This document shows, in pieces, positions 1 to 37,716 of a stretch of 37,716 bases of DNA. Source of the DNA: Rothia koreensis (GTDB lineage Bacteria; Actinomycetota; Actinomycetes; Actinomycetales; Micrococcaceae); assembly GCF_004136575.1 (NCBI RefSeq), contig NZ_NOIQ01000021.1, forward strand, positions 1-37,716. Direction: 5' to 3'. A program made the translations under genes and the position numbers. The notes beneath the pieces were generated by a model. The model made no database searches, was not told the DNA's origin, and saw only the letters and a list, made by a program, of their open reading frames with translations. Position 1 is the stretch's first letter. Every line of letters begins with the position of its first letter.

Positions 1-8
1 GGGGTGAT

Positions 9-1391
9 CTAGGGGCGATGGGCGGTGGCGGCCTCGTCGTCGACCGCGGGTGGGTTCTCCCCCAAGGGTATCGATCCGTAGAGCGTGGTCGGGCCGCCCA
101 GGGGCGAAACCAGTCGGACGCTTCCGTCCATGGTCTGCACACGCTCGTTCAGGCCCGAGATCCCGCCGCCCGCGCTGGAGTCGGCACCACCCTGGCCGTT
201 GTCCGTGATTTCGATGGTGAAGACGTTGTTTTCGGTGTAGGCGGTGATCCAGATGGTGTTCGCGGTCGAATGCTTGAGGGCGTTGGTCACGGCCTCGCTC
301 GCGATGTAGTACGCGGTGCGTTGGATATCCTTCGGCAGCCGGTCTTCGGCCCGGTAGACGAGCTCCACCGGAAGCATCGAGTGCGTCGCGAGCTCCTCGA
401 GGGCTGCCCTCAGGCCGTGGTCCTCCAAGACGGCAGGGTAGATTCCTCGAACCGTGTTCCGCAGCGTCTGCAGGGCGTGGTCCATCTGCTCCTGGGCTCG
501 GGAGACCTCGTGCCGGGCGGCGTCGACGTCGATCCCCTGCCTTTCGAGGGATTGGAGCTCGAACTCGGCCATTCCGAGTCTCAGAGTCAGGTTCACGAGT
601 TCCTGTTGGACGCCATCGTGCAGGTCCCGTTCGATGCGTCGTCTTTCCGACTCGAAGGAGTCCATGATGCGGGCCCGGGACGAGGTGAGCTGCCGGACCT
701 GCCGTTCGATCTCCTCGGGCCGGGGGCTCAGGAGGGTCTTCGAGACGGACCCGGTGGTCGCGGCGACCAGCCCGTTGGTGTAGGCGAAGACGATGATCGC
801 CACGACGGCGATGAGCGGGAATTTCCACCAGTCCTCGGGCGTGATGTCGCCGTGGACGACGAGACGGAGGAACGAGAAGACGCCAGGAACCTCGCCCCTC
901 GACAACGTTCTGTCGAGGGAGCCGGTCAAGAACCACAGACCGGCCATGCTCGCCAGGGTGAAAGCTTCGAAGATCAGCAGGATCGTCGAAAAGATCCCGA
1001 AGACCCCGGCGACCACGAGGGCCAGCACATTGCGCCAGGAGGCCGGCTCCCGGTACCTGGTCCTGACCCACTCCATGAACGGCTTGAGCGGCATGCTCAC
1101 ATTGGCCTGGGGAACCTCCGGGAAGCCCAGCATCCACAGTCGGCCGCGCTCGATGTATCCGAACCACAGCCCGATGATGGGAAGGAGCGCGAGGGCCAGC
1201 ACAGGGAACCCGAAGAAGGTGATGCTCAGGAAGGAATCATTCGTCGAGACGAGACCGACGAGCGTGAATGCGGCCACCATCGCGACGAGGAACATCATGG
1301 GTTGGAGAAGGAGTGCGCACAGGGCAACCCACGGGCCCGAAGAGACGAGGTACCAAGGGCTCGTCAGCTTGCGCCACATCGATGCTTTCAT
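9..1391 (-). CDS. Sensor histidine kinase, HisKA_3 (NarL/LiaS-type) class
   Basis: A 460-residue membrane histidine kinase. The first ~215 residues hold several hydrophobic segments in two paired blocks (about 19-80 and 120-212), as in the actinobacterial membrane 'Sensor' domain. The phosphoacceptor box ERRRIERDLHDGVQQ places His at about residue 258. The ATPase domain has an N box (EAVTNALKHS) and a G box (DNGQGG, then GGGISGLNERV). Kinases of this class phosphorylate a NarL/LuxR-type response regulator. None is in the window, and because the gene ends 9 bases from the left edge on the minus strand, the partner probably lies just beyond it. The ATG at 1391 has GAGAGGAA upstream; an ATG four codons later is also possible. 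The signal sensed is unknown; this class often responds to envelope stress. Confidence 0.93.
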   Translation of the reverse strand: MKASMWRKLTSPWYLVSSGPWVALCALLLQPMMFLVAMVAAFTLVGLVSTNDSFLSITFFGFPVLALALLPIIGLWFGYIERGRLWMLGFPEVPQANVSMPLKPFMEWVRTRYREPASWRNVLALVVAGVFGIFSTILLIFEAFTLASMAGLWFLTGSLDRTLSRGEVPGVFSFLRLVVHGDITPEDWWKFPLIAVVAIIVFAYTNGLVAATTGSVSKTLLSPRPEEIERQVRQLTSSRARIMDSFESERRRIERDLHDGVQQELVNLTLRLGMAEFELQSLERQGIDVDAARHEVSRAQEQMDHALQTLRNTVRGIYPAVLEDHGLRAALEELATHSMLPVELVYRAEDRLPKDIQRTAYYIASEAVTNALKHSTANTIWITAYTENNVFTIEITDNGQGGADSSAGGGISGLNERVQTMDGSVRLVSPLGGPTTLYGSIPLGENPPAVDDEAATAHRP

Positions 1392-1591
1392 GGTTCCTCT
1401 CGTTGACGTCCGTCGCTCGTGCGGGAGACGTTACCCTGTTCGTCGCGTGCGGGCCGACCCTGGAAGTGCCCGATGACTTGGTGGGCGAGGATGCTTTGGT
1501 CGAGACGGATTCGCCGGCACCAGCGGGAGCGGGCTCTTCTGAGGGTCGGCCGGACGCTGCATATTCATGGTCTCGCACACCCGTGCCGGGA

Positions 1592-2602
1592 TCAGTGGGG
1601 AACGCTCTGAGCCCGGGGTAGAGCTGGCTCTACCCCCGTCGAATCCGGAGCGGACAACGGCTCGGTCCCGGATGCCCGACGCGTGCCGACTCGAGTGCCC
1701 AGGCCGAAGAAATCCGCAATGACATCGGCGGCCACGAAGGCTCGCGTGCCGGGCCCGAGACTCGCGACGACGTCGTGCGGTGCAGGAACCACGTGCCCCA
1801 TGCCGTGCACCGTCCACAGGTGCACCGGTTCTTTGCCTCGCTCGGACCATTCGGACACGACGACGTCGCGGTGGGGTCGGGTCTCGGACGGGGCGGTGCT
1901 GGTCCCGTTGCGCTCGGCGAAGTAGCCGGCGGATTCCGGCGCCGACAGGACGGCGCCGCGGGATTGCTTGCCCCAGAGGGATGCCTGGCCTCCGTCGTAG
2001 GGGGCCAGGGGATCCGCCGTGCCGTGGATCGCGAGCAGGCGAACGGGTTTCGGAATAGTCGGCAACCCGTCCGCGAGCAAGAAATTCTCCGGGGTGGGCT
2101 GGGTCGCTGCGATCGTCGCCGCGCCCGACAAGAGCTTGGGCGCCTCATGGATCAGCCGGAGGACCATGTGGCCGCCATTGGAATACCCGACGGCGAAGAC
2201 CCTGGCCGGATCGATGCCGTGCGTCTGTCGGAGCCGTCTGATGGTGGCCGCGGCGAAGGCGACGTCGTCGATCCCGAGTTCACGGGACCGGAAGTCCGCG
2301 CGCACGCGGGAATCGTTGAAGTGACGCTCGAAGCCGTCCAAGTATGCCATCACGGTTCCGGTGCGGGCAGCGACGTCGTCGAAGGTTCCGGCGGTGAATT
2401 TGCGGAAGACCCGGGAATTCTGCTGCGACCCGTGGAAAAGGAGCACGAGCGGTGCGTTCTCCTCCACATGACTCGGTGCCACGACGGTCAGGGTGCGCTC
2501 GCGCCCCTGGGGCTCGATCGACTCTCGGCTCACGGTCAGGCAAGTGTTCACCGCATCATCGTACGTTCGGCGCACCCGGGACGTGAAAGCTCGCGTCATC
2601 AC
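1592..2602 (-). CDS. Alpha/beta-hydrolase esterase of the PHB-depolymerase / LpqC-like family
   Basis: A 336-residue hydrolase. It shows an oxyanion-region HGS (LLFHGSQQNS, about 55-64), a nucleophile elbow GYSNGG with Ser at about 141, an acid residue in HGTADPLAPY, and a catalytic-His region VHGMGHVVP. This is the pattern of the PHB-depolymerase/feruloyl-esterase-like family that includes mycobacterial LpqC. I see no clear signal peptide, so it may be cytoplasmic, or the true start may differ. The GTG at 2602 and the ATG at 2599 are adjacent and neither has a strong ribosome-binding site. The last ~30 residues are low-complexity and outside the fold. It follows the VOC gene by 39 bases, so the two are probably co-transcribed. 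The substrate is not deducible. Confidence 0.85.
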   Translation of the reverse strand: MMTRAFTSRVRRTYDDAVNTCLTVSRESIEPQGRERTLTVVAPSHVEENAPLVLLFHGSQQNSRVFRKFTAGTFDDVAARTGTVMAYLDGFERHFNDSRVRADFRSRELGIDDVAFAAATIRRLRQTHGIDPARVFAVGYSNGGHMVLRLIHEAPKLLSGAATIAATQPTPENFLLADGLPTIPKPVRLLAIHGTADPLAPYDGGQASLWGKQSRGAVLSAPESAGYFAERNGTSTAPSETRPHRDVVVSEWSERGKEPVHLWTVHGMGHVVPAPHDVVASLGPGTRAFVAADVIADFFGLGTRVGTRRASGTEPLSAPDSTGVEPALPRAQSVPH

Positions 2603-2641
2603 CGAGTCACGCCGGTGCGCGTTCGTCTGCCGACCGAAGCG

Positions 2642-3037
2642 TCAGGGCCTGGTGCCGAAGATCCGGATTTCGATGCCGTCCGGGTCGTGGAGAAGAAGCA
2701 CGTTGCCGTTGGGGGTCGCATCGGGGACACCGTGGCCCAGACGTTCCAGATGGTCCTTCCATGCCTCGAGCTCCTCCTGGTCCGGAACATACAGGGAGAG
2801 CGGGTCGAATCCGTGGATCCCTCGGGCGGCCTGCGGGTTCTGGCGGAGGGCGATCGAGAGGAAGGCTTCGCCCTCTGGGGAGGACAGCGTCCCGGCGAGA
2901 CCGGGCACCACGCCGTCGTCCCGGAAATCCCGCTGGACCCTCAGGCCCAGCACCGATTCGTACCAGCGACGACTGCGCTCTATATCGGTCACGGGAATCT
3001 TCACGTGGTGGATTCCGGACAGTGCTGGGGTGTTCAT
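2642..3037 (-). CDS. VOC-family (glyoxalase/dioxygenase-like) protein
   Basis: A single-chain 131-residue vicinal-oxygen-chelate protein. The N-terminal half-motif IHHVKIPVTDIERSRRWYE gives a metal-ligand His near residue 10 and the usual DIERSRRWY helix. The C-terminal half has VLLLHDPDGIEIRIF, whose Glu is the expected second-module ligand. Both halves of the paired beta-alpha-beta-beta-beta fold are present and the length is normal for a dimeric member. The ATG at 3037 has GAGGAG nine bases upstream. VOC proteins include glyoxalases, ring-cleaving dioxygenases and antibiotic-resistance proteins, and nothing here separates them. It sits upstream of the esterase in the same direction. Confidence 0.88.
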   Translation of the reverse strand: MNTPALSGIHHVKIPVTDIERSRRWYESVLGLRVQRDFRDDGVVPGLAGTLSSPEGEAFLSIALRQNPQAARGIHGFDPLSLYVPDQEELEAWKDHLERLGHGVPDATPNGNVLLLHDPDGIEIRIFGTRP

Positions 3038-3146
3038 ACGACTCGACTCCTCGCGCGTGGATCGTGACCACAGGCTACTGCGGACGCCGGGTCGACGACA
3101 GGGGTCGGGGAGTCCCCGGGCCCCTGTCGCCGTACGGTCCCCGTGA

Positions 3147-3815
3147 TCAGCCGTTCAGGAGATCCTCGAAAGGGGTGACCTTGAGCGGGGGAAGCCCGTT
3201 GCCTCCGGCGAGGGAAGGCGACGCCGGTTCCGGTTCCGCCGTCACCGGGTCGCTCTCGCCCGGGTGTTCGCCGCCGAGCTTCCACGCGATGCGGTCCGCC
3301 AGCTCGGCTCCCGCCCGGTCGATGCGATGCTGCAACGAGTCGTCCGCGCCGAAGTCGTCGGTGGCGGCAAAAACACCAGTGGGAACGACGTCGGCGTGCA
3401 GGTACGCGAAGAGAGGCCGCAAGGAACTCTCGATCACGAGGGAGTGCCGGGCGGTGCCGCCCGTGGCCGCGACGATCGTGGGGACGCCGACCAGGTCGTC
3501 GTCGTCCGTCAGGTCCCAGAAGGACTTGAACAGCCCGGTGTACCCGGCCTTGAATGTCGGCGTCACCGCGATCAGGGCGTCCGCGGATCGGACGGTGTCC
3601 AGTGCACGGCCTACCTCCCCCGAGGGGAAGCCCATGGTCATGTAGTCCGCGATCCCGTGCGCCAGGCTACGCAGGGAAACGGTTTCGACCTCGACTTCAT
3701 GGGCTTCACTCCTGAGCCGAGCGAGCACCGAATCCGCGATCCTCTCACCCAGAAGGGCGGTCGACGACGGCTCGGACAGACCGGCCGTCACGACGACCAG
3801 CGTGGCCTTACGCAT
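3147..3815 (-). CDS. NAD(P)H-dependent FMN reductase (CE1759-like)
   Basis: A 222-residue flavodoxin-fold reductase. It begins with a beta strand and phosphate-binding loop (TLVVVTAGLSEPSST), followed by the flavin-contacting TPTFKAGYTGLFKSFWD segment (about 85-101) and a conserved ATGGTARHS loop. The ATG at 3815 is preceded by AGGAAGGAGA at good spacing. The frame stays open further upstream, but only across the neighbouring gene's coding sequence. The start overlaps the stop of the LLM monooxygenase gene by eight bases, so the two are translationally coupled. Such pairs form two-component systems in which the reductase supplies reduced FMN to the monooxygenase. The ~45-residue C-terminal tail is rich in Pro, Ser and Gly and lies outside the core fold. 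Confidence 0.9.
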   Translation of the reverse strand: MRKATLVVVTAGLSEPSSTALLGERIADSVLARLRSEAHEVEVETVSLRSLAHGIADYMTMGFPSGEVGRALDTVRSADALIAVTPTFKAGYTGLFKSFWDLTDDDDLVGVPTIVAATGGTARHSLVIESSLRPLFAYLHADVVPTGVFAATDDFGADDSLQHRIDRAGAELADRIAWKLGGEHPGESDPVTAEPEPASPSLAGGNGLPPLKVTPFEDLLNG

Positions 3816-4908
3816 GATGTTCTCCTTCCTGGACCGTGCGGGCCTCGGCGACGCGCGGATGCACCGGGGCCTCCGGGACCTCGGGGTTGTGCGAGGCCGC
3901 GTACTCCTTGCGGAGCTCCGGCAGAACCTGCTCGCCGAACATGTCCAACTGCTCAAGAACCGTCTTGAGCGGCAGGCCGGCGTGGTCGACCAGGAACAGC
4001 TGACGCTGGTAATCACCCGCGTACTCCCGGAACGACAAGGTCTTCTCCAGAACCTCCTGCGGCGAACCCACGGTCAACGGGGTCTGGTCCGTGAACTCCT
4101 CCAGGGTGGGGCCGTGGCCGTAGACCGGTGCGTTGTCGAAGTACGGACGGAACTCCCGCCACGCATCCTGCGTCTTCTGGCGCATGAAGAACTGGCCACC
4201 CAGGCCGACGATCGCCTGTTCGGCCTTGCCGTGGCCGTAATGCTCATAGCGCTCGCGGTACAGATTGATCATCTGGGCCGTGTGTTCCTTGTTCCAGAAA
4301 ATGTTGTTGTGGAAGAAGCCGTCGCCGTAGTACGCCGCTTGTTCCGCGATCTCCGGCGTACGGATGGACCCGTGCCACACGAACGGTGCGACGCCGTCGA
4401 GCGGCCGAGGAGTAGAAGTGAACGACTGCAACGGGGTACGGAACTTGCCCTGCCAGTTCACGACGTCCTCGTTCCACAGGCGGTGCAGCAGGTTGTAGTT
4501 CTCCACCGCGAGGTTCACGCCCTGTCGGATGTCCTTGCCGAACCACGGGTAGACCGGGCCCGTGTTCCCGCGCCCGAGCATGAGATCCACCCGCCCCTCC
4601 GCAAGGTGCTGGACGTACGAGTAGTCCTCGGCCAGACGCACCGGGTCCATCGTGGTGATCAGGGTGGTCGACGTCGAGAGGATCAGGTTCTCGGTCTGCG
4701 CCGCGAGGTAGGCCATGAGCGTGGGCGGATTCCCCGGGGCCACAAACGGCGGATTGTGGTGCTGGCCGGTCGCAAACACGTCCAGACCGATGTCCTCGGC
4801 CTTCTTGGCAATTTCGACGGTGGCCTTGATGCGCTCGTGCTCCGTGGGAGTGGTGCCGGTGGTGGGGTCCTGGGTGACGTCCCCGATCGTCATGATTCCG
4901 AGTTGCAA
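3808..4908 (-). CDS. LLM-class flavin-dependent monooxygenase (CE1758-like)
   Basis: A 366-residue TIM-barrel, bacterial-luciferase-like oxygenase. Diagnostic stretches are the N-terminal strand MQLGIMTIGDV, FATGQHHNPPFVAPGNPPTL, the STTLITTMDPVRLAEDY segment, the flavin-phosphate region EGRVDLMLGRGNTGP, and VWHGSIRTPEIAEQAAYYGDG. It uses reduced FMN and oxygen to oxidise a substrate that is not predictable here; desulfonation, ring hydroxylation and Baeyer-Villiger chemistry are all known in the class. The start is TTG at 4908, chosen because AGGAGG lies five bases upstream and the N-terminal strand begins there. It is the first gene of a two-gene operon with the FMN reductase. Upstream lies the repeat-rich intergenic region. 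Confidence 0.93.
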   Translation of the reverse strand: MQLGIMTIGDVTQDPTTGTTPTEHERIKATVEIAKKAEDIGLDVFATGQHHNPPFVAPGNPPTLMAYLAAQTENLILSTSTTLITTMDPVRLAEDYSYVQHLAEGRVDLMLGRGNTGPVYPWFGKDIRQGVNLAVENYNLLHRLWNEDVVNWQGKFRTPLQSFTSTPRPLDGVAPFVWHGSIRTPEIAEQAAYYGDGFFHNNIFWNKEHTAQMINLYRERYEHYGHGKAEQAIVGLGGQFFMRQKTQDAWREFRPYFDNAPVYGHGPTLEEFTDQTPLTVGSPQEVLEKTLSFREYAGDYQRQLFLVDHAGLPLKTVLEQLDMFGEQVLPELRKEYAASHNPEVPEAPVHPRVAEARTVQEGEHHA

Positions 4909-5046
4909 GGTGACCTCCTGCTGACTGGTTCGGGGCCGGCGCCGTCGGCGTGACCCGTGGGGGTTTTGGGTGAATCATCCTGCACAACACGGTTCCACTT
5001 CCGCTTATTCCCGGCAAAAAATATTTGAATCGTAAAGCAAGTTTGA

Positions 5047-5131
5047 GGGGTGGGTGTGCGGCTTGGGGGTGTCGGCTGGGTGTGTGCGGCTTGGGGTGTG
5101 GCGGCTGGGTGTGTGCGGCTTGGGGTGTGGT
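5047..5131. repeat. 29-bp G/T-rich tandem repeat, about 2.9 copies
   Basis: The unit GGCTGGGTGTGTGCGGCTTG plus GGGTGTGGC occurs almost exactly at 5074 and 5103, with a degenerate copy before 5074. It directly abuts the first 30-bp-phased element at 5135. The strand bias (almost no A or C on the plus strand) is marked. I see no coding signal. Confidence 0.8.
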
Positions 5132-5134
5132 GGC

Positions 5135-5311
5135 CGAGGTGGCAATCTCGTGCGGATTCAGCGCCGAGGTGGCAGAATCGTGCGGTTTTTGGCGGGTTTT
5201 TGTCCCAAAACTGCCACCTCGCTACTGGGAACGCACGGGATTGCCACCTCGGCGCTGGGAGCGCACGGGATTGCCACCTCGCGGCGGGGAACGCACGGGA
5301 TTGCCACCTCG
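5135..5311. repeat. 30-bp-phased inverted repeat array, copy A
   Basis: The decamer CGAGGTGGCA occurs at 5135 and 5165. Its reverse complement TGCCACCTCG occurs at 5212, 5242, 5272 and 5302. Within each orientation the spacing is exactly 30 bp. Reverse units share the preceding GCACGGGAT. The two forward and four reverse copies face each other across a ~37-bp spacer, so the whole could fold into a large cruciform or bind a protein array. The same decamers form copy B at 8134-8595. The region lies between the LLM and DCC genes, and no gene is supported from 4909 to 5387. Confidence 0.92.
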
Positions 5312-5387
5312 GCCGTGCTGGGCGGCCGTGCTGGGCGGCCGACGACGCGGCCGGCGAGGCGTGCGTACGAGACGTACCCGGCCGCGT

Positions 5388-5777
5388 CTACCCTCCGACG
5401 CCGCAGGATCCCCCGCCGAACCGCCACCGGTTCGAGGAGAACCACGCGTAGACCCACCGGGCCCCGACCGAGGCCACGGGGGCCAGAATCAGCCGACCCG
5501 CGAGCCTGTCGACCCGATGCGGCGAGGCAAGAAGGGCTTTTCCGATCGACTCGTGTCCCCAGAACTTCCTCGCCCCGGGGACGAGCTTTCCTTCGGGCGG
5601 TCGCGGGCCCTCCGCATAGACGGCTTCGTCGAGAAATCTCTCGCACTCGCCATCCGTGAGTTCTTCCTGGACCCGGGAGAAGGGGACGACGTCGAGGCGG
5701 TCGCGGGTTCGGCGATCCAGGAATCTGGCCGCCGGAACGCAGGGCCCGCAGGCGTCGTCGTACACGAATGTTCGCAT
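5388..5777 (-). CDS. DCC-family (DUF393) thiol-disulfide oxidoreductase-like protein
   Basis: A 129-residue protein starting MRTFVYDDACGPC. The two cysteines (CGPC, about residues 10-13) after an N-terminal beta strand and Asp-Asp mark the DUF393/DCC family, a predicted thioredoxin-like group. The C-terminal half (GHESIGKALLA, then RLILAPVASVGARWVYAWFSSNRWRFGG) matches the family's usual ending. The ATG at 5777 is chosen because the family strand begins there. GGGAGGG lies 13 bases upstream, which is a long spacing. The gene lies 34 bases after the EamA exporter gene in the same direction. The redox partner is unknown. Confidence 0.85.
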   Translation of the reverse strand: MRTFVYDDACGPCVPAARFLDRRTRDRLDVVPFSRVQEELTDGECERFLDEAVYAEGPRPPEGKLVPGARKFWGHESIGKALLASPHRVDRLAGRLILAPVASVGARWVYAWFSSNRWRFGGGSCGVGG

Positions 5778-5811
5778 GAGCCGACCATAGCCCTCCCGGG
5801 CGAGTCGTGTC

Positions 5812-6840
5812 TCACCCCGTGGGGACCTGCTCCCGGTTCTCCCTCTCATCCGACCGCTGGGCCTTCCGACCTCGACGACGTGCCGAGCCCGGACGTCGGA
5901 CCTTGGTCGCGGACAGAGTGGTGCCCATCGACGCGAGAATCACCAGCGCGATGGCGAGCAACCGGAGCGGACCGACCACCTGATGCAGCAGAAGGAAACC
6001 GAACAGGGCGGCGAAAGCGGGCTCGAGGCTCAGGAGAATGCTGAAGGTCGCATTCGGCAGGCGCCGCAACGCCTTGAGCTCGAGAGTGTACGGAATGACC
6101 GAGGACATCAGCCCCACCACGGCCCCCATCACCAGGAGTTTCGGGTCGGAGAACGCATGGACCGCGGAGGGTCCACCGACTGGGGCAAGAACCACGGCCG
6201 CGACCGCCATCGCGACGGCGAGACCGCCGGTGCCGGGGACCGTGCGCCCGACCTGGGCACTCGTCAGGACGTAGACGGCCCAGAATGCGCCCGCGATGAG
6301 CACGCAGACCACGCCGAGGGGATCCAGAGCGGCACTCGCGGTCGTCACGCTCTCGACGCCGAGCACGGCCATCCCGGCCAGGGCGAGCAGCACCCACAGG
6401 AAATCCACGATCCTGCGGGAGAGGATGGCGGCCAGCGCCAAGGGGCCCAGGAACTCGATGGCCACACCCGCCCCGAGCGGGATACGCGCGATTCCCGCGT
6501 AGAAGAAGCCGTTCATGCCGGCCAGAGCGAGTCCGAAAAGGACGACGGAACGCCACTGCTTGCCGGTCCACCCGGCAACCCGAGGCCGCGTGATGACCAG
6601 AAGAATGACCGCCGCAAACAGCATCCGCAACGAGGTGACGCCCCAGGGGCCGAGATGCGGGAACAGCGACGTCGCGATCGAGGCACCCAGCTGGAGCGAC
6701 GTGCAGGAACCGATGACGAACAGGATCCCGGGGGCCATGCTCCGGGGAGAGTCCGACCCCGGGCTCACGGTGGGTATCGAGCCGGTGGTCACGACGGCCG
6801 GAGTCACACCTGTTGCGGGTCCGGTGCTCATGGTGTTCAC
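5812..6840 (-). CDS. EamA/DMT-family exporter (RhtA-like)
   Basis: A 342-residue membrane protein with about ten hydrophobic helices in two homologous EamA halves. The ends are polar: an N-terminal ~35 residues rich in Thr, Ser and Pro, and a basic C-terminal tail. Segments such as LRMLFAAVILLVITRPR, GMNGFFYAGIARIPLGAGVAIEFLGPL and SSVIPYTLELKALRRLP are typical of the RhtA threonine/homoserine-exporter branch. The start is GTG at 6840, preceded by AGGAGGT at correct spacing. It is divergent from a LysR regulator across ~300 bp, a common arrangement for a regulator of its own exporter. The likely cargo is an amino acid or similar metabolite. Confidence 0.9.
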   Translation of the reverse strand: MNTMSTGPATGVTPAVVTTGSIPTVSPGSDSPRSMAPGILFVIGSCTSLQLGASIATSLFPHLGPWGVTSLRMLFAAVILLVITRPRVAGWTGKQWRSVVLFGLALAGMNGFFYAGIARIPLGAGVAIEFLGPLALAAILSRRIVDFLWVLLALAGMAVLGVESVTTASAALDPLGVVCVLIAGAFWAVYVLTSAQVGRTVPGTGGLAVAMAVAAVVLAPVGGPSAVHAFSDPKLLVMGAVVGLMSSVIPYTLELKALRRLPNATFSILLSLEPAFAALFGFLLLHQVVGPLRLLAIALVILASMGTTLSATKVRRPGSARRRGRKAQRSDERENREQVPTG

Positions 6841-7139
6841 GGGTCACCTCCTGAAGGAACGAATCTGATGACGTCGCCCTGATCCCCGGAACAACACGGG
6901 AGGGGCAGGTATTAAGCATGGGCTTTCAGAGAATGGGTAGTCTAGCGAATGTATCTAACTCCAAAAGGTAAGAAAAAATAATCATCGGGCGGAACCGGCG
7001 AACGACGTCGGCTGCCGAGGTGACCGCCGACGTGACCGCCGACGCCGGGCACCCCCACTCACCAACAGCCCGTACTGACGAGATCCCGGAATATCCGGGG
7101 AAACGACTGGCGCCCGTGGATCCCGGGAGGAAGAAAACT
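6841..7139. promoter_or_regulatory. Divergent promoter region, exporter / LysR
   Basis: A 299-bp gap between divergent genes. Its centre (about 6905-6990) is clearly richer in A+T than the flanks and probably holds both promoters and the LysR site. I could not identify a convincing T-N11-A palindrome or -35/-10 pair, so this is positional inference. Confidence 0.4.
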
Positions 7140-8069
7140 GTGCTCAATCTTCAGCGGCTCCGTATGCTTCGCGAGGTCCAACGCATGGGGACGTTGGCGA
7201 AGGTCGCGCGGTCGATGGCGTACACGCCGTCGGCCGTGTCCCAACAGTTGGCTCTTTTGGAGAGGGAGGCCGGCGTCGTGCTCCTGGAGCATGTGGGACG
7301 CGGGGTGCGTCTGACTCCCGAGGCGGAGAATCTGGTTCACCACGCGGACGCCATGCTCGCCCGCATGGAGCTTGCCGAGTCGGAACTGGCGGGTTCCCAC
7401 ACCGAGGTGGGAGGGACGTTGCGCATCGGGGCCTTCCAGACCGCGGTCATGACGGTCGCTTCGCGGGCTCTGGACATTCTCGACGAGAGGCACCCGAAGC
7501 TCGCGGTCGACATCACTCAGCGGGAAGTCGGGGAAGCCTACGAAGGACTCCTTGCCCACGAATTCGACGTGATCATCGGAGAGGAATACCCGGGGCTGGC
7601 CGAACCGGTACGGGAAGGGGTCGACAGGACCACCGTGATCAGGGATCCGCTGAACCTGGTCATCCCGGGAGAGGGTCCTCTGGCCGAGACTCCCCGTCGA
7701 TTCAGCGACCTCAAGGACGCGCCCTGGGCGATGGACCCCGCGGACCAGCCGACGGGTCAGTGGGCACGGGGAATCTGCCGCAGCGCCGGATTCGAGCCGA
7801 GGGTCCGATTCGACACCAGGAACCCCCTCATCCAGGCCCACCTGGTCCGCACGGGGCACGCCGTCGCCCTGATCCCCGCCCTGCTCAACCGGCAGTACCT
7901 GGCCGGAACCCGGCTGATCGGCCTCCCGGGGGACGACCACCGGATGGTCTACACATCGAACCGCACGGGCCGAGCGAGCCACCCCGCCATCCTCGCTTGT
8001 CGGGAGGCGTTCCAGGAAGCCGTCCGGGGAGAAACCGCACCGGAACCCGACCTGCGGCTGACGGAGTAA
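7140..8069 (+). CDS. LysR-family transcriptional regulator
   Basis: A 309-residue LysR protein. The N-terminal winged HTH runs over residues 1-60 (LQRLRMLREVQRMGTLAKVA, then YTPSAVSQQLALLEREAGVVLLEHVGRGVRLT). A linker helix and the two-lobed effector domain follow (GTLRIGAFQTAV, PWAMDPADQPTGQWARGIC, GHAVALIPALL). I chose GTG at 7140 because the family HTH starts right there and GGGAGGAAG lies upstream. The open frame extends 40 codons further, but that part has no family similarity. It most likely controls the divergent EamA exporter. The co-inducer is not predictable. Confidence 0.92.
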   Translation: MLNLQRLRMLREVQRMGTLAKVARSMAYTPSAVSQQLALLEREAGVVLLEHVGRGVRLTPEAENLVHHADAMLARMELAESELAGSHTEVGGTLRIGAFQTAVMTVASRALDILDERHPKLAVDITQREVGEAYEGLLAHEFDVIIGEEYPGLAEPVREGVDRTTVIRDPLNLVIPGEGPLAETPRRFSDLKDAPWAMDPADQPTGQWARGICRSAGFEPRVRFDTRNPLIQAHLVRTGHAVALIPALLNRQYLAGTRLIGLPGDDHRMVYTSNRTGRASHPAILACREAFQEAVRGETAPEPDLRLTE

Positions 8070-8133
8070 CGCCGGGGGGGAGGGAGTTGGCGGCGTGCTT
8101 CTTCCCGGGGGCTGGCGTGCTTCTTCCCGGGGG

Positions 8134-8595
8134 CGAGGTGGCAATGTTGTGCGGTTTTCGTGGCGAGGTGGCAGGTTTGTGCGGATTTCGGCCCGAAAAG
8201 TGCACAAAGTTGCCACTTCGCGGGCGTGGGTGCACAGAACTGCCACTTCGCGGTTCTGGTGTCTGGTTTCCTGCGGCGAGGTGGCAATGTTGTGCGGTTT
8301 TCGTGGCGAGGTGGCAGGTTTGTGCGGATTTTGACCCGAAATGTGCACGAGATTGCCACCTCGCGGGCGTGGGTGCACAAGGTTGCCACTTCGCGGGCGT
8401 GGTGTCTCGTTTCGCGGGGCGAGGTGGCAGTGTTGTGCGGTTTTCGTGGCGAGGTGGCAGGTTTGTGCGGGTTTTGACCCGAAAAGTGCACTAGGTTGCC
8501 ACTTCGCGGGCGTGGGTGCACAAGGTTGCCACTTCGCGGGCGTGGGTGCACGGGGTGCCACCTCGCGGTCGCAGCCGCACAGAACTGCCACCTCG
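8134..8595. repeat. 30-bp-phased inverted repeats in a 143-bp tandem array, copy B
   Basis: CGAGGTGGCA lies at 8134, 8164, 8277, 8307, 8420 and 8450. TGCCAC(C/T)TCG lies at 8211, 8241, 8354, 8384, 8497, 8527, 8556 and 8586. Pairs are 30 bp apart (one is 29). The whole block (two forward, ~37-bp centre, two reverse) repeats three times with an exact 143-bp period, and two extra reverse copies follow. The flanking text is also conserved: TTGTGCGGTTTTCGTGG after the forward decamers, and GTGCACAA before the reverse ones. It occupies the gap after the LysR gene; frames through it are open only because of the repeat. Confidence 0.95.
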
Positions 8596-8629
8596 TGCGA
8601 TCGTGCGATCCCGCGATCGCGCGATCGCG
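8595..8629. repeat. GCGATCGC-type palindromic cluster
   Basis: Four closely packed GCGATC words, reading GTGCGATCGTGCGATCCC then GCGATCGCGCGATCGCG, sit right at the edge of repeat copy B. Each GCGATCGC is self-complementary. It could be a structural end of the array. I see no terminator T-run. Confidence 0.7.
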
Positions 8630-8809
8630 TGGAGGGGCGGGGAGTGCAGGGGCGGGGGGAGATGCCGACGTCGATCGCCCAAGACTGCGTTTTCTTGAGC
8701 CAGATGACGGATTCTTTCAATTCCTCTGACTCTCGCGACCGGGATGGATAGCCTGATGGCAGACGCACGGCATCACCCCGTGTCACTCGCAATCCAGAGG
8801 AATCGCATC

Positions 8810-8884
8810 GTGACCGCTTTCAGGAATTCCCAGACCTGGGCGCTGGCCTCGCGCTTCGAGGCATTGGACTGTCCTATCCGCTGA
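8810..8884 (+). CDS. Candidate 24-residue leader peptide upstream of the ABC importer
   Basis: A short frame starting GTG at 8810 after CCAGAGGA encodes 24 residues (VTAFRNSQTWALASRFEALD, then CPIR) and stops at 8884, 85 bases before the lipoprotein gene. A single Cys codon lies four codons before the stop. Sulfur-related operons in actinobacteria often carry short leader peptides with Cys codons, and the downstream neighbourhood is sulfur-related. The sequence does not match the common RRHVDL leader type I know. It could simply be a chance frame. Confidence 0.35.
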   Translation: MTAFRNSQTWALASRFEALDCPIR

Positions 8885-8969
8885 GCGGCGCCGCAATCCC
8901 CGTGAATCTTGGGCGGGTCGGGCGTCGCCGTCGTCATGATGCCCGAAACAATTCCCCAGGAAGATTCTC

Positions 8970-10673
8970 ATGCCCTTGCCGCCCCGAGACCGGAAGCCTC
9001 ATTTCCGGTGGGCCAGTCTCCTTGCTCTCGGTTTCAGCACGTTGCTCGTGCTGACCGGGTGCGGATCCTCCGAGAACGCCGGAAGCAAGCACACCTCGGA
9101 CTCCCCCGTCTCCGGGGGAACGCTCCGCCTTGCCTTCGACGCGGATCCCGGGTGCGTGGACGGACAACAAGCCGGTCAGAACGTCGCCCTCAACGTGACC
9201 CGACAGGTCACCGACTCGTTGACCTACCAGGACCCCGATTCCGGTGAGTTGGAGCCCTGGCTCGCGGAATCGTGGGACGTGAATGACGACTCGACCGAGT
9301 TCACGTTCCACCTCCGGGACGGGGTCACGTTCCAGGACGGAACGGATTTCACCGCCCAGTCCGTCAAGAACAATCTGCGGGCGATCCAGGACCTGGGGGC
9401 CAAGGCCAGCCTGGGGTCCACCTACCTGACGGGCCTGTCGGACATACGGACACCCGATGACCGAACCGTCACGGTGGACTTCGACGAACCCAACGCCCAG
9501 TTCCTCCAGGCGACATCCACCATGACCCTCGGTTTCTACTCCGACGCCACGCTGGCCAAATCCGCCGAGGACCGGTGCGGGGGCGACGTCGTGGGCACCG
9601 GGCCCTTCCGGCTCGCGAAATACACTCCGCGACAGAGCGTCCACCTCGACAGGTTCGATGACTACGCCTGGGCCCCTGACTCGGCAGACCATACGGGTGC
9701 GGCCTACCTCGACGCCGTGGACATGTCGATCGTCCCCGAAGCGACCGTCCGCAACGGGAGCCTGGCCTCCGACCAGATCGACGTCGATACCGTGGTCCAG
9801 CCCCAGGACGAAGAACTCCTCCAGGCCTCGGACTACAAGATCCTCGACCGGCCGAACCCCGGCGTCGTCTACAACCTGATCCTCAACGAGTCCAGGCCGC
9901 TCTTCTCCGACGAACGCGTCCGCAAGGCCCTGACCAAGTCCATCGACCGCGACCAGTTGCGGGCGTTGCTCTCGAGGTACCAGGAGCCGGCGACGTCGTT
10001 GCTCGCCCGGTCCACGCCGGATTACCAGGACGTCTCCGACCTGCTGGGCCACGACCCCGGCGGCGCCGCGAAACTCCTCGACCAGGCCGGATGGACGATG
10101 AACCACAAGACCGGTCTGAGGGAGAAGGACGGCCGGACCCTGAGCTTCACGGTCAAGTACTGGCAGTCCGCGCCCTTCCTGGAACTCGTGCAGCAGCAGC
10201 TGAGGGAGTCGGGCATCGAGATGAAGCTCGAGCAGACCACGGTCGCCAACACCGAGGCGGCCAGGCAATCCGGAGAGGCCGACGCCGAGTTCATGAATCT
10301 GACCCGGTCGGATCCGGACGTGCTCCGAACCGTCTTCGACGCGAACGGTGCCAACCGGAACAGGCGGGAGCCCGCGCAGATCGACCAGGACCTGGACCGC
10401 TCGGCCGGGGTCAAGGATCCGACGGAGCGGAAGAAGCTCGTCGATGATTCCGTGTCCGCCCTGATCGAGGACGCGCACTCGGTCCCGCTGGTCGAGCTGT
10501 CCGGTGTGATGGCGACGTCGCCCCACGTCCAGGGGTTCCGCTACGAGGCGTCTTCACGTTTCGAGCTGTACGACACCTGGCTGGACGACGCCAACGGCAC
10601 GACCGGCCCCGGATCCGGCCCCAGCTCCGACGCCGGCTCCAACTCCGACTCCGCGAGAGGAGGGACCCAATGA
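8970..10673 (+). CDS. Peptide/nickel-type ABC importer, substrate-binding lipoprotein (SBP_bac_5)
   Basis: A 567-residue extracytoplasmic binding protein. The basic N-terminus, hydrophobic stretch (LLALGFSTLLVL) and lipobox LTGC predict a lipoprotein anchored at Cys ~31. The mature part has family-5 landmarks: GGTLRLAFDADPG near the start, DSLTYQDPDSGELEPWLAESW, EFTFHLRDGVTFQDGTDFTA, and VVGTGPFRLAKY. The last ~25 residues are a Gly/Ser/Asp-rich tail. It is the first gene of a four-gene ATGA-coupled importer operon. Family 5 proteins bind peptides, nickel, glutathione or opines. The downstream sulfur-amino-acid genes suggest a sulfur-containing ligand, which is inference. Confidence 0.93.
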   Translation: MPLPPRDRKPHFRWASLLALGFSTLLVLTGCGSSENAGSKHTSDSPVSGGTLRLAFDADPGCVDGQQAGQNVALNVTRQVTDSLTYQDPDSGELEPWLAESWDVNDDSTEFTFHLRDGVTFQDGTDFTAQSVKNNLRAIQDLGAKASLGSTYLTGLSDIRTPDDRTVTVDFDEPNAQFLQATSTMTLGFYSDATLAKSAEDRCGGDVVGTGPFRLAKYTPRQSVHLDRFDDYAWAPDSADHTGAAYLDAVDMSIVPEATVRNGSLASDQIDVDTVVQPQDEELLQASDYKILDRPNPGVVYNLILNESRPLFSDERVRKALTKSIDRDQLRALLSRYQEPATSLLARSTPDYQDVSDLLGHDPGGAAKLLDQAGWTMNHKTGLREKDGRTLSFTVKYWQSAPFLELVQQQLRESGIEMKLEQTTVANTEAARQSGEADAEFMNLTRSDPDVLRTVFDANGANRNRREPAQIDQDLDRSAGVKDPTERKKLVDDSVSALIEDAHSVPLVELSGVMATSPHVQGFRYEASSRFELYDTWLDDANGTTGPGSGPSSDAGSNSDSARGGTQ

Positions 10674-11623
10674 ACCCGGTGGTCGCGATGATCCTGCGTC
10701 GCCTCGGTTTCGGTGTGCTCGTGCTCTGGGCCGCCTACACCCTGGCCTTCCTGCTGCTGTACGCTCTGCCCGGAGACTCCGTGGCCGCGGTGCTGGGTGG
10801 AGACCTTTCGACGGCCACCCAACAGGAAATCGACGAGATTCGGCACCAGTACGGTTTCGACCAGCCGCTGATCGTCCAGTACCTGACCTCTCTCGGCGAC
10901 GCCGTCCGAGGAAACCTCGGGACGTCGTACACCACCGGACAGCCCGTGACGGCGGCCATCGGCCAGGCCCTGCCCGTGACGATCGAGTTGGCGGCATGGT
11001 CGCTGCTCATCGCCGTCCCCGGGGGAATCCTGGTGGCACTCGCCGCCGTCGGCGCGCGGAACCCGTGGTTGCGCAATCTGCTCTCGGGTCTCCCGAGCGT
11101 GGGGGTCTCCCTGCCGACCTTCTGGGTCGGCCTGCTCCTCCTGCAGTTCTTCTCCTTCCGACTGGGCCTCATCCCGGCGATCGGGGCGCGCGGGTTCGCC
11201 GGAGTCATTCTCCCCGCACTGACGCTCTCGCTTCCTCTCGGCGCGATGATCGCCCAGGTGTTGTTGCGATCCCTCACCCACGAGTGGACGCGGCAATTCG
11301 TCACGACATACCGTGCCGCCGGCCTGAGCCGAGTGCGCCTCCTCCTCTCGCACGCGCTTCCACCGGCCGGGGTTTCGCTCCTGTCGATCGCCGGCGTGGT
11401 CCTCGGCAACGTTCTGGGTGGCGCGGTCATCGTCGAGACGGTCTTCACCCGCAACGGGATCGGTCGGCTCGCCGAAACATCGGTCACGGGACAGGACATG
11501 CCCGTGGTCCTCGGCGTCGTGATGTTGTCCGCTCTCGTGTTCGTGGTGGTCAACCTCGTGGTCGATCTGCTCTACCCGATCCTCGATCCCAGAACCCGTC
11601 CCGTCCAGGAGTCGCGCTCATGA
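10670..11623 (+). CDS. ABC importer permease 1 (DppB/OppB-like)
   Basis: A 317-residue permease with about six membrane helices. The family N-terminus (ILRRLGFGVLVLWAAYTLAFLL) is followed by the periplasmic segment (LPGDSVAAVLGG), the GNLGTSYTTGQPV signature and the EAA-like coupling loop around YRAAGLSRVRLLLSHALPPA. The C-terminal motif VNLVVDLLYPILDPR is typical. The start ATG overlaps the lipoprotein stop (ATGA), with AGAGGAGGG upstream. It pairs with permease 2 to form the channel. Confidence 0.93.
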   Translation: MNPVVAMILRRLGFGVLVLWAAYTLAFLLLYALPGDSVAAVLGGDLSTATQQEIDEIRHQYGFDQPLIVQYLTSLGDAVRGNLGTSYTTGQPVTAAIGQALPVTIELAAWSLLIAVPGGILVALAAVGARNPWLRNLLSGLPSVGVSLPTFWVGLLLLQFFSFRLGLIPAIGARGFAGVILPALTLSLPLGAMIAQVLLRSLTHEWTRQFVTTYRAAGLSRVRLLLSHALPPAGVSLLSIAGVVLGNVLGGAVIVETVFTRNGIGRLAETSVTGQDMPVVLGVVMLSALVFVVVNLVVDLLYPILDPRTRPVQESRS

Positions 11624-12513
11624 CTGCCACCGAATTCAGCACGCGCCTGGAGGACCCCGAGGAAGAATCGGTGGGCACCCAGGGGCGCGGGCGCAGGACC
11701 ACGACGACGATGCTTCGTCTTCCCTTCGGCCTGATCCTGTCCGCTCTCGTGGTCCTGGTGGTTCTGGCGTGGGCGGTCCTTCCCTCCTTGTTCGTCACGG
11801 AGAACCCGTTGCTGGGCGATCCCGACATCCGGTTGTCGCCGCCGAACGCCCACCACTGGTTCGGAACCGACCACCTGGGCCGAGACATTTTCTCTCGTGT
11901 CGTCCAGGGCGCCGGAGCATCACTGGGAACCACCGCCATCGCCGTCCTCATGTCCTTCGTGACCGGTACCTTCCTGGGACTGGTTGCCGGGACCGCCGGC
12001 CGCGTGGTCGACACCGTTCTCATGAGAATCGTGGACGTCCTCCAGTCCGTCCCCTCCCTGCTTCTGTCCTTGGCCGTCGTCGCATCGCTGGGCTCGGGGC
12101 CGGTGAACATCGCGGTCGCCGTCGCCGTGGCCTCCGTGCCTTCCTTCGCGAGGCTCATGCGGGGCGAAGTGCTGCGCTGGAGGAATTCGCTGTTCATCGA
12201 AGCCGCGACCATGTCGGGCATCAGGACACCCGAGATCCTCTTGCGCCACGTCCTGCCCCACGCGATCGGACCCGTCGGCGCTCTCGCCGCCATCGAGTTC
12301 GGCGCGGCGGTTCTCGCGATCTCGGCCCTGAGCTTTCTCGGATTCGGGACCCAGCCGCCCGACCCCGAATGGGGCTTCCTGATCTCCGAGGGTCGGGACT
12401 ACCTCGCCAGCTCGTGGTGGATGACCGTGATCCCCGGGCTGGTGATCGCGGGCGTCGTCGTATCCGTCAATCGCATTGCCCACGCCCTCCAAACGGAGAG
12501 GAGACCATCATGA
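11620..12513 (+). CDS. ABC importer permease 2 (DppC/OppC-like)
   Basis: A 297-residue permease. After a ~35-residue cytoplasmic tail come a first helix and the OppC hallmark HHWFGTDHLGRDIFSRVVQGA. The EAA loop reads FIEAATMSGIRTPEILLRHVLPHA, and the C-terminal SFLGFGTQPPDPEWGFLISEGRDYLASSWW is diagnostic. The start ATG at 11620 overlaps the stop of permease 1 by four bases. Upstream in-frame extension runs only over permease 1 and is rejected. Confidence 0.93.
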   Translation: MTATEFSTRLEDPEEESVGTQGRGRRTTTTMLRLPFGLILSALVVLVVLAWAVLPSLFVTENPLLGDPDIRLSPPNAHHWFGTDHLGRDIFSRVVQGAGASLGTTAIAVLMSFVTGTFLGLVAGTAGRVVDTVLMRIVDVLQSVPSLLLSLAVVASLGSGPVNIAVAVAVASVPSFARLMRGEVLRWRNSLFIEAATMSGIRTPEILLRHVLPHAIGPVGALAAIEFGAAVLAISALSFLGFGTQPPDPEWGFLISEGRDYLASSWWMTVIPGLVIAGVVVSVNRIAHALQTERRPS

Positions 12514-14267
12514 CTCCCTGGACCCCAACCCTGACACGATCCCGCGCACAGCAGCGCACCGAGGCAACACAGCCCGCGGCGTCGGGACCCGCGGACGCGC
12601 ACCATCAGGAGGTCGACGCCGAAGAGACCGGCCGCACTCACACGGAGCACGGGACCGACAACCAGGTTGCCGCCCTCACCCTGCGCGATCTGACCGTGCG
12701 CTACGCCCCCGCCGCGTCCCCCGCCGTCGAAGGCGTATCGCTGACCGTCCCGGTCGGGCAGACCCTGGCCGTCGTCGGGGAATCCGGATCGGGCAAATCG
12801 ACCACCGCCGCCGTGGCCGCCGGGTTGCTCCCGGGTTCCGCGCACGCACGAACGGCCGAACAACGGCTGATGGGGCAGGACATGCGCGGCGCCTCCGACA
12901 AGGTGTGGAAAAACGTCCGCGGCGACCTGCTGGGATACGTCCCCCAGGACACCGGGACGGGTCTCAACCCGGTGCGCACGATTGCCTCCCAGCTGTCCGA
13001 GACGCTGCGGGCCGCGGGAACCGCGCGCCGCCAGGCCGCAGCCCGAATCGCGACGGCGCTCGCCGACGTCGGCCTCGACCCAGAACTCCACGGGTCGCGG
13101 TACCCGCACGAACTCTCCGGGGGCCAGCGACAACGGGTCCTCATCGCGCTGGCTCTCGCGCGCGAACCCCGCCTCGTGATCGCGGACGAACCGACCTCCG
13201 CTCTCGACGTCTCGGCCCAGAAGAGCATCCTGGACCTCCTGGAAGACCGGGTCGCCCGTGCAGGAGCGGGCCTTCTGCTGATCACGCACGATCTCGGTGT
13301 TGCCCGCGACCGCGCGGACAGCATCCTGGTCATGGAGAAAGGGCGTGTGGTGGAAGAAGGGCGCGCCGAACGCGTCTTCGCCGACCCCCAGCACGAGTAC
13401 ACCCGGAGACTGATGTCGGCCTCGCCGGTGGTGCATGCGGTTCCGCACCGGAAGACCGGCACCGTTCCGGAAGGAACCACGCCCGTGGTGCGCGCCAAGG
13501 GGCTGAGCAAGGCTTTCGGGACGGGACCGCACCGGGTCCAGGCGGTGACCGACGTCGACTTCGAGTTGGCCCCAGGTCGGACGCTGGGGATCGTGGGCGA
13601 GTCGGGGTCCGGAAAATCGACGACGGCACGCATTCTCCTCGGCCTGGAAACTTACGACCAGGGGGAATTGGAAGTCTTCGGGAAGCCCCTGGGACACAAC
13701 CGGCGGCAGGGGAGAGAACTGGCAACCCGGGCGCGCTTCGTCCATCAGGACCCGACCGGTTCCCTCGACCCGAAGTACACCGTCGCCGCGTCGATCGGGG
13801 AACCATTGCGCGGGTTCCGCATCGGAACCCGCGCGGAGCGGGCCGAACGCGTCAACGAGCTCCTGGACCTCGTGGCCCTCCCTCGTGACCTGGCCGGTCG
13901 CCGACCCGCGGAGCTCTCCGGAGGCCAGAGGCAACGCGTCTCCATTGCCCGGGCGCTCGCGGTCGATCCCGAGCTCATCGTGCTGGACGAACCGGTCTCC
14001 GCGCTCGACGTCTCGGTCCAGGCCCAGATCCTTGATCTCCTCGCGGACCTCCAGGAGCGGCTGGGGCTGTCATACGTGTTCATCAGTCACGACCTGGCCG
14101 TCATCCGCCAGATCTCCGACGACGTCCTGGTCATGGCCGAGGGACGCGTGATCGAGTCCGGACCGGCGGGGGAAGTCTTCGATACCCCGCGGGAGCGGCT
14201 GACTCGGACACTCATCGAGGCGGTTCCCGGAACCCGTCACGAAAGCGGCCGGGCGAACGTCATATGA
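12510..14267 (+). CDS. ABC importer, fused double ATP-binding protein (DppD-DppF type)
   Basis: A 585-residue protein with two complete nucleotide-binding domains. Domain 1 has Walker A GESGSGKST (~90), signature LSGGQRQR and Walker B LVIADEPTSALD. Domain 2 has Walker A GESGSGKST (~364), signature LSGGQRQR, Walker B LIVLDEPVSALD and H-loop FISHDLAV. Both Q-loops are visible (YVPQDTGTGLNP and FVHQDPTGSLDP). The first ~50 residues are low-complexity. The ATG at 12510 follows GGAGAGGAG and overlaps the permease stop. This double domain powers the whole importer, so no other ATPase is needed. It ends 256 bases before the SAM riboswitch-controlled genes. Confidence 0.95.
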   Translation: MTPWTPTLTRSRAQQRTEATQPAASGPADAHHQEVDAEETGRTHTEHGTDNQVAALTLRDLTVRYAPAASPAVEGVSLTVPVGQTLAVVGESGSGKSTTAAVAAGLLPGSAHARTAEQRLMGQDMRGASDKVWKNVRGDLLGYVPQDTGTGLNPVRTIASQLSETLRAAGTARRQAAARIATALADVGLDPELHGSRYPHELSGGQRQRVLIALALAREPRLVIADEPTSALDVSAQKSILDLLEDRVARAGAGLLLITHDLGVARDRADSILVMEKGRVVEEGRAERVFADPQHEYTRRLMSASPVVHAVPHRKTGTVPEGTTPVVRAKGLSKAFGTGPHRVQAVTDVDFELAPGRTLGIVGESGSGKSTTARILLGLETYDQGELEVFGKPLGHNRRQGRELATRARFVHQDPTGSLDPKYTVAASIGEPLRGFRIGTRAERAERVNELLDLVALPRDLAGRRPAELSGGQRQRVSIARALAVDPELIVLDEPVSALDVSVQAQILDLLADLQERLGLSYVFISHDLAVIRQISDDVLVMAEGRVIESGPAGEVFDTPRERLTRTLIEAVPGTRHESGRANVI

Positions 14268-14334
14268 CGTCGTCGGGCGTCGGGTGAACCGTGTGTGACG
14301 AGGCGGCGGAATCGGAGGTCATGTCCTTTCGAGG

Positions 14335-14450
14335 CCGCTGACCAGGTTGTAAGTTCGCTATCAGGATCACGAGCACCGGTCGTGAAGCTCTGGCTGACCG
14401 GTCGGCAACCCTTTCCGCTGTGATGGGGTGCCCCAGATGAAGATCCGGCC
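14335..14450 (+). ncRNA. SAM-responsive riboswitch (SAM-I clan, SAM-IV or SAM-I/IV-like)
   Basis: The leader before the PLP enzyme contains CTGACCGGTCGGCAACCC (about 14392-14411), then GATGGGGTGCCCCAGATGA and GATC (about 14422-14445). This order of CGGCAACCC, GGGGTGCC and an AGATGA-type strand is the conserved core of actinobacterial SAM-IV-type aptamers. It is preceded by the expected ATCAGGATCACGAG and GAAGCTCTGGCT helices. The downstream genes are sulfur-amino-acid enzymes, which fits. The exact subclass and ends are uncertain. Confidence 0.8.
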
Positions 14451-14523
14451 GGGAGCACACCGCTCCCCGGCAAGCACGGCGTCACGAGAAGGACTCGGCG
14501 CCCCGCCTTCGAAGGGGATTACG

Positions 14524-15924
14524 ATGTCAGCAGAGGAATACCCGCAGGCACCCGGGCTCGGCACGGTGCAGATCCACGGTGGCACGACCGACCCGCCGTC
14601 GGCCCGCCCGGTTCGACCGCCGCTGTACCTGACCGCCTCCTACGAATTCGATACTCTTCGCGATGCCAGGGAGTGCTTCGGTCAGCGGGAACCCGGATTC
14701 ACGTACTCGAGGACCGGAAGCCCCACCGTGGGACTCCTGGAGCGTCGGCTGGCCGAGCTCGAGGGCGGTGTCGGCGCCGTCGCGACGTCCTCCGGACAGG
14801 CCGCGCTGACCCTGACCCTCCTTGCCCTGGCCGGGCGTTCGGGGCAGAGCCAGGACGGCGAGCCGCACCCCGAGATTCCCGCGGGACACGTGGTTGCCTC
14901 GAACCGCATCTACGGCGGTACTGCCGACCTCCTCAACGACACGCTCGCCGAGGCGGGCATCGCGGTCACCTGGGTCGACCCTCATCGACCGAACGAGTGG
15001 GAACGGGCCGTGACGGAACGGACCCGGGCATTCCTCGTGGAATCCGTCGGGAACCCGCACGCCGATCTCCCGGACATTCCCGACATCGCGGCCATCGCAC
15101 ACGCCGCCGGATCCGCGCTCGTGGTGGACAACACCCTCGCGACGCCGCACCTCCTGCAACCGGGAAAGCTCGGGGCCGACGTCGTCGTTCACTCGGTCAC
15201 GAAGTACCTGACCGGCAACGGCAGCGCGCTGGCCGGAATCGTTGTGGACACCGGACGGTTCTCGCCGAGCAGTGATGCGGCCCGATGGCCCCAGTTCACC
15301 GCGCCGCGCCGCCGGTTCGGCAATCAGTCGCTGGTTGCGGGGCACGGCGAGCACGGGGCCTTCCTTCACCTCGTCAGGGCGCAGCTGCTCAACGATCTCG
15401 GCCCGAGCCTGGCACCGTGGAATGCTCAGCAGGCACTGGACGGGATCGAGACCCTGGACGTCCGGGTGGACCGTCACTGCCGGGTTGCGGAAGGGATCGC
15501 CCGGCGTTTGGCTTCCCATCCGCGCGTGCGGAGCGTGCGGCACCCGAGCCTTCCCGGCTCGAGCGACGCCGCGATCGCCGACCGCGACTTCCCACGCGGT
15601 ACCGGGGCGGTCCTCTCCTTCGAGATCGACGGGACCACGGACGACGTCGAGCGATTCTTCGACTCGTTGGAACTGTTCAAGCTCGCCGCCAACCTCGGCG
15701 ACGGACGATCGATGGCCACCCACCCGGCGTGGACGACCCATTGTCGACTCACCCCCGAACTCAGGGAGGCGGGAGAGATCACCGAGCAGACCGTTCGGCT
15801 GGCCCTCGGACGCGAAGACGTCGAGGACCTGTGGCAGGACCTCTCGACGTCGCTCGACAGGGTCACCGGAGCCAGCCCGAACCAGGCACCCACCGCACGC
15901 GAGAAGGAGACCGTTCGAGCATGA
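14524..15924 (+). CDS. O-acetylhomoserine sulfhydrylase-like PLP enzyme (MetY type)
   Basis: A 466-residue Cys/Met-metabolism PLP enzyme. Visible motifs are the N-terminal TVQIHGGTTDPPSARPVRPPLYLTASY (in the position of the family's substrate loop), FTYSRTGSPTVGLLERRLAELEGG, ATSSGQAALTLTLL, the VDNTLATPHLLQP strand, and the PLP-lysine motif HSVTKYLTGNGSALAG with Lys at about 227. The TGNGS context after the lysine and the insertion after it favour MetY-like sulfhydrylases over cystathionine lyases. The start is ATG 14524, with AAGGGG upstream; an upstream in-frame ATG lies inside the riboswitch and is rejected. It is under the SAM riboswitch and overlaps the next gene by ATGA. Confidence 0.88.
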   Translation: MSAEEYPQAPGLGTVQIHGGTTDPPSARPVRPPLYLTASYEFDTLRDARECFGQREPGFTYSRTGSPTVGLLERRLAELEGGVGAVATSSGQAALTLTLLALAGRSGQSQDGEPHPEIPAGHVVASNRIYGGTADLLNDTLAEAGIAVTWVDPHRPNEWERAVTERTRAFLVESVGNPHADLPDIPDIAAIAHAAGSALVVDNTLATPHLLQPGKLGADVVVHSVTKYLTGNGSALAGIVVDTGRFSPSSDAARWPQFTAPRRRFGNQSLVAGHGEHGAFLHLVRAQLLNDLGPSLAPWNAQQALDGIETLDVRVDRHCRVAEGIARRLASHPRVRSVRHPSLPGSSDAAIADRDFPRGTGAVLSFEIDGTTDDVERFFDSLELFKLAANLGDGRSMATHPAWTTHCRLTPELREAGEITEQTVRLALGREDVEDLWQDLSTSLDRVTGASPNQAPTAREKETVRA

Positions 15925-17171
15925 CCGCGACGCAAGAAACCAACGACCTCGGGTCACGCCGGCCTGCGCAGGACGAGACCTCCGCGAGGACGCAGCCGTC
16001 CGTGGTCCGGCCCGGATTCAGGACGGCCGCCGTCCACGCAGGACAGGAGCCGGACCCCTTGACGGGGGCCGTGATCCCGCCCATCTACCAGACCTCGACG
16101 TTCACGCAGGACGGGGTCGAGACGCTCAAGAGCGGATACGAGTACTCGCGTGGCGGAAACCCGACGCGCACCGCCCTGGAAACGCAACTTGCGCAGGTCG
16201 AGAACGGGAGCCACGCCTTTGCCTTCGCATCCGGGATCGCCGCGGAGGACGCCCTGCTGCGTTCGGTGCTCCGACCCGGGAACACCGTGGTGGCGGCGGC
16301 GGAGACCTATGGCGGAACACATCGGCTCCTCAGCCAGTTGTATTCCAGGTGGGGGGTCGAGACCGCGTTCGTGCCCCCAACCAGGACCGACGAGCGCGAC
16401 CGCCTGCTCGCTGATCCGTCGACGACCGTCCTCTGGGTCGAGACGCCGACCAACCCCTTGTTGAGCATCGTGGACCTCCGCGAATGGGCTGAGGCCGCTC
16501 ATGCCGCCGGGGCGTTGCTGGTCGTCGACAATACGTTCGCCTCGCCTGCGCTCCAGAATCCTTTGACGTGGGGTGCCGACGTCGTGGTCCACTCGACCAC
16601 CAAGTACATCGGTGGGCATTCGGATGTGTTGGGCGGTGCACTGGTCGTCGGTGACGCGGTGTGGGAGGACCAGCCCCTGGCCGAGATGTTGCAATTCCAA
16701 CAATTCGCCGGCGGTGCCGTCGCGGGTCCGCAGGATGCGTTCCTGACCTCGCGCGGCCTCAAGACCCTCGGAGTCCGTATCCGGCAGCACTGCGAAAACG
16801 CCCAAACCATTGCCGAATGGCTCGCGGACCGAAACGACGTCGAACGGGTCTGGTACCCGGGTCTTCCGGAACACCCGGGGCACGACGTCGCCGCGAGGCA
16901 GATGTCCGGATTCGGCGGGGTCGTGTCCCTGCGTGTCCGGGGTGGCGAAGCAGCGGCGAGGGCGTTTGCGGAGTCCACCGAGGTGTTCGGGCTCTCCGTG
17001 AGTCTCGGGGGAGTCGAGTCGCTGATATCCCACCCCGCGACCATGACCCACGGGTCGACCAAGGGCACCCCCGAGGCCCCGCCGAGCGACGTCGTCCGCC
17101 TGTCGGTGGGCATCGAGGACGTCGAGGATCTGCAGGCCGACCTCGATCGAGCCCTGGCCGGAGTGCTCTGA
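15921..17171 (+). CDS. Cystathionine gamma-synthase/lyase-like PLP enzyme
   Basis: A 416-residue member of the same fold with a different specificity profile. It has FRTAAVHAGQEPDPLTGAVI, YEYSRGGNPTRTALE, AFASGIAAEDALL, VETPTNPLL, VVDNTFASPALQNPL and the PLP lysine in HSTTKYIGGHSDVLGG (Lys ~228). The C-terminal GLSVSLGGVESLISHPATMTHG is the classic MetB/MetC/CGL ending. The ATG at 15921 overlaps the MetY-type stop, so both share the SAM riboswitch transcript. Gamma-synthase and gamma-lyase activities cannot be separated by eye. Together the two enzymes could free or recapture sulfur from an imported thioether. Confidence 0.9.
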   Translation: MTATQETNDLGSRRPAQDETSARTQPSVVRPGFRTAAVHAGQEPDPLTGAVIPPIYQTSTFTQDGVETLKSGYEYSRGGNPTRTALETQLAQVENGSHAFAFASGIAAEDALLRSVLRPGNTVVAAAETYGGTHRLLSQLYSRWGVETAFVPPTRTDERDRLLADPSTTVLWVETPTNPLLSIVDLREWAEAAHAAGALLVVDNTFASPALQNPLTWGADVVVHSTTKYIGGHSDVLGGALVVGDAVWEDQPLAEMLQFQQFAGGAVAGPQDAFLTSRGLKTLGVRIRQHCENAQTIAEWLADRNDVERVWYPGLPEHPGHDVAARQMSGFGGVVSLRVRGGEAAARAFAESTEVFGLSVSLGGVESLISHPATMTHGSTKGTPEAPPSDVVRLSVGIEDVEDLQADLDRALAGVL

Positions 17172-17195
17172 CCCCGGGACCCCGGCCAACGGCCC

Positions 17196-18443
17196 CTAAG
17201 GGGTCTCGCGCCGGATCGGGTACGTGCTGCCGCCCAGATCCGGATCGGGAAGGACCTCGTCCGGGTCGATGAGTTCCACACGGTGGCCGTCGGCGGTGAG
17301 CCGTCGGAGGCCCTCGAGGAACATGCGGCGGGCCATGGCGTCCAAACGGGTCACCTTGGTGAGGTCGAAGACCATGGTTCCGGGGTCGCATTCGAGGGAT
17401 GCCATGCGGTGCAGGATCGCCTCGGCCCCGGAGAACTGGATGACTCCCTGGAGCCGCATCACGGTCTCGTCGTCGCCCTCGCTGACCGAGCGGATGGTGT
17501 TGGACCCGAAAATACCGGCGTTGAGCAGGTGGAGGCCCATGTCCTGCGAGAGCTTGTTGAACACGTTGACTCCCCGGACGCTGTTGCCCTTCGGGTCAAG
17601 GCGGGGGGAGAACACGCCGATACCGACCTGACCGGGCAGGACCCCGAGGATTCCGCCCGAGACCCCGGACTTCGCGGGGATTCCGACGTCGGAGAACCAG
17701 GTCCCCGAGGCATCGTACATCCCCGCCGAGACCATGACCGCGAGCACTTGGCGGGCCACGTCCCGGCTCGCCACGCGTTCGCCCGTGAAGGGGTGCATGC
17801 CGCGGTTGGCCAGGGTCGCGCCCATGACGGCGAGATCGCGGACGTTGACCTTGATGGCGCACTGGGCGACGTACCCGGCGACGACCTGGTGCGCGTGCTC
17901 CTCGAAGACGCCGAGGTTCCTCAGCATGTGGGCCAGAGCGAAATTCCGGTCCGCCGTCTCGAGCTCCGAGCGGAACACGGATTCGTCCATTTCGAGTTTC
18001 CGGCCCGCGAGGCGAGAGAAGAATTCCACGGTGTGGTTGGCCCGGTCCTCCAGGGAGGAATCGGGCTCCGCCAGCATGCTGTGGATGGTGATGGCCCCCG
18101 CGTTGATCATGGGGTTCTTCGGCCGGTTCGTCCCTTTCTCGAGGGAGAGCTCGTTGAAAGCCTCACCCGTGGGCTCGACGCCGACTTTCGCGCTGATCGC
18201 CTCCAGGCCCCTGTCGGTGAGGGCCGAGGCGTAGGCGAATGGCTTCGAAATCGATTGGATCGTGAACTCGCGCTCGTCGTCGCCCACGGAGTAGGTGCGA
18301 CCATCGATGGTGGTCAGGGCGATCGAGAAGACCTCCGGGTCCGCCTTGGCGAGCTCGGGAATGTAATCGGCGAGATCGCCTCCGTCCATGGCGGTCGTGT
18401 CATTGAAGAGCTGGTGCAGGTACTTCCTTACGGGTGACTCCAA
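17196..18443 (-). CDS. glsA: Glutaminase A fused to a STAS domain
   Basis: A 415-residue protein. The serine-hydrolase-type glutaminase domain (1 to ~300) has the catalytic Ser-x-x-Lys in QSISKPF (Ser64, Lys67), KGTNRPKNPMINAGAI, the AHMLRNLGVFEEHA region, and GIPAKSGVSGGILGVLPGQ. It converts glutamine to glutamate and ammonia. The last ~95 residues (VIQFSGAEAILHRM, then MVFDLTKVTRLDAMARRMFLEGLRRL) form a STAS domain, a fusion known in actinobacterial glutaminases. The start is TTG at 18443, chosen for AAAGGAA upstream. It faces the PLP gene tail to tail, with only 24 bases between the stops. Confidence 0.95.
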   Translation of the reverse strand: MESPVRKYLHQLFNDTTAMDGGDLADYIPELAKADPEVFSIALTTIDGRTYSVGDDEREFTIQSISKPFAYASALTDRGLEAISAKVGVEPTGEAFNELSLEKGTNRPKNPMINAGAITIHSMLAEPDSSLEDRANHTVEFFSRLAGRKLEMDESVFRSELETADRNFALAHMLRNLGVFEEHAHQVVAGYVAQCAIKVNVRDLAVMGATLANRGMHPFTGERVASRDVARQVLAVMVSAGMYDASGTWFSDVGIPAKSGVSGGILGVLPGQVGIGVFSPRLDPKGNSVRGVNVFNKLSQDMGLHLLNAGIFGSNTIRSVSEGDDETVMRLQGVIQFSGAEAILHRMASLECDPGTMVFDLTKVTRLDAMARRMFLEGLRRLTADGHRVELIDPDEVLPDPDLGGSTYPIRRETP

Positions 18444-18603
18444 TGGTTCCTTTCCGCATCGGCGTGGTTCAACGGGGGATGGTTGCCTGAGTCGAGCCTA
18501 TTTCATCCCGCGGGCAAGGGGTATGACGGCGGGCGCACAGACCCCCTACGCCGCCCCTGCGATGGGAGAGGCCGGGAGGAATGTACCGTGCAGAGACCGG
18601 GAG

Positions 18604-19623
18604 CTATCGGAGCGATTCGTCCGAACCCAGTTTGTCCAGCATCTGCTTTCCCTCATCGGAGAGTTGCACCCGGTTGTAGTCGTAGAGGTACGGCTCCGTG
18701 GGCAACTGCTGGACAGTGAAATCATCCTCGCCGACGCCCTTGAACCGGCGCGCCAGGCTGGTCATGCTGGAGGTTGATTTCAGCCCGTCGTCAACAGTCA
18801 CTGACGAGGTGAGGGAGCTGGCGAAAGAATAGAACTTCTTCGGATGGGACAAGATCGAGGATTCTTCCGCCTTGTGAAGGATCGCAGAGATCACGTCTTG
18901 CTGATGCTCCATTCGGGCCAAGTCGCTGCCGTCACCCACGGCGTGGCGAGTCCGAGCCAACGCCAGGGCATCCTCGCCTCGTACTTTCTGGCATCCGGCG
19001 GGCAGGTCTAGGTTGGCATCCGGGTCCTTCAGCGCCTCGGGCAGGCAAATATCGATGCCGTCCAGGGCGTCGACCATCGACATGAATCCGTGGAAGTTCA
19101 TGTCCACGAAGTGGTGAATGGGCAGACCCGTCATGGAAGAGACGGCGGATACCAGGCAAGATTCTCCGTCATTGAGCAGGGAGTTGACTTGGACGTCGCC
19201 GGTGTAGCCGGCGTCGTCGTACGCCGCGCAACTAGGAGCCGGGACCATGGTGTCTCGCGGAATCTGGACGCCCGTGACCTCTGTGCTGTCTCCATTGATG
19301 TGGACCAAGACCATCGAATCGCTACGACGCCCTTCTGCATCCCCTGCTTCTATAGCTCCATCACGCTCGTCCGAGCCGACCACCAGAATATTCATCGGCT
19401 CCTTCGACCCGGATTCCGCGCTCAGGCCCTCGACCGGAGTGGTGTGCATATTCTTTGTGAGCGAGCCTATTGAGGTCACCACGGCAACAATGAGAATGAT
19501 GGAAAACAGTACGGTCAGAGTGATACTTAATCTGCCCCATCGGGGAATTCTGTATTTCCGTCGTGATTTTGGGGTATCAACAACGGATGAAGTATTTTGT
19601 GAGGGGTCAGAAGAGTATGTCAT
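18604..19623 (-). CDS. LytR-CpsA-Psr (LCP) family protein
   Basis: A 339-residue cell-envelope protein. It has a cytoplasmic N-terminal tail ending in RRKYRIPRWGR, one transmembrane helix (about 32-52) and an extracellular LCP domain. Domain marks are MNILVVGSDERDG, SDSMVLVHINGDSTEVTGVQIPRD, VDMNFHGFMSMVDALDGIDICLP, and ALARTRHAVGDGSDLARMEHQQ with its conserved Arg/Asp set. LCP enzymes transfer lipid-linked glycopolymers onto peptidoglycan. Codon use is visibly richer in A+T than its neighbours. The ATG at 19623 lacks a clear ribosome-binding site, so the message may be leaderless. No partner glycopolymer genes are next to it. Confidence 0.92.
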   Translation of the reverse strand: MTYSSDPSQNTSSVVDTPKSRRKYRIPRWGRLSITLTVLFSIILIVAVVTSIGSLTKNMHTTPVEGLSAESGSKEPMNILVVGSDERDGAIEAGDAEGRRSDSMVLVHINGDSTEVTGVQIPRDTMVPAPSCAAYDDAGYTGDVQVNSLLNDGESCLVSAVSSMTGLPIHHFVDMNFHGFMSMVDALDGIDICLPEALKDPDANLDLPAGCQKVRGEDALALARTRHAVGDGSDLARMEHQQDVISAILHKAEESSILSHPKKFYSFASSLTSSVTVDDGLKSTSSMTSLARRFKGVGEDDFTVQQLPTEPYLYDYNRVQLSDEGKQMLDKLGSDESLR

Positions 19624-20024
19624 TATTTGCCAGAATCTCGGGGAAGTGAAAAATCAAAGTACCATCAGATCGATGGCCGAGTCCAGAGTATTACCCCACG
19701 TCTCAGGGCAACTCGCGTGCCCTGCAGCCGCTCGGTCGGGGTCGACACCGACCCGGGATCGGCTCTCTTCCCAGAATTTTGGCAGACTGTTTTTCACACC
19801 GCGGTGCTTCCCTATGCCCTGGTGGACTCAAGATGCCTGACTATTGATGCATTTAGGGTGCTATCCCCGTGTATGTGAATCGAAATTGCGGAGAGAAATC
19901 AGCGGAATCTTGTCATTGGCATTTCTCGATGCAGGTTTTCGGGGTGAATTAGTTCTCCGGACGCTTTACCGGGCTCAATACAACGTGACCGCTCGAGCTG
20001 ATACCGGCGTGAACGCCAGGGGCG
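19624..20024. other. AT-rich intergenic stretch, no gene seen
   Basis: About 400 bp of lower G+C between the LCP gene and the efflux gene. It must contain the LCP promoter. I found no RNA gene, terminator with T-run, or supported small protein in it. Confidence 0.5.
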
Positions 20025-21548
20025 CTACGACTTGGCGTCGCGGAGAGTCCGCAGGGCCATGAGTACCGCGCCGAGCATCAGGACGACGCCGATTCCGGAC
20101 GTGATCCCCACCCCGGAGTCGAATGCGGCCCGGGCCGAATGCAGGAGGGACTCGCCGGCGGGCCCGCCGAGGTGCGCGGCGACGTCGGTCGCACCGCCCA
20201 GCGTTTCTCGGGCGGCATCGCGGGACGTCTCGGGAACCTCGTCGGGGATCGAGACGTTTGCTCGGTATGTGGCGTTGAGGATCGACCCCAGTACCGCGGT
20301 CCCGAGAACCGCGCCGGTCTCGTAAGCTGTTTCCGAGATCGCGGAGGCCGAACCGGCCTTGTGGGCGGGGACGGCGTCGAGGATGAGGTCATTCGAGATG
20401 GTCTCCGCGGACCCGATGCCGATGCCGAGAATCACGAAAGCCAGGATCAGGCCCGCGTCCGACCCGGCAGGGCCGGCGAAGAACATGACGCCGAAACCGA
20501 TCGCGTTCAGAAAGAGACCGGTTGCCACCACGTGGGCGGGTTTGAACCTCCGGACCACGGGGACAACGGCCAGTCCCGCCACAATCGTGGCTCCCAGTCC
20601 AGGAATCAGGGCGACGCCGGCCTCCATCGGCGTCATCCCGCTGATGAGCTGAAGGTGCTGGGACACGAAGTACAGGAACCCCACGAGCGAGAACACGCTC
20701 AGAAGGTTCGATCCGACGGCCCCGGAGAACACGGAGTTGGTGAACAGCCGGACGTCCAGCATGGGGTCCGGTCGGCGAAGCTGACGGCGGACGAACCAGA
20801 CTCCGGCCAGCACGGTCACCGCGAAACAGATGATCACGGCGGTCCCGAGCCCGTGGCTCGCGAAGGACTTGATGCCGTAGACGAGGGGAGTCATGGTCGC
20901 CATGACCAGGACGATGCTGGTGATGTCGATTGGGCTGGGGTGGGGATCGCGTGACTCGGGGATCAGCAGGCGCGCGAAGATCAGGAACGGAACAAGCATG
21001 GGCACGGCCATCAGGAAGATCGATCCCCAATAAAAATGTTCGAGAAGGAAGCCGCCCACGATGGGGCCGAGTGCGGCTCCTCCGGAGAATCCCGAGGCCC
21101 AGATCGCGATGGCCTTCCGCCGTTCATTCGGGTCGATGAAGATGTTCCTGATCAGGGACAACGTGGCCGGCATGAGCACGGAACCGAAGAGGCCCATCGC
21201 GGCGCGGGCGGTAATCAACCACGCCGCGCTGGGGGCGAAGGCAGCCGCCACGGAGATGACGGTGAACCCCGTGGCTCCGATCATGAGCAGCCGACGGCGC
21301 CCCATGCGGTCCCCGAAACTGCCCATCGGAACCAGCAGCCCGGCCAACACGAGGGAATAGATGTCGACGATCCACAGCAACTGCGTACCGGTCGGGTTCA
21401 GGGCCGCCGAGATCGGCGGCAGCGCGAAGGAGAGGACCGTGTTGTCGACCGAAACCAGAAGAACCGGTGACATCAAGGCGGCGAGAGCCAGCCAGCGACG
21501 GTCATGCAGTGCCGGACGCTCGGTGCGTCGTTTCGGGGCGATAGGCAT
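20025..21548 (-). CDS. DHA2-family MFS multidrug efflux transporter (14 TM)
   Basis: A 507-residue transporter with about 14 hydrophobic helices. Family motifs are VDNTVLSFALPPISAAL in helix 1 (motif D1 type), GSFGDRMGRRRLLMIG (motif A), LIRNIFIDPNERRKAIAIWA and GAALGPIVGGFLLEHFYW (motif C). The QacA/EmrB-type proton-driven pumps of this branch export hydrophobic cations or antibiotics. ATG 21548 follows AGGAGAGGAG; an in-frame upstream extension crosses the regulatory region and is rejected. A TetR regulator is divergent, with an operator in between. Confidence 0.93.
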   Translation of the reverse strand: MPIAPKRRTERPALHDRRWLALAALMSPVLLVSVDNTVLSFALPPISAALNPTGTQLLWIVDIYSLVLAGLLVPMGSFGDRMGRRRLLMIGATGFTVISVAAAFAPSAAWLITARAAMGLFGSVLMPATLSLIRNIFIDPNERRKAIAIWASGFSGGAALGPIVGGFLLEHFYWGSIFLMAVPMLVPFLIFARLLIPESRDPHPSPIDITSIVLVMATMTPLVYGIKSFASHGLGTAVIICFAVTVLAGVWFVRRQLRRPDPMLDVRLFTNSVFSGAVGSNLLSVFSLVGFLYFVSQHLQLISGMTPMEAGVALIPGLGATIVAGLAVVPVVRRFKPAHVVATGLFLNAIGFGVMFFAGPAGSDAGLILAFVILGIGIGSAETISNDLILDAVPAHKAGSASAISETAYETGAVLGTAVLGSILNATYRANVSIPDEVPETSRDAARETLGGATDVAAHLGGPAGESLLHSARAAFDSGVGITSGIGVVLMLGAVLMALRTLRDAKS

Positions 21549-21590
21549 GGCTCTCCTCTCCTGTCGGGACGATTGTTTCCGCATTACTGT

Positions 21591-21604
21591 ACCGTCTGGA
21601 CGGT
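21591..21604. promoter_or_regulatory. TetR operator: ACCGTC-TG-GACGGT
   Basis: A perfect 6-bp inverted repeat with a 2-base centre lies in the 72-84 bp between the divergent efflux and TetR genes. This is the expected place and form for an autoregulatory TetR site that also represses the pump. Confidence 0.75.
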
Positions 21605-21632
21605 TTAGTGCCAAGGAAGTATGGTCGAGGTC

Positions 21633-22235
21633 ATGAGTGCGAAAAGCCGTGTCCTGGACGCCTACGAGTCGATCCTGATCGCCGAGGGGGAGCGGGCTGC
21701 CACCATGGATGCCGTCGCGGCCCGCGCGGACGTCTCCAAGGGCGGATTGCTCTATCACTTCAAGGACAAGACCTCGTTGGCCGAGGGGCTGATCGAACGC
21801 CTCCTGGAGTACGCCGCGGAGGACAACGCCGCCATGCGGGCGTCACCCGAAGGCCCGTCCCGGTACTACGTCCGAACTTCCGCGTTCTACCTGGACCAGG
21901 AGTCGGGCCAGGCCGCCGCGATCGACCGCACTTTCGTGGCTGTGCTGAGTCTGGGGCAGGACGCCCAGCCCAAGGCCCGGGAGGCGATGAGCCGCATCCA
22001 CGCGGACTGGTACGACATCATTCTCGAGGAAGTCGGGCAACCCGCCATTGCATCGGCCATCCTCCTGATTGGCGACGGCCTCTATTACAACGCCGCCCTC
22101 GCCGGCGGGGGCGTCGAGGGCGTGCTCGATGCGATTCCGGAGGGAACCAATTTCGGCATCTCCACGGTCAGCCCGCAGGGGCTGGAGGATCTGCTCGAGA
22201 TCGTTGACGCTCTCAAGGGGACGTCGACCTCATGA
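21633..22235 (+). CDS. TetR-family regulator of the adjacent efflux pump
   Basis: A 200-residue TetR protein. The N-terminal HTH reads RVLDAYESILIAEGERAATMDAVAARADVSKGGLLYHFKDKTSLAEGLIE, with the canonical GGLLYHF recognition region. The all-helical C-terminal part is the ligand domain. Either ATG 21633 or ATG 21621 is possible; AAGGAAG sits too close to the latter. It most likely represses the divergent DHA2 pump and itself via the palindrome at 21591. Confidence 0.9.
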   Translation: MSAKSRVLDAYESILIAEGERAATMDAVAARADVSKGGLLYHFKDKTSLAEGLIERLLEYAAEDNAAMRASPEGPSRYYVRTSAFYLDQESGQAAAIDRTFVAVLSLGQDAQPKAREAMSRIHADWYDIILEEVGQPAIASAILLIGDGLYYNAALAGGGVEGVLDAIPEGTNFGISTVSPQGLEDLLEIVDALKGTSTS

Positions 22236-22267
22236 CGACGCCGCGCGCCCTTCCCGGCCGCGCTTCC

Positions 22268-22344
22268 GCCCGAGCGTGAACTTCACCTGAGACTCAGCCT
22301 TGCCCGAGCGTGAACTTCACCTGAGGCTCAGCCTTGCCCGAGCC
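22268..22344. repeat. 34-bp tandem repeat between convergent TetR genes
   Basis: GCCCGAGCGTGAACTTCACC plus TGAGACTCAGCCTT occurs at 22268 and 22302 with one A/G difference, and a 9-base third start occurs at 22336. The CTGAG/CTCAG core is an inverted repeat, so each unit can form a small hairpin. It extends into the last codons of the second TetR gene, which suggests a recent slip or duplication that may act as a bidirectional terminator. Confidence 0.85.
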
Positions 22345-22999
22345 TCCGGGTCAGGGAATCGACCGTCCGTGACATGATTTCCTCGCCCAGGCCCTCCATC
22401 GCCGGGCCGAGTTGTCCGAAAATCTCCATGCTGATGCACCCCACGATGCTTCCCCATGCCTCGATGCAGAACGCCGTCTGAGTCGGTGAGGCCGCGACCC
22501 CCAGAGTCTCGAGCTCGGGTCGGATCTGGGCTGCGAATCCACTGCTCGGTTCGGGGGCGTCCACGTCAGACGGAATCGATTCGAGGAAAAGACGGATGAC
22601 TCGCGTGCCGGGCCCCGTGGTCCTGTCCGCCGGTGCGCTGTATCCGGGCACCGGGGAACCGTAGAGCAGGGCCCACTGTTCCCGATGGTCGAGCGCCCAT
22701 TCCCGCATGCCGAAGGCGAGTCGGCGGAAGCGGTCGGTGGCGGCTCCGGTCCCGTCGATGCGGCTCTCCGCGTGGTCGGCCAGCGATGAGTAAGCGTCGA
22801 CCACCAGGAGGGTCAACAACTCATCGCGACTCGACACGTATCTGTACACCGCGGAGGAGACGACGCCGATCGACCGTGCGACCTCGCGCAGGGAAAGGTT
22901 CGCCGCTCCACGTGAAACGAGCTGCTCACGTCCTGCCGTGATGATCGCGGACTCCATGTGCGCCCGAGCCTCCGCCCGGGACAGGTGTGGGGTGCTCAT
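22328..22999 (-). CDS. TetR-family regulator with WHG-type C-terminal domain
   Basis: A 223-residue TetR protein. The HTH is ARAHMESAIITAGREQLVSRG, then LSLREVARSIGVVSSAVYRYVSSRDELLTLLV. The C-terminal domain with WALDHREQWALLYGSPVPGY and FCIEAWGSIVGCISMEIFG matches the TetR_C_33/WHG group. The ATG at 22999 begins just before the divergent intergenic region that holds two copies of a GAGAGC-GGT-GCTCTC palindrome. It probably represses the epimerase gene and itself. Confidence 0.9.
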   Translation of the reverse strand: MSTPHLSRAEARAHMESAIITAGREQLVSRGAANLSLREVARSIGVVSSAVYRYVSSRDELLTLLVVDAYSSLADHAESRIDGTGAATDRFRRLAFGMREWALDHREQWALLYGSPVPGYSAPADRTTGPGTRVIRLFLESIPSDVDAPEPSSGFAAQIRPELETLGVAASPTQTAFCIEAWGSIVGCISMEIFGQLGPAMEGLGEEIMSRTVDSLTRRLGQG

Positions 23000-23025
23000 G
23001 ACCTCAGTGTGCCATTCCTGAAACG

Positions 23026-23040
23026 AGAGCGGTGCTCTTG
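23026..23040. promoter_or_regulatory. TetR operator copy 1 (GAGAGC-GGT-GCTCTT)
   Basis: Near-perfect 15-bp palindrome about 27 bases upstream of the TetR start, matching copy 2 at 23082 in 14 of 15 bases. It probably gives autorepression. Confidence 0.75.
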
Positions 23041-23081
23041 AAGTGCGACACGCACCCGATTAGGCTGAGGACATCAAACAG

Positions 23082-23096
23082 AGAGCGGTGCTCTCG
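23082..23096. promoter_or_regulatory. TetR operator copy 2 (GAGAGC-GGT-GCTCTC)
   Basis: Perfect 6-bp arms with a 3-base centre, lying 14 bases upstream of the epimerase ATG and next to its GGAAAGGA ribosome-binding site. The site spacing to copy 1 is 56 bp. Binding here would block epimerase expression. Confidence 0.8.
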
Positions 23097-23110
23097 GAAA
23101 GGATGTCATC

Positions 23111-24025
23111 ATGAAATATCTCGTGACCGGAGCGGGGCAAATCGGATCGCAATTGACCCAGGACCTCGTCGACGCCGGGCACGACGTCGTGGTCCTGCGC
23201 CGTCGGCAAGTCGATGTGGGTCGTGTCCAGGTGCTGGTGGGAGACGTGTTGGACCGCGATCTGCTCGCGACGGCCATGGATGGGGTGGACGCCGTCTTCC
23301 ACTGCATCCACACCGCGTATGACGCCAAACAGTGGGACCAAGTGCTGCCGACGCGCGAGCTGGCGGTCATGGACGCCGCGGCCGACGCCGGGGTCCCCGT
23401 CGTCTTTCCCGAATCGGTCTACGGTTTCGGCGTGCAATCCGTGGATCTGTCCGAGGGCGCGGAACTCGCCCCGGTCAGTCCCCTGGGCGAGGTGCGCGCT
23501 CGGCTGCTGAAGGCCAGACAGGAGCACCGGGCCCGCACGATCAGCGTCGTTGCCTCCGACCTCTGGGGGCCGACGGCCGCACCCAAGACGTCGGTCGCGC
23601 ACCTGTCCGTTCTCGTGCCGCGACCCCAGGGCAAGCGCGGCTTCGCGATGGGCAACCCGACCATGCCGCACACGCTCACGTTCATTCCTGATCTCACCCG
23701 GGCGATGGCCTATGCGGCCGACCATGCGTCGGAAGTGGCGCCCGAGGGCGACGCCGTCCTCCATGCCCCATCGCAGGACACGGGATCCTTGGAGGACTTC
23801 AACCGGACCGTCTCGGGCAGGGTCGGCGTCCGCCACAAGACGCTGACGCGAATTCCCCGAGCCCTTCTGGCCGCGGCCGGTCGGGTCAGCCCCATGATGG
23901 CGGAGCTGCGCAACCAGGCATACCTCTGGGACCGCCCCGCTGTTCTCCGGCCGGGCGTGCTGACCGAGGAACACGGCCTGAACCCGACAGACGTCGGTGC
24001 GTCCCTCGACCGAACGCTGGTATGA
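23111..24025 (+). CDS. NAD(P)-binding epimerase/dehydratase-family protein (atypical SDR)
   Basis: A 304-residue Rossmann protein. It starts with MKYLVTGAGQIGSQLTQDLV (GxxGxxG nucleotide loop), then GDVLDRDLLATAMDGVDAVFHCIHTAY and FPESVYGFG, whose Tyr is in the position of the SDR catalytic Tyr. The usual YxxxK is not present in standard form, so it is best called an extended or atypical SDR. Proteins like this next to a TetR gene often respond to xenobiotics or electrophiles. The reaction is not predictable. Confidence 0.87.
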   Translation: MKYLVTGAGQIGSQLTQDLVDAGHDVVVLRRRQVDVGRVQVLVGDVLDRDLLATAMDGVDAVFHCIHTAYDAKQWDQVLPTRELAVMDAAADAGVPVVFPESVYGFGVQSVDLSEGAELAPVSPLGEVRARLLKARQEHRARTISVVASDLWGPTAAPKTSVAHLSVLVPRPQGKRGFAMGNPTMPHTLTFIPDLTRAMAYAADHASEVAPEGDAVLHAPSQDTGSLEDFNRTVSGRVGVRHKTLTRIPRALLAAAGRVSPMMAELRNQAYLWDRPAVLRPGVLTEEHGLNPTDVGASLDRTLV

Positions 24026-24037
24026 CCGGTGGGAACC

Positions 24038-24700
24038 TCAGGGCTGCTGGCCGGTTGAGAAAGTACCGCTGTCCAGCATCGTCTCGACCATGTGCCTCCG
24101 TGCCCGTTCGATGCCCGTGGTGACGACGTCGTGGATCTCGGCCTCGTCGCCTCGGCGAATCGCCTCGACGAGCCGGCCGTGGTTCACGGCCGTGTAGGGC
24201 TTGCCCAGCTCCTTGCGAAGGTTCAGGAACCGTTCGATTTCCTCGTTGAGGGCCGTGATGGTCCGCGCGAGGATGGGCACCCGGGCCAACTCCGCGATGC
24301 GGACGTGCAGGTTTCGGTTCGCAGCGTTCCGGGCCGCACTGTCCGAACCGCTGTGCACCGTCGCCTGGCTCAGGGTTTCGAGCTCATCGAGTTCCTCGCT
24401 GCTGGCGCGCTTGGACGCGAGGACGGCCGCTTCCGGCTCGAGCAGCGCTCGCAACCGGTACGTGTCCTGTGTTTCGGTGAAGTCGACGTTCTTGACGAAG
24501 GTTCCTCGGCGGGGCACCACGACCACGAGGGACTCTCGCTCGAGAAGATTGATCGCCTGGCGTATCGGCGTTTTGCTCATGCCGTATGTATCGGCCAGCC
24601 AGGCGTCCACGATGACCTCGCCAGGGCGCAGGGTGCACTGAATGATGTCCCGTTTGATCGCCTCGTAAGCCCGATCGGCCATCGACTGCTGGCGCCCCAT
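24038..24700 (-). CDS. GntR-family regulator (FadR/FCD subfamily)
   Basis: A 220-residue regulator. The winged HTH reads AYEAIKRDIIQCTLRPGEVI, then DAWLADTYGMSKTPIRQAINLLERESLVVVVPRRGTFV. The all-helical FCD ligand domain follows (RALLEPEAAVLASKRASSEEL, then NRNLHVRIAELARVPIL, and YTAVNHGRLVEAIRRGD with a metal-site His pattern). It is divergent from the AbgT transporter, with operator-like repeats between them, so it probably controls the transporter/opine dehydrogenase pair in response to the substrate or product. Confidence 0.92.
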   Translation of the reverse strand: MGRQQSMADRAYEAIKRDIIQCTLRPGEVIVDAWLADTYGMSKTPIRQAINLLERESLVVVVPRRGTFVKNVDFTETQDTYRLRALLEPEAAVLASKRASSEELDELETLSQATVHSGSDSAARNAANRNLHVRIAELARVPILARTITALNEEIERFLNLRKELGKPYTAVNHGRLVEAIRRGDEAEIHDVVTTGIERARRHMVETMLDSGTFSTGQQP

Positions 24701-24762
24701 GCCGGTCTCCGTTTCGCTTCTTCTGGCTGTTGACTTCGCTAGGACCCTAGTCTAGCGTCTAT

Positions 24763-24791
24763 CAGAAATATCACAGAAATATCACCGTGAT
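24763..24791. promoter_or_regulatory. Operator-like repeats for the GntR regulator
   Basis: CAGAAATATCAC occurs twice, sharing one base (24763 and 24774). The second copy runs into the palindrome ATCAC-C-GTGAT at 24781-24791. It is the only AT-rich patch between the divergent GntR and AbgT genes and is a good candidate for the FCD-regulator site. Confidence 0.65.
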
Positions 24792-24858
24792 TTTAGGTGG
24801 TTTCCCCACCGGTCGCCGGATTCCCGGCGGCGTCGGCCATCGAGGCGAGGCGAAGAGT

Positions 24859-26451
24859 ATGACGACGACGTCAGACGATACGAATGCGAGCACACCGCTC
24901 AACCGGTTCTACCGGGCCCTGAGTGCGATCGAGAGAGCGGGCAATCGGTTGCCGCACCCGTTCTGGCTCTTCGTGATTCTCATTGCGGTCCTGGCCGTGG
25001 CGAGCGCCGTCCTGGCATCGATGAACGTGGAAGTCACTCTCCCGTCGTCGGGAAAGACCGCGGCGGTCAAGAACCTGCTCTCGGTCGAAGGTGCCCAGTA
25101 CGCGATCAAGAACGCGTTGGACAATTACGCGACGTTCCCGCCTTTGGCGATGGTCGTGGTCGTCCTCCTGGGCGTGAGCGTGGCCGAACGCAGCGGCCTG
25201 CTCACCGCCCTCCTGCGATGTACCGTGGGTCGCCTCCCGAATCGGCTCCTGACCTTCGCTCTCGCCTTCAGCTCGATGACCGCGCACATCATGAGCGACT
25301 CCGCGTACTTGGTGATGATCCCCCTGGGGGCCCTGGCGTTCCGAGCCGCGGGGCGCAGCCCTGTCCTTGGCCTCATGGTCGCGTATGCGTCCACGGCCGT
25401 CGGGTTCAACGCGAGCCCGCTCGTGACCCCGCAGGACGCGATCCGCTCCTCCCTGTCCACCGCGGCCGCCCAGATCGTCGATCCGGACTACGTCATGACG
25501 CCGGTGGCGACCTGGTTCTTCACCGCGACCTCGTCGGTGGTCCTCTCGATAGCGATCGCCCTCGTCGTCGACCGCCTTCTCGCTCGACGCCCCGATTTTT
25601 CCTCGACACAGTTGGACGCCGACTTCGCGGTCGCCGACACCCTGTTCAATACGACGGGTCCCGACGATTCCGTCCCTCCCATGGGCGAGATCAAGCTCTC
25701 GACGACCGAACGACGAGCAACGCTGGCCTCGGGGATCGTGTTTGCGCTGTGCGTCGCCGTGATCATCCTGATGCTGCTCCCGGGTTCACCGTTCCGGGGC
25801 GAGAACGGCGGGCTGCTCGATTCGTACGTGGTCGAACACATCGCGATCTTCATCTCGATCGTCTTCGCCCTCATGGGCATCACCTACGGACGCATCACCG
25901 GAACCATCCCACACTTGGGCGACGTGCCGCCGGCCATGGCCGAGGGCATCCGGTCCCTGGCGCCCGTACTGGTCCTGTTCTTCGTGGTCGCCCAATTCCT
26001 CAGCTTCTTCACCTGGACCAACATCGGGTCCGTGATCAGCGTCAACGGCGCCGACCTGCTGCGGTCTCTCCAAGCGCCCCACCTGGTCATCCTCCTGACC
26101 ATCACCCTCGCGATCTGCATCCTGAACATGCTGATCACGAGCGGATCGGCGATGTGGTCGATCCTGGCACCCGTGGTGGTCCCGCTGGTCATGTACGTGG
26201 GCATGACGCCCGAGGCGGCCACGGTCGCCTTCATGATCGGGGACTCGGTCACCAACTGTCTCACCCCGCTCAACGGCTACTTCGTGCTCGCCCTCGGCTT
26301 CGTCCAGCAATTCCGCAAGGGTGCCGGCATCGGGACCCAGCTGTCGTTCACGATCCCCATCGCGGGCGTCGTCCTTCTCGTGTGGGTCGGGCTCTTCGTC
26401 CTCTGGTACGTGCTGGGCATACCGCTGGGACCCGGAGTCCCCGTCCGCTGA
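24859..26451 (+). CDS. AbgT-family transporter
   Basis: A 530-residue membrane protein with about 11-13 hydrophobic segments. The opening NRLPHPFWLFVILIAVLAV, the SSMTAHIMSDSAYLVMIPLGALAF region, GFNASPLVTPQDA, and ITSGSAMWSILAPVVVPL, then SVTNCLTPLNGYFVLALGF are signatures of the AbgT family. That family includes p-aminobenzoyl-glutamate importer AbgT and efflux protein MtrF. ATG 24859 follows GAGGCGAGGCGAAGAG; a GTG 24 codons earlier lies inside the likely operator and is rejected. With the downstream opine-dehydrogenase-like enzyme it suggests transport of an N-substituted amino acid. Confidence 0.93.
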   Translation: MTTTSDDTNASTPLNRFYRALSAIERAGNRLPHPFWLFVILIAVLAVASAVLASMNVEVTLPSSGKTAAVKNLLSVEGAQYAIKNALDNYATFPPLAMVVVVLLGVSVAERSGLLTALLRCTVGRLPNRLLTFALAFSSMTAHIMSDSAYLVMIPLGALAFRAAGRSPVLGLMVAYASTAVGFNASPLVTPQDAIRSSLSTAAAQIVDPDYVMTPVATWFFTATSSVVLSIAIALVVDRLLARRPDFSSTQLDADFAVADTLFNTTGPDDSVPPMGEIKLSTTERRATLASGIVFALCVAVIILMLLPGSPFRGENGGLLDSYVVEHIAIFISIVFALMGITYGRITGTIPHLGDVPPAMAEGIRSLAPVLVLFFVVAQFLSFFTWTNIGSVISVNGADLLRSLQAPHLVILLTITLAICILNMLITSGSAMWSILAPVVVPLVMYVGMTPEAATVAFMIGDSVTNCLTPLNGYFVLALGFVQQFRKGAGIGTQLSFTIPIAGVVLLVWVGLFVLWYVLGIPLGPGVPVR

Positions 26452-26458
26452 CCACTCC

Positions 26459-26487
26459 TTCGCCGCCGAAAGCGGCGAACCGTTTTT
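26459..26487 (+). terminator. Intrinsic terminator or attenuator between AbgT and the dehydrogenase
   Basis: TTCGCCGC (26459-26466) and GCGGCGAA (26472-26479) form a perfect 8-bp stem with a 5-base loop, followed after CCG by TTTTT at 26483-26487. It lies between two co-oriented genes 61 bases apart, so it would reduce rather than abolish read-through. Confidence 0.7.
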
Positions 26488-26512
26488 CGTTCTCCAACCG
26501 TTAGGAACTCTC

Positions 26513-27598
26513 ATGGGAAAAATCGCAATCGTCGGCGCGGGCAACGTGGGTCAGGCCATAGCCGGCCACATGACGCTGAAAGGGCACAGCGTCCACGTCT
26601 TCTCGCGCTTCGAAAGTGACTACGCCGCGATCCAAGAACGCGGCGGCATCCGGCTCACCGGTGACATCGAGGGGGAAGCCGTACCCGACCTGCTGACCAC
26701 CGATCTGGCGCGCGCCGTCGACGGCGTGGACGTGATCGTCGTGGCCGCTCCCGCGTTCGCCCACCCGTACCTGTCCGGGGAGCTTGCCGAAGTGATCGAG
26801 CCCGACCAGCTCGTGCTCTTCCAGCCGGCCGTTCTGGGCAGCGCCCTCGAACTCACGCGAAAGACGAAACTTGCCGGACGCGAACCGGGCGTGGTCGCCG
26901 AGACCTCGACCAGCCTGTACACCTGCAGGCTCCAGAGACCCGCCGAGGTGTATGTGGGTGCGGTCAAGAATGCCGTGCCCGTCTCGGCCATTCCCCAATC
27001 GGCGACCCCCACGGTGTTGGACCGCTTGGAGCCGTTCTTCGGTCAGCGATACGTCGACGGCGGGGACACGCTCAGGGTCGGCCTGACCAACATCAATCCC
27101 GTCTACCACGTGCCTCCGGCGATCCTGAACTTCAAGACCGTCGAGGAGGCCGAGCGACGTCCGCAGCACACGCTCGTCACCGACCGGATCGGGGAAGTGG
27201 TCAACGAACTCGACCAGGAACGGGTGTCCTTCGGCCGTGCACTGGGCGTCGAGCTGCCCACTTTCTGGGACTTCCTCGAAACGTCCTACGGCGTTCGTGA
27301 GGGCAGTTTCGTCGACCGCGTGGTCGCAGGGTACGGGCGTCAGGCCTTCCCGGAACCCGATTCCCTCACGCACCGGTACTTCACGGAGGACATCCCGTTC
27401 GGGCTCCTGACGTGGAGCACCATTGCCGAGCAGATCGGCGTCGCGATGCCCATCACGGATTCGTTCGTGACCATCAGCGGAGTGCTCTGCGGGCGCGAGT
27501 GGGCACGCGAGGGGCGCACGGCCGAATCCCTCGGGCTCGTCGGGGGCGACGCCGAGTCCATCAGGACGGCGTTCGTCTCGGGTGAGTTCCCGCGGTAG
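26513..27598 (+). CDS. Opine/octopine-dehydrogenase-family oxidoreductase
   Basis: A 361-residue NAD(P)-dependent enzyme. The N-terminal Rossmann loop is IAIVGAGNVGQAIAGHM. The middle has VGAVKNAVPVSAIP, and the C-terminal domain has NPVYHVPPAILNF, whose His corresponds to the proton-transfer His of octopine/nopaline dehydrogenases. These enzymes reductively condense, or oxidatively split, an amino acid and a 2-oxo acid. ATG 26513 has AGGAA upstream; an in-frame extension overlaps the transporter gene and is rejected. It is downstream of the AbgT gene and probably GntR-controlled. No nicotianamine-synthase-like gene is present, so a metallophore role is not supported. Confidence 0.87.
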   Translation: MGKIAIVGAGNVGQAIAGHMTLKGHSVHVFSRFESDYAAIQERGGIRLTGDIEGEAVPDLLTTDLARAVDGVDVIVVAAPAFAHPYLSGELAEVIEPDQLVLFQPAVLGSALELTRKTKLAGREPGVVAETSTSLYTCRLQRPAEVYVGAVKNAVPVSAIPQSATPTVLDRLEPFFGQRYVDGGDTLRVGLTNINPVYHVPPAILNFKTVEEAERRPQHTLVTDRIGEVVNELDQERVSFGRALGVELPTFWDFLETSYGVREGSFVDRVVAGYGRQAFPEPDSLTHRYFTEDIPFGLLTWSTIAEQIGVAMPITDSFVTISGVLCGREWAREGRTAESLGLVGGDAESIRTAFVSGEFPR

Positions 27599-27610
27599 AC
27601 GCCGAGCTTC

Positions 27611-28519
27611 CTACGCCTCGACCCGTTCTTCCGGCAGGGACGCCTCCGCGCGTTTCTCAGCCAGTTCCTTGCGGATCACCCAGGTCAGGGCCGCGGCCCA
27701 CAGGGCGGCGATGGCCAGAAGGATGATCGCGCTGGCCGCGGCCGGAAGAACGGCGTCGACGGCGTCGATCGAAAGCAACGTGCGTGCGTTGGTGAAAATG
27801 ATGAGCCCGCCGGCTCCCACCGCCAGAATTCGCGGGGCCATCAGCCGAACCAGCCAGGCGGCCACCGGGGCCGCGATGATTCCGCCGATCAGGAGCGCGA
27901 GAACGAAGGGGAGGTTGATGCCGGTGTGGCCCAGAGCCAGCAGGAATCCTGCCGAGGCGCCGAGGCTGACCACGAACTCCGAGGCATCGATCGACCCGAC
28001 GACCTTGCGGGGGCGGATCCGCCCGGAGGCCAACAGAGTCGGCGTCCCCACGGGTCCCCATCCGCCTCCGCCGATCGCGTCCATGAAACCGGCCACCATC
28101 GCGAGCGGGACCAGCAGAAAGCCCGGGACCTTGCCGGAGAAACTGGGGCGTCGGTCCGGAAGGCGCAGGAACCGCCAGACCACGTAGATACCCAGGAGCA
28201 GCAGGAGAGCCGACATGACCGGTTCGGCGGCCTCCCCCGAGGCCGTGAGGACGTTCGCTCCGAGGAACGCGGCAATCCCGCCGGGGACCGCCATGAAACC
28301 GACGACCCTCCAGTCGATGTTGCCGAAGCGCCAGTGTGACGCACCCGAGGCGAGCGTCGTCCCGATTTCGGCCAGGTGCACGGTGGCAGAGACCGAGGCA
28401 GGGGCGAGGCCGGCGGTCAGCAACAACGTCGAGGACGTCACGCCATAGGCCATCCCCAACGAACCGTCCACGAGTTGCGCGGCCAGGCCGATCAGGCCCA
28501 AGAGGATCAACGTGCGCAT
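27611..28519 (-). CDS. TauE/SafE (TSUP) family permease
   Basis: A 302-residue membrane protein with about eight or nine helices. Its two related halves carry GLAAQLVDGSLGMAYGVTSS and VAGFMDAIGGGGWGPVGTPTLLASG, the duplicated TSUP motif. Members export sulfite, sulfoacetate or related anions. ATG 28519 starts the first helix directly. It converges with the dehydrogenase gene (12 bases between stops). A link to the sulfur operon at 8-17 kb is possible but not shown. Confidence 0.93.
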   Translation of the reverse strand: MRTLILLGLIGLAAQLVDGSLGMAYGVTSSTLLLTAGLAPASVSATVHLAEIGTTLASGASHWRFGNIDWRVVGFMAVPGGIAAFLGANVLTASGEAAEPVMSALLLLLGIYVVWRFLRLPDRRPSFSGKVPGFLLVPLAMVAGFMDAIGGGGWGPVGTPTLLASGRIRPRKVVGSIDASEFVVSLGASAGFLLALGHTGINLPFVLALLIGGIIAAPVAAWLVRLMAPRILAVGAGGLIIFTNARTLLSIDAVDAVLPAAASAIILLAIAALWAAALTWVIRKELAEKRAEASLPEERVEA

Positions 28520-28723
28520 GGTCGCTCCAGAGATCGAGGTACAAGATTTCGATCACTCTATGGAGGCGTCGCGCGGTTCCCCAAAGGATGCGTCGCGGCG
28601 TGTACGCAGGTGACACCGCGTTTCGAGGTGTGCTTTCGGAGGTTAGCGGGCCGTCATACAATCCGGCGGCTGCCCGTGGTGGGCTGCCGTGGTGTGCTGC
28701 CCGTGGCGCGAACCAGGGCGGCG
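28520..28723. other. Intergenic gap with short GCTGCCCGTGG repeats
   Basis: About 200 bp upstream of the TSUP gene. The words GGCTGCCCGTGGTGGGCTGC and GTGGTGTGCTGCCCGTGG form a degenerate short tandem repeat around 28668-28708, just after the HAD stop. No gene or riboswitch was recognised. Confidence 0.5.
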
Positions 28724-29512
28724 TCAGTCGTTCCGGTCCAGCACCGTGCGGATGTATTCGGCGGTCGTATCCACGACGACGTCGGTCGCGTCCTTCACGA
28801 CCTGCGGCGAGTAATCGAATGACGCCGAATGCTTCGCCCACGCGTGCATGGCCAGGTCGTTCCACGAGTCCCCGATGGAATAGGTCTCGTAGCGGTCACC
28901 GAGGTGCGCGTCGTCGAGCCACATCAGGCCCGTGCCTTTGGTGCAGTCGGGCGGCACGATGTCCAGGAAATCCTGGTTCCTGTGGCAGTCGACCTGGTTC
29001 GAGAAGTGCTCCTCGATCCAGGCCCGGGTCCGCTCCAAGGTCGTTTCGGCGCCCTCGATCCACAGCGGGATGCCGACGAACTCGTGCTCGGGAATCTCGC
29101 TCGGCTCCATCGGGCGGAAATAGGCGAGGATGGAACTGGCCTTCTCGCCCGTGGTCGAGGGAAACTGCACGTCGTCGGGCGCATCCAGGGTGGTCCCGTA
29201 GACCGCGATGCCATCCTGGTGTGTCAGGGTGCCGACGATCTCCCGGACGGTTTCATTGGGCAGGGTGTGGCTCATCAGCACGGTGAATTCTGAGTCCGTC
29301 ACGGCACCACCGGTGTAGAGCACGTAATAGTCGAAACTCAGTCCCGTACCTTCCAGGGAATGCTTCGTCGCGGCAATGGACTTGCCGGTCGCGCATACTG
29401 CCAGGTTGCCCGCGGCCTGCCACTCGTGGATCGCATCGATGCTCTCCTGCTCGATCCTGCCGTCGAACACGAGCGTGCCGTCCAGGTCGAACGCCATGAG
29501 CTTCGGCGTCAT
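28724..29512 (-). CDS. HAD-superfamily phosphatase, Cof type
   Basis: A 262-residue HAD hydrolase. Motif I is FDLDGTLVFDG (nucleophile Asp9, general-acid Asp11). A central C2 cap follows, and the C-terminal motif IV is SIGDSWNDLAMHAWAKHS. Cof-type enzymes dephosphorylate sugar phosphates or cofactors such as FMN and PLP. ATG 29512 follows AAAGGAG at ideal spacing, which decides against a much longer frame that overlaps the divergent thioesterase gene. Confidence 0.93.
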   Translation of the reverse strand: MTPKLMAFDLDGTLVFDGRIEQESIDAIHEWQAAGNLAVCATGKSIAATKHSLEGTGLSFDYYVLYTGGAVTDSEFTVLMSHTLPNETVREIVGTLTHQDGIAVYGTTLDAPDDVQFPSTTGEKASSILAYFRPMEPSEIPEHEFVGIPLWIEGAETTLERTRAWIEEHFSNQVDCHRNQDFLDIVPPDCTKGTGLMWLDDAHLGDRYETYSIGDSWNDLAMHAWAKHSASFDYSPQVVKDATDVVVDTTAEYIRTVLDRND

Positions 29513-29689
29513 GCGGGCTCCTTTGCGAAGTGATACGGGGAATGGCCTGGGGACAACTCTACGGGGCGATCGGGGTTCCACCGTGCGGCGGTGGGTCGGG
29601 CGGCCCGTCGTCAAAGTGTCATCGATCACTCCGGATCGATATGCTCGATCTGGATTCGAGTACGAACAGGCAAGGGACAAGGAGAAATA

Positions 29690-30520
29690 ATGGGCAAGAA
29701 CGAGGAGCGGACGGACATTCCGGGTCTGGCCGACGTGGAGGCCTACTACGAGGACCGGGGCAACGGTCATTTCCGTTCCTCGATCCACGCGCAAGGCGCC
29801 TGGAACGAGCGCGAGCAACACATGGGGCCCGCCTCGGGAATTCTCGCCCACTGCCTGGCGCAGCATGAACCTCGCGAGGACATGCGGATTGCGCGCATCA
29901 GTTTCGAGATTCTGGGGATGATTCCCGGCGGCGACTTCGAGGTCGTCACCTCCACGATTCGCCCGGGAAGGACCATCGAACTCATCCAGGCCGAGTTCGT
30001 GGCCGGTGGTCGGGTCGCGATCAGGGCTCAGGCCTGGCGGCTCATCACCTCCGACACCTCCTCGATCTCCGCGATCGAAGACCCTTCCATTCCACCCAGG
30101 GACGAGTGCGTCGTCTGGAACGGTTCGGACGTGTGGCCCGGCGGTTTCATCCGGTCCATCGACTCGGTCCACGCGTCCACGCACCGGCCGGGTCGCGGCA
30201 CGGCGTGGATTCGGCCGACCGTTCCCCTGATCGACGGCGTCGACTCACCCGACTGGGTCCGACTCATCGGTGTCGCCGATGCCACCAACGGCATCGCGAC
30301 CCGCGTGGCCCCCGGGCCGGACAGCTGGATCTTCCCGAACGTCGACCTGCAGATTCACATGTACCGGGAACCTGCGGGCGAATGGTTGGGGATCGACAAT
30401 TCCGTGTCCTTCGGTGCCGACGGGATCGGCCTCACCTCCTCGATCTTCCATGACGAGGACGGCCCGTTCGGCCGCGCGGAACAGATCCTGACCCTTCGGA
30501 AGGGGCCGGGGCAGTCCTGA
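29690..30520 (+). CDS. Acyl-CoA thioesterase-like, double-hotdog protein
   Basis: A 276-residue protein with the tandem-hotdog thioesterase layout. The N-terminal half has GPASGILAHCLAQHEPREDMRIARISFEILGMIP, the hotdog helix and following strand, then TIRPGRTIELIQAEFVAGGRVAIRAQAWRL. The second half has DWVRLIGVADATNGIATRV and PAGEWLGIDNSVSFGADGIGLTSSIFHDEDGPFGRAEQILTLR, the usual ending. It probably hydrolyses an acyl-CoA. ATG 29690 has AAGGAGA upstream. It is the last gene of chromosome-like composition before the G+C drop. Confidence 0.87.
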   Translation: MGKNEERTDIPGLADVEAYYEDRGNGHFRSSIHAQGAWNEREQHMGPASGILAHCLAQHEPREDMRIARISFEILGMIPGGDFEVVTSTIRPGRTIELIQAEFVAGGRVAIRAQAWRLITSDTSSISAIEDPSIPPRDECVVWNGSDVWPGGFIRSIDSVHASTHRPGRGTAWIRPTVPLIDGVDSPDWVRLIGVADATNGIATRVAPGPDSWIFPNVDLQIHMYREPAGEWLGIDNSVSFGADGIGLTSSIFHDEDGPFGRAEQILTLRKGPGQS

Positions 30521-30703
30521 CGCGGGTGGGGTCGCGCCCTTTATTCCCTGTCCTCAAAATCAATCTCCCTACGTCATCCGTGATGCAGAGGACGTAGCCG
30601 GGATCGGTCGTGGTTACGTGGATCCCCGCTAGAAGCGGGACCCGCCAGCCTGGGGTCTTTGTGCCGTGAATGGGGGCGAGCGAACATCCTCAACGCACCC
30701 GGA

Positions 30704-31921
30704 TTATGAGTGGTGCTTCGACCAGTACATAAGAGCCAAACGTGCAGCTATGTATCCGTTGATGCCGTGTACACCGGGGCCCGGGGGCGTTGCTTGGGAA
30801 CATACAAACCAGTTCTCGACAGGTAGGCTCCAGGGGCTGTGAGGCCAACGCGAGGTCAACATCTGCGACCCGCGTGTTGCGCCTGAGAAGATATCCCCAC
30901 CACGAAAGTTCCTGTTGTGGTGCGCCATTCCGGAAGCGGTTGTCCCGCGGGCATCGATGACTGAATTCCCGAAACCAGGAGCGCGTAATTCGATTTCGTC
31001 GCGCAATGTGCTGACGGGGTCAACGTCAGAGTCTGAAGGCACATGCGAGTACGCCCATACAGTGTGTAAGCCTTCTGGTGCTCGCGTGCTGTCGAAGAGG
31101 CTGGGTTGGGACACCAGCGATACTGGGTGCCGTGGCATGACGCCGCGGGCCACGTCTCGTTCTGCGCGCACGATTTCGTTCCAGGTGCCCCCTAGGTGGA
31201 TTGTGCCTGCACGCCCAGTTTCTGAGTTTTCCCAGGGTATAGGGCGGTCAGTCACGAAATCTGCCTTTGCGACGCCGGGACCGAACTGCCAGTTGTCCGA
31301 GGGAGCGCCTGCCGCTCGGTGAGCGGTTGGGATGTCAGTGTCCCAGAGGACGACGTCAGCCGTTGCCAGATCGTCGGGCAATTTGTCCGGGTTGACAGAA
31401 GAGTTGCACCGGACTTTGCCTCCATGCGCTTCGAGGACTCGCACAAGGTATTCCGCAATCCGACCGCTGCCTCCCACAACAACTGGCCAACCGACAGCCC
31501 ATGCAAGTGCTCCCAGGGCTGTGCCAGTACCGAGGGACCAGGGGTGGTAGGGGCTTCTCATCGAGTGGGCGGCAACGCCCGCAAATTTTGCGAGTTTGGA
31601 ATGCAATCGATCCAGAAACAATCCATCTCGTCGATTTCGTTCCCTGTGACATAACGGGTGTTCGAAGGCACTCGGTGGGAAAGCCATGGGGATGTCCTGC
31701 AACATCCCGAGTTGACGAAAGACCGGTGATACCCAAGCCATGGGATGCACCGCAGAGCAATGGTCGTGAATGGTTCCGAATGGCTCATTGATGTAGGACC
31801 GGAGCCCACCGCCCGGTTCCTCCTGCTCCTCCAGGACAGTGACGGAGAACCCGGCACGAGCAAGGTAAATGGCTCCTACCAGCCCGTTAGGCCCTGATCC
31901 GACGACGACGCCTTGAGGCAT
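30704..31921 (-). CDS. FAD-dependent oxidoreductase (phytoene-desaturase-like), apparently internally deleted
   Basis: A 405-residue flavoprotein. The N-terminal GVVVGSGPNGLVGAIYLARAGFSVTVLEE is the FAD Rossmann fold, GGGLRSYINEPFGTIHDHCSAVHPM is the family's second motif, and the C-terminal TPPGPGVHGINGYIAARLAL is the flavin-closing motif. Relatives I know are 470-500 residues. Between HPLCHRERN and FAGVAAHSM only about 20 residues remain where I expect about 80-100. The frame is intact, so this looks like an in-frame deletion or a diverged short variant, possibly inactive. ATG 31921 follows GGGAGGA. The base composition is lower in G+C than to the left. Confidence 0.8.
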   Translation of the reverse strand: MPQGVVVGSGPNGLVGAIYLARAGFSVTVLEEQEEPGGGLRSYINEPFGTIHDHCSAVHPMAWVSPVFRQLGMLQDIPMAFPPSAFEHPLCHRERNRRDGLFLDRLHSKLAKFAGVAAHSMRSPYHPWSLGTGTALGALAWAVGWPVVVGGSGRIAEYLVRVLEAHGGKVRCNSSVNPDKLPDDLATADVVLWDTDIPTAHRAAGAPSDNWQFGPGVAKADFVTDRPIPWENSETGRAGTIHLGGTWNEIVRAERDVARGVMPRHPVSLVSQPSLFDSTRAPEGLHTVWAYSHVPSDSDVDPVSTLRDEIELRAPGFGNSVIDARGTTASGMAHHNRNFRGGDIFSGATRGSQMLTSRWPHSPWSLPVENWFVCSQATPPGPGVHGINGYIAARLALMYWSKHHS

Positions 31922-32047
31922 GCTTGTCCTCCCTCACCAGGAAATCCAGAAGCGCGTCTGCGCCGGTCGTTTGGAGTCGATATCCATGGTTGCCACCAGA
32001 TGATGAGGCGGCCAGGAGGCCGCCGGCCCCCAATACCAGCTACTGGT

Positions 32048-32239
32048 TTATTGCCGGCTATCCGGCGGATTCTTGGTGAAATAAGAGGCCTTCCACCAGA
32101 ACCATCCAGCTGCCACCGCAAGCAAAATGGTCACCAAGGCCATCATAAATTGGTGAGTGACGAACAGCAGTACGAGGCTCACCACAGCCATGACCGCGCA
32201 CGCAACTGCCTTGATGGTCTCGATTCCTCTGCGGCTCAT
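32048..32239 (-). CDS. Small two-helix membrane protein
   Basis: A 63-residue protein with two hydrophobic segments (AVACAVMAVVSLVLLFVTHQ and FMMALVTILLAVAAGWFWW) and a polar C-terminus. AAGGAG lies five bases before ATG 32239. It reads on the minus strand toward the oxidoreductase gene and is divergent from the peptide operon. I do not recognise a family. A small immunity-like or accessory role for the neighbouring cluster is only a guess. Confidence 0.7.
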   Translation of the reverse strand: MSRRGIETIKAVACAVMAVVSLVLLFVTHQFMMALVTILLAVAAGWFWWKASYFTKNPPDSRQ

Positions 32240-32537
32240 CAACACTCCTTGACTGATTCCGACGGCTGAAACGCCAGAAACCTTACAGCATGAGGTCTCG
32301 CGACATCGAGAGGATTACGCCATATTCTTTGCTCGGGGGCGGCCCGAGCGAGAAACGACGAAAGTTGTCGCTAAAAAGTCTTCATAGTTAGGTAAATTTT
32401 TCGGAAGCTATCAGCTGACTGTTGAAGGGTTCGGAGCTTGTCTGTAGCCTCTGGCAAGGTTGCTTATCTACGCGGCCGTATCGTGAATACTGACAACAAT
32501 GCGCGCCGGAAGACGCGCAAAGAAGGAAGTGATCTAG

Positions 32538-32759
32538 ATGCACGCAGTTCGTCACAAGAGCCAGGATTTGGACTCCGCCGTCGCTTCGGCCTTTGCCAAT
32601 GTTGAGCAGGGTGTCGCACCGACTCAGGAAGGCATGCCCAGCATGTCCACGCCGACTGCTGTGACTGTTGCAACTACTCCGGAAGACGTCTCCGCAGTGG
32701 CTGCCACGGTCAGCGCCGCGACCTCCGTGGCCCAGCTCTCTGTTGCCACACAGAAGTAA
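32538..32759 (+). CDS. Candidate linaridin-like RiPP precursor peptide
   Basis: A 73-residue peptide with AGAAGGAAG eight bases before the ATG. The N-terminal ~36 residues are leader-like and hold FAN (19-21), AP (27-28) and GMPSM. The rest (37-73) starts STPTAVTVATTP and consists almost only of Thr (8), Ser (5), Ala and Val, ending VAQLSVATQK. There is no Cys. From memory, cypemycin's precursor has FAN in the leader and a core starting Ala-Thr-Pro after Ala-Met; here Ser-Thr-Pro follows Ser-Met. Linaridins dehydrate Thr in such cores. It is the first gene of the operon and is followed by a strong hairpin, which suits high precursor expression. It could instead be an SdpC-like small toxin. 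Confidence 0.75.
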   Translation: MHAVRHKSQDLDSAVASAFANVEQGVAPTQEGMPSMSTPTAVTVATTPEDVSAVAATVSAATSVAQLSVATQK

Positions 32760-32768
32760 CCAGTCACA

Positions 32769-32805
32769 AATGAGGTGCCCCGTAAACGGGGCACCTCATT
32801 TTCTG
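32769..32805 (+). terminator. Strong hairpin / attenuator after the precursor gene
   Basis: AATGAGGTGCCCCG (32769-32782) and CGGGGCACCTCATT (32787-32800) pair perfectly over 14 bp with a TAAA loop, followed by TTCTGT. It lies ten bases after the peptide stop and 24 bases before the next start. It should terminate most transcripts and let some through, giving more peptide than modifying enzymes. Confidence 0.85.
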
Positions 32806-32823
32806 TCAAAGAGGAGATCCACC

Positions 32824-33636
32824 GTGGAAGCCCGCAGACACTACTGTCGTCTTCGTCGAAGAGCTGCGATCGGTCAGCTCATTATGGCCGCTGAAAACTT
32901 CACGATGTGGAGCGAGTACGCTTCCGGAGGCTTGTTGTCAGGAAGTTTCAGGCATTCGTATCCTCATTGGGGCAAGCGCTTTCCCAGGTTGACGGCCGTC
33001 ATAGATTCCTCCTGGTTCGCCAAGACCCTCGATGTCCTTAGTTTTTCTAGCGCCGCGGCAACGCTCACGATGGTGAAAACTCCGAGAATCGCGTTTGTCA
33101 CCGCTGCGACCAACGCCGTGACGTACTCGTTGACTCGAATCCGCAATGGTTACGGCCGCGATGGCTCGGACGAGATGCAGGAATTGCTCGGATGGTACGA
33201 TCTGCTGTCTCGAGCAGAAAAATCACAGCAGGATCGGTACGACGTATTCTTGCAGGGCGTCAATCTCCAAATGGCGATCTCGTACTGCGCTTCTGGACTC
33301 GTCAAGGCCACTTCAGAGCAGTGGAGACGCGGTACAGCCTTTGAAGACGTAATGCGGACCTCGATGTACGGGGATCCCTTGATTTCTCGCATCCTTGAAG
33401 CAGTTCCGGGCAGTAGCACGCTGATCTGCTGGCAGACGCTCTTGTGGGAGTCTTTGTATCCACTGAGCTACTTGCTGCCCTATAAAGCCTTCCTTGCCGT
33501 TATTGCAAGCACCGAAGTCTTCCACGGAGCCATCGGGCAGTTCATGGGCCTCCCGCGGTTCTTCTGGGCTTTCGGCGCTTCTCACGAAGCCGCCATCTAC
33601 GCGAAGAAGAAGATGCTCAAAGGGGGGTCAGCATGA
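32824..33636 (+). CDS. HTTM-like integral membrane protein (linaridin 'H'-type candidate)
   Basis: A 270-residue polytopic membrane protein. Family-like marks are RIRNGYGRDGSDEM (about 106-118), NLQMAISYCASGLVKATSEQWRRGTAF (about 147-173) and FHGAIGQFMGLPRFFWAF (about 233-250). These resemble the HTTM domain shared with vitamin-K-dependent carboxylase-like proteins and SdpB. I chose GTG 32824 because AAAGAGGAG lies upstream and the reading frame before it overlaps the precursor gene and hairpin. Linaridin clusters carry a conserved multi-helix membrane protein proposed to act in peptide modification, and this is the best candidate for it. The next gene overlaps its stop by ATGA. The chemistry is inferred only. 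Confidence 0.72.
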   Translation: MEARRHYCRLRRRAAIGQLIMAAENFTMWSEYASGGLLSGSFRHSYPHWGKRFPRLTAVIDSSWFAKTLDVLSFSSAAATLTMVKTPRIAFVTAATNAVTYSLTRIRNGYGRDGSDEMQELLGWYDLLSRAEKSQQDRYDVFLQGVNLQMAISYCASGLVKATSEQWRRGTAFEDVMRTSMYGDPLISRILEAVPGSSTLICWQTLLWESLYPLSYLLPYKAFLAVIASTEVFHGAIGQFMGLPRFFWAFGASHEAAIYAKKKMLKGGSA

Positions 33637-34571
33637 GTCGATCTGAGTCAACGCTCGCGGGAAGGTGGGCAAAATGGGCAGCAACAGGGCTAGTCGCGTT
33701 GCAAGCAGACCGCCTTTCTCGTGCCCATTTGACGCGAAAGGATGTGATGACTCGTTGCGGGCATCCGCCGGAACACCCCGACGATGAAGTTGATGCCCTG
33801 AGCTGGAGTGTCGAAGGGGCGAGTGGACTCATTCTGTTCGAGAGTGGTCTGGGTCTCCCGTACGAATGCTGGGACTGGATGCTCCAGCTGGCGCCCAAGA
33901 ACCAGGATGTCTTGGTGTACAACAGATCCGGCATCAGTGGCACATCACGCGGAGTTGGAGAGGCGCAGTGTCAACAGCGAATCGCCGGGCTCATCAACCA
34001 GTACAGCGAACTGACGATCATCGCCCACTCCATCGGCTCATTGGTCGCCTGTGAGCTCCTCGCGAAAGGTCTTGTCGACGATAGGGTGCGGGTCAAGGTC
34101 TACTTGATCGATCCCACAGATGACGAGCTGATGGCCAGCTCCCAGTCAGATCGGCGTCTTCGACTCTTGGTGGCGCAGTCGTTCCAGGCCCAAATCCTGG
34201 GGAGTATATTGGGAACCAGCTATAGGGCAGGCATATTGGACAGTGACGTCAACTACCGGTCTTCTGTGGAGCGCAAGCTACTCCATGTGGAGTCCTCTCC
34301 CCGAACGGCCTTCGCGGGCCAGCGCGAGCACAAGCGCTTCGCAGACAATCCTCCACGGCTGGATTCCATCGCCGGCGTCGTAGAAGCCGTAATTTCAGCT
34401 GAGATCAACAGTGACCATAATGTTCAGCACCAGATTCGCCAGCGAAAACTTGCGGACAGGCTGTCGGCACGCCACGTTATCGTGTCCGGATCGAATCACT
34501 TTTCCCTGATCGGGACCGAGTCCTCATGTCATGAGGTTGCCGAAGCGATCTGGGGAAGGAGTAAATGCTAG
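33633..34571 (+). CDS. Alpha/beta hydrolase in the peptide operon
   Basis: A 312-residue hydrolase. The nucleophile elbow is AHSIG with Ser at about 133, where the usual first Gly is Ala. The acid is probably in YLIDPTDDE, and the catalytic His is in SGSNHFSLIG near the C-terminus. ILFESGLGLPYECW and YNRSGISGTS match the oxyanion-strand and the GxGxS-like loop of the fold. ATG 33633 follows AAAGGGGGG and overlaps the membrane-protein stop. Its place inside the operon suggests leader-peptide cleavage, or acyl/ester chemistry on the product. No signal peptide is clear, so it is likely cytoplasmic or membrane-associated. Confidence 0.85.
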   Translation: MSRSESTLAGRWAKWAATGLVALQADRLSRAHLTRKDVMTRCGHPPEHPDDEVDALSWSVEGASGLILFESGLGLPYECWDWMLQLAPKNQDVLVYNRSGISGTSRGVGEAQCQQRIAGLINQYSELTIIAHSIGSLVACELLAKGLVDDRVRVKVYLIDPTDDELMASSQSDRRLRLLVAQSFQAQILGSILGTSYRAGILDSDVNYRSSVERKLLHVESSPRTAFAGQREHKRFADNPPRLDSIAGVVEAVISAEINSDHNVQHQIRQRKLADRLSARHVIVSGSNHFSLIGTESSCHEVAEAIWGRSKC

Positions 34572-35143
34572 TGAAAGACCTTGCTCGATCCGCAGCGGAA
34601 GTTTCCAAATCTCTCATCGTGGGTCATTGCCTTCTGACAACCGTGGGCAACCTTCCCGACCAGTATCTCCAGATCAACGAGAATCTCGCGCCCTGGGGAT
34701 TGGATGTGCCCACTTGGAAGTTCTTCGGGCCCAATCCTGGAATCGAAAATACCTCGATCTTTGCCCGCCTTGCCGACGAATCATCCCCCATTGGACAGTG
34801 GACCAGAATCGACCGAGACCATCAGCGGCCGTGGCACGCCCTCCTTTGGAACCCAGGCAGCCGTCGTCCAAAAGTCGCTTTCGACGCGACACAACAAATT
34901 CGAAAGATGGCAGTGCAACTCAATGGTTCGGCGGCGATGATCGAGCATTCGGCTCCCTTCACTGTCCTCAAACGATTCGTTTTCTCGAAAATCTCGCCCG
35001 AAAACAGGGCACTTAAGCACCAGATTATGATTCTTGTCACGCGTCCAGGGCGTCACGATGATTACAGCTACCCAGCATATGTATCTACTCCCGTGAATCG
35101 GAGTTCGAACATCGAGGGCGCATCCACCCCGGGGGGAGAATAG
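34565..35143 (+). CDS. Small FFGPNP-motif protein (linaridin 'L'-type / SdpA-like candidate)
   Basis: A 192-residue protein with one weakly hydrophobic N-terminal segment (about 16-30). The most distinctive motif is PTWKFFGPNPGIENT (about 49-63). A W-x-FF/MF-x-PNP motif is seen in small proteins paired with HTTM proteins, SdpA among them. The ATG overlaps the hydrolase stop, with GGGGAAGGAG upstream. I propose that it works with the HTTM-like protein on the precursor, as an H/L pair. No catalytic motif of a known enzyme class is visible, and the family assignment is by motif only. Confidence 0.65.
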   Translation: MLVKDLARSAAEVSKSLIVGHCLLTTVGNLPDQYLQINENLAPWGLDVPTWKFFGPNPGIENTSIFARLADESSPIGQWTRIDRDHQRPWHALLWNPGSRRPKVAFDATQQIRKMAVQLNGSAAMIEHSAPFTVLKRFVFSKISPENRALKHQIMILVTRPGRHDDYSYPAYVSTPVNRSSNIEGASTPGGE

Positions 35144-35232
35144 GTATCAGCGGCCACATACCAGCCAAGGAAGGGGGTGAAAGACTATTCGGTGCTGTCT
35201 GTATCTGTGCGGGTTCCTTCGCCACGGCCCTG

Positions 35233-36726
35233 GTGCCTGTAGCCGTCAACAGAATTATCAGCGCGCTGGAGAAATCGGATCACCACTTTCGGACGCTGTT
35301 GCTCCAACTGATCATGACGGCACTCATCGGCGGCCTCTTCTATGCGGTCGGGACCATTCTGGTCACTGACAGCATAGAGCGAACCACCCGTCGGTTGAGA
35401 GGGCTGGCCATACGAGCGGGTCTCCGCCGGGACGAACCCTCCGCTGCCGAGGTGACGTCCGTCGTCCTGCAGGACGCACAGGTGGCCAAAGGGTGGTGGC
35501 TTGTCTTATGGATGTTCCTGCCCTCAACTCTTGTCACGATCGCTACCTCAGCGGTAGCCCTGCTCAGCACCGACGTGTACGCTGCTCTCGTCGTTTTCGG
35601 CACCTGCGGTTGTTTCGCAGTGCTGGCCATTGTCATCAACGTGCGTGTGGCCCATATGTCGGAAGACCTTCAAGCTCGGTACGCTGGTGCCCACTCGACG
35701 ATCGGGGCCGTTCTGCGCGGACGAAGCGCCGTCGTGGGTTCATGGCTTCGCGACCGTTTGAATTCGATCACCGATGCTGAATTCCGCACAGTACAAGTCC
35801 GCTCCTTCAGGGTAAGTACCCTCGGACTGACGATCGTTCCGTTGACGTTCTTGCTGCAACCTGTGGCCGTATCACTGATTCTCACCGTGCGCGGAGACAG
35901 CATGCCGGCGGGGACGGTGGTCTCAACTATGTTGTACGCCGGGATGATAGCAAGCCCCGCCTCACAACTGGGATCCCAGTTGCCGCGCCTTGCCGAAGCC
36001 TCCGGCGCATTGCGCAGACTAAAGCGATTGGGGCGTCCCGAAACCAGTCAGGGTGCGACGTTGGGACTTTCCAGGAGCCAAGAGGATACCTCGTTGTCTT
36101 CACTGCCGGTCCACCAGCCAAAATCAGGAACCTTGTTTACGATGGCGGGAGACCTGGCTCGATCCTATCCGGAAGTACGTGTCCACAATATCGACGGGAT
36201 CATCGTGATTTCGGGCCCTTCCGGGTGCGGCAAGAGCCGTGTACTTGCTCAGCTGAGTGCGGCGCTGGAAGATCGTGGATGGGGCAACCAGTCCACACTG
36301 GTGGACCAAGAGGTCAGCACATGGGGTCTTCCTATCCACGACTATCTGAGCACCTCCGAGCTCGGTCCGAGGGCGAGACGGCCCCGTTCTCTCGAAGCAG
36401 CTCTCGAAGCGGTGGACCTTCATGAGATAGCGCGTGACAGCACCCTCGGGACGAGAACTGCGCTGGAACTTTCAGTAGGTGAACGGAGACGGCTGGCTAT
36501 CGCTCGATCCCTCCTACGAGCCGCACCCATCAGCATGTTCGATGAGCCCTTGGCCGGACTGGACAATGAACGACGGCACATGGTGATTTCGCGGCTCTGG
36601 GAACTGAGCCGGGAGAGCGCAGTCGTTGTATGCGGTCACGACGTCGGTCCTTGGACGGACACCCGCACCATTCCAAAGCCCTATCAACAGTCGAACCGGG
36701 AGAGCGGACCGTGCGCCGAACACTGA
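35233..36726 (+). CDS. ABC exporter with fused membrane and ATPase domains (peptide export candidate)
   Basis: A 497-residue half-transporter as drawn. The N-terminal ~240 residues hold about five hydrophobic helices. The C-terminal domain has Walker A GPSGCGKS (~327), signature LSVGE (~412), Walker B ISMFDEP (~432) and an H-loop VVCGHD. It is likely to export the mature peptide as a homodimer. The start is doubtful. GTG 35233 has no ribosome-binding site and cuts into the first helix, since the frame stays open upstream to 35062 and its translation (LFGAVCICAGSFATALV) continues that helix. That extension has no ATG, GTG or TTG. A strong AAGGAAGGGG at 35167 serves a different frame. Confidence 0.88.
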   Translation: MPVAVNRIISALEKSDHHFRTLLLQLIMTALIGGLFYAVGTILVTDSIERTTRRLRGLAIRAGLRRDEPSAAEVTSVVLQDAQVAKGWWLVLWMFLPSTLVTIATSAVALLSTDVYAALVVFGTCGCFAVLAIVINVRVAHMSEDLQARYAGAHSTIGAVLRGRSAVVGSWLRDRLNSITDAEFRTVQVRSFRVSTLGLTIVPLTFLLQPVAVSLILTVRGDSMPAGTVVSTMLYAGMIASPASQLGSQLPRLAEASGALRRLKRLGRPETSQGATLGLSRSQEDTSLSSLPVHQPKSGTLFTMAGDLARSYPEVRVHNIDGIIVISGPSGCGKSRVLAQLSAALEDRGWGNQSTLVDQEVSTWGLPIHDYLSTSELGPRARRPRSLEAALEAVDLHEIARDSTLGTRTALELSVGERRRLAIARSLLRAAPISMFDEPLAGLDNERRHMVISRLWELSRESAVVVCGHDVGPWTDTRTIPKPYQQSNRESGPCAEH

Positions 36727-37181
36727 CGATATTTCTTTACTTCGTTTACGGAATCATCGGGCTCTCGCTTCTGACGCTGGTGCTCTCGTGGATTCTGTTT
36801 TCGCAGTATTCGGATTTCTATATCAGCACCCACCAGGCTTCCTTCGTAGATCTCCCGGACGACCAGTTCCGGAAGAATACGGTGATCTTCATCCTGGCCC
36901 TGCGCGGCTTGTTTGCCTTGGGCTGGATCAGTTCACTGCTCTACACCCGCAAGCTGGTACAGGCCCACAACCGGCACCTGCTGGCGATCGTCACTGTCTA
37001 CGCCGTCATCAGCTTTCTGGGTTACGGGCTTCTGGCCTGCCAGCCTGCTTTGCCATGGCAGACAATCATCCGATGTTTGCAAAGCGCGATTGGGGCCAGC
37101 ATGATTGTCCTGATTTGTGTCCCGAATTGCCGGTCATCCATTAGGGACTACATCGGCGAGTATGAGTCAGTGTCCGGATGA
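36711..37181 (+). CDS. Four-helix membrane protein, last gene of the peptide operon
   Basis: A 156-residue protein with four hydrophobic helices (TLTIFLYFVYGIIGLSLL, then VIFILALRGLFALGWISSLL, LLAIVTVYAVISFLGYGLLA and AIGASMIVLICV). GTG 36711 follows GGGAG and lies 16 bases inside the ABC gene; frames reaching further upstream only cross the ATPase. I recognise no family. Its position after an exporter fits an immunity protein or an exporter accessory, but this is inferred from context. Confidence 0.75.
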   Translation: MRRTLTIFLYFVYGIIGLSLLTLVLSWILFSQYSDFYISTHQASFVDLPDDQFRKNTVIFILALRGLFALGWISSLLYTRKLVQAHNRHLLAIVTVYAVISFLGYGLLACQPALPWQTIIRCLQSAIGASMIVLICVPNCRSSIRDYIGEYESVSG

Positions 37182-37199
37182 CTATGCGCCAGGGCCGGG

Positions 37200-37598
37200 T
37201 CAGCTGAGCACGCGAATGCCCTCGTCGGCGGTCCAGGTGACCTCGACGCCGTTGCTGAACTTCTGGTGGATCTTCCCGTCCGAGCCCTGGAACTCGTCCG
37301 TCGTCGGCTTGCCCCACCCCGATTCACGGCCGTTCTCGATCCAGGCACCGCCGATGGCGCCGGTCTCGATGATGGTGTGGGCGCCGTCGGACGGGGTCCA
37401 CATCATGAGGTTCGACCGGCCGGAGGCGGTTCGGAACCACTGGTACGCGTACCCGTCCGCGCTGACCTCTTCGGACGTGGGGTAGCCGTAGGTGTTCTCG
37501 TACCCGCCGTCACGGAATTTGGCACCGATGGCGCCCGAGAAATTCACCGAGTGCGTGCCGGTGAACGGGGTCCAGTAGATGGTGTAGTTGTTGCTGAA
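37200..37598 (-). pseudogene. LGFP-repeat protein remnant, 5'-truncated
   Basis: An open frame reading TIYWTPFTGTHSVNFSGAIGAKF, GGYENTYGYPTSEEV and GWGKPTTDEFQGSDGKIHQK encodes at least two LGFP-type repeats with the normal C-terminal end. LGFP repeats occur in actinobacterial surface proteins. Upstream it meets TAG at 37599-37601 in mid-repeat, without a start codon or signal peptide, and the DNA turns AT-rich. It is probably cut off by a recombination or insertion event. It converges with the peptide operon, 18 bases away. Confidence 0.82.
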
Positions 37599-37601
37599 CT
37601 A

Positions 37602-37716
37602 ATAGCTACCACCAAAGAACAACCGTACTTCCCTGCAATAGCAACGATGAGCACATTTTGGCTACCCCTAAAATATGCCCATTTACCCCTAGTAAGCGGG
37701 TCAACGTCTACGCATA
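37602..37716. other. AT-rich DNA beyond the LGFP truncation
   Basis: The last ~115 bases have much lower G+C than the LGFP remnant. TACCCCTA occurs twice (about 37662 and 37684). This could be the end of an inserted element, but too little is visible to say. Confidence 0.4.

Follow-up and report, generated by a model that had tools for sequence, protein, structure and literature searches.

A probable linaridin cluster of Rothia koreensis with a cysteine-free core and a small gene set

Gene content and origin of the locus

The window analyzed here, a stretch of 37,716 nucleotides from Rothia koreensis, carries six genes between positions 32538 and 37181, all on the + strand, and the listing of its open reading frames bears out the initial annotation, which had described six co-directional, mostly overlapping genes. 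The first, A (32538-32759, +, 73 aa), encodes the putative linaridin precursor and is separated by 64 nt from G (32824-33636, +, GTG start, 270 aa), which encodes a membrane protein of the HTTM fold equivalent to the HTTM part of LinH (CrdG type). G overlaps by 4 nt with E (33633-34571, +, 312 aa), encoding an alpha/beta hydrolase that corresponds to the hydrolase part of LinH (CrdE type), and E overlaps by 7 nt with L (34565-35143, +, 192 aa), whose product, LinL, combines an N-terminal helix with a DUF5819-related alpha/beta domain bearing an FFGPNP motif. The T frame, open from ~35140 to 36726 on the + strand and with an uncertain start codon, encodes an ABC exporter with fused membrane and ATPase domains, and it is followed by a gene for a small membrane protein common to Williamsia and Flexivirga (36711, GTG, or 36630, ATG, to 37181, +). 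In Pfam, T scored above cut-off for ABC_tran and ABC_membrane and E for Abhydrolase_6 (E 3.2e-9); none of A, G, L, or the last protein had such a match of its own. The operon is bounded by a convergent LGFP-repeat gene (37200-37547, −, PF08310, E 7.5e-15), shortly past which the contig ends, at 37716.

Between the precursor and enzyme genes lies a hairpin with a perfect 15-bp stem and a trailing UUUU (32768-32801; −29.9 kcal/mol for the whole stretch, z −6.1). This hairpin is probably an attenuator that gives a high dose of precursor and, given its position after the A gene, A would be made in excess of the enzymes.

Two divergent genes upstream were not on the list of the initial annotation. 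The first encodes a 65-aa membrane protein (32048-32245, −), which had no relative at an E value of ≤1e-3 by tblastn and is 38% identical over 60 columns to a 59-aa Williamsia/Flexivirga protein in a direct comparison. Among 129 loci searched at an E value of ≤1, its only matches besides itself were these 59-aa genes, at E values of 0.021 to 0.037, so that the homology is tentative. The 59-aa gene lies inside the operon, between L and the gene for the last membrane protein, whereas its tentative counterpart in the window is divergent; an accessory or immunity function would be plausible for the latter. The second gene (30704-31921, −) encodes an FAD-dependent oxidoreductase of the phytoene desaturase/CrtO type (Pfam NAD_binding_8 and Amino_oxidase), a flavoprotein from a family other than that of the decarboxylases. 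As for the last gene of the operon, the start may be GTG 36711, which is preceded by GGGAGAG and yields 156 aa, rather than ATG 36630: the homologues of L022 and L021 align from residues 34 and 39, although that of L033 does so from residue 16. Its own copy aside, homologues were found among the 129 loci only in Williamsia and Flexivirga (E 8e-13 to 3e-9), and the protein might serve in immunity or assembly.

Two of these genes raise the question of whether the cluster is still functional. The T frame has no ATG, GTG, or TTG upstream of 35233, and a start at that position would, as read by eye, remove the first hydrophobic stretch of the exporter. The FAD protein has 405 aa, compared with 469 in L072 and 473 in L127, and its relatives match it as two stretches (residues ~4 to 91 and 111 to 397) with extra sequence between them, the window copy being ~65 residues shorter inside; the gene may thus be decayed or dead. 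A lost T start and an internal deletion in the FAD gene, close to a contig edge, would befit a linaridin cluster that has decayed and no longer functions. We nevertheless consider decay unlikely, since the frames other than T are open with purine-rich sequence ahead of their starts, L and the precursor recur in other sequences at 89% (P0003) and 97% (P0016) identity, the catalytic residues of E and a conserved lysine of G are kept, and T could begin at a less common start codon, coupled to L.

The GC content is 57.3% over 32538-37181, compared with 65.6% over 1-30700, and clear relatives of G occur in 2 of 34 genomes of the same genus (G009, E 4.3e-38; G024, E 1.4e-23), with weak matches (E 0.28 to 0.4) in two more. 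The low GC content and the patchy occurrence would both fit a horizontal acquisition. The host had been suggested not to be a streptomycete, in agreement with the finding that a locus from a genome of the same family (L004, genome G049) is identical to a stretch of Auritidibacter ignavus (L048), a genus placed within the Micrococcaceae by the tree labels.

Evidence for a linaridin precursor and for LinH and LinL

The leader of the precursor displays FANV..G (G25) and then PSMSTP at residues 34 to 39, and the predicted core, residues 37 to 73, contains 8 Thr and 5 Ser in 37 residues and no Cys. The peptide therefore has the PxxxTP leader and the Thr-rich core of linaridins, and G25, P34, M36, T38, and P39 are invariant across 12 aligned precursors. 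When the precursor was shuffled 100,000 times at constant composition, P...TP arose in a fraction of 0.020; for FA[DNSG] with P...TP after it, a pattern picked once the sequence had been seen, the fraction was 0.0001. With the linaridin_CypA model NF033752, the window precursor scored 14.6 bits over residues 8 to 47, under the cut-off of 35, as did those of Williamsia deligens (L021, 26.0 bits) and Flexivirga (L022, 28.7 bits). Seven of the 10 precursors scanned passed the cut-off (L002, L023, L024, L025, L027, L029, and L030; 49 to 90 bits), and all seven sit just upstream of G homologues; the precursor candidate of L055 received no score, and the presumed corynaridin precursor gave no match at an E value of ≤0.01.

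The proteins expected to act on this precursor resemble those of linaridin clusters, as had been anticipated for the 270- and 192-residue proteins. By BLASTP, G is 29.7% identical to CrdG over 192 columns (E 1.4e-21) and L is 29.6% identical to CrdL over 71 columns (E 6.1e-8); T and CrdT share 28.7% identity over 296 columns (E 3.6e-9), and the direct comparison of E with CrdE reached only an E value of 0.009. An alignment-based scan of named species genomes yielded 39 loci, and iterated profiles, run among the loci collected by then, retrieved 62 G, 51 E, 50 L, and 3 last-membrane-protein homologues. Outside the window, 38 loci combine G, E, and L. G and E are encoded in one open frame in 12 loci (L003, L005, L022, L037, L038, L040, L043, L049, L050, L052, L053, and L058), and in the iterated profiles one part of these single-frame proteins is matched by the window G and the other by the window E, which identifies the two as the HTTM and alpha/beta hydrolase parts of a split LinH. 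G and L lie in one frame in L051, and no E was found in L004, L048, L051, and L055, which have G and L (L004 and L048 being the same locus). The catalytic residues of E are well kept: of 37 aligned rows, all have Asp160, and Ser133 and His289 are each conserved in 35. In L, residues F54, P56, P58, R68, R100, K103, D107, Q153, and S174 are invariant, and the iterated L profile picks up genes that occupy the LinL position next to cypemycin-type precursors. DUF5819 matches 23 of the 47 members of the L alignment at an E value of ≤0.01, a threshold at which the window protein itself gave no match. Among 394 genomes sampled from the class, 26 matched the LinL profile at an E value of ≤1e-4; for 401 genomes sampled from the family of G210, the figure was 19 at an E value of ≤1e-6. 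Both counts include relatives used to build the profile.

Independent support comes from an orthologous locus. We take the margin that antiSMASH adds to its regions to be 10 kb per side. In the species description of Flexivirga meconopsidis, a linaridin region is placed by antiSMASH at 65,567-88,156 of the region 3 contig (PMC10745605), leaving 75,567-78,156 after subtraction of 10 kb per side. In L022, the stop codon of the L orthologue has its final base at 75,567 and the precursor starts at 78,156, an exact fit at both ends that supports the 10-kb margin. Based on the similarity of G and L, the PxxxTP precursor, and the Flexivirga orthologue that bounds the antiSMASH linaridin core, the linaridin reading is correct at the class level, and the window cluster very probably makes a linaridin.

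The HTTM protein G also brings to mind an SdpABC-type bacteriocin system, in which an SdpB-like G would accompany a precursor that is cleaved but not dehydrated. G does match the SdpB model TIGR04033, with an E value of 0.0014 and 18.3 bits against a cut-off of 178.4, but CrdG, a linaridin protein, shows the same weak match (E 8.5e-4), and the other window proteins match no Sdp-named model, as far as the library includes such models. As the PxxxTP precursors, LinL, and the agreement with antiSMASH all point to linaridins, we view an SdpABC-type system as highly improbable.

A tree built from 29 G proteins groups the window with two Williamsia proteins and that of Flexivirga (support 87/68, not starred); this group adjoins the type A loci and L026 (99/97), and together they form a clade supported at 100/99. 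The window G has a long branch (2.06), which makes its inner placement uncertain, and the corynaridin G was left out of the tree, so that its distance from the window is judged from identities alone. Taken together, we propose, with a probability of roughly 0.86, that the window holds a linaridin cluster, probably acquired horizontally, whose LinH groups with the cypemycin-type (type A) lineage and which is devoid of cysteine decarboxylase, N-methyltransferase, and C-terminal Cys. Points that count against this proposal are the NF033752 score under the cut-off, the long G branch, the lack of an obvious T start, and the TTPED core.

Gene sets of the window and of related clusters

The proposal that the operon has neither a LinD decarboxylase nor a LinM methyltransferase held when the entire genome was searched. 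LinD had no match at an E value of ≤1, while the same query found G009 of the same genus at 8.7e-53; LinM gave only a 49-residue match on another contig (E 0.028), while the same query found G858 at 7.4e-65, and Pfam detected no LinM among the six proteins. Likewise, the predicted lack of an AviCys group agrees with the absence of Cys anywhere in the precursor. The window thus has none of the type A hallmarks of a C-terminal Cys, LinD, and LinM, and Pfam found no SDR, a feature of type B clusters (legonaridin/corynaridin), in the six operon proteins or in either divergent one.

The idea that the absence of both enzymes is exceptional did not stand. We surveyed the 41 loci with L, the window being left out (L044, which has G and no L, is outside the 41). 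By homology, LinD relatives lie beside 7 of them (L023, L025, L027, L028, L029, L030, and L072), LinM relatives beside 10 (L039, L041, L042, L045-L049, L059, and L126), and 24 have neither, a figure that includes L056, whose LinM relative is 9 kb away, and in which near-copies (L035/L036 and L050/L052) count twice; absence is not firm in some loci because of short contigs. The decarboxylase of L030 matched the CypD model NF033753 with an E value of 1e-51 and 174.7 bits, under the cut-off of 215. The corynaridin cluster is reported to consist of A, L, G, E, C (SDR), and T, six genes that include neither decarboxylase nor methyltransferase (PMC9927463, 2022), so that the minimal type is not new. 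The survey and corynaridin rule out rarity of the minimal set, and pared-down clusters are in fact common: what the window presents is a core of a new type made with few enzymes, and its gene set is not in itself exceptional.

The closest clusters, those of W. deligens (L021), W. serinedens (L033), and F. meconopsidis (L022), share with the window the order precursor, G, E, L, small membrane proteins, and they contain no LinD, LinM, or SDR relative in the stretch examined. Their precursors are the nearest to that of the window, with TTPED(V/I) cores and no Cys, and their best G segments are 45%, 42%, and 41% identical to the window G, respectively. They differ from the window in having no ABC exporter gene in the interval from L to the last membrane protein, and G and E are in one frame in Flexivirga whereas they are split in the window.

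The corynaridin cluster resembles the window in its PxxxTP precursor, in G, E, L, and T (25 to 30% identity in the matched parts), in lacking decarboxylase and methyltransferase, and in the FAD oxidoreductase beside it. It differs by an SDR (CrdC) and a core without TTPED, and the two small membrane proteins of the window have no match in the corynaridin locus at an E value of ≤1. We take L127 (genome G846) to be this locus of Corynebacterium lactis, judging from a 69-residue precursor with the motif at residues 29 to 34, seven Thr, and a Ser at core position 29, which fit, as does the gene set. For its 38-residue core, we computed 3979.20 Da after 8-fold dehydration; the published value is 3,961.19 (PMC9927463), one water less. 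With cypemycin and other type A systems (NF033752 and NF033753), the window shares a G...PxM(T/S or V)TP leader and the 100/99 clade of G proteins. The type A precursors examined, however, end in GST(I/L)CL.C and most of their loci have the Cys decarboxylase, neither of which is present in the window, whereas the Glu-Asp of TTPED, conserved in the window core, is absent from the aligned cypemycin-type cores.

Proposed biosynthesis and likeness to vitamin K carboxylase

By analogy with the family, the split LinH (G and E) and LinL would act jointly at the membrane on the leader-bound precursor, dehydrating core Thr, perhaps also Ser, and possibly epimerizing other residues. The leader would then be cut within the motif (PSM|STP), T would export the peptide, and the small membrane proteins would protect the producer or aid assembly. 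Residues 37 to 73 would form the product, a linear peptide with a computed mass of 3529.84 Da unmodified, 3385.75 Da with 8 Thr dehydrated, and 3295.70 Da with 8 Thr and 5 Ser dehydrated. Experimental precedent comes from corynaridin, for which deletion of crdA abolished activity, and mass spectrometry indicated a peptide with all Thr and Ser dehydrated, along with less dehydrated forms, and no N-methylation (PMC9927463); a review describes grmL as required for the production of grisemycin and as possibly encoding an epimerase (PMC10373908). Of note, a 2023 review attributes the dehydro residues of cypemycin to kinases and lyases (PMC10880069), which counts against a linaridin here, as Pfam found neither kinases nor lyases in the six proteins, nor any glutamylation enzyme. 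With a split LinH, LinL, an exporter, and a Cys-free core, dehydration and epimerization become testable without competing modifications, which is relevant to how linaridins dehydrate threonine. If only the ordinary reading holds, the window adds a further actinobacterial linaridin, whose core is of a new type.

G has the membrane fold of the HTTM/GGCX family, and this likeness of the core enzyme to human vitamin K carboxylase (GGCX) suggests a testable chemistry. In alignments linked through the bacterial VKGC L129 (hhalign and phmmer), K161 of G occupies the position of GGCX K218 and is Lys in 43 of 43 rows. GGCX N159 and H160 align with Gly114 and Ser115 of G, and the H160 column holds Ser in 34, Ala in 7, and Thr in 2 of the 43 rows, such that the histidine is missing from G; the register is uncertain by one, and a shift would place Gly114 or Asp/Glu116 there. 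G and GGCX are ~12% identical, and no lumenal domain (PF22777) is apparent in G.

Tentatively, and with the odds against it, we put forward that LinH-G works together with LinL as a strong-base enzyme driven by quinol, akin to vitamin K carboxylase, that dehydrates and epimerizes the precursor. K161 would deprotonate menaquinol, which oxygen would convert into a strong base; this base would take Calpha protons from the precursor, leading to beta-elimination of water at Thr/Ser and to epimerization of other residues, and no activation by phosphate or glutamate would be needed. If so, a cluster without LinD, LinM, and SDR would be a small target for reconstitution. The FAD oxidoreductase, possibly a redox partner, would recycle the quinone, and the kept carboxylase lysine and the recurring flavoprotein together offer a concrete mechanism to test. 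FAD relatives are centered within 4 kb of L in 6 of the 41 surveyed loci (L025, L029, L030, L049, L072, and L127; 7 of 42 with the window). The family is present in 22 of 59 related genomes at an E value of ≤1e-10, from which we estimate, roughly and from other genomes, that chance neighbors within a few kilobases would number far fewer than six. FAD relatives also directly adjoin generic HTTM genes in L008 and L012.

FAD oxidoreductases beside linaridin clusters

Linaridin clusters are repeatedly accompanied by a gene for a CrtI/CrtO-like FAD oxidoreductase, which lies at 30704-31921 on the minus strand of the window and, in the coordinates of each related locus, at 10940-12355 in L025, 10843-12237 in L029, 6095-7480 in L030, 10313-11728 in L049, 9031-10440 in L072 and 9010-10428 in L127, the locus that we take as the corynaridin cluster. 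In L127 the gene is immediately upstream of the corynaridin precursor, and it is absent from the parts consulted of the published six-gene account of that cluster (PMC9927463). Members of the same FAD family also directly adjoin genes for generic HTTM membrane proteins in L008 (pair at 1033-3308) and L012 (14-2211), and LinL was not found in the short stretch covered of either locus, which suggests that the HTTM-flavoprotein pairing is wider than linaridin clusters.

Corynaridin core mass and exporter start

The fully dehydrated 38-residue corynaridin core (precursor at 8479-8685 in L127) has a computed mass of 3979.20 Da, higher by 18.01 than the published 3,961.19. In the frame of the window's ABC exporter T, the stretch 35140-35235 holds no ATG, GTG or TTG before 35233, and a start at 35233 would lose the first hydrophobic stretch. 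Inspection by eye points to ATA at 35140 or ATC at 35146, directly 3' of GGGGGGAGA, as possible coupled starts.

Multiple and type A clusters

Two linaridin G-E-L sets (LinH and LinL), or parts of two, lie a few kilobases apart in several loci, mostly of Pseudonocardiaceae, with two L genes in L031, L032, L039, L041, L042, L045 and L046 and two G genes in L044 and L054. Acaricomes phytoseiuli carries two G-E-L clusters in a single species (L023 and L024); the decarboxylase LinD is seen on the contig of L023 only, although the L024 precursor likewise has CLAC at its end. The same-genus genome G009 holds a type A cluster (L072, 4919-14919) of low GC, 34-50%, near which lies a gene that by eye resembles LanM of class II lanthipeptides.
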